A stretch of 64,000 nucleotides of DNA from Anaerolineae bacterium (lineage in GTDB: Bacteria; Chloroflexota; Anaerolineae; Aggregatilineales; Phototrophicaceae): positions 106,010-170,009 of the forward strand of contig JALHNT010000005.1 of assembly GCA_022843385.1 (NCBI GenBank). The letters are read 5' to 3'. Under the pieces are notes generated by a model. That model saw nothing but the letters and a program-made list of their open reading frames with translations. It ran no database searches and was not told where the DNA came from. This document shows, piece by piece, positions 1 to 64,000 of the stretch. Made by a program: the position numbers and the translations under genes. Positions within the stretch are counted from its first letter, which is position 1; every line of letters starts with the position of its first letter.

Positions 1-644
1 TCGGTCAACGGTGCGCCACAGCCGGGGGCAAAGGTGGCGCTGGGGGAAGCCGTGCTGCCCGGCAAGCGGGTTGGCGCTGGTGAGGGTGTTGTAGTTAGGG
101 TATGGCTGGCTGTTATTGTCGCGGTGCGGCTCGGTGTCGCGCTGATCGTCTGCGTGGGTGTTGCGGTCAACGATGGCGTCAGGGAAAGCGTAGGCGATGG
201 GGTTAGTGTCAATGTCGACGTTGCTGTTGCAGTCGTCGAGGCTGTGGCCGATGGGGTCAGCGTCGCCGTTTCGGTTGATGGCACGATCAGGTTGTTATCA
301 TCCGGCAGATCAGGCCGTGTCAGCACCACCCAGGTCGCGCCCAACAACCCGAAGAATAGGAGAACCGCAGCCAGCAGCCCGATGCGGTAGCCGCGCCCCC
401 GTCGACGACCTGGCACATCCATCGGTGTTGCCTGCATGATCTGCTGCCAGACGAGCGCCTGATCTTCGGCCTCCTCGGCCTGGGGAGCGCGCATGGCTTT
501 GATGGTCTCAGCATTCTCCAGCAGCGGACGCAGCCGGGCCGCCTGATCCGGGTACAACTCCAGGCAGGACTCCATCGTTTGCCCCAGCGCAATCCGGTTT
601 ATACAGTCTTCAAAACTGTCAATCAGAGAGGATGGTGGCAGCAT
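1..644 (-). CDS. Single-TM Thr/Pro-rich membrane protein, likely sigma-factor partner (partial, runs off the window)
   Basis: The reading frame is open from an ATG at 644 to the left edge (at least 214 codons, no stop reached). Residues 1 to about 90 form a soluble segment with a short Cys-Ile...Cys-Leu-Glu-Leu-Tyr-Pro motif typical of proteins encoded beside ECF sigma factors in Chloroflexota. One hydrophobic helix follows (about residues 94-113), then a long Thr/Ser/Pro-rich stretch that would lie outside the membrane. Its ATG follows the upstream sigma-factor stop codon by one base (TGA-C-ATG), so the two are almost certainly translationally coupled. By family context it may be an anti-sigma or sigma-regulating membrane protein. 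No canonical zinc-binding anti-sigma motif is visible, so the role is inferred. Confidence 0.72.
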   Translation of the reverse strand, partial: MLPPSSLIDSFEDCINRIALGQTMESCLELYPDQAARLRPLLENAETIKAMRAPQAEEAEDQALVWQQIMQATPMDVPGRRRGRGYRIGLLAAVLLFFGLLGATWVVLTRPDLPDDNNLIVPSTETATLTPSATASTTATATSTLTLTPSPTLSLTPSLTATPTQTISATPSRTATITASHTLTTTPSPAPTRLPGSTASPSATFAPGCGAPLT

Positions 645-645
645 G

Positions 646-1215
646 TCACATCGTCTCCCGGGTTTCGAGGATCGTGCGCAGCGTATCCATCGCACGGAAC
701 TGGAGCGATTTGGTGGCGCTCACACTTTTGTCCATCAGATCAGCCGTTTCCTGCACACTCAACCCCTGTCCAAAACGCAGCAGTAAGACCTCCTGCTGCT
801 CGGCCACCAGCATCCGCAAGGCATGACGCACCCGTTCCACCCGCACCGAGCGCAGGAACGCGACTTCGAGATCTTCTTCGTCCGAGCCGGGAATCCATTC
901 ATCCAGAGTGGTGACTGGGAAAGCCTGATTCTGTCCATAGTGGTCATAGACCTTATTGCGCGCCACGCGAAACAACCAGGCGCGCAGGCTGGTACGCGGC
1001 GGATTGTGACCACGTAAAGCCACAAACAGATCGACAAAAACATCAGCAGCGATGTCACGGGCTTGCTCCCGGTCACGGATACGGAGGCGGATGAATTGAT
1101 ACACCGGTGGAAAATAACTTTCGTAAATGGCTTTGAGCGCTTCCGGTTTATTGCGCCGGGCATCCATCAGCAAGTGCTGTTCAACCGACACATCAGGCAG
1201 GACGATCACAATCAT
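646..1215 (-). CDS. RNA polymerase sigma factor, ECF/sigma-70 family
   Basis: This 189-residue protein has the two-domain layout of an ECF sigma factor. Sigma region 2 spans about residues 24-95 (YESYFPPVYQFIRLRI, then AADVFVDLFVAL and the RAWLFRVARN promoter-melting segment). Region 4 spans about 128-182 with a helix-turn-helix around LSVQETADLMDKSVSATKS. It would bind core RNA polymerase and direct it to a small regulon. It lies 7 bp downstream of the membrane glycosyltransferase gene and 1 bp upstream of a membrane-anchored partner, so the three form one operon. An ATG at 1215 has a GAGGG stretch about 11 bp upstream inside the preceding stop region. The signal sensed is unknown. Confidence 0.93.
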   Translation of the reverse strand: MIVIVLPDVSVEQHLLMDARRNKPEALKAIYESYFPPVYQFIRLRIRDREQARDIAADVFVDLFVALRGHNPPRTSLRAWLFRVARNKVYDHYGQNQAFPVTTLDEWIPGSDEEDLEVAFLRSVRVERVRHALRMLVAEQQEVLLLRFGQGLSVQETADLMDKSVSATKSLQFRAMDTLRTILETRETM

Positions 1216-1222
1216 GGGGCTG

Positions 1223-2779
1223 TCATCCCTCAGCGTCGTCCTTTCCCACCCGCCAGATCAGGCTGTTGTCATCCCGATAGACCAGTTGCATGTTCGGGTC
1301 CGCGTCGGCACGCTCGGCGAAAGCCTGATGATAGGTATCGCTGACGACATACTCAGCGCCGAAGGTATCGCGGATCAGCACCGATGGCCGTTCGACCTGC
1401 CCCTGAGTGATCGGCACCCAGAGGTTCCAAAGCGTCGGATCAGCAACCTGCAAGTAGGTGGGGTCAAGGCCGACAAGATAGGTGTTGTGGGTGTTATGGT
1501 AAAACAGGTAGGTGAAATCATCCCAATCGGTCTGGAAGATCAACGCATTGGGTTCGGTATGTTCCTGCAACCATTGTGATGCACCTGCCATATACCGGAT
1601 ATCCTCGGCATTACGCACATCAGCGTGAACGCTGTGCAGCGTAACCCAACCGAACAACACCAGCGGCACGATCAAACTGGTCCAGTAGAACGCGCGCGCA
1701 CCCCGTTTGACAAGGACGGATGTCAGGTTTATCCGCCAATCAATGTCACCTCGGCCCCAGGCCACCGCGCAGAACAACAGGGCGAAGGCGGGAAAATATT
1801 CAATGAAGCGCCGCGACTCGGCGGTCATATACAGGGTCAGCAGCGCCACCAGCAGCAGCGTCGTCTCGATGGCATCACGCCCGGATTTGCGAAAGCTGGG
1901 AGCCAGCAACCCGGCAGCCAGCGCCAGCAGCGCCCCGGTGGAGTTCGCTAGCAACGCCCCGGTGGTATAGGGATACCATTCGTTGCCCACCCGGATATTG
2001 CCTTCAATATCCACCTTTTCCCCCAGATGCTCGATGATGAAGGTCACATTCTGTGGGAAATAGGGATTGATGACCAACCCCAGCGCCACGCCCACTAAAG
2101 TGTAGGCCAACGGCTGCCAGACGAAACGGCGTTCAGTGATGAAGACTGAGATACAGTAGAGAGCGACCACACCCGGTAGCAGCACGAAGCCGTTATAGAG
2201 CCAGGTGAAGGCAAAAGCCAGCCCGATCATCCAGACATAGCGCTTGCGGAACAACAGATGGAGCGCGATCAGCAACAGCAGCACAGCGGCGGCCTGCGTC
2301 CGTATCATCAGCATCCGGTAGAGAAAGGGAGCCGACACACCGAGCAGCCCAATCGTCCATAGCATAGCAGACTTTACGCCGAGCATCTTCAGCAGCGACC
2401 ACAACGCCAGGAACAATCCGCCGACCACTAGGCTTTGGGCGATTTTCACGGCGGGAAGGCCGCCCCAGACCATCCAGGGTGAGAGGTAGATGTGGTAGAG
2501 CAGATGATGATCGACAAATTGCTGCGGGTTGAGGATAGTCAGCGGCAGCCAGGGGAAATCGACGCGCAAGGTACGCTGTTCAATGATCTGGGCAGCGATG
2601 CGGCTGTGGTAATAATCATCATTGCTGACGAAGCCATCGGCGGCGAAGAGCAGAAAAGCGGCAGCCGCGCACCCAATCATAAAGACGACGAGCGCCGGCG
2701 CATTGTTCTTCCATATCATGACAGCAGAGAAGATGCGTACCTGGGTTTGGCTGGGCACCACGGCAGAGCTTGTCGCCAT
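1223..2779 (-). CDS. Polytopic membrane glycosyltransferase-like protein (GT-C fold)
   Basis: The 518-residue protein has roughly a dozen hydrophobic helices and an early acidic motif in the first periplasmic loop (SNDDYYHSR, about residue 55), as in GT-C enzymes such as the PMT/GT39 and STT3-like families, which use polyprenyl-phosphate sugars. The C-terminal ~110 residues are soluble (from YMAGASQWLQEHTEP), as in many bacterial GT-C proteins. The ATG at 2779 has an AGGAG Shine-Dalgarno sequence 7 bp upstream. It is the first gene of a three-gene unit with an ECF sigma factor and a membrane partner whose Thr/Ser-rich ectodomain could be a glycosylation target; that link is speculation. Substrate and acceptor cannot be read from sequence. 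Confidence 0.75.
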   Translation of the reverse strand: MATSSAVVPSQTQVRIFSAVMIWKNNAPALVVFMIGCAAAAFLLFAADGFVSNDDYYHSRIAAQIIEQRTLRVDFPWLPLTILNPQQFVDHHLLYHIYLSPWMVWGGLPAVKIAQSLVVGGLFLALWSLLKMLGVKSAMLWTIGLLGVSAPFLYRMLMIRTQAAAVLLLLIALHLLFRKRYVWMIGLAFAFTWLYNGFVLLPGVVALYCISVFITERRFVWQPLAYTLVGVALGLVINPYFPQNVTFIIEHLGEKVDIEGNIRVGNEWYPYTTGALLANSTGALLALAAGLLAPSFRKSGRDAIETTLLLVALLTLYMTAESRRFIEYFPAFALLFCAVAWGRGDIDWRINLTSVLVKRGARAFYWTSLIVPLVLFGWVTLHSVHADVRNAEDIRYMAGASQWLQEHTEPNALIFQTDWDDFTYLFYHNTHNTYLVGLDPTYLQVADPTLWNLWVPITQGQVERPSVLIRDTFGAEYVVSDTYHQAFAERADADPNMQLVYRDDNSLIWRVGKDDAEG

Positions 2780-2879
2780 CCTGAATCTCCTGCTGCAAGT
2801 TCTTGACCATTTACTTGCGAATCAGTCTGATGTGGGGCGAAAAAGTTTCGGTGAAACGGATGAAACGATGAGCAAGCCG

Positions 2880-3422
2880 TCAGACAGGCAAGGGATACAC
2901 GGCCTCGGGTTGGTAGATCGACCCAGCAGGTGTCAACTGGCTGGAGTAAAGGATGAACTCGCGCGCAGTGAAGGTGGGAGTGCGGAAGGTCTGATGACGC
3001 TCGAAATAGGCACGCAGTGCTGCCGCATCCGGTGGTATTTTCAAGCGCGCCAGAGTGATATGGGCGGCGAAAGGGCGATCTTCGGATGGGCAACCAGCCT
3101 CGATGATAGTCCGGTTGATGTCGCTCTGAAGCTGAAACAGGGCGGGCGGTGCCTGCACCCCGACCCATAGGACACGGGGGCGACCGCGTGGCGGGAACTG
3201 TCCAACACCCTGCAATTGAAGATCGAAGGGTATACCGTGAATCATCTGGAGTGTGGCACGCACCTGCTGCGACCGCTGCTCGTCCACCTCGCCAATGAAG
3301 CGCAGGGTCAGATGCATCTGACGCGGCAAAGACCAGCGCACACCGGGCAATCCGGTGCACAGCGGTTGTAGCGCAGCAATCATCATTTCCGGCAGATGAA
3401 GGGCAACGAACAGTCGCGGCAT
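2880..3422 (-). CDS. thpR: RNA 2',3'-cyclic phosphodiesterase (2H phosphoesterase family)
   Basis: This 180-residue protein carries both signature HxTx motifs of 2H phosphoesterases: HLTL near residue 37 (in RQMHLTLRFIGEV) and HITL near residue 120 (in FAAHITLARLK). The length matches bacterial ThpR/LigT, which opens 2',3'-cyclic phosphates and can ligate 2'-5' tRNA halves in vitro. Its start codon overlaps the stop of the upstream small membrane-protein gene (ATGA at 3420-3424), so the two are translated as a coupled pair. Assignment to the family is firm; the cellular substrate is not known from sequence. Confidence 0.93.
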   Translation of the reverse strand: MPRLFVALHLPEMMIAALQPLCTGLPGVRWSLPRQMHLTLRFIGEVDEQRSQQVRATLQMIHGIPFDLQLQGVGQFPPRGRPRVLWVGVQAPPALFQLQSDINRTIIEAGCPSEDRPFAAHITLARLKIPPDAAALRAYFERHQTFRTPTFTAREFILYSSQLTPAGSIYQPEAVYPLPV

Positions 3423-3652
3423 CAGGCAAATTCACGCGGGCGGGTGGGCGGCGGCAGGGGTTGCATGAACAGCGCATCGAGAAACGGCCCCAGTGTATAG
3501 GCCAGAAACGCCAGCAGCATGACCACGACAATCAACAGATAGGCAATCCGCAGCGGGGTCCAGAAGCGCGGTTGATGCTCATCTTCCGCTTCATCGATAC
3601 CAAAGTCACGCACATCCTGTGCCAGGGGGTAATCATTGCGCCAATCATTCAT
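3422..3652 (-). CDS. Small single-TM membrane protein, unknown function
   Basis: From the ATG at 3652 this is a 76-residue protein with an acidic N-terminus (MNDWRNDYPLAQDVRDFGID) and one transmembrane helix around residues 40-65 (IAYLLIVVVMLLAFLAYTLG), ending in a short Pro-rich tail. A longer frame opens at 3787, but its extra 45 residues look non-coding, so the shorter start is preferred. The stop overlaps the thpR start by 4 bp. I do not recognise a family. Confidence 0.7.
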   Translation of the reverse strand: MNDWRNDYPLAQDVRDFGIDEAEDEHQPRFWTPLRIAYLLIVVVMLLAFLAYTLGPFLDALFMQPLPPPTRPREFA

Positions 3653-3863
3653 AGCGACATTGTAAGATAGAATGACAGATTGGCAACCAACTCTCAGCGA
3701 CTTCTCACGCACTGCGCCGACCGTGGTGTGATCTTCGACAAATTGAGCGGTGGCTTCTACAGCTCTATTCAGATAGGATTTACGCACTTGATTACGGGTT
3801 TCCCCTTAGGGGCGCGGCTTAGACTCACTCAACTGCGTAAGTTCTGTCACAAAAAAAGCTATT

Positions 3864-4160
3864 GTGCCTAGCACACTCGTTCACAACATTTGTGATGTCG
3901 GTAATGTCACTCAAGGCGTATCGCCGAGAGATGTCATGAATGTGGTGCGCCAGGTCGAAACCCATCCACGATCCGGCTGGTCTATAACCCTACGAGAGAA
4001 ATCGGTTTTGATAAAGATGGGGATTATGTTTGGCAAATCCGTCTTTAAGCTTCGTAACCGAACCTTCAACACACTGCAAGAAGCGAAGGAGTTTCTGAAG
4101 CAAATGGATGCGACCCTAAGTTGGGATCGTGCCAATCATGCGCTTTTGGCGCATTTGTAA
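3864..4160 (+). CDS. Hypothetical 98-residue protein bordering the IS insertion
   Basis: The frame begins with GTG at 3864 (an alternative ATG is at 3936) and encodes a compact basic protein with a plausible helical C-terminal half (LRNRTFNTLQEAKEFLKQMD). There is no good Shine-Dalgarno sequence and no family I recognise. Base composition is lower in GC than the neighbours. The stop codon TAA is the first three bases of the target duplication of the adjacent IS element, so the transposon landed exactly at the end of this frame and preserved it. It could be a real small gene or a remnant. Confidence 0.4.
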   Translation: MPSTLVHNICDVGNVTQGVSPRDVMNVVRQVETHPRSGWSITLREKSVLIKMGIMFGKSVFKLRNRTFNTLQEAKEFLKQMDATLSWDRANHALLAHL

Positions 4161-4165
4161 ATTTC
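4158..4165. repeat. Left target-site duplication of the IS1-family element
   Basis: The octamer TAAATTTC precedes the left terminal repeat and recurs exactly at 5325-5332 after the right one. This is the direct repeat expected from transposition; IS1-family elements make duplications of about 8-9 bp. Confidence 0.93.
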
Positions 4166-4192
4166 GGTCGTCTCCCTACAGACGGTTGGTAG
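4166..4192 (+). repeat. Left terminal inverted repeat of the IS1-family element
   Basis: This 27-bp end matches the reverse complement of 5298-5324 at 22 positions. The transposase stop codon (4176-4178) lies inside it, an economical arrangement usual for small insertion sequences. Confidence 0.88.
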
Positions 4193-5266
4193 GTAGAGGC
4201 ACAAACATCAAGATGTCACGAATGGACCAGAGATGATCGGTTAGGCCTGCGGCCATCATCGGCGAACAGGGCAACCAACGCTTGTGATCAGCCTTGATTT
4301 CAATCCGCAGCGTTTTGACCGGGCGCACCAGGTTGTAGATGACGTCTTCCCAGGCACAGGCCGCTTGGAGCATCTCAACTCGTTTGGAATAGCCCAATGT
4401 TTTGCGAACCAGCCGTCCATTCATATGCCGAGAGGTCAAGTGGGTACGTTCGACACAGGTCGTCCGGGTGCCAGTGCGCTCCAGCGTGGTGTCATCACCG
4501 TAAATCACGTGCAGATCAACGCCAATCAGATTTCCAGTGGCATCACGCTGCTTGACCATCTGGCTGTAATGCCAGTCTGCGCCGGGCTGCTTCCGGGTGG
4601 GGCGGCGGCCACGTCCTTTGTAGGGCGGAACTTGCCCATAAACTTCCACCAAAGCCTCCCGATGTCCGCCCCAGCCATCCGATAGCACCGGAGGGGGGTG
4701 CTGCTGGTGGGCATCGCGCTCCTTCACCTGCATCCATAGCGCCACCGCCGCCTGCGTTTCGTTCTGCCCGATCCCCCGCCCTACCCGCAAGCGTGTTTTG
4801 GGCTCAATCGCGGTGCAGCGCCAGTATTCGCCAGCCTCATCGACCGCTATCCGGTCTTTTTTTCCTGCTTACGCCCGACATAGGTCCATAGTCCATCAAT
4901 CTGCACCTGGCTGATCTGATAGTCATTCAACAAGATGGCTTCAACCTGTTCAGCATGGTCAGCCGCCTGGCGTAAAAACGACAGGATCGTATCTTCCTTG
5001 ATCCCTTTGGCACGGCTGATGCTCGTAATTCGCACCCCTTCCGCCAGCAGTGCCAGACACTCCAGGATGTCCGTTTCCTCGGTTTTCCGATTGTAGAACA
5101 GTGTCCCGCTGCGTTCATTGAACGTCTTTCGGCAGGTTTTGCACTGGAAGCGCTGCTGTCCCGTACTTGATTTCCCGTAGCGGATGATGTTGCCCGCCTC
5201 CTGCTTGCCATAATCGACACAGTTCGCGTTGCTGCAAAAGCTCCCAACAGCCACTAACTCACTCAC
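4176..5266 (-). CDS. IS1-family transposase, two frames joined by a probable -1 frameshift
   Basis: The upstream frame (5266-4847, 139 residues) has a zinc ribbon (C-x4-C near residue 11, then C-x2-C near 42) followed by a helix-turn-helix, as in InsA, and then the first catalytic Asp (QVQIDGLWTYVGRK). The downstream frame supplies LSDGWGG and CVERTHLTSRHMNGR, which look like the second Asp and the Glu of the DDE triad. The frames meet at seven A residues on the coding strand (4857-4863). A -1 shift there gives a continuous 363-residue protein. IS1 itself uses -1 slippage on an A-rich site to make InsAB', so this is probably programmed rather than a lesion. The spacing between the second Asp and Glu is larger than in classical IS1 because of an inserted segment. 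Confidence 0.88.
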
Positions 5267-5297
5267 TTGACTCCCTCAATGCTTTTGGTTCATTATT

Positions 5298-5324
5298 CTA
5301 CCAACCGCGTCAAGGGAGACTACC
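5298..5324 (-). repeat. Right terminal inverted repeat of the IS1-family element
   Basis: This is the inverted partner of 4166-4192 (22 of 27 positions). It lies upstream of the transposase start and so probably overlaps the transposase promoter. Confidence 0.88.
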
Positions 5325-5332
5325 TAAATTTC
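5325..5332. repeat. Right target-site duplication of the IS1-family element
   Basis: Exact second copy of TAAATTTC (4158-4165). Removing the element and one copy would place the hypothetical gene at 3864 convergent with, and 15 bp from, the reductase gene that ends at 5344. Confidence 0.93.
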
Positions 5333-5343
5333 AGATCAGGTTT

Positions 5344-6204
5344 TCAGTCATTGCGCCACAGCTCGACATGATCCTCCGCAAATTGCTGGAACCGGATAGG
5401 CTCGCGCCCCAGCAGCAGCGAAGCATCCGGGCTCACCAGTTCGGCTGCACCAAAGCGAGTCATGGTATACAATGCCGTCATCACCAGGGCGAAGCTAAGG
5501 GGTTTTCCCTGTGAAAGCTGTTTCTGCAGAAAACGCGGCACCGATGGATTGGTGTAACGGATCGGGCGCCCCAGCACCGCCGACATAATCAGCGCGACTT
5601 CGTAATAATCGAGCGCCTCTGATCCGGTCAGATTGTAGGCGCAGTTACGATGTTGCCGATCATTCAATGCCCGCGCCCCGATAGCCCCGATATCGCGAGC
5701 ATCGATGAAACTGGTCTTGCTATGACCGGCGGGTACAGCGATTTCGCTTCGCAGCCGAATATCGTCACGATGCGTGGTGCTGAGATTCTGCATGAAAAAA
5801 CCCGCACGCAGGAAGGTGTATTCCAGTCCGGATTGCAGGATATGCTGCTCGATCCGGTAATGCGGCACAACCCGGTTATTCTCGACGCCAACCAAGGAGA
5901 GAAATACGATATGCCCCACTCCGGCAGATTTTGCAGCGTCAATCACCGGCGCGATGTACTGGGCCACATCCGAGATGGCCGGCGGACGGACGAGAAACAG
6001 ACTGGTGATGCCCTGCAGCGCTGGCACATAGGATTCTGGCTTCTGAAAGTCGAAATAGACACATTCAACTTCCGGTTCCACCTGCTGGCGCAGCCGATCC
6101 GGCTGAGTGCTTCCCGCGCGCAAGCGACTACGATCAGGAAAAGTACGAATGACTTCGCGCCCAACGTTGCCACTTGAGCCGGTGATGAAGATGGATGGGG
6201 TCAT
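5344..6204 (-). CDS. NmrA-like NAD(P)-binding oxidoreductase (atypical SDR)
   Basis: The 286-residue protein starts with a Rossmann dinucleotide-binding motif (ITGSSGNVGREV, residues 7-18) and continues with the DAAKSAGVGHIVFLSLVGVENN segment characteristic of NmrA/YtfG-type atypical short-chain dehydrogenases. The classical SDR Tyr-x3-Lys catalytic pair is not obvious, as in other NmrA proteins. These use NAD(P)H either for quinone or isoflavone-type reduction or only as a redox sensor, so the substrate cannot be named. It is monocistronic as far as can be seen, ending 12 bp from the IS target duplication. Confidence 0.85.
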   Translation of the reverse strand: MTPSIFITGSSGNVGREVIRTFPDRSRLRAGSTQPDRLRQQVEPEVECVYFDFQKPESYVPALQGITSLFLVRPPAISDVAQYIAPVIDAAKSAGVGHIVFLSLVGVENNRVVPHYRIEQHILQSGLEYTFLRAGFFMQNLSTTHRDDIRLRSEIAVPAGHSKTSFIDARDIGAIGARALNDRQHRNCAYNLTGSEALDYYEVALIMSAVLGRPIRYTNPSVPRFLQKQLSQGKPLSFALVMTALYTMTRFGAAELVSPDASLLLGREPIRFQQFAEDHVELWRND

Positions 6205-6456
6205 ATGGGCACCATGAATACAGCTTGTGATATGCGCTTCACTCTAGCATGAACAGCCCTTACAGCCTCGTAACAAATCACCCCTCTGTGGCTGATGGAT
6301 GTCATTTCTGTCATAACACTGACATTTTATGTTCTCTCAACACTGCACCGGGTTAACCCATTCTTCACAACCGAATCTTTTGTGAAAATTGTGAACCTCA
6401 ACTATCGCCGCAACCACTCTCAAGCTATGCTCGTATATAAGATTAGGAATTCACAT

Positions 6457-6876
6457 ATGGGGGCTGTCATGATGGCGAAAGTTTACTGGAACCATGTGCT
6501 GCTGGTGGATGATAATCAACGACTGCTGCGGAATCTGGCCTTTCTGATGCACGTGGCCGGCTTCAAAGTGACCAGCGCAGCGACAGTTGAGGAAGCGCTC
6601 GATGCGCTGGCGGGGTCAACGCCAGACCTCATCATCGCCGACGCCGATATGCCTGGCGACAATGGTTACGATCTCCTTCAGGCTGTGCGTTCCAACCTTC
6701 GTACCGAAACCACTCCTTTTATCCTGACTTCACCAACTGACGATTTCACCCACATGATGCGGGCGCTGGATATGGGCGCGGATGAATTCCTGCCCAAGCC
6801 CTTCACACTCGATGATGTTCTGGAAGCGGTCAAGCGGGTACAGTTCGCGCCGCACACCGATCTCATTGCCAGCTAG
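6457..6876 (+). CDS. Stand-alone response regulator receiver protein
   Basis: This is a single receiver domain of about 140 residues with no output domain. The acidic pair VDDN near the N-terminus, the phospho-acceptor Asp in IIADADMPGDNGYDLL and the conserved Lys in FLPKPF are all present, so phosphorylation should be possible. ATG at 6457 has an AGGA element about 8 bp upstream; later ATGs at 6469 and 6472 are alternatives, and the longer frame from 6295 is not supported. No kinase gene adjoins it. It probably acts by protein contact, like CheY or Spo0F-type proteins. Its 3' end overlaps the convergent TetR gene by 4 bp. Confidence 0.88.
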   Translation: MGAVMMAKVYWNHVLLVDDNQRLLRNLAFLMHVAGFKVTSAATVEEALDALAGSTPDLIIADADMPGDNGYDLLQAVRSNLRTETTPFILTSPTDDFTHMMRALDMGADEFLPKPFTLDDVLEAVKRVQFAPHTDLIAS

Positions 6877-7451
6877 AAAATATCGTCTGGCGCAGCATGG
6901 TGCAGCAGACGGTAGAAGAGAGTCGCCATCTGCGCCGGGGTATACTGTTCCGGATGTTGTAACCACCAGCGGGTGACGCGCATCAGCGCCCCCGCCATAA
7001 ACTGTGCGCTCACCTCAACCGGAACATCCGGGTAGATATTCCCCTGGCCCAGGCGTTCCAGCGCCCGTTTGGCTGTATACTGTGCCACATATTCGATCAG
7101 ATCAGCGTTGCCATTCCCCGTCATGATGAGCCGCATAATGCCGCCCTGCTGTTGAATGAAGGCGAAGAACCCCATGAATCCCAGCAGGTCGCGCTGCGGC
7201 AGCGACAGCCCATCCAGCACCGGGCCATCGAGCGCCTCAAAAGCCTCAAAGGTTTCGTGAATGATGGTCGCGTAGATTTCCTGTTTATCCCGGAAATGTA
7301 GATAGAAGGTTCCCCGCGCCAGGTCGAGCCGGTCGGTGATATTCTGCACATGCACCGCGTCATAACCGCGCTCGATGAGGAGTTCAAGCGCAGCCTGTTT
7401 GAGCTGCTGGCGCGTCTGTTGGCGACGGCGATCAAAGCGCGTTTCCGTCAT
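6873..7451 (-). CDS. TetR/AcrR family transcriptional regulator
   Basis: The N-terminal helix-turn-helix (about residues 20-52, with NITDRLDLARGTFYLHFRDKQEIY) is typical of TetR proteins; the C-terminal ~130 residues form the ligand-binding/dimer region. ATG at 7451 has an AGG element about 10 bp upstream and is preferred over 7469. It diverges from the cytochrome P450 gene with about 95 bp between starts, the usual arrangement for a repressor controlling its neighbour, so regulation of the P450 and itself is likely. Confidence 0.9.
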   Translation of the reverse strand: MTETRFDRRRQQTRQQLKQAALELLIERGYDAVHVQNITDRLDLARGTFYLHFRDKQEIYATIIHETFEAFEALDGPVLDGLSLPQRDLLGFMGFFAFIQQQGGIMRLIMTGNGNADLIEYVAQYTAKRALERLGQGNIYPDVPVEVSAQFMAGALMRVTRWWLQHPEQYTPAQMATLFYRLLHHAAPDDIF

Positions 7452-7495
7452 AAGTGATGACCTATTCAATGTTAGACAGCCGCTAGAGTTGCTGA

Positions 7496-7523
7496 TTGAC
7501 GCGATTGTGGAGGCGGTTATGCT
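7496..7523 (+). promoter_or_regulatory. Predicted sigma-70-type promoter of the cytochrome P450 gene
   Basis: TTGACG (7496-7501) and TATGCT (7518-7523) are separated by 16 bp and lie 23 bp before the P450 start codon, with a GGGAGG ribosome-binding site at 7533-7538. The promoter sits in the TetR/P450 divergent region, where a TetR dimer could block it. Confidence 0.55.
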
Positions 7524-7546
7524 GATTGTAAAGGGAGGACAGCAGC

Positions 7547-8875
7547 ATGAAACGAGTCAATCTGTTCCAGGTACAGCGTGGTCTGGCCGCCAGCGGGCCG
7601 GACATCTTCATCCAGCTTCAGCGGCAGTGGGGCGATCATCTTTATGCCGATGTGCCATTCATTGGTCGAACGCATTACTGTTTTCATCCCGATCATGCCC
7701 ATGCCGCGCTGGTCAGCCAGGCCGAGCAGGTCATCAAACCGGGTTTTGCCCTGCGCGTCCTGAAATCATCATTCGGTGAAGGTCTGTTCACCAGCGGAGG
7801 CGTGCTGTGGAAACGCCAGCGCAAACTGATGCAGCCGGCGTTTCATCACGCCAAGATCAGCCGCTATGCCGAGCGCATCGTCGGCCATACCCAGGCCATG
7901 CTCGACCCGTGGAAGGATGGCGACTCGGTTGAAATCGACGCGGCGATGCACGGGCTGACGCTGACGATTGTGGTCGATGCCCTGTTTTCAACTGATGTGC
8001 GCGGTCAGACCGCCCAGGTGGGCGCGGCGATGAAAGACCTGGGGGCAGCGGTGGCCGCCCAGAGCGAGTCGTTGCTGCTGGCCTTCATGCCGGACTGGGT
8101 GCCGCTGCCAGCGCTGCGACGCAAACGGCGCGGCGTGGCGAGCATCGACTCGATCCTGTATGCCATGATACGGGAGCGTCGCCAACTGGGTGAGGAAGCT
8201 TCGCCCCATGATCTGCTGACGGCGCTGGTCTTCGCCCAGGATGTGGAGACCAGCGAGCAGATGAGCGACCAGCAGGTGCGCGATGAACTGATGACGCTGT
8301 TCATCGCCGGCCATGAGACAACAGCGGTGCTGCTGGGGTGGGCGTGGGCGATGCTGGCGCAGCAGCCGGAGGTTGAGGCGCGGTTACACGCCGAGCTGGA
8401 TCGTGAACTGGTCGATGGTGTGAGCGTGGTTGAAGCGCTGCCCCGCCTGGTCTATACCCAGCACATCATCAAAGAGACGCTGCGGTTGTATCCGCCGGCC
8501 TGGTTTGTGCTGCGACAGGCGACGCAGCCACTCGACCTGAATGGTGCGCCCATCCAGTCAGGCGAGATCGTGTTCATCATGCCCTACGTCCTCCAGCGCG
8601 ATCCTCGCTGGTACGATCAGCCGGATGCCTTCAGGCCGGAGCGCTGGGAGGGCAACGTGGAAAAACAACTGCCAAAGGGTGCCTATATCCCCTTCGGCAG
8701 CGGGCCGCGTGTGTGCATCGGCAACGGCTTCGCCTTGATGGAAGCGCAGTTGATTCTGGCGACGATGGCGCAGCGCTACCGGGTTGAACTATGCAGCCCG
8801 GCACGCATCACGCAGCGCGTCGGGACATTGGCGTTCGCCGCGCCGGTGCAGGTGCGGTTGCACGCCCGCCGTTGA
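7547..8875 (+). CDS. Cytochrome P450 monooxygenase
   Basis: The 442-residue protein has every P450 landmark: the I-helix oxygen-activation motif AGHETT, the K-helix ExxR (KETLRLYPP), the PERF-like FRPERW, and the heme loop FGSGPRVCIG with the axial thiolate at Cys390. The CIG loop and general layout resemble CYP102/CYP4-like bacterial P450s that hydroxylate fatty acids, terpenoids or xenobiotics; the substrate is unknown. No ferredoxin or reductase gene is adjacent, so electrons must come from elsewhere. GGGAGG lies 8 bp upstream of the ATG. The divergent TetR gene is the probable regulator. Confidence 0.96.
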   Translation: MKRVNLFQVQRGLAASGPDIFIQLQRQWGDHLYADVPFIGRTHYCFHPDHAHAALVSQAEQVIKPGFALRVLKSSFGEGLFTSGGVLWKRQRKLMQPAFHHAKISRYAERIVGHTQAMLDPWKDGDSVEIDAAMHGLTLTIVVDALFSTDVRGQTAQVGAAMKDLGAAVAAQSESLLLAFMPDWVPLPALRRKRRGVASIDSILYAMIRERRQLGEEASPHDLLTALVFAQDVETSEQMSDQQVRDELMTLFIAGHETTAVLLGWAWAMLAQQPEVEARLHAELDRELVDGVSVVEALPRLVYTQHIIKETLRLYPPAWFVLRQATQPLDLNGAPIQSGEIVFIMPYVLQRDPRWYDQPDAFRPERWEGNVEKQLPKGAYIPFGSGPRVCIGNGFALMEAQLILATMAQRYRVELCSPARITQRVGTLAFAAPVQVRLHARR

Positions 8876-8977
8876 ACAGCCAAACCCATCTGGATTTGCT
8901 CAACTGGACGTAATGGTTTCTTAAGCGTTCGAGACTACACTCCGTAGCAGACTGTTCCGAGTGAAAGCGACAACCTG

Positions 8978-10639
8978 ATGAAACCCTCTCAACCTTACCC
9001 TTCCCTGCGGATCGGCGCCCTGGTCGGAGCGCTGGTCACAACCGCGCTGATCGCCGTCTTCTTCCTGGCGGCGCAAGTGGCAGGCACGCCATTCGTGCCA
9101 TTCGATGTGTTCGACTGGATGGCGCGGGTGCTGCCCGGTGCCGTCATCACCTTCGGCATCGACATCATTGTTGGACTCATCAGAACCTTCCAACTGGGCG
9201 AGACCTCCGGCACGGCCAAGCTGGCCGAGCAGATCATGGCCGTCGTCGGGTTGGGGCTGACGGGCATCGTCGCCTCAGCCGTGTTGTTTGAGGTGCTGCG
9301 GCGCAAGGTGGTCAATGTTCCGCCGACCTTCGCCGGGTTGATAGCTGGGATCGTGGTTGGGATGCCGGTCACGATCATCAGCATCACTGGCAATCGCTCC
9401 GCCGAAGCCAGCGTCTTCGTCAGCGGGGTGTGGATCATGCTGGCTTTTGTGGCCTGGGGATTGGCGCTGGGCTGGATTTTCCAACGGCTGACCGGCCAAC
9501 TGCAACCCGCTACCGCAACCGACACACTGGCTGCGGTTCAGCCCATCGACCGGCGCAGCTTCCTGGTGCAGCTCGGCGGGGCGACGGCGGCCATCACGGT
9601 AGTCGGTGCTGGCGTCGGCAGTCTGTTGACGCGGCGCACCAGCTCGGCCGCGCCGGTGCTGATGGCTGAAAGCACCCCGATGCCCACCGAGGAACGCATC
9701 GCCTGGTCAGCAAACAACTCGCTGCCGAACGCCGCCGATACGCTGGTGCCGGCACCCGGCACACGCTCGGAATTCACCGCGCTCGATCTGCACTATCGCA
9801 TCGACATCAACCTTCAGCCACCGGTGGTGCGCGAGAACGAGTGGACGCTGAACTTCAGCGGGCTGATCGACGAGCCGCAGCAGATGACCCTGGCGCAGAT
9901 CCGGGCATATGAACCGATACACCAATTCGTGACGCTGGCCTGCATCTCCAACAGCATCGGCGGTGACCTGATCGGCACCCAGCGCTGGACCGGTGTGAGC
10001 CTGAAGACGCTGCTGGCGGATGTGCCTTACCAGCCCAACACAACCTATCTCAAGATCAGTTCAGCCGATAGTTTTGATGAATATGTCTCGCTCGATCTGA
10101 TTATGCAGGACGAGCGGGTGATGCTGGCCTATGAATGGGATGGCCTGCCGCTGACCGAAGAGCATGGCTTCCCGCTGCGGATTTACATCCCCGATCATTA
10201 CGGCATGAAGCAGCCCAAGTGGATCACCGATATCGAGTTTGTGGCGGCCTGGAGCGAAGGCTACTGGGTGCGGCGCGGCTGGGATCGTGATGCGCTGATG
10301 CGGGCGACCTCGGTGATCGATACGGTCGCGGTGGATGATCTGGTGCGGGTCAACGCCAGCCAGTTTGTCCCGATCGGTGGCATCGCCCACGCCGGGGATC
10401 GCGGCATCTCGAAAGTTGAAGTGCGGGTGGATGATGGGGAATGGACGGAGGCGCAACTGCGTCAGCCGATCTCCAGCACCACCTGGGTCATCTGGCGCTA
10501 TGACTGGCCGTTCGAAGCGGGCGATCATACCTTTGCTGTGCGCTGCGTCGAAGGCAATGGCATACCCCAGATCGAGGAGGTCGCGGGTGTGCGTCCCAGC
10601 GGCGCAACCGGCATCGACAGCGTGCGCGAGTCGATCTGA
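8978..10639 (+). CDS. Membrane-anchored sulfite-oxidase-fold molybdopterin protein
   Basis: This 553-residue protein has about four TM helices (residues 10-170), then an internal twin-arginine-like segment (DRRSFLVQLGG, about 191-201, followed by a hydrophobic stretch), then a sulfite-oxidase/nitrate-reductase-type molybdopterin domain. The molybdenum-coordinating Cys is probably Cys322 in TLACISNSIGG. Supporting segments are GTQRWTGVSLK, GFPLRIYIPDHYG and WITDIEF. A C-terminal Mo-co dimerisation (Ig-like) domain follows from about residue 450. It resembles YedY/SorA-type enzymes fused to a membrane domain. The acceptor and substrate are unknown, and no heme subunit adjoins it. Confidence 0.9.
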   Translation: MKPSQPYPSLRIGALVGALVTTALIAVFFLAAQVAGTPFVPFDVFDWMARVLPGAVITFGIDIIVGLIRTFQLGETSGTAKLAEQIMAVVGLGLTGIVASAVLFEVLRRKVVNVPPTFAGLIAGIVVGMPVTIISITGNRSAEASVFVSGVWIMLAFVAWGLALGWIFQRLTGQLQPATATDTLAAVQPIDRRSFLVQLGGATAAITVVGAGVGSLLTRRTSSAAPVLMAESTPMPTEERIAWSANNSLPNAADTLVPAPGTRSEFTALDLHYRIDINLQPPVVRENEWTLNFSGLIDEPQQMTLAQIRAYEPIHQFVTLACISNSIGGDLIGTQRWTGVSLKTLLADVPYQPNTTYLKISSADSFDEYVSLDLIMQDERVMLAYEWDGLPLTEEHGFPLRIYIPDHYGMKQPKWITDIEFVAAWSEGYWVRRGWDRDALMRATSVIDTVAVDDLVRVNASQFVPIGGIAHAGDRGISKVEVRVDDGEWTEAQLRQPISSTTWVIWRYDWPFEAGDHTFAVRCVEGNGIPQIEEVAGVRPSGATGIDSVRESI

Positions 10640-10673
10640 GCCTAGAGCCTATGCACTGGCCCTCATACCCCCC

Positions 10674-10700
10674 GCCCCTTCTCCCCGTGGGAGAAGGGGC
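10674..10700. repeat. Perfect 12-bp stem palindrome (possible terminator)
   Basis: GCCCCTTCTCCC and its exact inverse are separated by only CGT. It lies between two convergent genes (stops at 10639 and 10722), so it may stop transcription from either side, but there is no T tract. The related sequence CCCCTTGCCCGGTGGGAGAAG nearby (10729-10748, partly inside the next gene) suggests it belongs to a dispersed repeat family. Confidence 0.7.
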
Positions 10701-10721
10701 GATGTGGTGAACGTAGTGCTT

Positions 10722-11639
10722 TTAAGCCCCTTGCCCGGTGGGAGAAGACTGATCGGGTGTGGTTCGGGTCTGAATCTGGATGGTCTTGCCGCCATCCTTG
10801 TGCTCCAACATTACCGTGTCCGGTACGCTGAGCGTCACTTGCATCAGGCGTTCTATCGCATTCAGCACCTCATCCAGCCGCAGGACAAACTGTGCATCGA
10901 GCGCCTGTGTCTGGTTGTCACGAATCGCCACCTCCAGCTCCCGCCCACCCAGACCGCTGAGGCGAAAGTATTCCCGCAGCAGCCCCACTTTCTCCGGTGG
11001 CGACAGCACCTCTGGCACAAAGATGCCGAGCAAATCCCGCACCTGTTCCAGCGTCAGACGGTTGTTTTGCAGCGAATCGACCAGGTATTGCATCAGCGGC
11101 GCGGCCACTTGCAGGCGATACGTCACTTCAGCCGGGGGTTGGGCAATCGATACACCCGGTTTGGCTTGTTCCTGGTCGGCTGGAATTTCCTGCAACACGC
11201 GCCGCGTCGCGTTGCGGATGTCTTCCGAGCTGATCCCCAGCCGAGCTAAGGCTATGATAGCAGGGGTATCGTTCTGGCGTGCCAGACCCAGCAGCAGATG
11301 CTCAGTGCCGATGTAATGATGACCCATGTGCCGCGCTTCAGCGACGGCTAATTCCAGCGCGTGCTTGATTTCCTCGGTTAACTCAGGTGAATTTTGGAGT
11401 TTGTCGGCTGCTGGTGGTCGAAGTTCCAGCAGGATCGACTCCAGATTGTCGCGCGTCACGCCCAGACCCAGCAGGGCGCGCCCGGCAATACCCTCCTCTT
11501 CGCGCAGGAGTCCGCGCAGAAGATGTTCCGTACCAATGACAGCATAATTCAGACGCTCGGCTTCTTCCTGCGCCAGGCTCAACACACGCCGGGCGCGTTG
11601 AGTGAAGCGTTCCATGCGATTGGTCGGCATGAGGGGCAT
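10722..11639 (-). CDS. Clp N-domain protein without ATPase, one Clp-N module
   Basis: This 305-residue protein starts with a double Clp_N repeat (about 8-60 and 80-140; landmarks ERFTQRARRVLSLAQEEAERLN, IGTEHLLRGLL and YIGTEHLLLGL), the substrate- and adaptor-binding part of ClpA/ClpC. No AAA+ module follows. Instead a conserved ~130-residue C-terminal region (from about 170) with a hydrophobic helical core is shared almost word for word with the next gene. It may act as a free adaptor or decoy for Clp substrates; this is inference. The second ATG (M4) has an AGAAGGG Shine-Dalgarno at 9 bp and may be the true start. A TGATACAAT extended -10 lies upstream at 11664-11672. Confidence 0.88.
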   Translation of the reverse strand: MPLMPTNRMERFTQRARRVLSLAQEEAERLNYAVIGTEHLLRGLLREEEGIAGRALLGLGVTRDNLESILLELRPPAADKLQNSPELTEEIKHALELAVAEARHMGHHYIGTEHLLLGLARQNDTPAIIALARLGISSEDIRNATRRVLQEIPADQEQAKPGVSIAQPPAEVTYRLQVAAPLMQYLVDSLQNNRLTLEQVRDLLGIFVPEVLSPPEKVGLLREYFRLSGLGGRELEVAIRDNQTQALDAQFVLRLDEVLNAIERLMQVTLSVPDTVMLEHKDGGKTIQIQTRTTPDQSSPTGQGA

Positions 11640-11767
11640 CCCTTCTACTCAGCTTGAAGGGATTGTATCACCCTTTGCCGGGTTGGGCGCGTTCGTTCAA
11701 GAATACGGTATGGTTACAATGGATCGTCAACATCCTGGAATAGCCTCAAGCGATGCTGATTGAGGTG

Positions 11768-13684
11768 TCAGGCTGGCTGATCGGGTGGGGTTCCCGTTCG
11801 AATCTGAACCGTCCTGCTGCCCTCTTTGAACTCCAGCACCACCGCCCCCGGTAGGCTGGGCATTTGTCGCAGGATGCGTTCTATCATATTCAGCACCTCA
11901 TCCAGCCGCAGGACAAACTGGGCATCGAGCGCCTGTGTCTGGTTGTCACGAATCGCCACCTCCAGCTCCCGCCCGCCCAGACCGCTGAGGCGAAAGTATT
12001 CCCGCAGCAAGCCCACTTTCTCCGGCGGCGACAGCACCTCTGGCACAAAGATGCCGAGCAAATCCTGCACCTGTTCCAGCGTCAGACGGTTGTTTTGCAG
12101 CGAATCGACCAGGTATTGCATCAGCGGCGCGGCCACTTGCTGCTGATAGGTCACTTCAGCCGGCGATTGGACTACAGATGGATTGGTTTTTTGTCCCATC
12201 GGGCTGATTAGACTTTGTTCCCGAATCCGTTGAAGGGCGCGACGAATTTCTTCCGGGCTGATCCCCAACCGGGCTAAGGCCTGGATGGCCGGAGTATCAC
12301 TCTGTCGCATCAAGCCCAGCAGCAGATGTTCAGGACTGATGAGTTTATGCCCCATGCGACCCACTTCATCGAGCGCCAAATCCAGCGCCTGCTTGATTTC
12401 CTCGGTCAGCACGGGTGTTTTCTGGAGTTCTTCGGTCCCGGCTGGCCGGAGTTCAAGCAGAATCGGTTCCAGATTCTCGCGGGTCATGCCCAGATCGCGG
12501 AGAACATTTCCCGCGATTCCACTCTTGTCGCGCAGGAGTCCGCGCAAAAGATGTCCAGTATCAATGACAGGATGATTCAGCCGTTCGGCTTCTTCCTGTG
12601 CCAGGCTCAACACACGCCGGGCGCGGTGGGTGAAGCGTTGGGTGGATTCGGTGGTCCGGGTAGGATTGAAAGGCGCAATAACCGCGACAGAATGCCGGGA
12701 TGGCTGCGCGGATGGAGCTGACACAAACTCATAAATCGGGTCATGTGCCATCATAAATTCGTGGACTTGCTCAAAAATGATTTCGGGAGAGATATCCAAA
12801 CGAGCCAGACCCTTCATTGCTGTGCTGGTGCTTTGGCGCACGATGCCCAGCAGCAGCAGTAAAGTATTGACGCCTGGATACCCCTTGAGGCGAGTTTCTT
12901 TAGCCGCCTGTTCCAACAAGTGCCTGACACGCCAGGAATGCGTGATTTCGTCTGCCGATTTCTCTGGTTCGGCTGGACTGAGCTCCCGCAGAATGGGCAC
13001 GATCTTTCCCAGAGTCACACCAGCAGCGTCCAGCACTCGCGCTCCGACGCCACCGCCTTCGCGCAGGATTGCCAGTAACAGGTGTTCGGTATTGAGCGTG
13101 GCGTGATTGAGGCTCTCGGCCTCCTCGTAGGCCAGAGTCATGACGCGACCGGCGCGCTGGGTGAAGTCTACAGTTCGATAACCGGATGCAGTCTCTATAC
13201 CGAATTGACGGGGTGGTTTCTGGTGCAGGATGCGGCAGATGGTGTGGCGGAGATCTTCCCGGTTGATTTTCAAACGTTCCAACAGATCGGACGCAGTTGC
13301 CGAGTCGATTCGTGTCAACCCCAGCAGCAAATGCTCGATATCAACCGACAGTTGTCCCTTCTGCCGGGATTCATCCAGCGCCAATGCCAGAACCCTCTTT
13401 AAGTCGGCGGAAAGCTCTGTCGGGGTCTGGGACAGTTTGTTTTCGGTAGGGATGAATGGGGATAGCAGGGGGTCCAGGTCGTCTCTGGAAAACCCCAATT
13501 CGCTCAGGGCGCGAATGGCAAACCAGCTAACGGCGCTTTCTTCGACTTCCAGCAAACCCAGTAGGAGATGCTCGATGCCAATGATGGCATGGTGACGGCG
13601 TTCGGCTTCTTCATGAGCGATACGCATCGCCCGCTGCGCCAGGGTGGAGAAGCGTTCCATGCGGTTGGTTGGCATGAGGGGCAT
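11768..13684 (-). CDS. Clp N-domain protein without ATPase, three Clp-N modules
   Basis: The 638-residue protein is a longer paralogue of the downstream gene. It has three consecutive double Clp_N modules (about residues 8-150, 172-310 and 350-485, each with a GIEHLLLGLL-like or GHLLRGLL-like helix) and then the same ~130-residue C-terminal domain (about 500-638). No Walker motifs occur. The third module and the C-terminal domain are the parts closest to the shorter paralogue, suggesting that one gene arose from the other. The first 12 residues and the upstream ~30 bp are identical in both. Function is unknown beyond the Clp_N fold, which binds substrates or adaptors in Clp unfoldases. Confidence 0.88.
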   Translation of the reverse strand: MPLMPTNRMERFSTLAQRAMRIAHEEAERRHHAIIGIEHLLLGLLEVEESAVSWFAIRALSELGFSRDDLDPLLSPFIPTENKLSQTPTELSADLKRVLALALDESRQKGQLSVDIEHLLLGLTRIDSATASDLLERLKINREDLRHTICRILHQKPPRQFGIETASGYRTVDFTQRAGRVMTLAYEEAESLNHATLNTEHLLLAILREGGGVGARVLDAAGVTLGKIVPILRELSPAEPEKSADEITHSWRVRHLLEQAAKETRLKGYPGVNTLLLLLGIVRQSTSTAMKGLARLDISPEIIFEQVHEFMMAHDPIYEFVSAPSAQPSRHSVAVIAPFNPTRTTESTQRFTHRARRVLSLAQEEAERLNHPVIDTGHLLRGLLRDKSGIAGNVLRDLGMTRENLEPILLELRPAGTEELQKTPVLTEEIKQALDLALDEVGRMGHKLISPEHLLLGLMRQSDTPAIQALARLGISPEEIRRALQRIREQSLISPMGQKTNPSVVQSPAEVTYQQQVAAPLMQYLVDSLQNNRLTLEQVQDLLGIFVPEVLSPPEKVGLLREYFRLSGLGGRELEVAIRDNQTQALDAQFVLRLDEVLNMIERILRQMPSLPGAVVLEFKEGSRTVQIRTGTPPDQPA

Positions 13685-13920
13685 TCCTTCTACTCAGCTT
13701 GAAGGGATTGTATCATCGTTTGCTTGTTTCGGGCCGCTGCCCTGCATTGCCTGGGGTAAATCTGAGTTCCGGGGAGAACGTGGTTACTCTGAGTCCGCCC
13801 TCCCCTGGCTTCGTGTCAGCCAGAGGAGGAACAGAAAATCCGGTCTTATATTATCTATCATCTTCCCGATGCACATCTGATCGGGGAAAGCGGGCCAATG
13901 ACGCTGACATCACTGTGTCG

Positions 13921-15564
13921 TTACGTTCCGGGTGTGGCTTCTGGAGTGCCTTCAGCCGTTGGTGGCACCGCTGTATTGGTCGGACGCGCGGTGTTGGTCG
14001 GGCGCGGTGTACTGCTCGGCGGCACCGAAGTCGCGGTTGGCGGGACGGCTGTGTTCGTTGGCCTCGGTGTACTGCTCGGCGGCACCGAAGTCGCGGTTGG
14101 CGGGACGGCTGTGTTCGTTGGCCTCGGTGTACTGCTCGGCGGCACTGAAGTCGCGGTCGGCGGCACCGGTGTGTTGGTCGGCCTCGGCGTACTGCTCGGC
14201 GGCACTGAAGTCGCGGTCGGCGGCACCGGTGTGTTGGTCGGCCTCGGCGTACTGCTCGGCGGCACCAAAGTCGCGGTCGGCGGGACGGCTGTAGCCTCGG
14301 CAGTCATTTCCGCAGTCGCTTCGCTGGTCATTTCGGCGGTCGCTTCGCTGGTCATTTCGGCCTGTGCCGTCACTTCGGGCGTGAATTCGAGAGGCAGCGT
14401 GGCTGCCAGCGTCGGAGTGGGCGTCGGCGTCGGCAGCGGCACATTCAACCCGGACAGGATGTGGAAGGTACTGAGCATCTGCATCAACGGCGCATTGGTG
14501 ACCTGAGCTGTGTCGGTGTTCAGATCAACATCGGGCGCGAACAGCCGCAGATTGATGGCATAAAGCGTATTGTTCTCGCCATTCAACAGCAGCGCCAGAC
14601 CGCTGTTGGGGTTGCCATCGGCATCAGTATAGGTGTACGAAACCGAGAAGCCGGTCAGCGTGCCACGAGTGGTCGGCTGGACGCTGGTGACGGCCGCTCC
14701 AGCACGATTGGCTTCCACCCAATTGCGTGCCGCCGCTTCATCCAAAGCCGCTGAGGGCTGGACATCAATGCGCAGGACGCCGCTGGCGCTTTCCAGCGTG
14801 GTCGGACGCCCCGGCGCGCTGTCGGTCAGAGTCCAATCCGCCGGATAACGAATGACGAAACTGTTGATCTGGTCGAAATAGGCTGTCCAGTTGGCCGGTG
14901 TGCCAGCGAAGATGCGGTTGGGCTTGAAGGTTGGCACGAGCTGGTCGAGCATGTAACGCAGCAACTCGATCTGATTCTGGGGCACGACCACACGGACGCT
15001 GTACACCCAGTCGGTATCCCACCACGATACCTGCCGCGCCAGGAAGACCTGCTGCCGGTTGTTCTGCAATTCAAAGTCGATAACGATTCGGTCGGTGCCG
15101 CGCTGGCGGTTGGTTTCGCGATAATTTCGCCCAGTCTGTGGATCGCGGCGGTAGTTGCTCCAGCTCTCGTTGAGCCAGGTCTCGTTGTAGATCGCATCCA
15201 GCCCGTTGATGTCGGTGATCGGCGACGGCCAGATTTGCAATACTGACTGAATAACACTCTGGAGGCTGGTGTTGTTCAAGGTAACTTCGACACTGTCCGG
15301 ATTGGTGACAGGTGCGCCGGGCGTCCAGCCAGTCGGTGTACCGATGCTGAACAATCCACTGGGATGCAGATAATCCTGAGTGAACGTGATAGCACTGAAA
15401 TCCGTGACGGGCGGCAAGAGAGTCGGCGATGGCGCGGCGGTGGGCGCAGGCGTGCTGCTCGTTAGATTATTGGTGAAGAGCGGCAAGACGGCGCTGCTGC
15501 CAATCGCAATAATCATGATGATGCCGAGTGCGAGATACGCCCGTTTGGCGGTGGAATTATCCAT
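13921..15564 (-). CDS. Secreted or membrane-anchored protein with Thr/Pro minisatellite tail
   Basis: From the ATG at 15564 (MDNSTAKRAYLALGI) the protein has 547 residues. An N-terminal hydrophobic helix (about 8-30) serves as signal anchor. Two similar globular segments of roughly 150 residues follow (PSGLFSIGTPTGWTPG... and SFVIRYPADWTLTDSAPGRP...), resembling PsbP-like/lipoprotein domains. The C-terminal ~150 residues are low complexity: an EMTSEATA octad repeat, then five copies of a 20-residue Pro/Ser/Thr repeat. Such tails act as cell-wall-spanning or glycosylated stalks in other bacteria. The frame open at 15606 has no better start. Function is unknown; no partner gene is adjacent. Confidence 0.82.
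   Translation of the reverse strand: MDNSTAKRAYLALGIIMIIAIGSSAVLPLFTNNLTSSTPAPTAAPSPTLLPPVTDFSAITFTQDYLHPSGLFSIGTPTGWTPGAPVTNPDSVEVTLNNTSLQSVIQSVLQIWPSPITDINGLDAIYNETWLNESWSNYRRDPQTGRNYRETNRQRGTDRIVIDFELQNNRQQVFLARQVSWWDTDWVYSVRVVVPQNQIELLRYMLDQLVPTFKPNRIFAGTPANWTAYFDQINSFVIRYPADWTLTDSAPGRPTTLESASGVLRIDVQPSAALDEAAARNWVEANRAGAAVTSVQPTTRGTLTGFSVSYTYTDADGNPNSGLALLLNGENNTLYAINLRLFAPDVDLNTDTAQVTNAPLMQMLSTFHILSGLNVPLPTPTPTPTLAATLPLEFTPEVTAQAEMTSEATAEMTSEATAEMTAEATAVPPTATLVPPSSTPRPTNTPVPPTATSVPPSSTPRPTNTPVPPTATSVPPSSTPRPTNTAVPPTATSVPPSSTPRPTNTAVPPTATSVPPSSTPRPTNTARPTNTAVPPTAEGTPEATPGT
13991..14290 (-). repeat. 60-bp minisatellite, five copies, coding for a 20-residue Pro/Thr/Ser repeat
   Basis: Five consecutive units of exactly 60 bp differ at a few positions. 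In the coding frame each is 20 residues of the form PPTATSVPPSSTPRPTNTxV. The copies fall into two sub-types (ggttggcgggac and ggtcggcggcac), which suggests step-wise duplication of blocks. Copy number is expected to vary between strains. Confidence 0.95.
14303..14364 (-). repeat. 24-bp repeat (about 2.6 copies) coding for the MTSEATAE octad
   Basis: Two full 24-bp units and a partial third encode repeated MTSEATAE-like octads just before the 60-bp repeats of the same gene. It is a second, independent tandem expansion in the stalk region. Confidence 0.85.
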
Positions 15565-15642
15565 GTGGTGGTGGCTCCGGTACAAACACGGGTCAAACGG
15601 GCGCAATCATACCCTATATGGCAGCGGATGTTAAGATACGGT

Positions 15643-16593
15643 TCAGCGTCCGGTCAATCGAGCCACCAGCGGCGCAGCTATCTCCATCTGTTCATCTGCG
15701 ATGACAAAGTAGGAAAATCCATATTGCTCCCGCCGCGCCTGCATATCCGCTGTGATTTCATCCAGTGTTCCGATGAAAACCGATGGCATCGCCAGGACCT
15801 GCTCCGGGGTGATCTCCTGCCAGCCGCGTTCAGCAATGAATTGTTCTGCACGGGCATAGCGGTCCTGGCACAGGAGCAGCGAGGGCACCAGACTCAGCTC
15901 AAGCTGGTCGAAGCGCGAACCCGCCCCTTCCCGCACCCAGGCGATCTTTTGCGCCACCGATTCGGCCAGCCGTTCGGTTGGGTCGTCCGAGAGCGTCCCG
16001 CTGGCAACCGAAGTCGTCAGCATTCCCACGATGTTGGCCTCGCGCCCGGCCAGCATCAGCATGCGCTTCTGCCCGGCTCCGATCAGCAGTGGCGGGCGGG
16101 GACGCTGCGCCGGTTTAGGAAAGCCGTTTATGCCATGTACCTGATAATACTGACCTTCAAAGTCACAGGGAGCATTGGCAAACAGGCGGTTGATGACCTG
16201 GATGGCTTCTTCCAACCGGCTGACGCGGACACCATTGCTGTCGAAAGTCATCCCGGCCTGCTCATACTCCGTCCGCAGCCAGCCCGCCCCCAGTCCCAGC
16301 TCGAAACGCCCGCCGGAGAGCAGGTCAAGCGTGGCGGCTTCTTTTGCCAGCAGCACCGGATGGCGATAATCGTTGTCGATCACCAGCGTCCCCAGCCGCA
16401 GCCGGGTCGTCCGGCTGGCCGCGACCGCCAGCGCCACCAGCGGCGCAAACTGGTCACCGAAGAAATCCGGCACAAAATGATCACGCAGCAGAAAGGTGGC
16501 ATAGCCCAGCGTTTCAGCCCGCTGGACATGGGCAATCCATTCATCCTTTGCTTTCATCTGCTCATTGATGATGCCAAAACGAAAGGGTTTCAT
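15643..16593 (-). CDS. LLM-class flavin/F420-dependent oxidoreductase
   Basis: This 316-residue protein has the luciferase-like TIM-barrel signatures: FGIINEQ at the N-terminus, the RLRLGTLVIDNDYRHPVLLAKEAATLDLLSGGRFELGLGAGW block (about 65-108) and RPPLLIGAGQKRML. The pattern is that of F420-dependent LLM-class enzymes of Chloroflexota and Actinobacteria, so coenzyme F420 rather than FMN is the probable cofactor; this is inferred from family resemblance. Length matches the family. The ATG at 16593 has GAGGAGG just upstream. The substrate is unknown. Confidence 0.88.
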   Translation of the reverse strand: MKPFRFGIINEQMKAKDEWIAHVQRAETLGYATFLLRDHFVPDFFGDQFAPLVALAVAASRTTRLRLGTLVIDNDYRHPVLLAKEAATLDLLSGGRFELGLGAGWLRTEYEQAGMTFDSNGVRVSRLEEAIQVINRLFANAPCDFEGQYYQVHGINGFPKPAQRPRPPLLIGAGQKRMLMLAGREANIVGMLTTSVASGTLSDDPTERLAESVAQKIAWVREGAGSRFDQLELSLVPSLLLCQDRYARAEQFIAERGWQEITPEQVLAMPSVFIGTLDEITADMQARREQYGFSYFVIADEQMEIAAPLVARLTGR

Positions 16594-16688
16594 GCGGCCT
16601 CCTCCTCAGTCTTCACGGCCTCAGTGTAGTTGCCGTAGCAGGTGGTAGCTATCCAGATCGTGACGTGACATTCGGCTCCTGATCTCGG

Positions 16689-17048
16689 ATGCATTCCTTT
16701 GCGGGAGAAAAGCACGACATATCAGCGTTCTGCCCACCTGGCGGACCAATAGTTGGCGCGGTTGGACTGTCGCTGGTTGATTCTCAGAGTCGCTTCACCC
16801 GTTTTTACCGGTGCGTCAAAATGATTGAACAAAAGGTCGGTGTCAGGCGTAATCAACACGACATATCAACGTTCTGCCCACCTGGCGGACCAATAGTTGG
16901 CGCGGTTGGACTGTCGCTGATTGATTCTCAGAGTCGCTTCACCCGTTTTTACCGGTGCGTCAAAATGATTGAACAAAAGGCCGGTGTCAGACGTAATCAA
17001 CCGGTGTATCATCATGCGTCCGATCTGCGGTCATTCGTGATACCATAG
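16689..17048 (+). CDS. Possible small protein made of a 48-residue tandem repeat
   Basis: An ATG-initiated frame of 119 residues spans both copies of a 144-bp tandem repeat. Since 144 is a multiple of three, the frame stays open and gives two 48-residue units (each starting HDIS and ending RRNQ). Differences between units are few: Ala/Thr, Val/Ile and Val/Ala. No Shine-Dalgarno sequence and no family are evident, and a pure DNA repeat is an equally good explanation. Confidence 0.25.
   Translation: MHSFAGEKHDISAFCPPGGPIVGAVGLSLVDSQSRFTRFYRCVKMIEQKVGVRRNQHDISTFCPPGGPIVGAVGLSLIDSQSRFTRFYRCVKMIEQKAGVRRNQPVYHHASDLRSFVIP
16713..17000. repeat. Perfectly adjoining 144-bp direct tandem repeat
   Basis: Copy 1 (16713-16856) and copy 2 (16857-17000) are head-to-tail, of identical length and differ at only about five positions. 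They fill the region between the LLM oxidoreductase and the MFS gene, ending 73 bp before the MFS start codon, so they could also carry regulatory sites. Confidence 0.95.
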
Positions 17049-17072
17049 TGCGCTTCTAGGGGGAAGATTGAT

Positions 17073-18422
17073 ATGATGCGTTTGCGCCTGGGTGGGATGC
17101 GCGGCTTCTATCTGGTGGCCTTCGGGCAGTTGATCTCGCTGCTCGGCACCGCCATGACCCAGTTCGGCCTTACGCTGTGGTCGTGGGAATTCGTCACCAA
17201 AATCCAGCCAGTCGATAACCCGGCGACAGCGATTGCCCTGATCGGCTTCTTCAACGTTGTGCCGCTGCTGCTCGTCAGTCCTGTCGCCGGTGCCCTGGTC
17301 GATCGCTGGGATCGTAAGCTGACCATGATGCTCTCCGACCTCGGTGCCGGGGCAGCCACCATCGCCGTCTTCCTGCTCTACAGCAGCGGTCAGTTGCAGG
17401 TGTGGCATCTCTATATCGCCGCCGCTTTCACCAGCCTGTTTCAAGCCTTTCAGTGGCCGGCCTACTCGGCTGCCATCGCTATGATTGTCCCCAAAAAGCA
17501 GTATACCCGCGCCAATGCTGTCATGGGGCTGACCGAATCGGTAGCCGGGATCTTCGCGCCGGTGCTGGGGGCTTTCCTGCTGACAGTCATCGGACTGGGT
17601 GCCATCATGATCATCGATATCTTCAGCTTCACCGTCGCCATCCTGACTCTGACGCTCATCCACATTCCACAACCGCCCGCCAGCGAACAGAGCGAGCGAA
17701 ACAGCCTGTGGCAAGACTCGATCTTTGGCTTCCGTTACATCTTCAGCCGTCCCAGCCTGCTCGGCTTGCAGATGATCTTCTTCTTCGGCAACCTCCTGGC
17801 GAACGTCTCATTCACATTGATGAACCTGATGATCCTGTCGCGCACCAGCAACAATGCTGTCATCCTCAGTTTGGTGCAGGGGGCGTTTGGCGTGGGCGCA
17901 GTCATTGGCGGCCTGATCCTGAGCCTGCGCGGGGGCTTCAAAAAGCGGGTGCACGGCGTGGTGAGCGGCTGGTTCTTCAGCAGTCTGGGTGTGGTGTTGA
18001 TGGCCGTCAGCCAGACCTGGCCGCTCTGGATCTTGTTCGGCTATCTCAACGCAGCCTTTGGCCCGTTGACAAACAGCTCCAATCAATCCATCTGGCAGGC
18101 CAAAGTGCCGCCGGAGATGCAGGGGCGGGTGTTCAGCGCTCGTCGCCTGATCGCCTGGGTGGTTGGCCCGCTGGGGATCGCGCTGGCCGGGCCGCTGGCC
18201 GACCAGGTGTTTGAGCCAGCTATGCGCCAGGGGGGCAGTCTGGTGCCGCTGTTTGGCCCGCTGGTTGGGGTGGGACCTGGTGCCGGCATGGCGGTCATCA
18301 TCTTCATCACCGGCATCGGCGCGATGGGCGTAGCGGTGATCGGTTATCTCATCCCGGCAATCCGCGAGGCCGAGGAACGCCTGCCCGATCATGTGGTGGT
18401 GGTTGAAGAAACCGCTGGATGA
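17073..18422 (+). CDS. MFS exporter (MFS_3-like)
   Basis: The 449-residue protein has 10-12 TM helices. The loop motif between helices 2 and 3 (GALVDRWDRKLTMMLSD, about 73-89) is the MFS motif A, and the layout (GLTESVAGIFAPVLGAFLL, VPPEMQGRVFSARRLIAWVVGPLGIALAGPLAD) matches the enterobactin-exporter/macrolide-efflux type of the major facilitator superfamily. It is a proton-driven exporter in the cytoplasmic membrane, probably of a siderophore, antibiotic or other small molecule. GGGGGAAG lies about 10 bp before the ATG. The gene is monocistronic and preceded by the 144-bp tandem repeat. Confidence 0.93.
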   Translation: MMRLRLGGMRGFYLVAFGQLISLLGTAMTQFGLTLWSWEFVTKIQPVDNPATAIALIGFFNVVPLLLVSPVAGALVDRWDRKLTMMLSDLGAGAATIAVFLLYSSGQLQVWHLYIAAAFTSLFQAFQWPAYSAAIAMIVPKKQYTRANAVMGLTESVAGIFAPVLGAFLLTVIGLGAIMIIDIFSFTVAILTLTLIHIPQPPASEQSERNSLWQDSIFGFRYIFSRPSLLGLQMIFFFGNLLANVSFTLMNLMILSRTSNNAVILSLVQGAFGVGAVIGGLILSLRGGFKKRVHGVVSGWFFSSLGVVLMAVSQTWPLWILFGYLNAAFGPLTNSSNQSIWQAKVPPEMQGRVFSARRLIAWVVGPLGIALAGPLADQVFEPAMRQGGSLVPLFGPLVGVGPGAGMAVIIFITGIGAMGVAVIGYLIPAIREAEERLPDHVVVVEETAG

Positions 18423-18503
18423 ACGAAGCAGCGCCGCGCGGACAACCCGATACGTGTAGGAAGGCGCAACGGCGCGTCCGCCGCATGATAGACGCATCCA
18501 CCC

Positions 18504-18851
18504 TTATTGAATGTTCAGCAGCACATGTGCCCCGCGCCACAGCCCTTCCAGATCGTAGTAGCGGCGCTTCTCCGGGTGGAAAAGATGCACCACGATGTTG
18601 CCGTAGTCCATCAGCATCCAGCCACTTTCCGGCGCGCCTTCCACCGATGAAGGCAGCATCTGATACTTTTCCTTCACCTGCTCGCGCAAATGATCCGCCA
18701 GCGCGCGAATCTGACGGTCACTGTTGCCGTTACAGATGATGAAGTAATCGGCGATGATCGCATCCGGCCGCAGATCGAGCAGGATGATATTTTCCGCTTT
18801 TTTGTCTTCGACTACATCGACCATGTAGCGAGCCAGTTCAATTGAGTCCAA
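18504..18851 (-). CDS. rsfS: Ribosome silencing factor RsfS
   Basis: The 115-residue protein is a full-length RsfS/Iojap protein. It has the diagnostic core LLDLRPDAIIADYFIICNGNSDRQIRA and the C-terminal GWMLMDYGNIVVHLFHPEKRRYYDLEGLW. RsfS binds ribosomal protein L14 on the 50S subunit and blocks subunit joining in starvation. The start is TTG at 18851 with GAGGAGG upstream. It follows a divergently unrelated hydrolase gene and is usually near nadD, which is not present here. Confidence 0.96.
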   Translation of the reverse strand: MDSIELARYMVDVVEDKKAENIILLDLRPDAIIADYFIICNGNSDRQIRALADHLREQVKEKYQMLPSSVEGAPESGWMLMDYGNIVVHLFHPEKRRYYDLEGLWRGAHVLLNIQ

Positions 18852-18940
18852 ACAGCCTCCTCACGCAGCTTGCTTCAGAAAAAACACTGCGCCTCAGTGA
18901 AGGACGCAGTAACATATCCCTTTATTCTAGCACAGATGAG

Positions 18941-19747
18941 TTATCGCAAGAATGTCTGAACCGCCTGAACCACCTGTTCTGGCGCTTCATCCAACGGTTG
19001 GTGATGAGCATGGTCGATTTCAAACAGGCGGGCGTGGGGCAGCAGCCGCGCTGCCAGCCGCCCTTCATCCGGCGGCACCGTCACATCTCGACTGCCGACG
19101 ATCACCAGGGCAGGCTGCTGGATAGCCGGCAGATGCGGCTCCATATTCTCGCGGGCGATGCTTTGCAGGGCATAGGTCGAGGCCTGCCATGAGGCCCGCT
19201 GAAAATCTTCCATAATGCGATTAGAAGCTTCGTCATCCAGATACCAGTGCGCCGGACGGTTGATCATCGGCGTCAGCAGGTTTTGTGCCAGCAGCCAGAA
19301 GGGTTTGGATTTCGCCAGCGCCAGCTCGCCCCAATCGGTCTGCACCAGCCGGTTCAGATCCACCGGCACGCCATAACGCCCAGTCACCACTGGCGACAGC
19401 AGCACTATTTTCTCGACCAGCTTGGGGTATTGCGCCGCCAGCTTGAGCGTCAGCAGCCCACCCATCGAATGACCGATGACCGCTTTCGGACGCAGGTCAT
19501 GCAGTTCGCAGAAGTCGTGCAGGATGTTCAGGTGATGCTGCACCTGGATCACCTCATCGCCCAGCGGATGCGGCGACTGACCAAAGCCGTACAGATCCAC
19601 CGCCCAGCAGCGCGCCACCGGCGACAGATCACGCACTAGCCGGTTCCACATGCGGTGCGAACTGGCCCAACCGTGAATCAGCAGGATGTCCGGTCCAGAA
19701 CCGGTGCAGGTGTAGTGTAAGTCCATCGTCGATTTCGTCATTAGCAT
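18941..19747 (-). CDS. Alpha/beta hydrolase
   Basis: The 268-residue protein has the alpha/beta-hydrolase oxyanion segment LIHGWASSHRMW, the nucleophile elbow GHSMGG (Ser about residue 93), a C-terminal acid in VGSRDVTVPPDEG and the catalytic His in IDHAHHQPLDEAP. It is a cytoplasmic esterase, lipase or C-C hydrolase-like enzyme; substrate unknown. A TATAAT box (19754-19759) ends 7 bp from the first ATG, so the transcript may start at the initiation codon and be leaderless; the third or eighth residue (Met) are alternative starts. Confidence 0.9.
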   Translation of the reverse strand: MLMTKSTMDLHYTCTGSGPDILLIHGWASSHRMWNRLVRDLSPVARCWAVDLYGFGQSPHPLGDEVIQVQHHLNILHDFCELHDLRPKAVIGHSMGGLLTLKLAAQYPKLVEKIVLLSPVVTGRYGVPVDLNRLVQTDWGELALAKSKPFWLLAQNLLTPMINRPAHWYLDDEASNRIMEDFQRASWQASTYALQSIARENMEPHLPAIQQPALVIVGSRDVTVPPDEGRLAARLLPHARLFEIDHAHHQPLDEAPEQVVQAVQTFLR

Positions 19748-19759
19748 GTGGCGATTATA

Positions 19760-20800
19760 GCACAGCCTCTACCGCGCCAAGCCTAGAGACCGGCGCTGAC
19801 CGGCCACCGTCACCCGGAATCGCTCCGGCAACCTGCTCGACTCTCCCAGACTACTCACTGCCTCACTGGCAAATCCCTGCTCAGCACTGGTCTCGCCCAC
19901 CCGATGCTGGGTGTGTTCAGCCTGCCGCATCTGTCATTTTCATGCGCGAGTATGTTTTGTCCTTCTTCACCGTCGAGTCTATACTGAAGGAGAATCAATC
20001 TGCTCAGGTGCATATCCAGCTTCTACAGAGGTGCCCTTGTTTGAGCAGGTTGAGTTTCGTGTATATGCACTTGCACTGTCGCATTTGATTCTGCAATTGC
20101 GCTTGCCGTCATCAGAGAGGTACTTCAGGGACAGCGAATAAATCCGATGTTTGAAAGCGGGTAAGCAAAAGCCACAGAAGAAAAACTGCGATCAAAAGTC
20201 CAGTAAACACTACAAAATGATTGCGTTGTGAAAGTGGCTTCACTACGATACCCCCATCCTCCTGATAGCTCAATTATCACCAATCAACCCGAATCATCTC
20301 CCTCAACTCCGGTTTTCCCCAACCGTTCTCTAACTTCGTGCCGACAGCCTTAACCTCTGTGCTCCTGTAAAACGGTTGACATCGACTCGCGTTAAGTCGT
20401 ACCAAAAAGTTTACCAAAAGTTCACCCGTAAACGGGCAATCCGGGGTACTCTTCTCGTAGGAGTAGTTCGCTAACCTACCTGCGCAATCCTTCGTCCCGA
20501 TAGTTCTGCATCAGGGTTGAGGGAAATGTTCACAAAATGCAGTTTTGACTTTGACGAATTTGACGAATTTTGTGAACCAAAGCAAAAGATGGTATGGTCA
20601 ATTAGCAGCACAATCGGCTGAGCGTCTTTTCTGACGACTATCGACTGATGCCTGATGATTGATTCGCGAATTGCAAAATGGACTGATGCGAATCTGACGA
20701 ATCTGACGAATCAAACGGCCAGTCTGAGCCTCTATTGACTTTCGACTGATGACTGACGACTATCGATAGGTACACTGGGCGCAAATGAGCCAACCGGAGT
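19760..20800. other. 1-kb intergenic region, mostly without recognisable genes
   Basis: GC content drops in the middle. It contains a candidate small membrane-peptide frame (20112-20243, minus strand) and, from 20548 to 20765, clustered repeats of TGACGAAT (two in tandem at about 20551-20570, two at about 20693-20712) and of CTGATG/CTGACGACTATCGA. No RNA gene, IS or longer credible frame was found; the frame at 19911-20141 lacks protein-like composition. Confidence 0.6.
20112..20243 (-). CDS. Candidate 43-residue single-TM membrane peptide
   Basis: A GTG at 20243, preceded at 7 bp by a GGGGG stretch, opens a short frame encoding a positively charged N-terminus (KPLSQRNHF) and one strong hydrophobic helix (VVFTGLLIAVFLLWLLLTRF), ending with TGA at 20112. 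The frame stays open 11 codons upstream to a TAA, and that extension also looks protein-like, so this may instead be the tail of a decayed gene. No homologue is recognised. Confidence 0.4.
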   Translation of the reverse strand: MKPLSQRNHFVVFTGLLIAVFLLWLLLTRFQTSDLFAVPEVPL

Positions 20801-20807
20801 CAGCAAC

Positions 20808-21137
20808 ATGGAACAACCAACCGGACACTTTCGTAGCATTCCGATTGAAGCCTATCAGGAACATTTCAAGCCCGGCGATCATACGCTCGTCGATGTGCGG
20901 GAGACGGTCGAGTGGGTCACTGGGCGCATCCCTGGCGCAGTGCATATCCCGCTGAACGATCTTCTTCAGCACCTGGAACAAATCCCAACCGATAAGCCGG
21001 TGGTGGTGGTCTGTGCCTCCGGCGTCCGCAGCCTCTATGCCGCCCAGGATTTGCTTCAGGCCGGCTATCCAGAGGTCTATAATCTGGAGGATGGCACCAA
21101 AGGCTGGATCAAGAAAGGGCTGCCCGTCGAACGTTAG
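20808..21137 (+). CDS. Single-domain rhodanese-like sulfurtransferase
   Basis: The 109-residue protein is one rhodanese domain. The first conserved block is LVDVRETVEWVTGRIPGAVHIPL and the active-site loop VVVCASGVRS contains the catalytic Cys (about residue 66), so it can carry a persulfide. It moves sulfane sulfur from thiosulfate or a protein persulfide to cyanide or a protein acceptor. Its stop codon overlaps a frame leading into the Nudix/GNAT gene, 60 bp before that gene's real start, so both are probably co-transcribed. Confidence 0.92.
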   Translation: MEQPTGHFRSIPIEAYQEHFKPGDHTLVDVRETVEWVTGRIPGAVHIPLNDLLQHLEQIPTDKPVVVVCASGVRSLYAAQDLLQAGYPEVYNLEDGTKGWIKKGLPVER

Positions 21138-21196
21138 TGGTCTTAACCCTCGCTTCACCATCAGGCGCTATACTGGATGGGCGAGAGCGAGGCATC

Positions 21197-22162
21197 ATGG
21201 CGGAACTGATCTACTGTCCCATTTGCGGCGAAACCCTGGTCTGGAAAGAAATTGGCGGGCGCACCCGGCAGGCCTGTGATAACTGCGGCTACGTCCACTT
21301 CGTCAATCCGGTGCCAGCAGTCGGCATCCTGATCGAGATGGAAGGCGGCATCGTCCTCATCCGGCGCGGTCAGCCACCGCATCAGGGGGAATGGACACTT
21401 CCCAGCGGGTTCATCGAAGCCGACGAGAGCGCCGAAGATGCCGCCATCCGCGAGGCTGGGGAAGAGACTGGCCTGAAGGTCGAGATCATTGAACTGGCTG
21501 GCATCAACTCCTTCCCCGAAGGGCCGCCGACCAGCGGCATCATCATCTTTTACCGCGCTCGTCCGGTCGGTGGTCTGCTCCAGGGCGGTGACGACGCCAG
21601 CGAAGCCCAGGTGTTTCAGCCGGAAGCCATGCCACGCCTGCCCTTCCGCACCCATCGCGAGATCATGGCCGAGTGGCTCTATCGTTTCGCCCGGCATTTG
21701 CCGGAGACCAACGAGCGTGAGATTCCGCCCTTCATCATCCGCCCGGCGGAAGCCCACGATGCCGACGAGATCATGGCGCTGGTGGCACTCATCCCGGCCA
21801 ATCGCGGCCTGACCGATGACCAGTGGCGCGACGTTCACCAGCGCTTCCGCGAGTCGGCTGGGGTTGAGGTGTTTGTGGCTGAAGCCCGTCAGAATCCACC
21901 GCTCATCATCGGCTTCATTGCCCTCTCCTTCGTGCGGACTCTCACGGGTGGGAGTGGCTTCATCAATGATATGGCGGTGCTGCCCACCTATCAGCGCCAG
22001 GGGGTGGGGGCGGCGCTGCTGGAAGCGGTGGTGCGGCGGGCCGATCGGCTGAACTTCAGCTCGATCCTGGTCAATGAGTACCGCGCCAGCGACGGAGCCA
22101 AAGCCTTCTACAAGGCCAGCGGCTTCTCCGAGGAAGGCGTACTGCACTTCAGGATGCGCTGA
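21197..22162 (+). CDS. Zinc ribbon - Nudix hydrolase - GNAT acetyltransferase fusion
   Basis: This 321-residue protein combines three modules. A zinc ribbon (YCPICGE then ACDNCGY, residues 6-33) is followed by a Nudix domain whose box GFIEADESAEDAAIREAGEETGL (about 73-95) is complete, including REAGEE. A C-terminal GNAT domain (about 180-321) has the acetyl-CoA pyrophosphate loop YQRQGVGAALLEAV. The first two modules resemble NudC/ADP-ribose-type pyrophosphatases that clean up nucleotide cofactors. The acetyltransferase target is unknown. The start at 21197 is chosen because MAELIYCPIC begins the ribbon; an in-frame extension to 21137 overlaps the rhodanese stop. Confidence 0.93.
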   Translation: MAELIYCPICGETLVWKEIGGRTRQACDNCGYVHFVNPVPAVGILIEMEGGIVLIRRGQPPHQGEWTLPSGFIEADESAEDAAIREAGEETGLKVEIIELAGINSFPEGPPTSGIIIFYRARPVGGLLQGGDDASEAQVFQPEAMPRLPFRTHREIMAEWLYRFARHLPETNEREIPPFIIRPAEAHDADEIMALVALIPANRGLTDDQWRDVHQRFRESAGVEVFVAEARQNPPLIIGFIALSFVRTLTGGSGFINDMAVLPTYQRQGVGAALLEAVVRRADRLNFSSILVNEYRASDGAKAFYKASGFSEEGVLHFRMR

Positions 22163-22164
22163 CC

Positions 22165-23367
22165 TCAGCGCCCGGCAGCGAACAACGGGCTGACCGTCGT
22201 CATCTCGATGATGGCGCTGGGCGCGGCCTGTGGGCCGGGCTGGTATTGCAGTTGAAAGGTGCCGGATAAGCCGGTGGCGAAAACCACCCAGCCTTCGCTC
22301 AGGAATTGCGGCGCGAACATCGGCGTCGGCCAGGGCTGCGGTTGTTCGTCCCAGCCACCCATCCAATAACGGCCGGGGCTGCCCTGTTCATAGACAAAAC
22401 GGTTCATATCTGGCAGCCAGCTCGCCGTCCCCAGCGCACCGGCTTCGCCCGCTGCCACTACCTGGGCCGCGCTCCCGTCGCTGCGCGCCACCACCAGTTC
22501 CAGTTGATTGCTATCCGCCCCTGTTCGGCGGGTGTAGGTCAGATACTGTCCATCAAACGACCACTGTGGCAGGCCGAAGAAGCTGGCGGTCACGCTGCCC
22601 ACTCGTTCCGGCGATCCATCGATGCTCATGCGCCACAGGGCGGTTTCCCTGGCCGAGTCGTGATAGATCAGGTCGGGGTCGGGCAGGGCGAAGCTGAAGG
22701 CCTGACTGTCGGCGCTCCAGAAGATCGGCGGATAATAATCATAATTCGAGCCAGTACTGACCGCCGGGAAGCTCTGCACATCCTGTAACGTACCACTGGC
22801 AATCTCCAGCAGCCGCACCTGTCCCTCACGCCCACCATACAGACCGGCCTGCGTGACCGCTGCGTAGCGTCGATCCGGACTCAGGCTGAAGTCACCGCCC
22901 TCGCCCGCCGCGAGAACCTGCGTCACGCCGCTGGCGTCCGCCCGCCATAGATCATCCTGCAACACAATCCTTTGGCGCGGGACATAGCGCTGACCGGTGT
23001 TGAACAGCAGCGTGGAGTCGTCCAGCCAGGCGAAACGGGTAATCAACGCCGTGCCATTCTCCACCGGCGGGAGCTGATCTGGGGCCACCCACTGCTGCGC
23101 TGTCGTCCAATCGCTGATCCACAGGCTTTCTGCGCCGCTGACTCCGCGTGTGAAGGCCACCCGACTCCGGTCGGGCGAGAGCCGCGCTTCCTGAACACCC
23201 CCGGTCGCTAACAAGACCGGCGTCGGCTGGTCCTCGCGCCAGCCCCACAGGTCGCCATCGCTGATCCAGACGACGGTCAGCAGAATAGGCTCATTGACCT
23301 GCGCGGCAAGCGAGCTGCCAACCAGCAGGATCAGAAAGAAGATGCCCTGAAACAGTCGCTGAATCAT
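22165..23367 (-). CDS. Secreted TolB/WD40-like beta-propeller protein
   Basis: From the ATG at 23367 the protein has 400 residues. A signal peptide (MIQRLFQGIFFLILLVGSSLAAQV) is followed by repeated beta-propeller blades of the TolB type, recognisable by recurring patterns such as LSPDRSRVAFTRG, LSPDRRYAAVTQ, WSADSQAFSFALPD and WSFDGQYLTYTRR. It is likely periplasmic or surface-exposed and binds other proteins or ligands. The gene is convergent with the Nudix gene (stops 2 bp apart) and divergent from folC. No enzymatic motif is visible. Confidence 0.82.
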   Translation of the reverse strand: MIQRLFQGIFFLILLVGSSLAAQVNEPILLTVVWISDGDLWGWREDQPTPVLLATGGVQEARLSPDRSRVAFTRGVSGAESLWISDWTTAQQWVAPDQLPPVENGTALITRFAWLDDSTLLFNTGQRYVPRQRIVLQDDLWRADASGVTQVLAAGEGGDFSLSPDRRYAAVTQAGLYGGREGQVRLLEIASGTLQDVQSFPAVSTGSNYDYYPPIFWSADSQAFSFALPDPDLIYHDSARETALWRMSIDGSPERVGSVTASFFGLPQWSFDGQYLTYTRRTGADSNQLELVVARSDGSAAQVVAAGEAGALGTASWLPDMNRFVYEQGSPGRYWMGGWDEQPQPWPTPMFAPQFLSEGWVVFATGLSGTFQLQYQPGPQAAPSAIIEMTTVSPLFAAGR

Positions 23368-23485
23368 ACGCGCCTCATCGATCAGGAACGGCAGCAATGA
23401 CCCCATTATAGACCATCTATCCACTAACGCGGCGGCGTGATAGAGTCAGTGGACATCCTGCATCCTTTCGTGTTGGGGATTCCCC

Positions 23486-24844
23486 ATGCGTTTTCATACC
23501 GAAGCCGACGCCATCACCTATATCTTTCGCTCGATGCGTAAACGACGCGGCCAGCCCAAACTGCCCGATGAACAAACGCGCGACATCGCCCCGACCAAGC
23601 GGCTGGCGCTGGCGCTGGATGCCTTCTCTAGACCGCGCGAATACGCTGTGGTCACGGGTAGCAAGGGCAAAGGCTCGACCACCGTCATCACCGCCAAGCT
23701 CCTGCAACATCTCGGTCATCGCGTCGGCCTCATCACCAGTCCCCATCTGGTGAGCTGGCGCGAGCGTATTCGGGTGGATGGACGGGCAATCTCGGAGGCT
23801 GATCTGTGCCGCATCCTGGATGAGATTGCGCCGGAAATTGATGTCATCGAGGAGACATTGGGCGAAGATCGCTATTTCAGCCCGCAGGGAATCTTCCTGG
23901 CGGTGGCGCTGCGCTGGTTCGATGAGCAGGGAGTGACAGCGGCTGTCCTCGAAGTCGGGCGCGGCGGACGCTTCGATGACATCTCTGTTGTCCCCAACAA
24001 ACTGGCCTTGTTCACGCCGATCATGCTGGAGCATCCCGAACAACTGGGGCCAACCGTCGAACGTATCGCCTGGCACAAGTCCGGCATCATCAAGCCACTG
24101 GGTTTTGCGTATTCCGTGCCGCAGCAGCCCAGCGTGCTGGACGTGTTGCAGGCCGAGGCCGATGCCCAGAACGCGGAGTTCAACTGGATCGCCCCAAAGG
24201 ATATCGGGGTGTATCGTCGCACGACCGCTGCCGGTCAGGTGATGGAACTGGGGCGCTACGGCGAAGTCACGCTGTCCTTGCTGGGGCGCTTCCAGATTCC
24301 CAACGCCACTCTGGCGGTGATCGCCGCTGGCAACATGCATGCCCGGCTGAAGGGTGTACCTCATGGTTCGGATGAATATGTCGAGTGCATTCGGGCTGGA
24401 TTGGCCGATGTGCGCTGGCCGGGGCGCTGCACTCGACTGCAAGACCATCCCTTGGTGATCGTCGATGGCGCGATCAACGCCGAGTCAGGGCAGTCCTTCG
24501 TTGAGAGTGTGCGTGAGCAACTGCGCCCGCCGGTCATCACCATCGCCTGTGTGCCGGATGACAAGGACTACGCCGGCCTGTATGCCGCAGTCAGCCCGAT
24601 CAGCCAGACGTTAGTCCTGACCGAGACGGCCCGCAACCCGACGCTGCACTTCCTGTCACCGCAGCAGGCCATCGCGGCTGCCAGCGCCTATCACACCGAT
24701 GTCCATTACGCTCCGACATTGGGCGAAGCCGTCGAGGCAGCCCGCGCCCGCGCTGGCTCCGACGGCACGATTATGATCGTCGGCACTCAGTCGATTGTGG
24801 CTGAGACAATGCTGCTCTGGGGGCAGCAGTTCGAAGTGATCTGA
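23486..24844 (+). CDS. folC: Folylpolyglutamate synthase / dihydrofolate synthase
   Basis: The 452-residue protein is a Mur-ligase-family enzyme with the FolC P-loop VTGSKGKGSTT (about 57-67) and the following LITSPHLVSWRERIRVDGRAIS block, GQPKLPDEQT near the N-terminus and a C-terminal Mur-ligase domain (VIVDGAINAESGQSFVE and IACVPDDKDYAGL). It adds glutamate to dihydropteroate and folates. The second motif typical of FolC (...FHWF, CxxEVGLGG) appears here as AAVLEVGRGGRFD. Other folate genes are not adjacent. GGGGATTCCCC precedes the ATG. Confidence 0.92.
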   Translation: MRFHTEADAITYIFRSMRKRRGQPKLPDEQTRDIAPTKRLALALDAFSRPREYAVVTGSKGKGSTTVITAKLLQHLGHRVGLITSPHLVSWRERIRVDGRAISEADLCRILDEIAPEIDVIEETLGEDRYFSPQGIFLAVALRWFDEQGVTAAVLEVGRGGRFDDISVVPNKLALFTPIMLEHPEQLGPTVERIAWHKSGIIKPLGFAYSVPQQPSVLDVLQAEADAQNAEFNWIAPKDIGVYRRTTAAGQVMELGRYGEVTLSLLGRFQIPNATLAVIAAGNMHARLKGVPHGSDEYVECIRAGLADVRWPGRCTRLQDHPLVIVDGAINAESGQSFVESVREQLRPPVITIACVPDDKDYAGLYAAVSPISQTLVLTETARNPTLHFLSPQQAIAAASAYHTDVHYAPTLGEAVEAARARAGSDGTIMIVGTQSIVAETMLLWGQQFEVI

Positions 24845-24846
24845 AA

Positions 24847-26430
24847 TCAGCACGCCTCAGCTTTTAGCCGAATGGTGAAGGTTGTGCCTTTACCCTGACG
24901 GCTCTCCACCATGATGGTGCCTTCATGCAGATCAACCGCCTGCTTGGCGATCGCGAGTCCCAGCCCTGTCCCCTGAACCTTGCCGACATTCGAGGCGCGG
25001 TGGAATGGCTCAAACATGTAAGGCAGGTCATCTTCCGGGATGCCGATGCCTGAGTCCATCACCTGAATCGTGGCAGTGTTATCGGCGCAGGTCACTTCCA
25101 ACCGCACCGGGCTGGATTCGGGCGAATACTTGAGCGCATTGGTCAGCAGATTGGTGATGGCGCGGCGCATCAGCTTACGGTCAATCCGCGCTTCCACCCG
25201 CCGGTCCGTCCCGCTGAAGATCAATTCGCGCTGCATCCGGTAGGCCAGTTGCAACTCCTCGATGATGTCGCGGCAATATGTCTCCAGATCGACCAGTTCC
25301 AGGCTCAATTCGGTGCCGGTGAAATCGGCGCGGCTGATTTGCAGCACATCGTTGATGAGTTCGGTCAGGTACTCAACCTGCTGGTCAATCGCGTCGTAGG
25401 ATTCCTCTTTTTCTTCCGGCGTCGAGCGATCTCCGTAATTGCGTAGCATACTGTTCGCCAGCCGGACGGCCGCCAGCGGAGTTTTGAGGTCATGCGACAT
25501 CATCGAGATGAAGCGGTTCTTCATATCGCGCAGTTGCCGTTCCTGCTCCAGCGCCGCCCCCAGCCGTTCGTTATCCCACATCTGCGATTCCAGATATTTG
25601 CGCTCGGTCAGATCCTGAATGATGGCGGTATAGAGATGGCGATGATCGATGCGCACTTCGCTCACAGCAAAGTACATCGGGAAGACCGTACCATCCTTGC
25701 GCTGGCCGTCAATCTCGTCACCCAGCCCGCTGACGCGCTTCAGAAACGCTTGCAGTTCATTCTGCGTAGGATTGACTGGCAAGGAAGGCAGCAGCACCTG
25801 GACGTTCTCACTGATGACCTCGCTCGGTTCATAGCCGAAGATGTAAGCCCCGGCCCGATTCAATGACTGGACAATCCCCTGATCGTCGAACGTCACCACA
25901 CCATCGACCAGGTTATCGAGGATGGCTTCCAGCCAGCGCTTGCTGTCATTCAGCTCGTTCTGCACCCGCTTGAGTTCGCTGATGTTCTGATGCGCCACAA
26001 TCAACCTCGTTCGTTGATACCAGGAAAAGCGGGTGACGCGCACCACAAACCAGCGCTTTTCCGTCGGGCTGTGGCACGGATATTCCATATGGAATTCCTC
26101 GGTCTGGCGCTTGCGGACATTGCGAATGCCCTGCGCCACCTGAGACGCCTCGCGTGAGGTACGTCCCGCCTCATCGCACACACGCAGATAATTCTCGCCA
26201 ACGCCATAGGTCACGTTGGGGTAGCTGTTGCCTTCAGCGAAGCGTTTCCAGGCTCTGTTGACGTGGATGATGACGCCATCTTCATCGAGGATGGCGATGT
26301 GGGCGGTAAGGGCATCCAACGCCGTTTTGACAAATCCCTCCGCCGCAGTTGCCAACTGGGTTGGCGGAATACCGGCATCTTTGGGGTTCAGAAGCGAATA
26401 GGTCACAAATTCTCCCGACAGTACATGCAA
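24847..26430 (-). CDS. Sensor histidine kinase with two PAS domains
   Basis: The 527-residue soluble kinase has a PAS fold at about 35-140 (ILDEDGVIIHVNRAWKRFAE), a second at about 168-280 (DNLVDGVVTFDDQGIVQSLNRAGAYIFGYE), a HisKA domain with phospho-acceptor His near residue 312 (SMMSHDLKTPLAAVRL) and a C-terminal HATPase (NLLTNALKYSPE, DSGIGIPEDDLPYMFEPFHR and GTGLGLAIAKQAVDLHEG). No TM helix is seen, so it senses a cytoplasmic signal such as redox, oxygen or a ligand. No response-regulator gene adjoins it. It diverges from rsmA with 170 bp between starts. Confidence 0.95.
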   Translation of the reverse strand: MHVLSGEFVTYSLLNPKDAGIPPTQLATAAEGFVKTALDALTAHIAILDEDGVIIHVNRAWKRFAEGNSYPNVTYGVGENYLRVCDEAGRTSREASQVAQGIRNVRKRQTEEFHMEYPCHSPTEKRWFVVRVTRFSWYQRTRLIVAHQNISELKRVQNELNDSKRWLEAILDNLVDGVVTFDDQGIVQSLNRAGAYIFGYEPSEVISENVQVLLPSLPVNPTQNELQAFLKRVSGLGDEIDGQRKDGTVFPMYFAVSEVRIDHRHLYTAIIQDLTERKYLESQMWDNERLGAALEQERQLRDMKNRFISMMSHDLKTPLAAVRLANSMLRNYGDRSTPEEKEESYDAIDQQVEYLTELINDVLQISRADFTGTELSLELVDLETYCRDIIEELQLAYRMQRELIFSGTDRRVEARIDRKLMRRAITNLLTNALKYSPESSPVRLEVTCADNTATIQVMDSGIGIPEDDLPYMFEPFHRASNVGKVQGTGLGLAIAKQAVDLHEGTIMVESRQGKGTTFTIRLKAEAC

Positions 26431-26600
26431 TTAGCTGAGTGGAACGGGTGCGGGGCAATGATGAGAAACCGATGAGAATAATTATAGACTGAATCACATC
26501 GAAAAGCCAGAACTTCGCCAGCGATTCGTCACTGGTCAGTGATGGCTGCCATCGGTACACTATCGACTGCCCACCAATCACCGCATGAGGAGCTGCCCCG

Positions 26601-27431
26601 ATGAATCCCCGCGAACTGATGGAAACCTACAATCTGGAACCGAAGAAAAGCCTGGGGCAGAATTTCCTGCACGACCCGAATATGCTCGACAAGATCGTCA
26701 ATCTGGCAGAAATTCAGCCGGATGAGGCGGTGCTGGAGATCGGCCCCGGCACCGGTGCGATGACCGGAAGGCTGGCAAAAGCGGCCAGAGATGTGATTGC
26801 GGTTGAACTGGATGAGCGGCTGCAACCGGTGTTGGAGGCAGTGGTGGCAGAACACCCCAATCTGCGGGTGATCTATCAGGATGTGCTCAAGCTAGATGTC
26901 GCCCGGCTGTTTTATCCCCAGCCGTTTGTGGTGGTCGCCAATCTGCCTTATTACATCACCAGCGCGATCCTGCGTCATCTGCTGGAGAACACCCACCGAC
27001 CCCGCCGGATGACGCTGACGGTACAGATGGAAGTAGCGGAACGGCTGATCGCCAAACCGGACGACATGAGCATCCTCTCGGTCAGTGTACAGTATTATGG
27101 CAATCCCCGGATTGTGGCGCGTCTGAAGCCCAACCTGTTCTGGCCGCGACCGGATGTCGAGAGCGCGCTGGTGCGGATTGATACCTATGAGAGGCCGCTG
27201 GTAGCCGTGCCGGATGATACGACCTTCTTTCGCGTGGTGCGCGCCGGTTTCAGTCAGAAGCGCAAACAACTCAAGAACTCCATCAGCAGCGGCCTGGCGC
27301 TCGATGCTGAACGCACGGCTGCCTTGTTCGAGTCCGCCGGGGTTGATTCTCGCCGTCGTGCTGAAACATTGACGCTGGAAGAATGGGCTGGGCTGGCGCG
27401 CAGTTATGGGCAGATCCAGAGCGCTGATTGA
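26601..27431 (+). CDS. rsmA: 16S rRNA adenine dimethyltransferase RsmA (KsgA)
   Basis: This 276-residue protein matches RsmA/KsgA throughout: KKSLGQNFLHDPNML at the N-terminus, the SAM motif VLEIGPGTGAMTGRLA, the acidic VIAVELDERL and the catalytic motif IV NLPYYITSAIL. The C-terminal helical domain ends in RRAETLTLEEWAGLA. It dimethylates two adjacent adenosines (A1518/A1519 in E. coli numbering) of 16S rRNA late in 30S assembly. The ATG at 26601 fits the usual length. The gene overlaps nothing and is followed by the enolase-superfamily gene after 82 bp. Confidence 0.97.
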   Translation: MNPRELMETYNLEPKKSLGQNFLHDPNMLDKIVNLAEIQPDEAVLEIGPGTGAMTGRLAKAARDVIAVELDERLQPVLEAVVAEHPNLRVIYQDVLKLDVARLFYPQPFVVVANLPYYITSAILRHLLENTHRPRRMTLTVQMEVAERLIAKPDDMSILSVSVQYYGNPRIVARLKPNLFWPRPDVESALVRIDTYERPLVAVPDDTTFFRVVRAGFSQKRKQLKNSISSGLALDAERTAALFESAGVDSRRRAETLTLEEWAGLARSYGQIQSAD

Positions 27432-27513
27432 CGGATTATGGCGGACTGTTGGGACTGCGCTTAAGCGGGTTACAATCTCACAGTACAATATTGTTTCATC
27501 AGGAAAAATCGCC

Positions 27514-28662
27514 ATGAAAATCACCGGATTGGAATTATTCACAGTTGCGCCGCGCTGGTTATTTCTGAAGCTATCAACCGACGAAGGCATCAGCGGGTGG
27601 GGCGAACCCATCGTCGAAGGTCATGCAGTGACGGTGGATGCCGCTGTGCGCGAGATGGAGGAATTCCTCATCGGGCGTGACCCGGATCACATCGAAGACA
27701 TCTGGCAGACATTGTATCGGGCGCGCTTCTATCGCGGCGGCCCGGTGATGATGAGCGCGATTGCAGGCGTCGATCAGGCGTTATGGGACATCAAGGGCAA
27801 GCGCTACGGCCTGCCGGTCTATCAACTGCTGGGCGGCCCAGTGCGCGACAAGATTCGGGTGTATTCGTGGGTGGGTGGGGATCGCCCGTCCGATCTGGTG
27901 GCGGCCACCCGTGACCGCCTCAAGGCCGGCTTCACCGCTATCAAGATGAACGCCACTGAAGAACTGCATTACATCGAATCCTTCGACAAGATCGATGCCG
28001 TCATCGAGCGCATTGGGGCGCTGCGCGATGCCTTTGGCAACAGCCTGGGGATCGGCATGGATTTTCATGGGCGGGTGCATAAGTCGATGGCGAAGGTGCT
28101 AGCGCGGGCGCTGGAACCCTTCCATCTGCTGTTCATCGAAGAGCCGGTGCTGCCGGAAAATAATGAAGCACTGCGTGAGATCGCTAACCAGACCTCGATC
28201 CCGATTGCCACCGGCGAACGGATGTACTCGCGCTGGGATTTCAAGCCGCTGCTGGAAGCCGGTTATGTGGACATCATTCAGCCGGATGTCTCGCACGCTG
28301 GTGGCATCTCGGAGACGCGGCGGATCGCGGCCATGGCCGAAGCCTATGATGTCGCCGTCGCGCCGCACTGCCCGCTGGGGCCAATCGCGCTGGCCTGCTG
28401 TCTACAGGTAGATGCGGTCTCGCCCAATGCCTTCATCCAGGAACAAAGCCTGGGCATTCATTACAACCAGACCAACGACCTGCTCGATTATCTGGTCGAT
28501 CCGGCGGTCTTCGGCTACAAGGATGGGCATATCCCGCTGCTGACGGCACCTGGCATCGGCATCACCATCGATGAGGAACGGGTGCGCGAAGCCGCCAAAG
28601 TTGGTCATCGCTGGCGCAGCCCGATCTGGCGTCAGGCCGATGGCACGATTGCCGAGTGGTAG
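27514..28662 (+). CDS. dgoD: Enolase-superfamily sugar-acid dehydratase, galactonate-dehydratase type
   Basis: From the ATG at 27514 (AGGAAAAA 7 bp upstream) the protein has 382 residues, the DgoD length. It carries the mandelate-racemase-type MLE fold: the N-terminal capping domain (MKITGLELFTVAPRWLFLKLSTDEG), then the catalytic barrel with KAGFTAIKMNATEEL, metal ligands in DFHGRVHKS, IEEPVLPEN and GERMYSR, and the general base in VAPHCPLGP. D-galactonate dehydratase converts galactonate to 2-keto-3-deoxygalactonate. Substrate assignment rests on overall resemblance to DgoD; related enzymes act on gluconate or arabinonate. No adjacent aldolase or kinase gene was seen. Confidence 0.85.
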   Translation: MKITGLELFTVAPRWLFLKLSTDEGISGWGEPIVEGHAVTVDAAVREMEEFLIGRDPDHIEDIWQTLYRARFYRGGPVMMSAIAGVDQALWDIKGKRYGLPVYQLLGGPVRDKIRVYSWVGGDRPSDLVAATRDRLKAGFTAIKMNATEELHYIESFDKIDAVIERIGALRDAFGNSLGIGMDFHGRVHKSMAKVLARALEPFHLLFIEEPVLPENNEALREIANQTSIPIATGERMYSRWDFKPLLEAGYVDIIQPDVSHAGGISETRRIAAMAEAYDVAVAPHCPLGPIALACCLQVDAVSPNAFIQEQSLGIHYNQTNDLLDYLVDPAVFGYKDGHIPLLTAPGIGITIDEERVREAAKVGHRWRSPIWRQADGTIAEW

Positions 28663-28665
28663 GGT

Positions 28666-29622
28666 TCAGGAAGCGGTGAGCGACTGCCAGCGCTCCCGCG
28701 CTTCATCCAGCGGCAGGTCTTCGACCGGCAGCGGTTCGCCCAGGTCATCCAGATTCACGCCCTGCTGCGCCGCCGTCATCACCGCCAATATCCGGTTGAG
28801 GATGCGAGCCTGATCGTCCCGGCTGTAACGCTCCAAGTGCTGCGGCAGCCGGGTGTAATCGGCGCTGCGGCGTCCATATCGCGACTCTTCGAAGGCCTTG
28901 CGATAAGCCGCGCCGAAGTCGAAGCGAATATGATCGTCGCCGTTCAGCGGAATCGTCATGACTGGAATCGGGTCATCAACATCGAACTCAACTGCCTGCA
29001 CCGGCCCGGCGGCAAAGCTGGAGCGCGGGTCAAGGATGAGGATGCGGTAAGGATGCGAACCGGGTTCGTGCCGGGAATAGTCGCTAAAGTAGGCGAAGGT
29101 GGGCGGCTGTTCATGGAGAAAATTGAGTTCGACGAACACTAATCCCTGATCGAGCAGCAGGCGTCGTTTAGCGCGATAGCTCTGGGCATCCTCGCCCCTG
29201 CCTTTGTTGCTGGGCGAGAGCAGTTCGACCCACGCCACCGGCTCGCCTTCATCCCCATCGGCATAGATGGCAATCGCAGCATAAGGATGCTCATCGTCAA
29301 TCTCGTATTCATACAACTGGTCAAGCGTCAAAGCAGAGGGGGTCGGCGCGGCGCGGGTTGAGGAGCGGGAATAAGGGAGCGTATCCTTAATCAGAATGTC
29401 GGAACGTGGTGAGCGCAGCGCTGCATCCAGCCGGCGGATTTGCACCGACTCTTCAATCTCAGCGCTATACCCCAACGGTTCAAGCTGCGCCTGCATCAGC
29501 TTCATGACATCAGTCATATAGACGTTGCGAAAGCGGTGCCAGTGATCGCTGGCCTGCCAATAGCTGTGCAGGTGGGCGTTGATGCCACGATACTGATTCT
29601 TGATCGGGTTGATAGGCTTCAT
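28666..29622 (-). CDS. DUF4058 family protein
   Basis: The 318-residue protein matches DUF4058: an N-terminal block with RGINAHLHSYWQASDHWHRFRN, the central VAWVELLSPSNKGRGEDAQSYRAKRRLLLDQGLVFVELNFL segment, and a C-terminal VPVMTIPLNGDD-like region. The family is abundant in Cyanobacteria and Chloroflexota and has a nuclease-like Glu-x-Leu-x-Pro-x-Asn-Lys motif (here VELLSPSNK), comparable with Uma2/restriction-like folds, but its function is unknown. It is convergent with the dehydratase gene (3 bp between stops). Confidence 0.9.
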   Translation of the reverse strand: MKPINPIKNQYRGINAHLHSYWQASDHWHRFRNVYMTDVMKLMQAQLEPLGYSAEIEESVQIRRLDAALRSPRSDILIKDTLPYSRSSTRAAPTPSALTLDQLYEYEIDDEHPYAAIAIYADGDEGEPVAWVELLSPSNKGRGEDAQSYRAKRRLLLDQGLVFVELNFLHEQPPTFAYFSDYSRHEPGSHPYRILILDPRSSFAAGPVQAVEFDVDDPIPVMTIPLNGDDHIRFDFGAAYRKAFEESRYGRRSADYTRLPQHLERYSRDDQARILNRILAVMTAAQQGVNLDDLGEPLPVEDLPLDEARERWQSLTAS

Positions 29623-29675
29623 GACCGGGCGCTGCCTCGTTGACCTGAACCGATTCTAGCACAAATGCCGGCGCA

Positions 29676-30701
29676 TCAATCCGGCTTCACACAGCCGGTG
29701 AAGGAGAAGCTGTAGAGCGCCAGCCCGCGAGTCTTCAGCCGCAGCGTCAGTTCATGTCCTTCAAAGCCGGGGTTGCGCACCAGGTTATACAGACGCGGAC
29801 GATCCACCAGCACCCGGCCATCAACGGTCACATCGTCACCGCGCACGGCTTCGGTCAGCGGCGCGTCATCCTGCCACACTTCGACTGCCACCGCTTCCGG
29901 GTGCAGCATGCGTTCGACCAGCTCGACATGTGGCGTCAGGACGGCATTGACCTCCACCGCTTCGTAGGGCAGCTTGACCACCGCCTCGGTCTGCCCCTGA
30001 AACATCAGATATTGCTCACCGGCTTGCCAGGCTCCGGCCACGTAGAATGCACCGCGTGGACGCTCTTTTGGCATTGAGTACAGGGTGGGGACGCCGCGCA
30101 GATAGCCTTCGGGGTTGCCCAGCGCCCCTCGATCCAGACCGGCGTAGAGTTCAGTCGTGGGACGATAGCAGACTGCGCCGGGACGGTCTTCGGCGCGGAG
30201 GGGCTGCATCACTGGCGGCAGAGAGGCGTCGGCGTCGATCAGATGAATGACTTCCTGGATAGCGCGTTCGAAGCGCTCATAGCCGCCTTCACCATGTGAG
30301 GAGTAGCGGATGTAGCCATCGGCGTCGATCAGATATTTGGCCGGCCAGTATCGATTGGCGTAGGCCTCCCACATCTGAAACTGGTTATCGAGATAGACCG
30401 GATAGGCGATGCGCTGTTCCAGAACAGCAGCTTCGATCTGTGACTTCTCGCGGCCAAAGGGGAACTCCGGCGTATGGACACCGATGAGGGTCAGCCAACT
30501 GGCATAACGCCGCTGCCACTCGCGCAGATAGGGCAGCGTGCGCAGGCAGTTGACGCAGCTATACTCCCAGATGTCGATCAGCACAGCCCGTCCGCGCAGG
30601 CTGTGGAGCGAAAGGGGATGGGGGGTGTTCAGCCACTCGCCCGGCGCGAATTCCGGGGCACGCAGCATACGGGTTTGTAACAGCGAGTCCTGAAGCGTCA
30701 T
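29676..30701 (-). CDS. Thioredoxin-like (redoxin) protein with a C-terminal beta domain
   Basis: The ATG at 30701 gives 341 residues. A redoxin/thioredoxin fold fills about 20-160, with the CxxC active site in EYSCVNCLRTLPYL (Cys at about residues 49 and 52) and the cis-Pro region RYWPAKYLID. The C-terminal half (from about 190) resembles the C-terminal domain of DipZ-like proteins and ends with a stretch of beta strands. No signal peptide or TM helix is evident. It probably reduces or isomerises disulfides, or is a peroxidase-like partner. The frame upstream to 30800 is non-coding in appearance. Confidence 0.82.
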   Translation of the reverse strand: MTLQDSLLQTRMLRAPEFAPGEWLNTPHPLSLHSLRGRAVLIDIWEYSCVNCLRTLPYLREWQRRYASWLTLIGVHTPEFPFGREKSQIEAAVLEQRIAYPVYLDNQFQMWEAYANRYWPAKYLIDADGYIRYSSHGEGGYERFERAIQEVIHLIDADASLPPVMQPLRAEDRPGAVCYRPTTELYAGLDRGALGNPEGYLRGVPTLYSMPKERPRGAFYVAGAWQAGEQYLMFQGQTEAVVKLPYEAVEVNAVLTPHVELVERMLHPEAVAVEVWQDDAPLTEAVRGDDVTVDGRVLVDRPRLYNLVRNPGFEGHELTLRLKTRGLALYSFSFTGCVKPD

Positions 30702-30768
30702 CCGTCCAATCCTTATTCTGAAGCCTACGCGGCTCGATCCATAACCTGCCCTTATCGCTCCCCGTAGA

Positions 30769-31080
30769 TTAATCCCGAATGATGACAACTTCAACATCAC
30801 TATTGGATAGCAGTTTGGCTTCCATGGGCTGCGCCAGCACAGCTTGGACCGCGTTCCACCAGTTGATGCGATGCTGCGTCTGATTGTGCGCGTCTATGGC
30901 CGCCATGTTTTCGTATTCTTCGTAGAACATAAACCGGTTCGGGTCGGCCAGGTCTTGATAGCATGAATAAAAGAGGCAGCCGGGTTCGGCGTTGGTTTGG
31001 GCAATCAACGGCGTTGAGATATCGATGAACTGCTGGCGTTTATCCGGCTGCACTTGCACGAGCACACGTACAACAATCAT
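30769..31080 (-). CDS. Antibiotic-biosynthesis-monooxygenase-like (ABM) domain protein
   Basis: The ATG at 31080 (AAGGA 9 bp upstream) gives a 103-residue single ABM domain, dimeric alpha+beta barrel type: MIVVRVLVQVQPDKRQQFIDIS at the start and the signature EPGCLFYSCYQDLADPNRFMFYEEYEN near the middle. Members include YgiN quinol monooxygenases and LsrG-like proteins. It is likely a cofactor-free oxygenase or a scavenging protein. The gene stops before the thioredoxin-like gene start and may share its transcript. Confidence 0.88.
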   Translation of the reverse strand: MIVVRVLVQVQPDKRQQFIDISTPLIAQTNAEPGCLFYSCYQDLADPNRFMFYEEYENMAAIDAHNQTQHRINWWNAVQAVLAQPMEAKLLSNSDVEVVIIRD

Positions 31081-31318
31081 GGGTCTTTGTCCTTGATGGG
31101 TAGGCGAGGGAACGAAGATCGGGATTATAACAGCGGTTGGGGAGTACCCGAAATCGAGCATTGGCTGATCGAGAGGGAGCATAGCAACACCACGATCCGA
31201 CCAGTCTGGCATAGGCGACTAGGGAATTGAGTTTCTGAAAATGAACGGGTGGGATGATCTGAAACACGCCCTTCCACTCCGAAGCCCTGATCAACCCAGG
31301 TGGGGCTTTATGTTTAGC

Positions 31319-32224
31319 TCAACCGTTGGCTGTTTGGGTGTCATCCGGGCTCCAGAAATCAGGGTGATTGGGGTCTGTGAATCGAGTCATATCGGTATCT
31401 GGTGTCCAGAATTTGCCATCGGGCAGTTTTGTTCTTATGATCAATTTCATGTCGGTCAGCTTTGCGTAGCTCAAATCAGCATAGCTCAAATCAGCATAGC
31501 TCAAATCCGCGTAGCTCAAGTCCGTGCCACGCAATTTCGCTGAAGTCAAGTTCGCTAAGGTCAAGTTTGCGCCGCTCAAGTTCGTGCCTGTTAGGTTTGC
31601 GTTGCCCAATTTAGTATTGTCCAAATTCGCGCTTAGCAAATTCGCGCCCAGCAGGTTGGCATGGCTCAAATTCGCGCCCAGCAGGTTCGCATCGCTCAAG
31701 TTCGTGTTATCCAATTTTGCGCCCAGCAAATTCGCGCCTAGCAGGTTCGCGTGGCTCAAGTTCGCCTGACTCAAATTCGCGTCGCTCAGGTTCGCATAGC
31801 TCAGGTTCGCATAGCTCAAGTTCACCCTACTCAAGTTCGCGCCCTTCAGCAATCCGTCATCACCCTCTAGCCAGTCTCTATTTTTGATCTGATGTATCGC
31901 ATCTCTAGCGACCTCATTTGAGGTGCTACCCGCATCCCGAACAAGCTGTTCTTTCAACTGGCGCAGGTCGCGCTGTGCGTCACGGTGACGGATTATCCGC
32001 TCAATAAACAGCACAGTCACAAAGACGCTCAGCGCCTCGCTAAACACATTGGCAAAATAACCAGAATCATTCTCAACCAGCAAGCCACCTTTGCCAAACA
32101 GGGCATAACCAACCAGAATACCGATTACAGTACATACAAGAGCCACTGCCACGAAGTAAGTCAGTGGGTATTGTTTCAGAATTTCCTGTCGTTCTTGCTC
32201 GCGGTTTTTGATTTCAACACTCAT
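31319..32224 (-). CDS. Membrane-anchored pentapeptide-repeat protein
   Basis: The 301-residue protein has two TM helices (about 22-45 and 58-75), a charged linker, then roughly 25 pentapeptide repeats (consensus ANLSx/ANLLG, about 125-255) that form a right-handed quadrilateral beta-helix. The C-terminal ~45 residues are not repeated (IIRTKLPDGKFWTPDTDM). Pentapeptide-repeat proteins can mimic DNA or bind proteins; the TM anchor implies a cytoplasmic-side membrane role. The repeated codon pattern makes the gene partly repetitive at DNA level, which invites copy-number change. It lies immediately downstream of the RNase P RNA terminator. Confidence 0.92.
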   Translation of the reverse strand: MSVEIKNREQERQEILKQYPLTYFVAVALVCTVIGILVGYALFGKGGLLVENDSGYFANVFSEALSVFVTVLFIERIIRHRDAQRDLRQLKEQLVRDAGSTSNEVARDAIHQIKNRDWLEGDDGLLKGANLSRVNLSYANLSYANLSDANLSQANLSHANLLGANLLGAKLDNTNLSDANLLGANLSHANLLGANLLSANLDNTKLGNANLTGTNLSGANLTLANLTSAKLRGTDLSYADLSYADLSYADLSYAKLTDMKLIIRTKLPDGKFWTPDTDMTRFTDPNHPDFWSPDDTQTANG

Positions 32225-32271
32225 TTTGCCACCTCGCTTTCAAGTGACAATATATGCCCAGTTAATGAAAG

Positions 32272-32297
32272 AAAAAAGCCCCCAACGGTCGGGGGCT
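32272..32297 (-). terminator. Rho-independent terminator of rnpB
   Basis: On the minus strand a GC-rich stem (32277-32297, GCCCCCGACCGTTGGGGGC with few-base loop) is followed by at least six T residues (32277 down to 32272). It lies 15 bp past the 3' end of the RNase P RNA. Confidence 0.9.
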
Positions 32298-32311
32298 TCT
32301 TGTTTGCAAGT

Positions 32312-32670
32312 GTGTTCAGGTCGGTCTGTAAGCCGCTTTCTGTACCCCGATTGGGGTGGTGGTCATCTATCTGTCCTACCCGTTACCCGGTAGGATCAAG
32401 CAGCCAACCCGGCGCTTTTTGCGGGACGGGTCGCCCCAATGCGCCTGCTCGGCCTTGCTCCCGGTGGGGTTTACCTGGCCGCGTCCATCACTGGCCGCGC
32501 CGGTGGTCTCTTACACCGCCGTTTCACCCTCGCCCGTTGCCGGGCAATACACCTCTCTGTTGCACTTGCCATCGGGTTTCCCCGCCTGGCCGTTAGCCAG
32601 CACCGTACCCTGTGGAGAGCGGACTTTCCTCCCTCCCGAAGGAGAGCAACCACCCGACCAGCCTGAACAC
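32312..32670 (-). ncRNA. rnpB: RNase P RNA (bacterial type A), catalytic subunit
   Basis: The minus strand shows the universal RNase P RNA blocks: AGGAAAGTCC near the 5' end (32621-32630) and the complementary P4 partner ACAGAAA...GGCTTAC near the 3' end (32329-32343). The terminal helix P1 pairs 5' GTGTTCAGG... with 3' ...CCTGAACAC, defining ends at 32670 and 32312 (359 nt). A TATAAT -10 box 7 bp upstream and a strong terminator downstream fix the transcript. It processes pre-tRNA 5' ends. The antisense frames here are not genes. Confidence 0.97.
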
Positions 32671-32676
32671 CACGTC

Positions 32677-32682
32677 ATTATA
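32677..32682 (-). promoter_or_regulatory. -10 box of the rnpB promoter
   Basis: A perfect TATAAT ends 7 bp from the predicted first base of the RNase P RNA. No good -35 match is visible at 17 bp, so an activating element upstream may contribute. Confidence 0.7.
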
Positions 32683-32764
32683 CGCCGCCCGTCTGATAGC
32701 CCATAGAGGCGATCTGGTGGGCTGGAGTGAGTAGCGATTTTCTGACAATCCAACAGTGCAGATT

Positions 32765-32787
32765 GGCTCTATACTGAGAGTAGAGCC
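32765..32787. promoter_or_regulatory. Palindrome upstream of the Gfo/Idh gene, possible operator
   Basis: GGCTCTA and its exact inverse are separated by nine bases that include a TATACT-like -10, 24 bp before the start codon. A regulator binding here would block the promoter. Its sequence does not resemble the LacI operator at 46036. Confidence 0.4.
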
Positions 32788-32810
32788 AACCGGTTCAGCA
32801 GGGCAGCGCA

Positions 32811-34250
32811 ATGGCACCGAGCAAGAACATCGTCATCGCCGGATTGGGGCCACACGCCCGCCGCATCTATTACCCGCTGCTGGAGAAATACGCCCAGATC
32901 TATAACATCCGGGTTGTGCTGGTGATTGACCGGCGCGAACAGGAAGTGGCAGTGCGCAGCTACCTGGATGGCCGCGCCTTACAGCCGCAGTCGATCCTGT
33001 TCATCGACGAGCATCCCAATGGCGACGATGCGCCTGGTGAGCAACTGCTGGCACCATTGCGCGAACTGACCCGCACCCAGCATATTCACGGCATCATCAT
33101 CGCCACTGAGCCGCGCTCCCATAAAGTCTATGCCTTGTGGGCTGTGCTGAACGGGATCGATATTTTGGTCGATAAACCGTTGACGGCACCCCCAGGCGCA
33201 TCGGTTGATCCCTATGCTGCTCGGCAGGTCTATGCCGATTACCTCGATCTGGAACGCTGCCTGCACTTCTCCCATAGCAACCTCATCATCCAGAGCCAGC
33301 GCCGTAGTCACGAAGGTTACCGCCTGATCCATGATTATCTGGTGAATTTTGTCCCGCGCTATCAGATTCCCATCTCCTATATCGATCTGTATCACGGGGA
33401 TGGCATGTGGGCGATGCCGGATGAATTGTTCCGGCGTGAGAACCATCCCTATAAGTATGGCTATGGCAAGCTGATGCACTCCGGCTATCATTTCGTCGAT
33501 GTGCTGGCCTGGCTAACCCGGATCAATGACCAGCTTGAAAACAAATGTCCTCGGCAGGTTGATATTCTGGCGCGGCGTTTTGGCCCCTATGACTTTCTGC
33601 ATCAGATGACTCCGCCGGATTACGAGCGCCTGTTTGGGACGCGCATCTCCGATACACCTTTTTCGCCAGCGCGCCTGGAAAGCACCCGCGCCTATGGTGA
33701 GCAGGACGCCTTCATCCTGTGCCAGTTCTTGCGTGACAATGCCGTCATCACCACTGCCACACTGAATCTTCAGCAGAACTCCTTCTCGCGCCGTTCCTGG
33801 TTGCCGCCGGCACAGGATGTCTATAAGGGGAATGGGCGCGTGCGGCATGAACGCCTCAACCTCCAGGTGGGCAACCTGCTCAATATCCAGGCGCATTCTT
33901 ATCAATCGTATGAAGCTGGACGCCCGGACAGTGAAGTTGAGGGGGTTGGGCATGAAGACCACTTTGAGATTCATATCTATCGCAACAGCGGATTGATCGG
34001 CGGGCAGCCGCTGGAAAAGATCGACATCGGCGCGCCCATGCGCCAACAGCAGGCTGATGATCCCGCCTTCCTCGGGCATAACGAACGCGCCCGCGAGATC
34101 CATTTCCTCGATTTTCTGGAACGACGCCCCGGTGCCTCGCATTTCGCCCAGCACAAGCGTACCGCCCGGTTGCTCTCCGGCATGTGCGAAGCGCTGGCAC
34201 GTGATGTTCAGGGCGAAGTTCCACATGTTGTTGTTGAGTTGGGGGTGTAG
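32811..34250 (+). CDS. Gfo/Idh/MocA-type oxidoreductase
   Basis: The 479-residue protein begins with a Rossmann glycine motif (IVIAGLGPHARRIYYPLL, about residues 7-24) and has the Gfo/Idh/MocA cofactor-binding continuation (HGIIIATEPRSHKVYALWAVLNGIDILVDKPL, with the conserved Lys-Pro). The C-terminal domain is larger than usual. Such enzymes are NAD(P)-dependent sugar or sugar-derivative dehydrogenases. It is the first gene of the arabinan locus and co-oriented with the endo-arabinanase gene. A 7-bp palindrome lies in front of it (32765-32787). The substrate cannot be named; a pentose, aldonic acid or inositol-like sugar is plausible. Confidence 0.8.
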   Translation: MAPSKNIVIAGLGPHARRIYYPLLEKYAQIYNIRVVLVIDRREQEVAVRSYLDGRALQPQSILFIDEHPNGDDAPGEQLLAPLRELTRTQHIHGIIIATEPRSHKVYALWAVLNGIDILVDKPLTAPPGASVDPYAARQVYADYLDLERCLHFSHSNLIIQSQRRSHEGYRLIHDYLVNFVPRYQIPISYIDLYHGDGMWAMPDELFRRENHPYKYGYGKLMHSGYHFVDVLAWLTRINDQLENKCPRQVDILARRFGPYDFLHQMTPPDYERLFGTRISDTPFSPARLESTRAYGEQDAFILCQFLRDNAVITTATLNLQQNSFSRRSWLPPAQDVYKGNGRVRHERLNLQVGNLLNIQAHSYQSYEAGRPDSEVEGVGHEDHFEIHIYRNSGLIGGQPLEKIDIGAPMRQQQADDPAFLGHNERAREIHFLDFLERRPGASHFAQHKRTARLLSGMCEALARDVQGEVPHVVVELGV

Positions 34251-34338
34251 TCCATCGGCAACCACAGTCGGTTGCGCCTTGCCGCCAGGGACGTTACCTT
34301 TTCGCTACTTGTCTTTCATCCGAGCAAGGAAGTAAATC

Positions 34339-35343
34339 ATGTCCGATCCCATCTCCCGCCGTCATTTTCTTCAGTCCGGGCTGGCGCTGGGCGGCGCTGG
34401 ACTGACCGGGAATCTGCTGCCCGTGCTGCAACCGCTGGAACTCACCGGCGATACCCGTTACATCCACGATCCGGTCATCATCAAGGATGGAGAGCGCTTC
34501 TATTGTTTCTGCACCGGCCCCGGCATCCGCATCCGCGAATCAGCCGATCTGCTGAAATGGGAAAAAGGCTCCCCCGGCAAGCTCTTCGACCGGACGCCTG
34601 ACTGGGTTCGCGCCGCCATCCCCAACCAGAATGATATGTGGGCGCCGGATGTAGCCTTCTTCAATGAGCGCTTCTATCTGTACTACTCGGTATCCACCTT
34701 CGGCAGCAATCGCTCGGTGATCGGGCTGGTTACCAACCCAACGCTCGACTCCCAGTCGCCGGATTATGGGTGGGTGGATGAAGGGCTGATCCTCGAATCG
34801 ACGCTGGCCGGCAACTACAACTGCATTGATCCCAACTTCATCCTGGATGCCGATGGCAATCCCTGGCTGGCCTTTGGCAGCTTCTGGAGTGGCATCAAAC
34901 TGCGTCGTCTGGATGCGACCGGCAAGCCTTCCAGCGAGGACACGACGCTGTATGCCCTGGCGCAGCGAACCGTCAACTCCGGGGCGATTGAAGCGCCGTT
35001 CATCATCTATCGCGATGGGTTCTACTACCTGTTCGCGTCGTTCGATTTCTGCTGCCGGGGCATCGAAAGCAGCTATTACGTGGTGGTGGGTCGCTCAACT
35101 GAAATCACCGGGCCGTATGTAGACCGGGCGGGTGGGGCGATGCTGGAGGGCGGCGGGACACCGGTCACCTTTCCCACCGAGCGCTGGCGTGGGCCGGGCC
35201 ACTGCGCTGTGCTGCGTGAAGGGGATGTCGATTATCTGGTGTATCACGCCTACGATGCCCAAAATCTTGGCACTCCGACGCTGCACATCAGCCGCCTGAG
35301 CTGGGATGCCGATGGCTGGCCGGCAATCGACCCGCTGGAGTAG
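34339..35343 (+). CDS. GH43 arabinan endo-1,5-alpha-L-arabinosidase, Tat-type signal
   Basis: The 334-residue enzyme has a twin-arginine signal (SRRHFLQSG, about 6-14, followed by a hydrophobic stretch), so it is exported folded. The GH43 five-bladed propeller is clear: the first Asp in YIHDPVIIKDGERFY, the pKa-modulating region in DMWAPDVAFFNERFYLYYS and IDPNFILDADGNPWLAFGSFWSGIKL, and the catalytic acid Glu in SGAIEAPFIIYRDGFYYLFAS. It cleaves the arabinan backbone internally. Ribosome site AAGGA lies 8 bp before ATG. It sits convergent with the second GH43 gene. Confidence 0.93.
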   Translation: MSDPISRRHFLQSGLALGGAGLTGNLLPVLQPLELTGDTRYIHDPVIIKDGERFYCFCTGPGIRIRESADLLKWEKGSPGKLFDRTPDWVRAAIPNQNDMWAPDVAFFNERFYLYYSVSTFGSNRSVIGLVTNPTLDSQSPDYGWVDEGLILESTLAGNYNCIDPNFILDADGNPWLAFGSFWSGIKLRRLDATGKPSSEDTTLYALAQRTVNSGAIEAPFIIYRDGFYYLFASFDFCCRGIESSYYVVVGRSTEITGPYVDRAGGAMLEGGGTPVTFPTERWRGPGHCAVLREGDVDYLVYHAYDAQNLGTPTLHISRLSWDADGWPAIDPLE

Positions 35344-35369
35344 ATCAGGCGAGGATGTCTCTCCCGTAA

Positions 35370-35390
35370 GGGCGGTTGGCGAACCACCCC
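35370..35390. repeat. Short imperfect palindrome, REP-like family 2, copy 1
   Basis: GGGCGGTT...AACCACCC around a GGCG core lies between the stop codons of the two convergent GH43 genes. A second copy with the same core is at 40836-40859, so it is a dispersed element rather than a unique terminator, although it could serve as one here. Confidence 0.6.
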
Positions 35391-35477
35391 TACAGGTAAT
35401 CTCTTTCTTGCAAATGCTCGAAACGTGTCGCATCCATCGGTGAAGTGTGAGGGCTGAGCGGAACGAAATATCCGTTC

Positions 35478-36962
35478 TCACTTCACCTCAAGAAAAGTTG
35501 CATCAGCCCGCGCCCGTTCGCTGGTGATGGTCGCCAACTCCGCCAGCGCCGTCACACCAAAGCGCTGACCGAGAAAGCTGCCGGGCTGGCTGAAGGCTTC
35601 CAATGACAGCCAGGTGTCATCCGCCAATCCCGGACGCCGCCACCAGGTCGCTGCCTCAGCAAATTCCGCTGAACCATCATTCGGGGCGAAGATGACCGCC
35701 ATCCCCTGATGCCGCAGGAAGAAGCCCGGCCGGTTGGCCGCTTCGATGGAGATAGCCTCGTCATCAGCCAATCCAGGATGGATGAAGAACCACGAGTCCT
35801 GTAGCGGGCTGGGGGCGAAATCGAGCCGCACCGCTTCGTCCACATGACGCAGAAAGGCATCCAGTCCATAGCCCTGCAAGCGGGTGACGCCCGCCGTGAT
35901 GTCCGGCAGCGGGTCAATCCCGGTATCGCCGGATGGAGCAGCGATGGCCTCATCCAGCGCGACCGGCACACCAAAATTGGGCGTGCCATCGGCGTTCCAG
36001 GTGAACTTCTGCACGCGGGTGGTGCGCTGGTCATCACAGACGCCGACTTCCGAGTCGTTGGCGTGATACACAATCCAGTCTTCCGTCCCATCCGGCGACT
36101 TGAAGAACCCGTTGTGTCCGGGGCCGAACACCCCGTTGGCATCCGAGCGCTGGAAAAGCGGCTCTGGACTCTTGACCCACGAGGCAGCATCCAGCGGATC
36201 GCCGCCGTTGTAGGTCAGCATCCCCAGCGCGTAATCCGGCGTGGCGCAAAAGCTGCCGGAATAGATGATGAAAGTACGCCCATCGTGTTGCAAGGCCACC
36301 GGGCCTTCGGTGACGTTCAGGCCGCTCTTTTCCCAGTCGTATTCCGGCGCAGCGATCTGAACGCGCGGCCCGTTCAATGTCCAGGGATCGCTCATCGGCG
36401 CGATGAACAAGACTTGATTCGGGCCAACCCACGACGAGAACAGGAAGTGGAGCGCGTCGTTCAGTTGCAGGATGCTGCCATCAATCGCCCAGGTGTCCAT
36501 ACCCGGATCGAACAGCCGTCCCTTGTAGCTGTACGGCCCCATCGGGTCGGTGCCGGCGCTTTCCAGCACATGCGTCCGCTGGTTGTCCAGCGTGCCAGAG
36601 GTGCCAGCCGAATAATAGTAATACCAGCGCGGCCCATCCGGCCCTTCCAGCAGGTGAAACTCCGGTGCCCACATATTGCAGCAGCGTGAGGGATCGGTCT
36701 CCTGATAGATGTGGATGGGCGAGGCGGTCTTCAGCCCGGCCAGGGTTGGCGAACGGCGCATATTGAGCGTCGAGCCGCCGGTGGTGGTCGCCAGATAATA
36801 GTAACCGTCGTAATAGGTCAGCCAGGGATCCGGCCCGCTGATGGTCAGCGGATTACGCAGGGTGGCCGGTTCGGATTGGGCGCTGCTCAGGCTGAGAGTC
36901 AGGAGCGCCAGGATGGCACACACCATCCCGACGATCAGGCGCGGGGAAGATAAACGGGTCAT
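35478..36962 (-). CDS. Secreted GH43 enzyme with C-terminal CBM42 (AbfB) domain
   Basis: The 494-residue protein has a cleavable signal peptide (hydrophobic 10-26, then SSAQSEP). The GH43 propeller follows (about 35-340): Asp in ISGPDPWLTYYDGYYYLAT, MWAPEFHLLEGPDG, AIDGSILQLNDALHFLFSSWVGP and the Glu in NVTEGPVALQHDGRTFIIYS. From about residue 350 an AbfB/CBM42 module (VTRLQGYGLDAFLRHVDEAVRLD..., with repeated SW/WW-FFLRHQ-type beta-trefoil units) binds arabinofuranose side chains. Likely an exo- or debranching arabinofuranosidase. AAAGGA lies 6 bp upstream of ATG. It and the GH43 at 34339 probably act outside the cell on arabinan. Confidence 0.93.
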   Translation of the reverse strand: MTRLSSPRLIVGMVCAILALLTLSLSSAQSEPATLRNPLTISGPDPWLTYYDGYYYLATTTGGSTLNMRRSPTLAGLKTASPIHIYQETDPSRCCNMWAPEFHLLEGPDGPRWYYYYSAGTSGTLDNQRTHVLESAGTDPMGPYSYKGRLFDPGMDTWAIDGSILQLNDALHFLFSSWVGPNQVLFIAPMSDPWTLNGPRVQIAAPEYDWEKSGLNVTEGPVALQHDGRTFIIYSGSFCATPDYALGMLTYNGGDPLDAASWVKSPEPLFQRSDANGVFGPGHNGFFKSPDGTEDWIVYHANDSEVGVCDDQRTTRVQKFTWNADGTPNFGVPVALDEAIAAPSGDTGIDPLPDITAGVTRLQGYGLDAFLRHVDEAVRLDFAPSPLQDSWFFIHPGLADDEAISIEAANRPGFFLRHQGMAVIFAPNDGSAEFAEAATWWRRPGLADDTWLSLEAFSQPGSFLGQRFGVTALAELATITSERARADATFLEVK

Positions 36963-37034
36963 GATACATCCTTTGTGGCGAGGGTGCGGGGCGATAGTTG
37001 AACCGCCCCGTTGGTCTTCTCGCCAGAACAGCCC

Positions 37035-38810
37035 TTACCGATTCGGGCGTTGATCGTTAATCTGTTTGATGATGTCCAGCGGCACTTTCGGCTGCCGGTC
37101 ATAGGTCAGCAGACCGTTGATCTCTTGCTCGACATCGGTGATCTGGGTGTAGCAGAAGCCCTGAATCAACGGCGAGGCATACACCGCTTCGATCACCGCC
37201 CGGTAGCGCTGGATGAAATCGTCATCATTTTCGGCAGTAGTATAGCCCCAGCCGACCTGCTCGCCTTTGCGATAGCCGATGCCACCGAACTCGGTCAGCA
37301 GGATCGGTTGTCCTTCATATACATATCCCGTCAGCAGGATGACCCGTTTGGCCGGCTGTGATGAGAGGGTGCTTTCCAGCGTGGCATAGCGTTCGCGCAG
37401 CACTGGCCCCTGCCCTTCGTAATCATGGATCGTCACCAGATCGGTCTGGGCGTGTTCCCAGCCGTCGTTGGAGATCACCGGGCGCGTCGGGTCGATAGAC
37501 TTGGTCAGGGCATAGAGCGAAACGAGGTGCTGCGCCTGTCGCGGATCAGCCGACAGCAGCGGCACGCCCCAGCTTTCGTTCATCGGCGTCCAGGCGATGA
37601 TGCACGGGTGGTTGTAATCACGCCGGACGGCGGCCTGCCACTCGCTGGCGATGCGCCGGATCGACTCCTCGGAATAGACATAGCAGTTCGCCATTTCGCC
37701 CCAGACCAGGAAGCCCATCCGGTCAGCCCAATAGAGGAAGCGAGCTTCTTCCACCTTCTGATGTTTGCGCGCCCCGTTGAAGCCCATCGCTTTGGTCAGC
37801 TCAATATCGTGGCGAATGGCTTCGTCGGAGGGGAAGGTCAGGATGCCCTGCGGATGATACCCCTGATCCAGCACCATCTTCAGATAGTACGGCTGCCCAT
37901 TCAGCAGCAGCTTGCCATTTTCAATCGTCACCGAACGCAGCCCAAAGTAACTCTGCACTTCATCCGTCACCGCACCGCCCTGCTTCACCCGGATGACCAG
38001 ATCGTATAAAGCTGGCGTCTCTGGACTCCAGACTTGCAGCGGTTGGCTCTTCAGGTCGAGCGTCTGACTGAACTCGCGTGGGTTGGCTCCCCAGGCGGGC
38101 GGCGCGGCCTGTGGATCAACCGCCAGCGTCGCCTGCGTCACCGTCTGACCGGCAAAGCTGACGACCGCCTCGATCTCAAAGGCGCTGCGCCTATCGCCGG
38201 CAATCTCGTAGATCAGCTCCAGGCTGCCCTGCTCCAACGAAGGCACCAGCTTCAGATGGCTCAGGTGCAGCGGCGCGACCGGCTCCAGCCAGACGCTCTG
38301 CCAGATGCCGGTGGTGCGGGTATAAAAGATCGAGGCCGATTCGCGCTCCCAGTATTGCTTGCCGCGTGGCTGCTCCCGATCAACCGTCACATCCTCGGCG
38401 CGCAGCACGATGGTGTTGTCGCCGGCCTGAAGCAGGTCGGTGATGTCGGCGCTGAAGGGGGTATGCCCGCCTTCGTGGAAGGTGGCGAATACGCCGTTGA
38501 TCCACACCCAGGCGCGGTAATCGACCGCTTCAAAGTTCAGATGAATGCGCTGGCCGTTCCAATCCGCCGGCAGGCTGAAGACGCGGCGATACCAGACGAT
38601 GTCGTGAATATCATTGCTGCCAATGCCGCTGAGAGATGACTGAAAGGCGAATGGCACCTGAATGGTATGGCCGAAGGGGTGCTGGTCGTACCAGCGCTCG
38701 ACCAGTCCGCGATTGGCGTCGTCAAAATCAAATTCCCACGGCCCATTCAGGCTGTGCCAGTGGCTGCGCTGAAACTGGGGGCGGGGGTATTCCGGGCGTG
38801 GTAGGGTCAT
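37035..38810 (-). CDS. GH2 family glycoside hydrolase
   Basis: The start at 38810 (MTLPRPEYPRPQFQ) gives 591 residues; a longer frame to 38987 adds unconvincing sequence. The GH2 layout is complete: N-terminal sugar-binding jelly-roll (RSHWHSLNGPWEFDFDD, HEGGHTPFSADITDLLQAGDNTI), the Ig-like middle domain (RKEWSPETP-like QVWSPETPALYDLVI) and a TIM barrel with the acid/base Glu near 412 (TPMNESWG) and the nucleophile Glu near 507 (LLTEFGG). It cleaves beta-linked galactose, mannose or glucuronate; the arabinan context may suggest a side-chain beta-galactosidase. No signal peptide, so cytoplasmic. Confidence 0.9.
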   Translation of the reverse strand: MTLPRPEYPRPQFQRSHWHSLNGPWEFDFDDANRGLVERWYDQHPFGHTIQVPFAFQSSLSGIGSNDIHDIVWYRRVFSLPADWNGQRIHLNFEAVDYRAWVWINGVFATFHEGGHTPFSADITDLLQAGDNTIVLRAEDVTVDREQPRGKQYWERESASIFYTRTTGIWQSVWLEPVAPLHLSHLKLVPSLEQGSLELIYEIAGDRRSAFEIEAVVSFAGQTVTQATLAVDPQAAPPAWGANPREFSQTLDLKSQPLQVWSPETPALYDLVIRVKQGGAVTDEVQSYFGLRSVTIENGKLLLNGQPYYLKMVLDQGYHPQGILTFPSDEAIRHDIELTKAMGFNGARKHQKVEEARFLYWADRMGFLVWGEMANCYVYSEESIRRIASEWQAAVRRDYNHPCIIAWTPMNESWGVPLLSADPRQAQHLVSLYALTKSIDPTRPVISNDGWEHAQTDLVTIHDYEGQGPVLRERYATLESTLSSQPAKRVILLTGYVYEGQPILLTEFGGIGYRKGEQVGWGYTTAENDDDFIQRYRAVIEAVYASPLIQGFCYTQITDVEQEINGLLTYDRQPKVPLDIIKQINDQRPNR

Positions 38811-38884
38811 GAGATGATTTCCTGTGATTGTCATTTTCGAATGGTCAACGATTGCGACTCGTACTTTTGCAGGCGCATTCTCGT

Positions 38885-39052
38885 GTAGGGGCGCAATAAT
38901 GCACTTCAAGAATTGGATCAGGTAATATTCTGGTGTAGGGACGTGCCGTTGCACGTCCCTACACCCATTGATTTTTCGTAGGGACACCCAACGGGGTGTC
39001 CGCCTAAACCGTTACCCGGATATTTTCTTGACGGGCATTATTGCACCCCTAC
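38885..39052. repeat. Composite palindromic element A (168 bp), MITE-like
   Basis: GTAGGGGCGCAATAATGC at the left end (38885-38902) and its near-exact inverse at the right (39035-39052) bracket two inner palindromes: a perfect 14-bp stem (38933-38964) and GGACACCC/GGGTGTCC (38982-39001). The same inner palindromes in reverse order occur in element B. It lies between the GH2 and first GH51 gene. See the finding on both copies. Confidence 0.8.
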
Positions 39053-39081
39053 CGTCCCCCAATTGTACAAGTCCTAAAACA

Positions 39082-40590
39082 TTATAATAACGTTTCGACC
39101 GCCGTGAACGACAGCGGCGGCACGATCAACGTTGCGCTCCGGCCATCCAGACGCGGCACGGCGGCCGGGTGCGCCACGATCTGGTTGGGATAAGCATAGC
39201 TGTTGGCCGCTTTGGGATCGCTTCCGGCCACCCGATGCACCGCCTTGATCTGCTGCGGCGCACGATCCTGCCAGTTGAGCGTCACCGTCAGCGAGTCGGT
39301 CTGGCTGCGGTTGACGATGAACACCGCGTTCTGACCGCTGGCTTCATCAACCGATGCCGAAACATCCAGCAGCGGCATATCGCCAAATTTGCGGGTGGTG
39401 TAGAAGGGCGAACGCACCCGCACATCCAGCGCATCGCCCGCTGCCAACCGGCTGAAGAGCATCAGCGGATAGTAGATCGACTGCTTGAGCAGCGCCTCGC
39501 GGGTCGTCAGGATCGGCGCGATGATGTTGACCACTTGCGCCAGGCAGGCGATCTTGAGCACGTCGGATTTCCGCAGAAAGACATTGAGCCACTGGGCGAT
39601 CACCAGCGCGTCTTCCAGGTTGTAGACTTCCTCGGCGATGGGCGGCGCTTCGCTCCACTCGCGGATCACTTTATCCGGCCCCGGCAGCTTATAGGCCACA
39701 TTCCACTCATCCCACGAGAGATACACCTCCTTCTTCGAGCGCTGTTTCGCCTTCACATAGCGCAGCGTCCCGGCCAGCGTATCGACATAGGCTTCAAAAG
39801 CCGCGCTCAAAGCCAGAAAGCTGGCGGTATCCTCATCGCGGTTATCGGCATAGTAATGGATCGAGTGATAATCAATCAGATCCCAGCAGTGTTCCAGCGC
39901 CACCCGATCCCATTCCGGGTAGCTGGGGATGACGTTGTTGGATGAGCCGCACAGCACCAGTTGAATCGACGGGTCGTGCCAGCGCATCAGCTTGGCCGCT
40001 TCACGGGCTTTCAAGCCGTAGGCCGCCGCTTCCAGATGCCCAATCTGCCACGGGCCATCCATCTCGTTGCCCAGGCACCAGTATTTCACGCTGTACGGGT
40101 CTGCATGACCATTGGCGGCGCGCTTGTCGGCATAGAGTGTTCCGGCGGGGGCGTTGCAGTATTCGATCAGATTGGCGGCATCCTGAATCGTGCCGGTGCC
40201 GAGGTTGACCGCCATCATCGGCTGGGTATTCACCAACTCACAGAAGGCCATGAATTCGTCAGTGCCGAATTGATTGGTCTCAATCGACTGCCAGGCCAGA
40301 TCACGGCGGCGTGGGCGCTGTTCACGAGGGCCGATGCCATCTTCCCAGCGATAGCCGCTGAGGAAGTTCCCACCGGGATAACGCATGGCGCGGAAGTTCA
40401 ACTCGCGCAGCGCCGCCAGCACATCCTGTCGCAGCCCGTTGGCATCGGCGTGGGGCGAGGCCGGATCATAAATGCCTTCATAGATACAGCGCCCCATGTG
40501 TTCGGCAAAGCCGCTGAACAACAGCGGGGAGATCGGGCTGATAACCCGCCGCGTATCCAGATCAATGCGCGCCTGAAGCGGTGTGGACAT
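39082..40590 (-). CDS. abfA: GH51 alpha-N-arabinofuranosidase (copy 1)
   Basis: The 502-residue protein has the GH51 (alpha/beta)8 barrel plus C-terminal beta domain. The acid/base Glu is E176 ([10 protein letters not shown]) and the nucleophile Glu E295 (YLSWDEWNV); N-terminal signature [16 protein letters not shown] is typical. Such enzymes remove terminal arabinofuranose from arabinan and arabinoxylan oligosaccharides. There is no signal peptide, so it acts in the cytoplasm on imported oligosaccharides. GAGGA lies 6 bp before the ATG. It is a tandem paralogue of the gene at 40874, with about 75-80 % of residues shared in the regions I compared by eye. Confidence 0.95.
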
Positions 40591-40635
40591 GCGTCATCCT
40601 CGCTAATAACATCGGACTGGATGCTAGATTTTCCC

Positions 40636-40794
40636 GTAGGGGCGCAATATTGCCCGTTGATAAATGAAATCGGCATTGTGATTGGTGTACCAGCGGACAC
40701 CCCGTTGGGTGTCCCTACACCGGTCGGGACGTGCAACGGCACGTCCGCCGTACCCTGTAGCGATTGCCGAATCAATTTATCAATGCACCCCTAC
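40636..40794. repeat. Composite palindromic element B (159 bp), MITE-like
   Basis: It begins with GTAGGGGCGCAATATTGC and ends with TGCACCCCTAC, matching the ends of element A, and holds GGACACCC/GGGTGTCC (40695-40714) and GGACGTGC/GCACGTCC (40727-40746), the same two palindromes in opposite order. It occupies most of the gap between the two GH51 genes. Confidence 0.8.
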
Positions 40795-40835
40795 GTTCCC
40801 TTAACCACGTAAATCCTATCGTCGTTGAAATGGAT

Positions 40836-40859
40836 GGGGGCGATTGGCGAATCACCCCC
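40836..40859. repeat. Short imperfect palindrome, REP-like family 2, copy 2
   Basis: GGGGGCGATTGGCGAATCACCCCC shares its GGCG core and arm pattern with the copy at 35370-35390. It lies a few bases beyond the stop codon of the second GH51 gene and could terminate its transcript. Confidence 0.6.
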
Positions 40860-40873
40860 GTGTACGATACAAC

Positions 40874-42388
40874 CTACAGCCGAACCTCCAGCGCGGTGAA
40901 CGACAACGGCGGCACCGTCAGGGTAGCGCTTGAACCCTCGATTTTCGGCGGAGCAACGCTGACCGCCACGATCTGATTCGGCTTCTCAAAGCTGTTAGCC
41001 GCCTTCGGATCGGTTCCCGCCACCTGATGCGCAGCGCTGATCTGTTTCGGTGCGCGATCATCCCAGTGGATGGTCACGGTCACAGAATCCGTCTGGCTGC
41101 GGTTGACGATGAACACCGCGTTCTGTCCACTGGTCGCGTCATACGACGACGACACATCCAGCAGTGGCATGTCGCCGAAGTGGGCGGTCTTGTAATGTGG
41201 TGCGCGCACCAGCACATCCAGGGCGCTGCCGACGGCCAGCTTGCTGAAGATCATGAAGGGATAGTAGATCGACTGCTTCAGCATGGCTTCGCGCGTCGTC
41301 AGGATGGGCGCGATGACGTTGACGGTCTGAGCCAGGCAGGCGATCTTCAGCACATCGGACTTACGCAGGAAGACGTTCATCCACTGCGCCACTACCAGCG
41401 CATCTTCCAGGTTGTAGACCTCTTCGATCAGGTGCGGTGCCTGCGTCCAACTGCCCTGGACATCGGTGGGCAGCGTGGCCTTGTACCACACATTCCACTC
41501 GTCCCATGACAAGTAGACTTCCTTCTTTGAGCGCTGTTTCGCCTTCACATAGCGCAGCGTGCCGCTGAGGGTATCGACGAAGCTCTCGAACTCGGCGCTC
41601 AGTGCCAGATAGCTGGCGCTGTCGTTGTCGCGGTTGCCGGCGTAGTAATGCATCGAGTGATAATCGACCTGATCCCAGCACCATTCCAGCGCCACCCGAT
41701 CCCATTCCGGGTAGGTCGCCATGCGCGAATTGGATGAACCGCACAGCACCAGCTCGATGCTCTTGTCATGCCAGCGCATCATCTTGGCCGCTTCGCGCGC
41801 TTTCGCCCCATATTCCGCCGCTTCCAGATGACCAATCTGCCACGGGCCATCCATCTCATTACCCAGGCACCAGTATTTCACGCCATACGGGTCTTTGTGA
41901 CCATTGGCGGCGCGCTTGTCGGCATAGAGCGTTCCGACCGGCGCGTTGCAGTATTCGACCAGATTGGCGGCATCCTGGATCGTCCCCGTCCCCATGTTGA
42001 CGCCCATCATCGGCGCGGTGTTGACTTCCTGACAGAAGGCCATGAATTCATCGGTGCCGAACTGGTTGGTCTCAATCGACTGCCAGGCCAGATCGCGGCG
42101 GCGCGGGCGCTGGTCACGTGGGCCGATGCCGTCTTCCCAGCGATAGCCGCTGAGGAAATTCCCACCGGGATAGCGCATGGCGCGGAAGTTCAACTCACGC
42201 AGCGCCGCCAGCACATCCTTACGCAGCCCGTTGGCGTCGGCGTGGGGCGAGGCCGGGTCGTAAATGCCTTCGTAGATGCACCGCCCCATGTGTTCGGAGA
42301 AGCCGCTGAACAGCAGCGGCGAGATCGGGCTGATGACCCGGTTGGTATCCAGATGGATCGTCGCTTGATTACTTTGTGTAGCGGTCAT
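40874..42388 (-). CDS. abfA: GH51 alpha-N-arabinofuranosidase (copy 2)
   Basis: The 504-residue paralogue shares the catalytic motifs [10 protein letters not shown] (acid/base) and YLSWDEWNV (nucleophile) and the [19 protein letters not shown] start. The two proteins differ mostly at surface positions and in the C-terminal beta domain, so they may prefer different linkages or oligosaccharide lengths. This copy stands nearest the ABC transporter. The gene probably arose by tandem duplication, after which element B inserted in the gap. The N-terminus of this copy is two residues longer. No signal peptide is visible. Confidence 0.95.
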
Positions 42389-42511
42389 AAGCGGATTCCT
42401 TCGTACTCAGTTCAGGATAAAGTTCGTTTATTTCAGGCAACATCAAACCAGGCAACAGTCCGGTTCGGCTGCGGCAGGTCATGTCTATTCAGTTATTCAC
42501 CGGGGAACGGG

Positions 42512-43360
42512 TCAGCGCCCGCCCATCCCGGTCATCGTTACACCCTTGATGATGCGTCGCTGGAAGATGATGTAGACGATGATGATCGGCACAGTGGCGA
42601 AGACCGCCCCGGCCAGCACCATCGGTCGATACTGTCCCGCATACGACGAGTTCAAAATCTGCAAGCCTACCGGCAAAGTCCGCATATCGATGCTGCTGGT
42701 GGTGATGAACGGCCACAGCAGATCGTTGTAATGCCCCAGGAACACCAGAATGCCCAGCGCCATCAGCGCGTTGGTCGAAAGCGGCAGCACCACATGACGG
42801 AAGCGACCCCAGTAGCTCGCCCCATCCAGGATGGCGGCCTCTTCCAGTTCCATCGGAATCTGCATGAAGAACTGGCGCAACAGGAACACCCCGAAGACGT
42901 TGGCTGCCCCCGGCCAGATCAGCGCATTAAAGGTATCGAGGAACTTGAGGTCGCGCATCAGCAGGAAGTTGGGGATCAGCGTCACCTGCGACGGCAGCAT
43001 GACGGTGATGAGCAGCAGCCCGAACAGGATGTTGTTGCCTGGGAAGCGCAACCGGGCGAAGGCATAGGCTGCCGGCGCACACAGCACCATCACGGCGGTG
43101 GTGTAGGCGGCGGCCGCGAACAGACTGTTACGCAGCCAGGTCGCCAGCTTCAGATCCGGCTGGGTGAACACGGTGTTGTAGTTGTCCAGCGTCGGCGTCA
43201 GCGTGATGAGGGGCGGCGGCCAGCGGTTGACTTCCTGATTGGTCATCAACGACTGCGAGAACGAGAAGAGCAGCGGGAACAGGACGAAGATGCTCAGGAT
43301 AATCAGGAAGACATAGGTCAAGCCATACTGGCCCAGATGATTAAATGTGCGACTATTCAT
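42512..43360 (-). CDS. Carbohydrate ABC transporter permease, MalG-like
   Basis: The start at 43360 (GAGGGAAG upstream) gives 282 residues with six TM helices. The EAA loop that docks to the ATPase is present (ELEEAAILDGASYWGRFRHVVLPLS, about 180-200), as in MalG/AraQ-type permeases. It is the second membrane subunit of a CUT1 sugar importer and is coupled to the partner permease (16 bp between its start and the partner's stop). No importer ATPase gene is in the window, so a shared MsmK-type ATPase is likely. Confidence 0.95.
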   Translation of the reverse strand: MNSRTFNHLGQYGLTYVFLIILSIFVLFPLLFSFSQSLMTNQEVNRWPPPLITLTPTLDNYNTVFTQPDLKLATWLRNSLFAAAAYTTAVMVLCAPAAYAFARLRFPGNNILFGLLLITVMLPSQVTLIPNFLLMRDLKFLDTFNALIWPGAANVFGVFLLRQFFMQIPMELEEAAILDGASYWGRFRHVVLPLSTNALMALGILVFLGHYNDLLWPFITTSSIDMRTLPVGLQILNSSYAGQYRPMVLAGAVFATVPIIIVYIIFQRRIIKGVTMTGMGGR

Positions 43361-43376
43361 CGTTGCTTCCCTCACC

Positions 43377-44321
43377 CTAATACTCGACCCGGCGGCCGAT
43401 CAGCCGGAACTGAACGACTGTGAAGAGCGCCATGATGACCGCCAGCGTCACCGCGACCGCCGAGCCGTAGCCCATGCGGAAGGCGCGCCAGGCCATCTCA
43501 TACAGGTAGTAGATGACGGTGTACGACGCTCGACCCGGCCCACCGGTCGTCATGATGAACGGCTGACCAAAGACCTGGAAGTGCGCAATCACGCCCGTGA
43601 CCGTCACGAACAGGATGGTGGGGCGCAGCAGTGGCAGGGTGATGTACCAGAAGAGCTGCCGACCATTCGCGCCATCGATCTTGGCGGCTTCGTAAAGCTG
43701 TTCCGGGATGCCCTGCAAGCCGGCGATGAAGATCAGCATCGGAAAGCCGAAACCCCACCAGATGGTCGTTAGACTGAGCGCCGGGATGACCAGACTCTCG
43801 TCGCCGAGCCAGTTGACAGGTCGGATGCCGATGAAGCTGAGAAAGTAATTGATGACACCGAACTGGGTACTGAGCAGCCAGACCCAGGTCAACCCGACCA
43901 CGCCCACCGAGAGCAGCGTGGGCATATAGAGCAGGACGCGGAAGAAACTCTGTCCGCGAATCGGCTGGGTGACGGCCAGCGCCGACGCCAGCGCGAGGAT
44001 GGTGGTGCCAAGCACCGTCAGCACAGCGAAGACGATAGTGTTTTGCAGCGCAATCCACCACACATAGTCGTTGAACAATTCCTGATAATTGCCCAGCCCG
44101 ATGTAGGGGCGGCTGGGGCGCAGGATTTGCCAGTCATAGAAGCTGAGGTTGACGGCGGTTGCAACTGAACGGACAACAAAAACCAGAAAGAAGATGAAGA
44201 ACGGGGTCAGGAAGAGATAGGCTGCCACCGCTTCACGGGTACGCAGCTTCATCTGAAACCGCCCAGCACCCGTCTTGGAGACCGCCGTTTGCGACGACAT
44301 CATCGCCTGTGAGTCGGACAT
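43377..44321 (-). CDS. Sugar ABC transporter permease, MalF-like
   Basis: From the ATG at 44321 the protein has 314 residues, six TM helices and the EAA motif in EQLYEAAKIDGANGRQLFWYITLPLLRPT (about 205-235). It pairs with the MalG-like permease to form the channel of a CUT1 oligosaccharide importer. An earlier TTG codon at 44336 is a poorer start. The region before it contains the terminator-like hairpins that separate it from the substrate-binding protein gene. Confidence 0.95.
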   Translation of the reverse strand: MSDSQAMMSSQTAVSKTGAGRFQMKLRTREAVAAYLFLTPFFIFFLVFVVRSVATAVNLSFYDWQILRPSRPYIGLGNYQELFNDYVWWIALQNTIVFAVLTVLGTTILALASALAVTQPIRGQSFFRVLLYMPTLLSVGVVGLTWVWLLSTQFGVINYFLSFIGIRPVNWLGDESLVIPALSLTTIWWGFGFPMLIFIAGLQGIPEQLYEAAKIDGANGRQLFWYITLPLLRPTILFVTVTGVIAHFQVFGQPFIMTTGGPGRASYTVIYYLYEMAWRAFRMGYGSAVAVTLAVIMALFTVVQFRLIGRRVEY

Positions 44322-44433
44322 ACACAATATCCTCAAACATTTAGGCTGTCGATCGTACCGGAATAGGTTGGATTGGAGGGAGTAATGCCGTAGTCATATT
44401 TTGACGGAATGCCACCCAATAAGACCAATCTTT

Positions 44434-44466
44434 GAAAAAAACATCCCCTCTTAAAGAAGGGAGGGG
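44434..44466 (-). terminator. Terminator-like hairpin between SBP and permease genes
   Basis: On the minus strand CCCCTC...GAGGGG (44466-44445) is followed by ATG and seven T residues (44441-44435). It would allow only part of the transcription to continue into the permease genes, as in other sugar ABC operons where the binding protein is made in excess. Confidence 0.7.
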
Positions 44467-44485
44467 CAGGCCAATGACCTGCCCC
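44463..44485 (-). promoter_or_regulatory. Competing hairpin upstream of the SBP/permease terminator
   Basis: GGGGCAGG and CCTGCCCC (44485-44463) form an 8-bp stem that shares four bases with the following terminator stem, so the two cannot both fold. This is the geometry of an attenuator or an RNA stabiliser just after the binding-protein stop codon. Confidence 0.6.
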
Positions 44486-44511
44486 ACTGAATTCGCTGAT
44501 CGGAACCGGCT

Positions 44512-45861
44512 TTAGCGGTTGCGATCCAGTACCTGCTGCATACGGGCGGCGGCATCGTCCAACGCCTGCTGCGCCGTCTTCTGGTTGTTGAGCGCGGCGC
44601 TCAGTTCGGGATCGAGGGCGGCATACATTTCCTGCACGGCCACGTTCTGGATGTCCAGAATGCCGTAAGCGCTGAAGCTCTCGCCCAGGATGATGTTGGA
44701 GGGGTAGTTCACCGGGTCAAGCGCGGCCTGAGCCGAGAGACGAGCGGGAACCTGACCGGAGGCGGCCCAGGCCACCTGATTGTCGCTGACCCAGCGCACC
44801 AGACGTTCAACGGCGGCCAGCTTCTCGCCTTCCAGACCGACTGGCAGCATCCAGTTGTGAATGCCGAACCAGGCCGCCGGCTGCTCGCCAAACTGGAAGT
44901 TCGGCCAGGCCGCGCCATCGATGTCGGTCTGATCAACGGCGAAGTTACGGAACCAGCTACCGGTCGGCAGCACGGCCACGGCACCAGCCGAGAAACCCTG
45001 CCAGCTATCGAAACCGGCTTCGGGCGGGGACACATTGTAGGTGTAGACCAGATCGATGAACTGCTGCAGCGCCTTGACGCCGGCTTCTGAGTTGATGGTG
45101 ACGGTCGAGCCATCTTCGCTCAACACGCTGCCGCCATTCTGCGCCAGGGCGGCCAGGAAGTTCACGCGCGGCCATTCGCTGACGGTGAAGCCCCACTGAA
45201 CCACATTTTCCTTGTCAAAGTCGGGCGAGGCGGCGTTGTTGCCGTTGGCATCCAGCGTCAACTGCTGGAACAGAGCGACCCAGCCTTCATAAGTGGTGGG
45301 CGGGGCAGCTTCGGGATCCACGCCAGCCTTCTCAAAGGCACCCTTATTGATCCACAGACCGCGACCATGATTGTCCAGCGGAATGGCATAGGGGACACCC
45401 TGATAGCTCACACCATTGGCGGTCACTTCAGAAATATCATCGCTGGGGAACCAGCCACCATTGGCGCTGTACCAGCCGCTCAGATCCTTCAGCACGCCGT
45501 AGCTGGCGAACTGAGGAATTTCCGAAGCGTGCAGGATGAACACATCAGGTGGGCTGCCAGCTACAAACGCGGTTTGCAGCTTGGTGTAGAGGGTGTTCCA
45601 GGGGATGATTTCAGTGGTGATCGAAATATCGGGATTTTCGGCGATGAAGTCGGCCAGCATGGCATTCAGCGTCACGCCATCCGAACCCGTCAGACCGTTC
45701 CAGAACGAAATCTTGATGGCACCGGTGCCAAGTTCAGAGACAATGGCGGTCGGTTCCGGCGGGGTGTCCTGGGCAACGGTGCTGACCAGTGACATCGAAA
45801 ATACTATTGCCAGGAGCAACGCGACTAAAGAAATCCCGAGTAAAGTCCCACGCTTGAACAT
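44512..45861 (-). CDS. Extracellular sugar-binding protein of the ABC importer
   Basis: From the ATG at 45861 (GAGGAG 7 bp upstream) the protein has 449 residues with an N-terminal signal region (KRGTLLGISLVALLLAIVFSMSLVSTVAQ). The mature part is a type-1 solute-binding protein fold: KISFWNGLTGSDGVTLNAMLADFIAENPDI, PPDVFILHASEIPQFASYG and a DRLVRWVSDNQVAWA region near the C-terminus. It would bind arabino-oligosaccharides or a similar sugar and deliver them to the two permeases. It is the first and probably most expressed gene of the operon, being separated from the permeases by hairpins. Confidence 0.93.
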   Translation of the reverse strand: MFKRGTLLGISLVALLLAIVFSMSLVSTVAQDTPPEPTAIVSELGTGAIKISFWNGLTGSDGVTLNAMLADFIAENPDISITTEIIPWNTLYTKLQTAFVAGSPPDVFILHASEIPQFASYGVLKDLSGWYSANGGWFPSDDISEVTANGVSYQGVPYAIPLDNHGRGLWINKGAFEKAGVDPEAAPPTTYEGWVALFQQLTLDANGNNAASPDFDKENVVQWGFTVSEWPRVNFLAALAQNGGSVLSEDGSTVTINSEAGVKALQQFIDLVYTYNVSPPEAGFDSWQGFSAGAVAVLPTGSWFRNFAVDQTDIDGAAWPNFQFGEQPAAWFGIHNWMLPVGLEGEKLAAVERLVRWVSDNQVAWAASGQVPARLSAQAALDPVNYPSNIILGESFSAYGILDIQNVAVQEMYAALDPELSAALNNQKTAQQALDDAAARMQQVLDRNR

Positions 45862-46035
45862 GAATTTTCTCCTCAAACTAGACCTTCACGAATTGTTTTT
45901 TGGAACAGTAGTCACAGCATACGATGGTGGAAAACCGGATTGAGGCAGGGTACAGCGTCGGTCAACAAAGCCTTCAGCGGTCTTCCAGTTGTCACACCTC
46001 CTCATATCGATTAAACTCTGAATGAAGAAAACGAA

Positions 46036-46057
46036 TTCATGCATACGAATGCATGAA
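46036..46057. promoter_or_regulatory. LacI-type operator overlapping the ABC operon start site
   Basis: TTCATGCAT-ACGA-ATGCATGAA is a perfect 9-bp inverted repeat with a central CG, the layout of LacI-family operators. It covers the predicted transcription start of the ABC operon promoter (about 46055) and lies 148 bp before the divergent lacI start, so it should repress the importer and possibly the regulator. Confidence 0.85.
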
Positions 46058-46061
46058 AGTG

Positions 46062-46090
46062 ATTAGAACATAGCCTGATAGACTTGTCAA
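46062..46090 (-). promoter_or_regulatory. Sigma-70 promoter of the sugar ABC operon
   Basis: On the minus strand TTGACA (46090-46085) is followed at 17 bp by TCTAAT (46067-46062). The predicted start near 46055 lies inside the LacI operator, a classic repression arrangement, and leaves a leader of about 190 nt before the SBP start codon. A shorter sequence related to the operator (GCATACGATGG) lies at 45918-45928 in the leader. Confidence 0.75.
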
Positions 46091-46204
46091 ATGAGTATTT
46101 TGCCTGGAATGGTGTGATTTGACGCCGATTGGGCTGCCCCTGATGATACGGCGGCCTGCACTCAGGGCGACTTCCGCCTGGCACAGGATGGATGAAACAG
46201 AACG

Positions 46205-47239
46205 ATGAAACAACCAAAGCTCAAGGGTAAAGCCCCGACGATGCACGACGTCGCCCGGTTGGCGGGCGTGTCACAGCCCACTGTGTCGCGGGTGCTGAAC
46301 CAGAACGACACTTCGGTGCAGATCAGCGAGGAAACCCGTTACCGGGTGCATCAGGCGGTTGAGGCGCTTGGCTATCGCCCGAATGTCATCGCCCGCAGCC
46401 TGCGCACCCAGCGCACCCAGACTATCGCCCTGATGATTGCCGACATCTCCAACGCTTTCTACCACCCTATTGCGCGGGCCGTCCAGGATATTGCGCGGCA
46501 ATTTGATTACGAAGTGCTGATCTCCAATAGCGATCATGTCTATGAACACGAAAAGCACTTCTGTGAGATTGTCCTGCGACGCGGTGTGGATGGCGCGATT
46601 CTGGTGCCGATTCGGCTGACCGGCGATGATCTGGATGAATACATGTCGCAGACGCATATTCCTTTTGTGGTATTGGGGCATCACTTCTATCACCCGCACG
46701 TCGATGTCGTCTATATGGATGACGAGCGCGCCACCTATGAAACTACTCGCTGGCTCATCAGCGAGCGCGGGCATACCTGCATTGGTTACATCGGCGTTCC
46801 CGATATTCTGCCGCCTGGTCCGCGCCGTCTGCGCGGGTTTCATCGCGCTCTGGTGGATTGTGGTCTGACGGCTGATCCCCGCTTCATCCTGGAAAGCGAC
46901 TTCACTATGGAAGGGGGGCGGCGCATCGCCCACCAGTTGATACAGCAGCGAGAAATACCCTCGGCTTTGATGGTAGCAAATGACCTGATGGCGATTGGTC
47001 TGATCCTGGCGCTTCAGGATGCCGGTTATCACATCCCTGAAGATGTCGCGATTGTTGGCTTCGATAACATCCCGGAGGCCACCGTCGTCCGGCCGACGTT
47101 AACCACCATCGCCCAGAATCCGCGTGATCTGGGTGAGAAGCTGGCCCATGCCTTGTTCGAGCGTATCGAAAACCCGGAGTTGACCGAGCGCCGTCTGTTC
47201 GAGAGTTCCTACCAGCTCATCGTACGAAATTCGGCCTGA
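46205..47239 (+). CDS. LacI-family transcriptional regulator of the arabinan locus
   Basis: The 344-residue protein has the LacI DNA-binding start (HDVARLAGVSQPTVSRVLNQ, about 14-33, with the hinge region RPNVIARSLRT) and a periplasmic-binding-protein-like effector domain (IALMIADISNAFYHPIARAVQDIARQ and DDERATYETTRWLISERGHTCIGYIG). It is divergent from the importer operon and its operator lies in the shared gap. The inducer is probably an arabino-oligosaccharide or arabinose derivative, by context. A symmetrical CATTCGAATG immediately after its stop codon (47252-47261) resembles a weaker site. Confidence 0.94.
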   Translation: MKQPKLKGKAPTMHDVARLAGVSQPTVSRVLNQNDTSVQISEETRYRVHQAVEALGYRPNVIARSLRTQRTQTIALMIADISNAFYHPIARAVQDIARQFDYEVLISNSDHVYEHEKHFCEIVLRRGVDGAILVPIRLTGDDLDEYMSQTHIPFVVLGHHFYHPHVDVVYMDDERATYETTRWLISERGHTCIGYIGVPDILPPGPRRLRGFHRALVDCGLTADPRFILESDFTMEGGRRIAHQLIQQREIPSALMVANDLMAIGLILALQDAGYHIPEDVAIVGFDNIPEATVVRPTLTTIAQNPRDLGEKLAHALFERIENPELTERRLFESSYQLIVRNSA

Positions 47240-47600
47240 TCCACTGGCTGGCATTCGAATGTGCGTGACCACTTCACGCTCAGTGATTCCTGATGTTGGT
47301 AAATATCCCAACATATCCCAACATATCGCCAATGGGCGATCATTTTTCCAGCAATTGTAGAAATATATCCCAAGTTTAAGACTGATGGGCTTATATGAAC
47401 AAGCACATTAATGTGCCGTGATTCAAGCGATTCAGCGGTTATTCAGCAGGCCATCTTCCCGTAGAGCCACCCTTACAAGTGCTATGACTCAAGATACAGC
47501 CAGCCTGATACCAGAGGCCAATTGTTAACGTTTCCGCCAAAGACTTATCCCAACCTTAAAATTTTCGACATTTTAACATTCTTGGGGAGAAATTCAGTTG
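47240..47600. other. AT-rich region upstream of dnaA, possible origin of replication
   Basis: The ~360-bp stretch is lower in GC and holds repeated TATCCCAA motifs: two in tandem with ATATC at 47301-47326, one at about 47366-47373 and one at about 47546-47553. It also has a short stem (ATCGCC-AAT-GGGCGAT, 47325-47340). TTATCCCAA differs from the classical DnaA box TTATCCACA at two positions. Position beside dnaA and base composition fit an oriC, but no strict DnaA box was found, so this stays a proposal. Confidence 0.35.
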
Positions 47601-47626
47601 AGGTTGTGCGTTCGATGGGGTATACT
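47598..47626 (+). promoter_or_regulatory. Predicted dnaA promoter
   Basis: TTGAGG (47598-47603) and TATACT (47621-47626) are 17 bp apart. Transcription would start near 47633 and give a 180-nt leader that includes the terminator-like hairpin at 47679-47711. Confidence 0.55.
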
Positions 47627-47678
47627 GATCGATACATAACCACCTAGAACCAGACTTAATCCCCACACCCAAATCTGG

Positions 47679-47711
47679 CGGGGGCTGCACAACGGTCCCC
47701 GGTGGTTTTTT
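47679..47711 (+). terminator. Hairpin with T tract in the dnaA leader, possible attenuator
   Basis: CGGGGGCTG and CGGTCCCCG (with two G-T pairs and loop CACAA) form a stable stem followed by GGTGG and six T, then further T runs. It lies in the predicted leader of dnaA, about 100 bp before the start codon, so it may reduce or regulate dnaA transcription; alternatively it ends the lacI transcript. Confidence 0.5.
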
Positions 47712-47811
47712 GACCCTTTTTTTCAGCCAACGGTCTGGCGCGGCAGGGACAGCGTTTCCTGTTTGGATTTGATTTCCCCCGCGCCGGTAAGCATCCTTAA
47801 AGGTCGTGATC

Positions 47812-49221
47812 GTGAATCCGCAAGAGGCGTGGAACATTGCCTACAATCAGCTCGAGCTTCAGTTAGACCGGGCCACCTTCGAGACCTGGCTGCGCGGCGC
47901 GGCGTTCGTCAACCATATGCCCGCCGAAGACGGCAGCGATGGCGGGACTTTCGTCATCGGCGTCGCCAACAGCTATGCCCGCGATATGCTGCAACACCGT
48001 CTGTACCGCGAAATCCGCCGCGTGCTGGGGGATGTGACCGGGCAGCCAGTGGAACTGAGCTTTGAAGTAGCGCGCCCGGCAGTGACATCCGTCGAAGCGG
48101 ATGAACTGCCTCTGTTCCGCCTGCTTAACAGCCAGCGCCCGGAACGGGATAGCCTGCCGGCGCTGCACCAGCAGGTCAGCCGCCCGCAGCGCCCAGAGCT
48201 GCCGGAAAGCGAGCTGAACCCACGTTTCACCTTCGAGCGCTTCCTGGCGAACTCGCATAATCGCCTGACCTACGAAGCCGCTATGGCGGTCGCGGAGTAT
48301 CCTGCCAGCCAGTACAACCCCTTTTTGGTTTATGGTGGCGTCGGTCTGGGCAAAACCCACCTGCTGCAATCCATCGCCCATGTCTGCAAGGCGCGCGGGC
48401 AGCGTGTCATCTACATCCCGTCCGAGGTCTTCACCAACGACCTGATCGACGCCATTCGCCAGCGGACGACGGCTATGTTCCGTGAACGCTATCGCTCGGC
48501 GGATGTGCTGCTGGTCGATGACATCCAGTTCATCGCCGGCAAGGAAAGTACGCAGGAAGAATTTTTTCATACCTTCAATGCGCTTTATACCTATAACAAA
48601 CAGATCGTCCTGGCCTCTGACCGGCATCCTTCGGAACTGACGCTGCTGGAAGACCGGCTGCGCTCACGCTTCAGCGGTGGGCTGGTGATGGACTTGCAGC
48701 CGCCCGAGTTCGAGACGCGCCTGGCGATCCTTCAGATGTGGGCGCAGGAACGCAGCATTCAGCTCCCGTCCAACGCCGCCGAGATGATCGCCGAGCAAGC
48801 CCGCACCAATATCCGCGAGCTGGAAGGTATCTTCAATCAGGTGGTCGCCACTATGCAGTTCGCCCGCCGCCCGGTGACGCGCGACATGGCCGAGAGTGCG
48901 GTGCTGACTTATCGCAAGCCGCGCCACCACAGCCTGACGCTGCACCGGCTGCTGGAGGTGGTCGCCCATTATTACAAGTTCGCCACCAGCGATCTGACCG
49001 GCCCGCGCCGCACTGCCCGCCTCAATCAGGCGCGGCAAGTGGCGATGTATCTGGCGCGCGAGATCACGCTGGCCTCGCTGCCACAGATCGGTGATGCGTT
49101 TGGTGGGCGCTCGCACAGCACCGTGCTGCACTCCTGCAATAAAGTGGAAGAAGAACTGAGTGTCGATGCCCTGCTGCGCCAGGATGTCGAAGCGCTGCAC
49201 AAGCTCCTGCTGGGGGAGTAG
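47812..49221 (+). CDS. dnaA: Chromosomal replication initiator protein DnaA
   Basis: The protein has domain I (MNPQEAWNIAYNQLELQLDRATFETWLRG), a linker, an AAA+ core with Walker A (YGGVGLGKTHLLQ), Walker B (LLVDDIQF) and sensor regions, and the C-terminal DnaA-box-binding domain with HTH signature (GGRSHSTVLHSCNKV). It opens the origin and loads helicase. A GTG at 47812 is preferred because AAAGG lies 8 bp upstream; GTG at 47806 is too close. The last 31 coding bases are duplicated at 50581-50611 beyond a 1.4-kb inserted segment. Confidence 0.97.
   Translation: MNPQEAWNIAYNQLELQLDRATFETWLRGAAFVNHMPAEDGSDGGTFVIGVANSYARDMLQHRLYREIRRVLGDVTGQPVELSFEVARPAVTSVEADELPLFRLLNSQRPERDSLPALHQQVSRPQRPELPESELNPRFTFERFLANSHNRLTYEAAMAVAEYPASQYNPFLVYGGVGLGKTHLLQSIAHVCKARGQRVIYIPSEVFTNDLIDAIRQRTTAMFRERYRSADVLLVDDIQFIAGKESTQEEFFHTFNALYTYNKQIVLASDRHPSELTLLEDRLRSRFSGGLVMDLQPPEFETRLAILQMWAQERSIQLPSNAAEMIAEQARTNIRELEGIFNQVVATMQFARRPVTRDMAESAVLTYRKPRHHSLTLHRLLEVVAHYYKFATSDLTGPRRTARLNQARQVAMYLAREITLASLPQIGDAFGGRSHSTVLHSCNKVEEELSVDALLRQDVEALHKLLLGE
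49189..49219 (+). repeat. dnaA 3'-end repeat, copy 1 (within the gene)
   Basis: Thirty-one bases spanning the last dnaA codons and the first base of the stop match 50581-50611 at 28 positions. This is the left junction of the inserted segment. Confidence 0.9.
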
Positions 49222-49222
49222 G

Positions 49223-49438
49223 TCTGCAACTATTGTTCGTATTTCCCTTGAAGATAGGGACTGGAACCAGGTGTCTGCCGCACCTTTGTTAACCATTTCT
49301 GATAAACTCGCTGAGCTGAAAGTGAGTGATATATGGGTTAGCCCATCTCCAAACAAGATAAGTCACCTTATCAATACAGGTTGGCAGCAAATCAAGGGTG
49401 ACAGACTACAAAAGCTGAGAATTAAATCGTCTCAATGA
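49223..49438 (+). pseudogene. Tail of a protein-coding gene cut off at the dnaA junction
   Basis: Immediately after the dnaA stop, in another frame, about 71 codons read as a natural-looking protein tail (ISLEDRDWNQVSAAPLLTISDKLAELKVS...LQKLRIKSSQ) without its own start codon or ribosome site. It ends 7 bp into the convergent HEAT gene. It is most simply the 3' end of a foreign gene carried in with the inserted segment. Family not recognised. Confidence 0.45.
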
Positions 49439-50562
49439 GAGGGATGATTCGGATGATAACCATGTTGTTCCCATACCCGAATGACTGTGCCTTGAACACT
49501 CGTATCAATATCAAACAGGAAATCCACCAGTTGTGGAAGCATGGTTGATCCAAGCAGATTGACGAGAGCTTTGATGGCTTCCCCTCTAACCATCTCATCT
49601 GGATCAGATAAAGCCGTGTAAAGCGGTTGAAGAGATTGCTCATCTTTCAAGCTTCCAAGAGCTTCAATTGCGTAGCATTTTGGCCCGCGTCTTTCATCGG
49701 TTTGCAGCACATCAATCAGAGCCGGTACCGCGCGAATATCTCCGATCCGCTTGAGAGCCCATGCAGCCTGACGGCAAACAAGCGAGTCTTCGTCCTTAAG
49801 ACTATTGATAAGAATATTCAGTCCTTCATTTTGATACTCTTCCGTATAGTAGAGTCCTTCCGCCGCCCACTGGATTACCTCGACATCAGGATCAGCAAGG
49901 ACCGCTGCCAAGGCGGATTGTGCTGCCTGAGTGCGATGTTTTGATAATCCCTTTGCTGCCTCAGCGCGAACACCACTATCGACATCCTGCAATGCGCTGA
50001 TCAGAATGTTTATCAGGGACTTCTCATCCACAGTTTGCGAGATAATCCCGAGTGCATAAATCGCCCGTTTGCGAACGATTGGATCAGGATCCTGGCTTGC
50101 TGTGATCAGTCGGTCGATATACTTCTCCTGATAATCAGCAATCAGTTGAGCAGTTCCCCGTCCAAACCAGTGGCTCGGACCCCTCAACTCTTCAAACACA
50201 GCGTCCACCGCATTCTTCGTCCCAATCTTCAGTAAAGCAAAAAGGGCATCCCCCCGAGCATGTCCCGTCCACTTTGGAAGGAAGTCAATCAGCACATCAG
50301 CGCACTGTTCGTCACCAATATCCCCCAATACAGCAATCACATCGTATAAGTTGACGTGTTCCCATGCCAACGTATTCACTGCTTCGCAAAGCAGACTCAG
50401 CCCTTCGGTCTTGCCGGCCTGCGCCAGCTTAAGGGCATGCCGATAGCGAACCGACAAATCATCGGATTCAGAAGGTTGAATATCGACTATGTTGCTGTGC
50501 TTGTCCATCGAGGCATGCTCCTCATACGGCACACTTATTCTCACAAGAAGCTGATCTTCCAT
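49432..50562 (-). CDS. HEAT-repeat protein (PBS lyase-type repeats)
   Basis: From the ATG at 50562 the protein has 376 residues, nearly all consecutive HEAT/PBS-lyase-like repeats of ~31 residues (DPDPIVRKRAIYALGIIS, DVDSGVRAEAAKGLSKHR, DPDVEVIQWAAEGLYYT, DEDSLVCRQAAWALKRIGD, DERRGPKCYAIEALGSLKD, DPDEMVRGEAIKALVNLLG). Such scaffolds bind proteins or serve phycobilin lyases; the function here is unknown. There is no Shine-Dalgarno sequence and only 18 bp separate the start from the second dnaA repeat, so the 5' end or promoter may be truncated. Codon usage and GC differ from neighbours. Confidence 0.88.
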   Translation of the reverse strand: MEDQLLVRISVPYEEHASMDKHSNIVDIQPSESDDLSVRYRHALKLAQAGKTEGLSLLCEAVNTLAWEHVNLYDVIAVLGDIGDEQCADVLIDFLPKWTGHARGDALFALLKIGTKNAVDAVFEELRGPSHWFGRGTAQLIADYQEKYIDRLITASQDPDPIVRKRAIYALGIISQTVDEKSLINILISALQDVDSGVRAEAAKGLSKHRTQAAQSALAAVLADPDVEVIQWAAEGLYYTEEYQNEGLNILINSLKDEDSLVCRQAAWALKRIGDIRAVPALIDVLQTDERRGPKCYAIEALGSLKDEQSLQPLYTALSDPDEMVRGEAIKALVNLLGSTMLPQLVDFLFDIDTSVQGTVIRVWEQHGYHPNHPSH

Positions 50563-50580
50563 CAAAATGTCAACACGTTT

Positions 50581-50611
50581 GAAACGCTGCACAAGCTCCT
50601 ATTGGGGGAGT
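50581..50611 (+). repeat. dnaA 3'-end repeat, copy 2
   Basis: Matches dnaA 49189-49219 at 28 of 31 positions (differences in the fourth base and in two adjacent bases) and even keeps the encoded ending TLHKLLLGE followed by a stop. It marks the original dnaA end or an att-like right junction. Confidence 0.9.
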
Positions 50612-50626
50612 GAACCAAACGCGCAC

Positions 50627-50944
50627 TCACAGCTTCGGATCGGGGTCTTCGGTATTGGCACCGCCTTCCTGCACCAGCATCCGCATCACCGACGAGGCAT
50701 GGCGGAAGACCATCGCTTCCTGATAGGCCGGGTCGGCATACCAGGCTTCGACATGCGCCTGGCTGGGAAATTCCAGGATGACCAGCCGGTCGGTGTAGGG
50801 TTCGCCTTCGAGCGTAATGACTTTTTCGCCGCGCGTCAGGAAGCGCCCACCATGCTTCTTCACAATCGGCGGCGTCCGATCCGTATATTGGCGATAGGTC
50901 TCCGGGTCATGAATCGCCATCATGGCAAGCACGTAAGCGGGCAT
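50627..50944 (-). CDS. DUF1330 domain protein
   Basis: The 105-residue protein is a single DUF1330 (dimeric alpha+beta barrel) domain: YVLAMMAIHDPETYRQYTDRTPPIVKKHGGRFLTRG and RLVILEFPSQAHVEAWYADPAYQ are diagnostic. The family is small and uncharacterised, related in fold to ABM monooxygenases. AAGGAG lies 8 bp before the ATG. It would follow dnaA directly but for the inserted segment. Confidence 0.93.
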   Translation of the reverse strand: MPAYVLAMMAIHDPETYRQYTDRTPPIVKKHGGRFLTRGEKVITLEGEPYTDRLVILEFPSQAHVEAWYADPAYQEAMVFRHASSVMRMLVQEGGANTEDPDPKL

Positions 50945-51275
50945 GGCTGCTGCTCCTTCACATTGGTGGTTGAGACCCTGAGTGTAGCGAATGGTGGCGA
51001 TGGCGTCGATAACCCTGCTGTTACGATTGCATGTCTTTGTCTCCTCTAAGAATCAACTACAATGGCGCCGAGGAGACGGAGAGCAAGCAGCGATGATTGC
51101 TTCACCAATCAGTCAGAAAGAATAGTCATGCGTTTGTCACCAGCCTCCCTGTCGATTGGAAACGACAGGGAAACCAGGGTGATAAATGATGGTACAGGAA
51201 TAACGCCAGGCATCAGGAATAAGGTCAGGGTGAAATCAGGCTGACCGGGATAAGAACAGGCGGGAAGAAGTGAAG
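50945..51275. other. Intergenic region without a convincing gene
   Basis: It contains a perfect 8-bp stem (CCCTGTCG...CGACAGGG, 51147-51170) that could form a hairpin on either strand and a short frame (51062-51244) lacking ribosome site and protein-like composition. No RNA family was recognised. Confidence 0.5.
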
Positions 51276-51443
51276 TTACCGGCGATAAGGATTGCGGGGT
51301 GTAGGACGCGGGATGCGCACCGGCACGGGGACAGGCACCCGCTTAGGCTGCGATTGTGGATTGAGCAGACGCTCTAGATCTTCCAGAACTTCGCGCAACC
51401 GATTACCGAGGTTGTCCAGGACGCCTTGTTTCTGCTTTGCCAC
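51276..51443 (-). CDS. Small basic Pro/Arg-rich protein
   Basis: The GTG at 51443 has AGAAAGGGG 7 bp upstream and gives 55 residues: an N-terminal Leu/Glu-rich helix (KQKQGVLDNLGNRLREVLEDLERLLN) followed by a basic, Pro-rich tail (KRVPVPVPVRIPRPTPRNPYRR). The frame continues upstream through the tRNA gene, which is only coincidental. Function unknown; the tail resembles nucleic-acid- or membrane-binding peptides. Confidence 0.6.
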   Translation of the reverse strand: MAKQKQGVLDNLGNRLREVLEDLERLLNPQSQPKRVPVPVPVRIPRPTPRNPYRR

Positions 51444-51468
51444 AGCCAGACCCCTTTCTCCGGTAAAC

Positions 51469-51513
51469 AAAAAATCCCCTCGTAGGTTGACAATCAACGA
51501 CGAACGGGGGATT
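51469..51513 (-). terminator. Terminator downstream of tRNA-Ala
   Basis: On the minus strand AATCCCC pairs with GGGGATT around an inner GTTGA/TCAAC stem, followed by six T. It lies between the tRNA and the small basic-protein gene. Confidence 0.8.
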
Positions 51514-51536
51514 TCGATGGGAGCTTGGATGATAGA

Positions 51537-51609
51537 TGGACCTAGAGAGACTCGAACTCTCGACCTCTTCAATGCCATTGAAGCGCTCTCCCAACTGAGC
51601 TATAGGCCC
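51537..51609 (-). tRNA. tRNA-Ala (anticodon GGC)
   Basis: A complete cloverleaf is seen on the minus strand: acceptor GGGCCTA/TAGGTCC with one G-T pair, D-loop AGCTCAGTTGGGAGAGC, anticodon stem CTTCA/TGAAG around loop ATGGCAT (anticodon GGC) and T-loop GTTCGAGTC. The discriminator is A and the CCA end is not encoded. It reads GCC and GCU alanine codons. Confidence 0.97.
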
Positions 51610-51774
51610 GCAGCGGTAAGCGCCCGAATGGTAGCCCCTTGATGTCGTGTTGTCAATACCAAGCATACAGCCATTTTTATCTTTTGGCTATAGGCTCAAA
51701 TGAATATTTAACTTAAATTCCGCTAGAAGCGGATGAGCCGATGCTCATCTCGTGCCACATAAGGATGTCCTGCC

Positions 51775-52452
51775 ATGCGTTTAGAAGACCTGAATTGGAT
51801 GGATGTTGAGCGTTATCTGGAGCGTGATGACCGCATCATGCTGATTACCGGCACGACGGAGCAACACGCCTATCTCAGCCTGTTGACCGATATTCTGATC
51901 CCCTCACGGCTGGCGCTGGCCGTCGCTGAACGCGAACCGATCCTGATCGCCCCGCCGCTCAACTTCGGCTACAGTCATTATTTCAAAGCCTACCCCGGCA
52001 CCATCAGCCTGAGGCAGGAGACCTTCGCCCAGGTGCTAAATGAGATCGTCGATGGCCTGCGCCAACAGGGCTTCCGCCGCTTCTTCATCCTCAATGGGCA
52101 TGGTGGCAACCTCATGCCGCAGCATCTGACCGACCTCCATGCCAGCGGTCAGGCCAGCCTGGTCTGGTACAACTGGTGGAAGGAAAGTGCTGTCAAAGCC
52201 TTCGAGGAGCAGCACAACATCAAGTTGACACACGCCAACTGGGGTGAAAACTTCCCTTTCAACCGGGTGGCTGAAAGCCCGGCAGGCGAGAAAGCCTGGA
52301 TTGGCAGCCTCAACCAGGACGATCCACAGGCGGTACGGGCGGTGCTGGGAGATGGCAGCTTCGGCGGCGCCTATCAGGTGGCGGATGATATCACCCACGC
52401 TCTGTTCATGACGGTGGTTGACGAGATCGTTGCGCGCATTCGGGCGATGTGA
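51775..52452 (+). CDS. Creatininase-family amidohydrolase
   Basis: The 225-residue protein has the creatininase fold with metal ligands in GTTEQHAYLSLLTDILIP (Glu, His, Asp near 28-41), NGHGGN (about 108-113) and NWGE. The family includes creatinine amidohydrolase and MftE-like peptidases; which substrate applies is not shown. It is a homohexameric cytoplasmic enzyme by family. AAGGA lies 9 bp before the ATG. The M24-fold gene with creatinase-like features lies 2 kb away but on the other strand. Confidence 0.88.
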   Translation: MRLEDLNWMDVERYLERDDRIMLITGTTEQHAYLSLLTDILIPSRLALAVAEREPILIAPPLNFGYSHYFKAYPGTISLRQETFAQVLNEIVDGLRQQGFRRFFILNGHGGNLMPQHLTDLHASGQASLVWYNWWKESAVKAFEEQHNIKLTHANWGENFPFNRVAESPAGEKAWIGSLNQDDPQAVRAVLGDGSFGGAYQVADDITHALFMTVVDEIVARIRAM

Positions 52453-52563
52453 GGCAACCTTAAATGCCATTTAAGAAAATTTAGGGTAGGCATAACCATG
52501 CAGCTATTCACCCGTGCTAGGCTGTGCTGTGCCATAAATGTCTAGCATGTTGAGGTGGATACC

Positions 52564-53661
52564 ATGTTCAGAGTGCGTTATCAGCTCGTCATCGGTCTGC
52601 TGCTCCTGACTCTGGGGGCAGCCGCCGTCCATGCCCGCACGAGTGTCATTGCGCCACAACAGGAACCCGCGACCGTCATCATCGACCGTGGCCTGGGCGA
52701 TTTGAACCCGATTTATCAAGCCGTCAGCCCGTCCGTAGTCGCCATCAATGTCAGCACCAGTGTCGGGCGGCGGAGCGGCGGCGCGACCGGTTCCGGCTTT
52801 GTCATCGATAATGAAGGGCATATCATCACCAACAACCACGTCGTCGAAAATGCCGATGCCATCGAGATCGAGTTCTTCGACGGACACCTGGCCACTGCCA
52901 CCATAGTTGGCCTGGACCCGGATTCAGATCTGGCGCTGCTCGATGTCGATGTCCCTGGGGAGCGTCTGTTCCCAGTCACCTTCGGCAACTCGGACGCGCT
53001 GGTCGTGGGTCAGCCGGTGCTGGCGATTGGCAGCCCCTATGGTCAGGATTGGACGCTGACCACTGGCATCGTCAGCGGGCTGGATCGCGTCATCACTGGC
53101 CTGACCAATTTCTCCATCGGCGGCGTCATCCAGACCGACGCGGCCATCAATCCCGGCAACAGCGGCGGCCCACTGCTGAACCTGCAAGGCGAGATCGTCG
53201 GGGTGAATTCGCAGATTCTCAGCCAATCTGGCAGCAATTCCGGCGTCGGATTCGCCATACCGAGCAATCTGGTGCAGCGAGTGGCGCGTGAACTGGAAGC
53301 CGGAGGCTCGGTGGATTACAGCTACATGGGCATCGCCGGCGCGGATGTGACCTTACAGATCATTGATGAACTGGGACTGCCAGACGATACCCGCGGCGTG
53401 GTGGTGACGGCCATCTCGCGCAATGGCCCAGCGGATGAGGCGGGCATCCAGAATGCCATCGGTCAGGACAACAGCACTGCCGTGCCGACCAACTTCGATG
53501 TCATCACCGCCATCGATGGCAATCCGATCAAGGGCATGAATGATCTGATTTCGTATCTGGCACGCTCGACCACTCCCGGGCAGACCGTCACCTTGAGCAT
53601 CCTGCGCGATGGCAATCAGCCGATACAGGTGCCGCTCACCCTCACTTCGCGCCCGTCATGA
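52564..53661 (+). CDS. HtrA/DegQ-like secreted serine protease with PDZ
   Basis: The ATG at 52564 (GAGG at 8 bp) gives 365 residues: an N-terminal hydrophobic signal or anchor (VRYQLVIGLLLLTLGAAAVHA), a trypsin-like domain with the triad His (ITNNHVVEN), Asp (DPDSDLALLDV) and Ser (NPGNSGGPLLN), and one PDZ domain (about 255-360, with GVVVTAISRNGPADEAGI). HtrA proteins are extracytoplasmic quality-control proteases. No regulator adjoins it. Confidence 0.96.
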   Translation: MFRVRYQLVIGLLLLTLGAAAVHARTSVIAPQQEPATVIIDRGLGDLNPIYQAVSPSVVAINVSTSVGRRSGGATGSGFVIDNEGHIITNNHVVENADAIEIEFFDGHLATATIVGLDPDSDLALLDVDVPGERLFPVTFGNSDALVVGQPVLAIGSPYGQDWTLTTGIVSGLDRVITGLTNFSIGGVIQTDAAINPGNSGGPLLNLQGEIVGVNSQILSQSGSNSGVGFAIPSNLVQRVARELEAGGSVDYSYMGIAGADVTLQIIDELGLPDDTRGVVVTAISRNGPADEAGIQNAIGQDNSTAVPTNFDVITAIDGNPIKGMNDLISYLARSTTPGQTVTLSILRDGNQPIQVPLTLTSRPS

Positions 53662-53831
53662 TCATTGGGTCGATGCAGCAAGCGTAGTGAACAAAACGAA
53701 GTTGAGGTCGTCACATAAACGGACAGAATGAGACCCCGGATAGCCGTCTATTCGGCAATCTCACCGCTGGTTGCTGGGTTCAAGACATGAGTGGATGGCA
53801 TTCTTGCGTTGCAAACTGTTCCAGATTACAC

Positions 53832-53857
53832 TATGTGCAACTTATCGGTTGCACATA
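53832..53857. promoter_or_regulatory. Operator-like palindrome of the AHSA1/ArsR operon
   Basis: TATGTGCAAC and its exact inverse GTTGCACATA flank a 6-bp spacer, a perfect 10-bp repeat that covers or follows the likely -10 (TACACT or TATGTG) and ends 8 bp before the AHSA1 start. The ArsR protein encoded at the operon's end is the obvious candidate to bind it. Confidence 0.8.
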
Positions 53858-53864
53858 AGGATCG

Positions 53865-54293
53865 ATGATAATGACCGTCTTAACTGTCGAACGAGACATC
53901 TGGATCGCTGCGCCGCCGGAGCGCGTCTGGCAGGCCATCACTCAAGGCGAGATGTTGGAGCGCTGGTGGGGAGACCAATGGCGCATCCCGGAACTGCGCG
54001 TGGGTGCAGCGATCCAGTTCGGTCATGAAGGCGACTGGATGACAGCGATGATTACGACGGTGGATCCACCACGACAATTCGCGCTGGAATGGCCGCCGCA
54101 GGCCGGGTATCACAGCATCGCCATGACGACCGCTTTCAGCCTGACTGCCGAACAGGGTGGCACTCGACTGCATGTTCGTGAAACCGGCTTTGAGGCACTG
54201 CCCGATGACATCCGCCAGACGCGCTTTGACCAGACGACGAAGGGATACGAAACGGTGCTGGCAAGCCTGAAACACCTGCTGGAAGCGGCATGA
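53865..54293 (+). CDS. AHSA1/START-like (SRPBCC) domain protein
   Basis: The 142-residue protein is one SRPBCC fold: ERDIWIAAPPERVWQAITQGEMLERWWGDQWR at the N-terminus is the AHSA1 signature, and LHVRETGFEAL and KGYETVLASLKHLL mark its end. Such proteins bind hydrophobic ligands or co-chaperone functions; bacterial ones often accompany ArsR regulators. It overlaps the ArsR gene by 4 bp (ATGA). ATGs at 53865 and 53871 are both possible starts. Confidence 0.92.
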   Translation: MIMTVLTVERDIWIAAPPERVWQAITQGEMLERWWGDQWRIPELRVGAAIQFGHEGDWMTAMITTVDPPRQFALEWPPQAGYHSIAMTTAFSLTAEQGGTRLHVRETGFEALPDDIRQTRFDQTTKGYETVLASLKHLLEAA

Positions 54294-54613
54294 CCGAGCA
54301 AGCCCTCTTCACCGCCCTGGCCGACCCACTGCGTCGCCAACTGCTGCTGGATCTGGCACAGTCCAGCCCGCGTACCGCCACCCAGTTAGCCCAGGATTAC
54401 CCGATCACGCGCCAGGGCATTCTGAAGCACCTGGATGTTCTGGAACAAGCCGGACTGGTTGCTGTTCAGCCGGCTGGACGAGAGAAGCGCTATCGCTTAA
54501 CGCCGCAGCGCCTGGTCGAAGTGGAACAGTGGATTAAAGAACTTGAGGCGCGATGGGATGAACGACTCCTGCGCCTCAAGACCCTGCTTGAATCCGATCC
54601 GCCGGGGGAGTGA
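54290..54613 (+). CDS. ArsR-family winged-helix regulator
   Basis: The 107-residue protein is a winged-helix repressor of the ArsR/SmtB superfamily: ALFTALADPLRRQLLLDLA, the recognition helix ITRQGILKHLDVLEQAGLV, and the wing VQPAGREKRYRLTP. It has no Cys metal-binding motif, so it senses something other than arsenite or metals, as expected for the AHSA1-linked subgroup. It is translationally coupled to the AHSA1 gene and likely controls the operon through the palindrome at 53832. Confidence 0.93.
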   Translation: MTEQALFTALADPLRRQLLLDLAQSSPRTATQLAQDYPITRQGILKHLDVLEQAGLVAVQPAGREKRYRLTPQRLVEVEQWIKELEARWDERLLRLKTLLESDPPGE

Positions 54614-54619
54614 ATCGCT

Positions 54620-55804
54620 TTACACCGGCAGCGTCAGGCTCTCCAGATCGCGCGGGTAATAGGTCATCATCTCCACGCCATCCTCGGTGACGGCGACAGT
54701 ATCGGAATGACGGAAGCCGCCGATCTGCGGATGATACAGCCCTGGCTCGATGGTGAAGACCATGCCCGGCTTGATCGGGGTGGGGTCGCCTTTGTCGAGG
54801 AACGGCGCTTCGTGATAGCGCAGCCCGATGGCATGGCCGACGTGATGCCGCCAGTAGCCCATCAGGTCATGTTTCTCATAGTAGGCTCGCACCGCCAGAT
54901 CAACCTCGGCGCAGGTCTTGACCCGTCCCAGCGCTTCAATCGCCGTGTCCTGAAGCGCCACCATATGATCGAAGAGCCGCCGCTGATCATCGGTCGCTTT
55001 GCCCAGGAACATCGTCCGTTCCAGTTCCGAGACATAACCCCAGACCGGCGCACTGGCACCCGTCACCAGCACATCGCCGGCCTGAAACACGATATTGTTC
55101 GCCAGCGCGTGCGGGATAGCCGCGTTGCGCCCGATCTGCCCGCGATAACCGGCTATCGCGCCAGGATAGGTCATGTTCTGCGAGCGATAAACCGGCCCGA
55201 TGGCATCCAGCATAGCGCGGGTGGCTTCGTGACCAGCCCGCTGTTCGACTTCGGTCTCGGTGGCACCGACGACGGTGTAGCGCTGAAGCAGGGTATGCGC
55301 CAGATTGCCCCAGCGGCAGCTTTCGCGCAGCAGGTTCAGCTCCGCCGGCGACTTCACCATCATCTGATCTTCAATCGCCGCCCGCACCTTGACCACCGTC
55401 GCCCCGGTCAGCTCGCTCAACGCCGGGCCGCGATAGCCCAAAATCCAGGGATAGCCATCGTCATCGACCGCAATCGTGTCACGGATGTCCATGTCGCCCA
55501 GCAGCGTCTTGAGCGCCGCCATCGGATGAGGATCAAATGGATATTCGACATAATGCGCCACCTGCTCGATCAGCGCATTGGATTGGGCGTGTTCCACTTC
55601 CAGGCGTGGCACGAACAGGCCGCGTTCGCCATTGCTATTCATGACGAAGCCGATCGGACGCTCTGTGGGGATGAAGGCGAAACCGGCGTAATAGAGGATA
55701 TAGTCGCGGTCGAACAGCACCACGCCGCTGCATCCGCGCTCGACGATCACCTGGCGCAGGACTTCACAGCGCGCCCGGTATTCCGCATCGCTTATCTTGA
55801 GCAT
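54620..55804 (-). CDS. M24-fold (Xaa-Pro aminopeptidase-like) protein with altered metal site
   Basis: The 394-residue protein has the creatinase/prolidase two-domain layout. The C-terminal pita-bread domain keeps the His (HHVGHAIGLRYHEAP) and two Glu ligands (VFTIEPGLY and AVTEDGVEMMT), but where metallopeptidases have D-x-G-x and SDxTRT it has VTGASAPVWGY and SELERT: the two Asp ligands appear replaced by Thr or Gly and by Glu. It may be a non-metallo M24 enzyme such as a creatinase or an ectoine hydrolase rather than a peptidase. AAAGGA lies 7 bp before the ATG. Confidence 0.85.
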   Translation of the reverse strand: MLKISDAEYRARCEVLRQVIVERGCSGVVLFDRDYILYYAGFAFIPTERPIGFVMNSNGERGLFVPRLEVEHAQSNALIEQVAHYVEYPFDPHPMAALKTLLGDMDIRDTIAVDDDGYPWILGYRGPALSELTGATVVKVRAAIEDQMMVKSPAELNLLRESCRWGNLAHTLLQRYTVVGATETEVEQRAGHEATRAMLDAIGPVYRSQNMTYPGAIAGYRGQIGRNAAIPHALANNIVFQAGDVLVTGASAPVWGYVSELERTMFLGKATDDQRRLFDHMVALQDTAIEALGRVKTCAEVDLAVRAYYEKHDLMGYWRHHVGHAIGLRYHEAPFLDKGDPTPIKPGMVFTIEPGLYHPQIGGFRHSDTVAVTEDGVEMMTYYPRDLESLTLPV

Positions 55805-55945
55805 GATTCATCCTTTGCGTTCAGGCCTTCATCCCGCGAGTATAACGGGCGCTGGAAATGGCGACCAGTCAAGTGGAACTACCCCACTGGCCTATTGGTG
55901 TCGTGTCTTGCGGTTGTTTCGCCCTATTGCACTTTGCCCGTCACC

Positions 55946-55964
55946 CCCCAATAACTGGGGGGAT
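55946..55964. promoter_or_regulatory. C6A-N5-TG6 palindrome upstream of the hydrolase gene
   Basis: CCCCCCA and TGGGGGG flank a 5-bp spacer (a perfect 7-bp stem), about 70 bp before the start codon. A shorter version with the same CCCCA-N5-TGGGG core (62398-62414) precedes the ABC exporter gene. Confidence 0.5.
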
Positions 55965-56031
55965 GCGCCACGTGATTCAGGTGTATCCTGTGGCTTATTG
56001 ACCAGAAACGTATTTTGGGTCACAAGGTCAA

Positions 56032-56910
56032 ATGAGCACACAAGTAACATCACACTTCACTACCCTGCCGGATGGACAGGTGATCCACAGCCTTCAGGCT
56101 GGCACAGATACCTGGGGAACGGTGGTGCTGCTGCACGGCGGCAACATCGATCATGCCGCATTGTCGTGGGGGCCAACGCTGTCCGCCCTGGCGGAACGCC
56201 GTTATCGGGTGATCGCGCTGGACGCCCCTGGTTACGGTCGTAGCCCGGCACCGCGCCAGCCGTTCACGCTCCAGCGGGCGACAGCGACCTTCAGCCAGTT
56301 CGCTGATGCCCTCGGATTGAAGACCTTCACATTGGGCGGCGTATCGATGGGAGGCGGGATGGCGCTGGGCTATACCCTGATGCAGCCGGAGCGGGTGACG
56401 CGGCTGGTGCTGGTCGGCTCGTATGGCTTACAGGATCGCGCCCCATTTCATCATCTGAGCCGGCTGTTGATTGCGCTGCCGGGGATGAACGCCCTCACGC
56501 GCGGGATGCTCAAGGGGCGTCCGGGGCTGGTTCGCCGTAGCCTGAGCAGCATCCTCCGTAATCCGGCGGCGCTGACCGATGAGCTGGTGCAGCAGGTGAT
56601 GGCTGCGCTGGAGCAGTCACAGTCACTTGAGGTCTGGTCACAGTTTCAGCGCGACGAGATCGGCTGGAACGGGGTCAAGACCTGTTATATGCCGCGTCTG
56701 AGCGAGATCACCTGCCCAACGCTGCTGGTGCAGGGGACGCATGATATTGGTGTGCCGCTGCGTTATGCCGAAGAAGCAGCGCGCCGGTTGCCTCATGCCC
56801 GGCTGGAAATCTTTGAGAACGCCGGTCACTGGACGCAGCGCGATGATGCTCCGCGCTTTCATCGCCTTCTGTTAGATTTTCTCAATACAAGCCAGGGAAA
56901 AGGTGTGTAA
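56032..56910 (+). CDS. Alpha/beta hydrolase
   Basis: The 292-residue protein has the alpha/beta-hydrolase fold: oxyanion region VVLLHGGNIDHAALSWGP, nucleophile elbow LGGVSMGGGMAL (Ser about residue 103), acid in QGTHDIGVPLRYAEE and His in ENAGHWTQRDDAP. It probably hydrolyses an ester or C-C bond of a small molecule. A CCCCCCA-N5-TGGGGGG palindrome lies about 90 bp upstream. A TetR gene follows 80 bp downstream in the same direction. Confidence 0.92.
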   Translation: MSTQVTSHFTTLPDGQVIHSLQAGTDTWGTVVLLHGGNIDHAALSWGPTLSALAERRYRVIALDAPGYGRSPAPRQPFTLQRATATFSQFADALGLKTFTLGGVSMGGGMALGYTLMQPERVTRLVLVGSYGLQDRAPFHHLSRLLIALPGMNALTRGMLKGRPGLVRRSLSSILRNPAALTDELVQQVMAALEQSQSLEVWSQFQRDEIGWNGVKTCYMPRLSEITCPTLLVQGTHDIGVPLRYAEEAARRLPHARLEIFENAGHWTQRDDAPRFHRLLLDFLNTSQGKGV

Positions 56911-56994
56911 ATCCCAACTTTTGCCTGTTCTTACCTGTTTATCAGGCTAAAGGTTGTACTCGACTATATCAATTCTGTACTTGAAAGGATGATG

Positions 56995-57693
56995 ATGCCC
57001 GACACCCGCGATAACCCGGAGCGCGAGGGGCGCATTCTGGATGCCGCCAAGAAGCTCTTCAGTCATTACGGCTTCGACAAGACCACTGTCAGCGACATCG
57101 CCGATGAAGCTGGTATCTCGAAAGGGGCGGTCTATCTGCACTTCAAGAGCAAGGATGAGCTATTCGATGCACTGCTGCTGCGCGAGTCGGATGCGGTGCT
57201 GGATGATTTGCTGCGGCGGTTGGATGCCGATCGAGAGGGGGGCAGCATCTTCGGCTTGTATCAACATGCCATCCTGACATCTATCGCCAATCCGCTGATG
57301 CACGCGCTGATGACCCGTGACAGCCGGGTGCTGGGCGATTACGCCCGGCGAATCAGCAAGACGCTGTTGGCAGCGCAGGGCAATCTGGTACGAGATGAGA
57401 TGGTGAAGCAGTTGCAAGCGGCGGGTGTCATCCGTCCGGACCTGGACGCAGATGTGGTCAGTTATGTGCTGGCGCTGATCCGCTACGGCTTCCTGATGAT
57501 ACACGAGGTCGTGCCGCCCGATAAAGCGCCGCCGCTGGATGAAGTCGGGCGGACGCTGGGGCTGCTGCTGGAACGGGGTTTGGCCCCTGAAGGCGGGTCG
57601 AATAAGGAAGCTGGACGGCAGGTATTGCATCAGATCGTCGAGCAACTGCGGGCGTATATCCACAGCACGCGCAAAACATCACCGCCAGCGTGA
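56995..57693 (+). CDS. TetR/AcrR family regulator
   Basis: The third of three adjacent ATGs (56995) lies 6 bp after an AAAGG element and gives 232 residues. The N-terminal HTH is textbook TetR ([52 protein letters not shown]); the rest is the dimeric ligand-binding region. It follows the alpha/beta hydrolase gene and is divergent from nothing, so its targets are open. The nearby exporter and glycosyltransferases, with a shared palindrome, are candidates. Confidence 0.92.
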
Positions 57694-57775
57694 TGAACAT
57701 GGGTTGCGGACGACGCCGCCCGGGATGATGCCTGTGCCGGGCATTATGCACCCGGCACGATTAGGGAAGGCGCGC

Positions 57776-58750
57776 TTACTGCGGCGGCGGGATCAGGCCG
57801 ATCTGTTGAAACAGGGTGAAGTAATCACCAACATCCCATTGTTCAACGACCAGGCCATCGCTCACGCGAAAGACATCAGCGCTGACGTAGTTAATCGGAT
57901 TGAATGTTGGAGGGATACCATAAAGTTGTTCACCCCCTTCATGAGTGCCAGTGATAGTGCTGAGGACAAAAGCCAGATCGCCTTCCGTCACAGTCAGGTT
58001 GATCTCACGCTGCACATCCGGGAACGCTTCGTAAATGGCGGTGTAGAAGTCCTGGAAACCCTTCAGACCCGGCCCCACGAACGGATTGTGCCAGACATAA
58101 TCCGGGGCGATGAAACGCTCGGCGGCCACGATGTCACGGGTGTTGAGTGCGTCCTTATACAGACCTTCAACCACTGTCAGCGTATCTTCGCTGGCAGCCG
58201 GTTCAGGTGTACGTTCCACCAGGGGGACACCGAACATGCTCAGGTCTTCCGGGGCAGGCGCGCCATTCGGAATGATGCCCAACTGCTGGAAAAAAGACAG
58301 TTGATCGATCACTTCCCAGTGTTCAGCCAGTTTGCCCTCTTCAACACGCCAGAAGTTGATGCTTTGCGCGGCGACTCGGTTACCGGTCGCTTGGATGCCC
58401 ATGAAGTCCCCTTCCTGAGTGCCGGAGATCACCAGGCGGGCAGCGACATAATCGCCCTCAGCGGCCATTTCGTAAACCGTGTACTGAATATCCGGGAAAG
58501 CGGTGTGGAGACCGGCCACCATCCCTTGCAGTGCCTGACTGCCACTGGGTACACCCGGCGTATTCTGGATGTACTCTGGCGTGACGAACTGGTCAGCAGC
58601 GGCGACATCCCCAGCGTTGAAGACCTGATCGATGAAGGCTATGACCAACTGCCGATTGGCGTCTGTGGACGACTCCTGCGCATAAGCTGCCGACAGGCTG
58701 AAAGCAGCGACGAGCAAGACCGATGTAAGAGCGGCGATCCAACGGTTCAT
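57776..58750 (-). CDS. Secreted protein with two SnoaL-like domains
   Basis: The ATG at 58750 (AGGGGG at 6 bp) gives 324 residues with a signal peptide (NRWIAALTSVLLVAAFSLSAAYAQ). Two similar SnoaL/NTF2-like domains follow (about 35-165 and 195-324), each with a DQFVTPEYIQNTP / ERFIAPDYVWHNP block, a VAGLHTAFPDIQYTV / YTAIYEAFPDVQREI block and an EHWEVIDQLSFFQQLGIIP / EQWDVGDYFTLFQQIGLIP end. The duplication is clear by eye. SnoaL-like ester-cyclase-fold proteins are common in secreted form in Chloroflexota; function unknown. Confidence 0.9.
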   Translation of the reverse strand: MNRWIAALTSVLLVAAFSLSAAYAQESSTDANRQLVIAFIDQVFNAGDVAAADQFVTPEYIQNTPGVPSGSQALQGMVAGLHTAFPDIQYTVYEMAAEGDYVAARLVISGTQEGDFMGIQATGNRVAAQSINFWRVEEGKLAEHWEVIDQLSFFQQLGIIPNGAPAPEDLSMFGVPLVERTPEPAASEDTLTVVEGLYKDALNTRDIVAAERFIAPDYVWHNPFVGPGLKGFQDFYTAIYEAFPDVQREINLTVTEGDLAFVLSTITGTHEGGEQLYGIPPTFNPINYVSADVFRVSDGLVVEQWDVGDYFTLFQQIGLIPPPQ

Positions 58751-59062
58751 GATATTCCCCCTATTCATGGTGCTGCGGGTTTATTCCCGCGTTCTATCCA
58801 TACAACGAATGTGCAGAGGCGGAATCGACAGTGGGAATGTTAAGCATCAAAAAAGATTATCGGAGATTGTGTTAAGAGCCGATCGGGGTGACTGACAGGT
58901 TAGATACAAATCGATCAGCTTTCCCGGAGCCTTTTAGAGACTTGATTGGCACGGGTAGGGTAAGCTGCGAAGCACGGGGAAGTACAAACATTGGGCTCAT
59001 TTGAGCCGCAGTGCATTAGCAACCAGGAACTAACAACTAACAACCAACATCTGAGAGAAACC
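58751..59062. other. Divergent intergenic region, 312 bp, no gene found
   Basis: It separates the SnoaL gene (minus) from a hydrolase gene (plus). No palindrome stronger than chance was seen and base composition falls toward AT near 58850-58930. It must contain promoters for both genes; none stands out. Confidence 0.5.
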
Positions 59063-59827
59063 ATGAATCACCTGTACATCGAACGTCTGGGACAACCGGA
59101 TAAGCCAGCCATCATCTTCCTGCACGGCGGTGGCCTGAGCAGCCGTCAGTGGGGGCCGCAGATGCAGAAACTCGCCAGCGACTTCTTCTGTCTGGCACCC
59201 GACCTGCCGGAACAGGGACGCAGCGCCGCAGTACAACCATTCACGCTGTCCGGGGCAGCGGAACAGGTAATCGAGCTGATTCAAGAGATTCCGTCACAGC
59301 GGGCGCACCTGGTCGGCCTGTCGCTGGGCGGCGCAGTCGCGCTGGAAGTGGCGCGAGTTGCGCCAGAGCGTGTCGATCACCTGCTGGTCAGCGGGACATC
59401 CGCCGGGTTGAGCGGCTGGCTGGGGAAGATCACCATCTGGAGCGCCGGCCTGTACCGCTGGTTCAGCCAGGAGCAATTGCTGCGGCTGGCCTACCGCCAG
59501 TTCAACATTCCGCCACAGTATCAGGCTGATCTGCGCGAAGATCTGCTCAAGGGTTTTGACCCGGCCTTCACCCGCCATTTCACCGAAGCGTTGATGCAGC
59601 TTCAGCTTCCGGCGCGGGCCAATGCCCTGGTGTGTGTTGGCGAGCGCGAGACGACCGTTGCCAGAGGTGATGCCCGTAAGCTGGTACAGCGGATAGCCGG
59701 GGCGCGCGGCGTGGTTGTACCGAAGGTCGGTCATGTGTGGAATCTGGAAGCGCATGATCTGTTCACCGAGATAGTTCGGGCGTTTGTGAGGGATCAACCG
59801 CTGCCAGATGGGCTGCGAACATTGTGA
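59063..59827 (+). CDS. Alpha/beta hydrolase
   Basis: The 254-residue protein begins at 59063 (GAGAGAAACC-ATG). It has the fold's motifs: IIFLHGGGLSSRQWGPQMQ, nucleophile elbow GLSLGGAVAL (Ser about residue 86), GERETTVARGD and the His in VGHVWNLEAHDL. Probably a small-molecule esterase; substrate unknown. It ends 11 bp before the first glycosyltransferase, suggesting a four- to five-gene transcript with the exporter. Confidence 0.9.
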   Translation: MNHLYIERLGQPDKPAIIFLHGGGLSSRQWGPQMQKLASDFFCLAPDLPEQGRSAAVQPFTLSGAAEQVIELIQEIPSQRAHLVGLSLGGAVALEVARVAPERVDHLLVSGTSAGLSGWLGKITIWSAGLYRWFSQEQLLRLAYRQFNIPPQYQADLREDLLKGFDPAFTRHFTEALMQLQLPARANALVCVGERETTVARGDARKLVQRIAGARGVVVPKVGHVWNLEAHDLFTEIVRAFVRDQPLPDGLRTL

Positions 59828-59838
59828 GGGGATAAGCG

Positions 59839-61113
59839 ATGACAATTGTGATTTTGACCGCTGGGACGCGCGGTGATGTGCAGCCGTATCTGGCGCTGGC
59901 ACACGGGTTGATGAAAGCCGGACATGTGGTTCGGCTGGCCGCGCCGAGCAACTTTGAGACGTTCGCCAACGAACATGGTGTACCCTATGCGCCGCTGCGG
60001 GCGGATTACTACCAGTTGATGGACTCGCCCGAGGGTCAGGCGCTCAAGAGTGGCAACCCCTTGCGCGTGATGAAGCATATGCGGACGACGATCTTCCCGT
60101 TGATGCGCCGCCTGCTCGATGATAGCTGGGAGGCCAGCCGCGATGCTACGTGCCTCATCTATCACCCGAAGGTGTTCAGCACCGCTCACATCGCCGAGAA
60201 GCTGGGCATTCCAGCTCTCATGGCCGCCACTGTACCCATCATCCACCCGACAGCCGAATTCCCGGCAGCGGGTGTCATTCACCGCAACCTGGGCGGCTTT
60301 CTGAATAAGCTGACCTATCAGGCAGCTCCTGCAGCCATGAGCAGCTTCAACAGCATCCTCAGTGAATGGCGACAGGACAAGCTGGGATTGCCAGCCAAGT
60401 CGAATGCGGTCAAGGGATTCACGCTGAATGGTAAGCCCATTCCGGTGCTGTACAACTTCAGCCAGCACCTCATCCCGCGCCCGGCGGATTGGGACGACTC
60501 GGCGTATATCACCGGCTTCTGGCTGCTGGATAACCGCACCCACTGGCAGCCGCCAGCCGACCTGACGCGCTTCATCGAGAGCGGCGCGCCCCCGGTCTAT
60601 ATCGGCTTCGGCAGCATGGTGGCTGAAGACCCGGCGCGGCTGACCGAGGCGGTGATCGAGGGGTTGAAGCAGTCAGGGCAGCGCGGCGTGGTAGCGGCCG
60701 GTTGGGGTGGCATCCGCGTCAGCGATGTGCCGGAGAGCATCTACCTGCTGAAGGAAGCACCGCATGAATGGCTGTTTCCACGTATGGCGGCAGTGGTTCA
60801 TCATGGTGGCGCAGGGACAACAGCTGCCGGTCTGCTGGCGGGCAAGCCGACGATCATCATCCCATTCATCGCTGACCAACCATTCTGGGGCAACCGGATT
60901 GCGGCGCTGGGCGCAGGGCCGGCACCGATTCCACAAAAGCAATTGACCGCCGCGAAGCTATCACAGGCCATCCGCGAGGCGGTATCGAACATGGAGATGC
61001 AGCGCAAAGCTGCGGTTATCGGCGAGAAGCTGCGGGCTGAAGATGGTGTCAGTAATGCGGTGGCAGTTATCGAGCAGAAAATCCAGCTTGCTCGTGAAAA
61101 AGTAGCCGTTTAG
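59839..61113 (+). CDS. UGT-type glycosyltransferase (GT1 family), copy 1
   Basis: This 424-residue enzyme has a GT-B fold: acceptor-binding N-terminal half (VILTAGTRGDVQPYLALAHGLMKAGHVVRLAAPSNFE) and a C-terminal nucleotide-sugar site with the UGT-like HHGGAGTTAAGLLAGKPTIIIPFIADQPFWGNRI (about 318-350). The N-terminal pattern matches sterol/lipid glucosyltransferases and the C-terminal motif matches UGT signatures; it likely glycosylates a lipid or small hydrophobic alcohol. It stands 23 bp before a paralogue. Confidence 0.93.
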   Translation: MTIVILTAGTRGDVQPYLALAHGLMKAGHVVRLAAPSNFETFANEHGVPYAPLRADYYQLMDSPEGQALKSGNPLRVMKHMRTTIFPLMRRLLDDSWEASRDATCLIYHPKVFSTAHIAEKLGIPALMAATVPIIHPTAEFPAAGVIHRNLGGFLNKLTYQAAPAAMSSFNSILSEWRQDKLGLPAKSNAVKGFTLNGKPIPVLYNFSQHLIPRPADWDDSAYITGFWLLDNRTHWQPPADLTRFIESGAPPVYIGFGSMVAEDPARLTEAVIEGLKQSGQRGVVAAGWGGIRVSDVPESIYLLKEAPHEWLFPRMAAVVHHGGAGTTAAGLLAGKPTIIIPFIADQPFWGNRIAALGAGPAPIPQKQLTAAKLSQAIREAVSNMEMQRKAAVIGEKLRAEDGVSNAVAVIEQKIQLAREKVAV

Positions 61114-61136
61114 CACTTTATGAGAGGAGGAGCATT

Positions 61137-62384
61137 ATGCATATTCGACTGTTGGCGCTGGGATCGCGCGGGGATGTCCAGCCATACATCGCGCTGGGGC
61201 TGGGTTTGCAGCGCGCTGGATACGATGTGGCAATCGCAGCGTCAGATAACTTCCGTGCGTTCATCGAAAGCTATGGCCTGGTCTGTAAGACCACCAAGGG
61301 CGACTTACAGCAAATGCTTCAGGGGCAGCGCGGCGGACGCAAGGCCAAGTGGTTGTTCCTGCAGATGGTGTTGGATGAAACACTGCGGCTGACCGAGGGT
61401 GCCGATGCGCTGATTTACGCACCAGCAGCGATCTTCGCCGCGCCTCATGTAGTGGAAAAGCTGGGCATCATTGGCATCCCGACGCTGTTGCAGCCTTTCC
61501 TGCACCCGACCGGTGACTTTCCGTCAGCGGGGATGCCCGTGCTGGGATTGGGCAGCGGTTACAACCGCTGGACTTATCGCTTTGTCGAATGGCTGACCTG
61601 GACCTTCACCAAGAGCAAAATCAACCGCTGGCGTGAGGAGACGCTGGGTCTGCCACCGGCGCAGACCAGTCACTTCGATCTGGCGCGCCGCGCCGGGATG
61701 CCCACGCTCTACGGGATCAGTCCACAGGTCTTGCCAAAACCGGCAGAGTGGCCGTCGGATGCGCATCTGACGGGTTACTGGTTCCTGGGCAGCAACACCG
61801 ATTGGCAACCTCCGGAGGCGTTAGAAGCCTTTCTCCAGGCTGGCGATCCACCCGTCTATATCGGCTTCGGCAGCATGGTCGCTCGGCAGCCGGAGCGGAT
61901 GGCCCGGATGGCGCTGGACGCGGTGCAGCAGGCCGGTGTCCGGGGGATTCTGGCGGCAGGTTGGGGTGGTCTATCAGCGGCTCAGATACCGAAAGATGTG
62001 CTGCTGATCGATCAGGCGCCCCACGAGTGGCTGTTCCCACGAGTCGGAGCAGTAGTCCATCATGGCGGCGCAGGGACGACGGCTGCCGGTTTGCGGGCGG
62101 GCGTCCCCAGCATTGTCGTTCCGTTCAAGAGTGACCAGCCTTTCTGGGGAGCGCAGGTTCATCGACTGGGCGCGGGGCCGGTACCGATCCCGCAGAAGCA
62201 GTTGACTGCCGAGAGGCTGGCACAGGCCATCCGCGAGGCGGTGACGAACACGGAGATGCAGCGCAAAGCCGCTGTCATCGGTGAGAAGCTGCGGGCGGAG
62301 GATGGCGTAGGCAACGCAGTGGCGATCATCGAGCGCGTGGTCGGGAAAGCCGAAGCGGTTCCGAAGATGCCCTTACTGGTGTAG
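61137..62384 (+). CDS. UGT-type glycosyltransferase (GT1 family), copy 2
   Basis: The 415-residue paralogue has the same layout (RLLALGSRGDVQPYIALGLGLQRAGYDVAIAASDNFR; HHGGAGTTAAGLRAGVPSIVVPFKSDQPFWG). Its last ~75 residues are nearly identical to copy 1 (for example LRAEDGVGNAVAIIE), while the N-terminal acceptor halves differ, as expected for duplicates with different acceptors. GAGGAGG precedes the ATG. Together with the hydrolase and ABC exporter it may build and export a glycolipid. Confidence 0.93.
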   Translation: MHIRLLALGSRGDVQPYIALGLGLQRAGYDVAIAASDNFRAFIESYGLVCKTTKGDLQQMLQGQRGGRKAKWLFLQMVLDETLRLTEGADALIYAPAAIFAAPHVVEKLGIIGIPTLLQPFLHPTGDFPSAGMPVLGLGSGYNRWTYRFVEWLTWTFTKSKINRWREETLGLPPAQTSHFDLARRAGMPTLYGISPQVLPKPAEWPSDAHLTGYWFLGSNTDWQPPEALEAFLQAGDPPVYIGFGSMVARQPERMARMALDAVQQAGVRGILAAGWGGLSAAQIPKDVLLIDQAPHEWLFPRVGAVVHHGGAGTTAAGLRAGVPSIVVPFKSDQPFWGAQVHRLGAGPVPIPQKQLTAERLAQAIREAVTNTEMQRKAAVIGEKLRAEDGVGNAVAIIERVVGKAEAVPKMPLLV

Positions 62385-62397
62385 GGCTGGCCGCGCA

Positions 62398-62414
62398 CCC
62401 CCCAATTTCTGGGG
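62398..62414. promoter_or_regulatory. CCCCA-N5-TGGGG palindrome before the ABC exporter
   Basis: CCCCA-ATTTC-TGGGG lies 14-30 bp past the second glycosyltransferase stop and about 90 bp before the ATPase start codon. It matches the core of 55946-55964 upstream of the hydrolase gene. Confidence 0.45.
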
Positions 62415-62499
62415 TTGTATAGGCGATTACAAAGGCCTTGAATGAAATTATGGTCGTTACAAATCAGCCAGCGTGGCTGATGGGGAGAGGAGTTGTATC

Positions 62500-63465
62500 A
62501 TGACCCAACAGGCGGTCATTCAGACTGAGAATCTGAGCAAGAGTTATCGAAAATCACGGACGGAGCTGATCCCGGCGCTGAAGAACCTGAGCCTCAGCAT
62601 TCAGCCGGGCGAAATCTTCGGTTATCTGGGGCCGAATGGGGCGGGCAAAACCACCACCATCCGGCTGCTGCTGGACCTGATCCGCCCCACCAGTGGACGG
62701 GCGATGATCTTCGGCCAGGAGGTACAGCAGAACAGCGTCGAACTGCACCGGCGCATCGGCTTTCTGCCGGGTGAACTGAACCTGTGGAAGAACCTGACCG
62801 GGCAGGAAGTGATCCACTACTTCGGCAAGGTGCGCGGCGGGGTCAACGAGAGCTATGTGAGGCAGCTCTCTCAGCGGCTGGACTTTGATCCCAGCCTGCG
62901 TGTCCGCAGTTATTCCAGCGGCAACCGGCGCAAGCTCGGTCTGGTGCTGGCGCTCATGCATCAGCCGGAGCTGCTGATCCTGGATGAACCCACCGGCGGC
63001 CTCGACCCCTTGATGCAGCAGATCTTCAACGAGTTGATGTTGGAGTACCAGCAGCAGGGGCGGACAGTGTTCCTGTCGTCCCACATCCTCAGCGAAGTGC
63101 AGGCCATCTGTGACCGGGTGGGCATCCTGCGCAACGGCGAGCTGAAGGCCGTCGAAACGGTTGACCGGCTGACCCATGTCGATTTCCGTTGGGTGACTCT
63201 GAAAGCCCGCGAGGCGATTCAGCCGGATGTGCTGCGCCAGGTAGAAGGTGTGAGCGAAGTGAGCGCGGTGGACAAAGGGTTGCGGCTGCGGCTGACCGGC
63301 GACTTTGACCCGCTGCTGCGTGCCATCAGCCCGTACTATATCGAAGACCTGCGGGTGCAGGAGCCGACGCTGGAAGAGATTTTCCTGGCCTACTATGACG
63401 ATCACCGCAATGGTAACGGTCAGCGGGTTGCCGAGGGGCAGCGCAAGGCCGAGCTGGTACGGTGA
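62500..63465 (+). CDS. ABC transporter ATP-binding protein (export type)
   Basis: From the ATG at 62500 (GAGGAG upstream) the protein has 322 residues. Walker A (GPNGAGKTTTIRLLL, about 46-60), a Q loop, the signature region YSSGNRRKLGL (an atypical LSGGQ), Walker B (LLILDEPTGGLDP) and the H-loop SSHILSEVQ are in order. A C-terminal ~75-residue accessory domain follows. The layout matches ABC-2 exporters of drugs, lipids or polysaccharides, and the adjacent permease starts 16 bp later. Confidence 0.95.
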   Translation: MTQQAVIQTENLSKSYRKSRTELIPALKNLSLSIQPGEIFGYLGPNGAGKTTTIRLLLDLIRPTSGRAMIFGQEVQQNSVELHRRIGFLPGELNLWKNLTGQEVIHYFGKVRGGVNESYVRQLSQRLDFDPSLRVRSYSSGNRRKLGLVLALMHQPELLILDEPTGGLDPLMQQIFNELMLEYQQQGRTVFLSSHILSEVQAICDRVGILRNGELKAVETVDRLTHVDFRWVTLKAREAIQPDVLRQVEGVSEVSAVDKGLRLRLTGDFDPLLRAISPYYIEDLRVQEPTLEEIFLAYYDDHRNGNGQRVAEGQRKAELVR

Positions 63466-63481
63466 ACGGAGGAGTGCAATC

Positions 63482-64000
63482 ATGATCGTCTTTATGGAAA
63501 CGCTGCGCCGCGGCTGGCGTGGCATGATTTACTGGGGGCTAGGGGTTGGTCTGTATGGCTTCATCATGGCTGCCTATGTGCAGGACGCCGATATGCTGAA
63601 GCAGTATGCGGAAATCGCCAACAGCTTCCCGCCAGCGCTGCTGAAACTCTTCGGCGGCGATGCGGCGATGCTGGCGACGCCGGAAGGATTCCTGGCTTAC
63701 GGCTTCTTCGGCTTCGCGGTGCTGATCCTGGCCGTCTATGCCATTCTGTCTGGCCTGAACATCAGCGCCAACGATGAGGACTCCGGCGTGCTGGATGTGG
63801 TGCTCAGTCTGCCACTGCCGCGCTGGCGTCTGATGTTGGAGAAGTTCGCCGCCTACAGCCTGCTCATCGTCGGGATTATCGTGCTGTCGCTGGTCGGCCT
63901 CATGCTGGGCAACCAGGTCTCGGCCATGCCGATTGAGGTGGGCAAGATCATCCCCAGCATGGTCAATGTGCTGCCCAGCGTGCTGCTGATCCTGGCGTTC
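63482..64000 (+). CDS. ABC-2 exporter permease (partial, runs off the window)
   Basis: The frame starts with ATG at 63482 (GGAGG upstream) and stays open to the window edge (173 codons). Visible TM helices: about 15-35 (MIYWGLGVGLYGFIMAAYV), 78-105 (FLAYGFFGFAVLILAVYAILSGLNIS) and 130-155 (LLIVGIIVLSLVGLMLG). The segment ANDEDSGVLDVVLSLPLPRWRLMLEKF between TM2 and TM3 is typical of ABC-2-type permeases that pair with the preceding ATPase. Its product exports the same unknown substrate. Confidence 0.85.
   Translation, partial: MIVFMETLRRGWRGMIYWGLGVGLYGFIMAAYVQDADMLKQYAEIANSFPPALLKLFGGDAAMLATPEGFLAYGFFGFAVLILAVYAILSGLNISANDEDSGVLDVVLSLPLPRWRLMLEKFAAYSLLIVGIIVLSLVGLMLGNQVSAMPIEVGKIIPSMVNVLPSVLLILAF

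Follow-up and report, generated by a model that had tools for sequence, protein, structure and literature searches.

An intact dnaA gene in the window (the whole 64,000-nucleotide stretch of DNA that was analysed) is followed by a GC-poor inserted segment and then by a stray copy of the last 31 bases of dnaA, and this arrangement most probably reflects one of several imprecise insertions, anchored by homology, in this genome. As to the event at dnaA, we lean slightly toward an insertion of DNA from a relative that was anchored by homology on one side only. Elsewhere in this genome, the same layout recurs at other genes, each time with unrelated repeats, and a related genome shows a native-like neighbour behind the stray copy. 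The preliminary description had read the repeat as the mark of site-specific integration into the dnaA 3' end, and had offered a captured cassette or a duplication-based event as the alternative. Insertion of foreign DNA beside a complete dnaA with a duplicated end is well supported, whereas integration by site-specific recombination is not; the alternative comes nearer the mark.

The repeated end of dnaA and the segment it encloses

The two copies of the repeat (Table 1) are identical at 28 of 31 positions, with a start-to-start distance of 1392 and a longest common exact run of 16 bases. Both translate to the same ending, LHKLLLGE followed by a stop, though copy 1 stops with TAG and copy 2 with TGA. 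The coordinates, the number of identities, and the shared HKLLLGE-stop reading given in the preliminary description were thereby confirmed, as were the 18 bp that separate the ATG of the HEAT-repeat gene from copy 2 and, from Pfam, the identities of both genes, with NCBIfam additionally recognizing DnaA. Within the genome (7.85 Mb), copies 1 and 2 are the sole sites of the 31-base repeat at up to 3 mismatches, and a pattern of 22 specified bases, with 3 mismatches allowed, occurred in none of 100 dinucleotide shuffles of the window. Past the 31 bp, no similarity significantly above chance was detected on either flank; an in-frame extension of the repeat (CAGGATGTC / CAAAATGTC, with a 9-bp gap) was tempting and was rejected as not significant. 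At the three differing positions, a G or C in copy 1 corresponds to an A or T in copy 2, two of the differences being synonymous and one non-synonymous (Ala/Thr). The CTG/CTA site reads CTG in 11 of 16 relatives, and the third site is ambiguous.

Table 1. Features of the dnaA locus (window positions) and of the loci compared with it
Feature	Location	Strand	Remarks
dnaA, intact, 471 aa	47806..49221	+	Pfam Bac_DnaA and Bac_DnaA_C; NCBIfam TIGR00362 above cut-off
Repeat copy 1, dnaA end, 31 bases	49189..49219	+	ends in first base of dnaA stop codon
Inserted segment, 1361 bp	49220..50580		GC 0.48; between repeat copies
Orphan open reading frame	49223..49438	+	truncation unproven
HEAT-repeat protein gene, 376 aa	49432..50562	-	Pfam HEAT_2; start ATG at 50562
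Repeat copy 2, stray dnaA end	50581..50611	+	three differences from copy 1
DUF1330 gene past copy 2	50627..50944	-	Pfam PF07045
MFS gene end	G000:C1:57898-60782 (L147:898-3782)		last 155 bp recur 147/155; repeat ends exactly at stop codon
WD40 gene, near 5' end	G000:C3:24867-26610 (L181)		repeat 37/38
AtuA-domain (AtuA-ferredoxin-like) gene start and preceding bases	G000:C6:59280-59945 (L211)		repeat 37/41
Weakly classified pair	C1:337467		repeat 37/42; gene context weak
Ribonucleotide reductase gene, 1238 aa	G000:C1:288589-294532 (L168)		sixth, gapped case
Gene A of G492, 823 aa	L092 (G492:C7:1291000-1304475), 6112-10067		methyltransferase-like (weak Pfam match)

The composition of the enclosed segment sets it apart from its surroundings. 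GC3 is 0.39 in the orphan frame and 0.47 in the HEAT-repeat gene, compared with 0.68-0.77 in eight nearby genes including dnaA, so that the low GC noted earlier for the HEAT-repeat part applies to both frames. These are the two main frames of the segment, and a search of its open frames with Pfam and NCBIfam found no recombinase, in agreement with the integrase-free segment described before. The orphan frame had been called the tail of an unrelated gene; the open frame stands, and its being a tail is unproven. It lacks an in-frame ATG. No match to it was obtained in Pfam, NCBIfam, PADLOC, or PHROGs, or among plasmids and phages. Weak matches to this frame, with E between 5e-4 and 7e-3 per genome, appeared in five other genomes among 400 of the phylum; four of the five belong to one genus, and the two that were inspected were too weak to be accepted as true relatives. 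At E<=1e-20, the HEAT-repeat protein matched nothing else in its own genome and had a single weak match (34% over part) among 40 relatives, and six peptide patterns applied to genome contigs yielded no confirmed relative. Weak matches to this protein were present in two plasmid records and, for its N-terminal half, in 5 other genomes among 400. Its scores against PADLOC defence models (HEAT-ARM_XIII, 1.4e-18; OloA, 1.8e-10) probably reflect general HEAT-repeat likeness.

The DUF1330 gene past copy 2 would be the original right-hand neighbour of dnaA. At E<=1e-10, its protein has one match in 40 relatives, with 32% identity and from outside the genus. When 12 window genes were sought in the dnaA regions of 20 relatives, essentially dnaA alone was found, the exception being G001, where SRPBCC and ArsR-like genes lie ~4 kb from dnaA. 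The lack of a conserved gene order near dnaA in these 20 relatives leaves no readable empty site for the gene, and neither these regions nor the search for the HEAT-repeat protein in 40 relatives provided a donor or an empty site. In three relatives (G011, L032; G014, L047; G022, L026), the contig stops within about 250 bp 3' of dnaA, and in G014 the contig that does so is 720 kb long. The window also holds a class A RNase P RNA (32313-32665, minus strand) and a tRNA-Ala (GGC) at 51537-51609, about 0.9 kb past copy 2.

Inserts of the same layout at other genes and in a relative

A gene-blind scan of 1,578,388 bases for unique short direct repeats 0.3-6 kb apart with dissimilar flanks returned 16 pairs: nine with both copies in genes, two with both intergenic, and five that combine a gene end with a stray copy. 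The repeat sequences of the five gene-end pairs differ, and their lengths range from 31 to 155 bp. The individual cases have GC-poor inserts, namely 1404 bp with one beta-propeller-like gene at the MFS gene, 836 bp with one 156-aa orphan gene at the WD40 gene, and 584 bp at the AtuA-domain gene, where the stop codon of an orphan gene uses the first base of the repeat and all three coding differences are synonymous. The ribonucleotide reductase gene is of gapped form, its 3' end and terminator recurring after 2.2 kb of downstream DNA that includes a Uma2 gene and others; the reductase gene also carries an intein with a LAGLIDADG domain. The inserts of all five gene-end pairs are 0.08-0.14 poorer in GC than their flanks, and this drop fully separates them from the remaining 11 (exact P 0.0002; P 0.0007 with the weak case C1:337467 dropped), in a test based on rounded values and on pair classes that were assigned with the GC values in view.

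A gene-anchored scan of 1.195 Mb of the same genome gave three rows with an intact 3' end and a stray copy downstream and two with an intact 5' end and a stray copy upstream, one of the latter being an ORF-calling artefact of the dnaA insert, and both opposite-side classes were empty. Across the dnaA regions of relatives (909,919 bases), the same scan returned four rows on the expected side and three on the opposite side, which does not show an excess. A looser first scan, limited to repeat ends <=15 bases from a stop codon, produced 10 rows in 460,152 bases of this genome and 17 in 909,929 bases of relatives; several of the seven rows inspected were paralogues. The MFS case likewise yielded neither a donor nor an empty site: its next gene was not found when up to 1.5 kb of flanking sequence was examined at 7 MFS loci from 6 relatives. 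At about 29200-31700 of G000:C1 (L145:10200-12700), a gene end and its neighbour, regulator-like and RDD-like by eye, form an imperfect tandem duplication with a decayed second tail; this similar-looking case is likely a tandem duplication and was excluded from the count. For dnaA, tandem duplication was rejected because the flanking genes are unrelated.

A comparable case in G492, a genome of the same family, came from the looser scan, being absent among the gene-anchored rows, and could be compared with G490 and G491, two relatives that share one genus with G492. The last 82 bases of its gene A recur with 80 identities, ending at the stop codon, and the product of a gene in the insert shares 62% identity with that of the resident neighbour over 357 aa. 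The 120 bases 3' of gene A in G491 and G490 reached a local score of 43.5 each against the sequence downstream of the G492 stray copy, compared with 28 and 24 against that downstream of the intact copy, a likeness that arises partly from homologous neighbour genes, yet starts in the short spacer (CTTACATGCT). Since the sequence behind the stray copy is the closer of the two to the G490/G491 junction, the stray copy is probably the old native end, with the intact copy and its insert as the newcomer, and the neighbour homologue within the insert suggests a donor in which these genes were probably arranged in the same way. The intact copy matches G491 at both differing sites, as would be expected if the donor was very close or if the stray copy had decayed.

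The differences between copies were also pooled over five cases (four of this genome and G492, with C1:337467 and the reductase left out). Of 17 coding differences, 12 were synonymous, against 4.6-6.0 expected by random change (P 0.0002-0.003). This excess gives the copies partly the look of alleles of two lineages, and suggests that each of them functioned as a gene end for some of its past. For dnaA alone, the only three differences, each to A or T in copy 2, could equally well reflect decay of the stray copy.

Possible origins of the insertion

According to the origin that we favour, a DNA fragment from a related bacterium, carrying the 3' part of the relative's dnaA together with the DNA downstream of it, would have entered the cell and paired by homology with the resident dnaA at one end only. 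The other end would have joined illegitimately, or the circularised fragment would have entered by one crossover. With the junction placed 31 bp short of the resident gene's 3' end, this would yield an intact dnaA followed by downstream DNA of the donor and then by a 31-bp stub of the old dnaA, attached to its old neighbour. We propose that the end of the repeat at the stop codon marks the point past which donor and resident sequences no longer resemble each other, and for dnaA itself we infer both the related donor and the recombination route. The recurrence of the layout without a common sequence, the GC-poor inserts, the stray copies on the outer side, the synonymous excess, and the G492 junction with its neighbour homologue all support such a one-sided insertion, as do the partial target duplications in Escherichia coli reported in the cited part of PMC3240628. 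A partial duplication of the target gene around foreign DNA, the product expected of a single crossover, is what dnaA displays. On the other side, resident DNA was duplicated here, whereas classical homology-facilitated illegitimate recombination (HFIR) usually deletes resident DNA of similar size (PMC3240628, cited part); judged at the dnaA end only, no such deletion is seen, dnaA being complete and its end duplicated. A stretch of 31 bp with a 16-bp exact core would also be short for pairing if it acted alone, and not every repeat is bounded by a gene end, that of the reductase gene continuing through the terminator. Neither dnaA nor the MFS gene has a donor or empty site among the relatives searched, and the relatives' scan is without a clear outer-side excess. 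Finally, the A/T-ward differences at dnaA fit the decay of an initially identical copy equally well, and the identity of the G492 intact copy with G491 at both sites is compatible with decay.

Foremost among the rival origins is a duplicative insertion that needs no homologous donor, which we judge rather unlikely. The dnaA end could have been copied twice, on either side of the captured DNA, when both strands of a staggered break were filled in or when a replication fork switched to a foreign template and returned 31 bp upstream; the second copy would have decayed thereafter. The variable length of the unrelated repeats (31-155 bp), the change of all three dnaA differences to A or T in a copy without function, and the location of both G492 changes in the stray copy, as judged by G491, are in accordance with this origin. 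It leaves unexplained, however, why repeats end near the stop codon at dnaA (-2), the MFS gene (0), and gene A of G492 (0, from the scan limited to ends <=15 bases from the stop), as well as the synonymous excess and the neighbour-gene homologue within the G492 insert.

We consider it improbable that the segment is a decayed integrase-borne element with the dnaA ends as attL and attR, its integrase lost or acting in trans as for elements of the cis-mobilisable type. A short direct repeat does restore an intact gene end around foreign DNA, and a genome-wide search confined to tyrosine recombinases (PF00589) gave four genes, all on other contigs. The insert itself, however, has no recombinase that we could find within it or at its edge, and the core is not reused. 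Beyond copies 1 and 2, the genome holds no further core site; the core had no match in viral contigs and one in genome contigs, in a region that is histidine-kinase-like by eye. Recurrence at dnaA was assessed in relatives of the same order, where 154 genomes were searched, 118 had a match, and 80 regions were fetched, 77 of them scannable with more than 300 bp (0.7-12.9 kb) downstream and 3 too short. In none of the 77 was a second dnaA end found downstream. The best score for a second end in these relatives, 15.5, lies within the range of the reverse-complement controls (up to 16.5); the window itself scored 23.5, and shuffled sequence reached maxima of 10.0-14.5. The titles and abstract openings consulted in the literature describe no integration at the dnaA 3' end, which is weak evidence of absence. 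On the scan of the 77 relatives, recurrent integration at dnaA was rejected, and the unrelated sequences and other lengths of the repeats in like-shaped inserts at other genes leave a single att core without explanatory power. An assembly artefact in which two strain variants were chained, to which the 117 contigs, the estimated contamination of 7%, and the partly strain-allele-like copies might point, is very improbable, because the dnaA ends share no exact run of more than 16 bases, no sequence gap lies at either junction, and the same form is present at several genes and in the separate assembly of G492.

The case for dnaA as an integration site, which the window had suggested, is thus weakened. 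A low-GC insert combined with an allele-like gene-end stub also offers a simple signature for the insertion of orphan genes by imperfect recombination, with which such insertions could be counted in uncultured bacteria. By extrapolation, 4 to 5 cases per 1.58 Mb would correspond to some 20-25 in the genome. A broader reading, to which we assign rather little probability, is that this lineage frequently adds single foreign genes at the edges of resident genes without a recombinase, leaving a recognisable stub while the resident gene stays complete, its end being either carried along or copied. If that were true, gene-end stubs would form a fossil record of gene gain.

Comparison with known systems

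Genomic islands or cis-mobilisable elements located at the 3' end of a gene are flanked by a direct repeat that restores the gene end. The dnaA segment shares this end-restoring repeat but differs in lacking a detectable recombinase, a shared core, and recurrence at dnaA.

Another parallel is found in E. coli cells that received DNA homologous at one end. In the experiments described in the cited part of PMC3240628, 56 of 60 selected clones gave a PCR product for partial duplication of the target gene, with duplications of 109-950 bp in 14 sequenced clones, and these were attributed to a single crossover of a circular molecule that lacked part of the homologous end. Foreign DNA beside a partial duplication of the target-gene end is common to that system and ours, whereas the E. 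coli duplications followed conjugation and laboratory selection, and ours, which measure 31 bp at dnaA and range from 31 to 155 bp in the five cases, are deduced from sequence. The usual result of recombination with DNA homologous at one end, according to the same portion of PMC3240628, is insertion with deletion. HFIR, reported from Streptococcus pneumoniae, Acinetobacter baylyi, and Pseudomonas stutzeri as cited there, resembles the dnaA case in having one homologous and one illegitimate end and inserts of about 1 kb, but its usual product carries a deletion at the target, where dnaA shows a short duplication.

Recombination of the one-end-homologous kind has also been proposed for displaced immunity genes, in the part of PMC5361080 cited here. 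In that displacement, described for T6SS loci and hypothesised for Rhs loci, new downstream DNA likewise appears at a homologous anchor, and the old downstream gene is pushed outward but retained. Those are effector-immunity loci, whereas the genes involved here are various others with orphan cargo. Among small variable segments between strains, 10-18% are flanked by repeats, most of them <30 bp (PMC2884548, cited part). Repeat-flanked variable segments and one-end homology together form a picture into which the dnaA segment fits.
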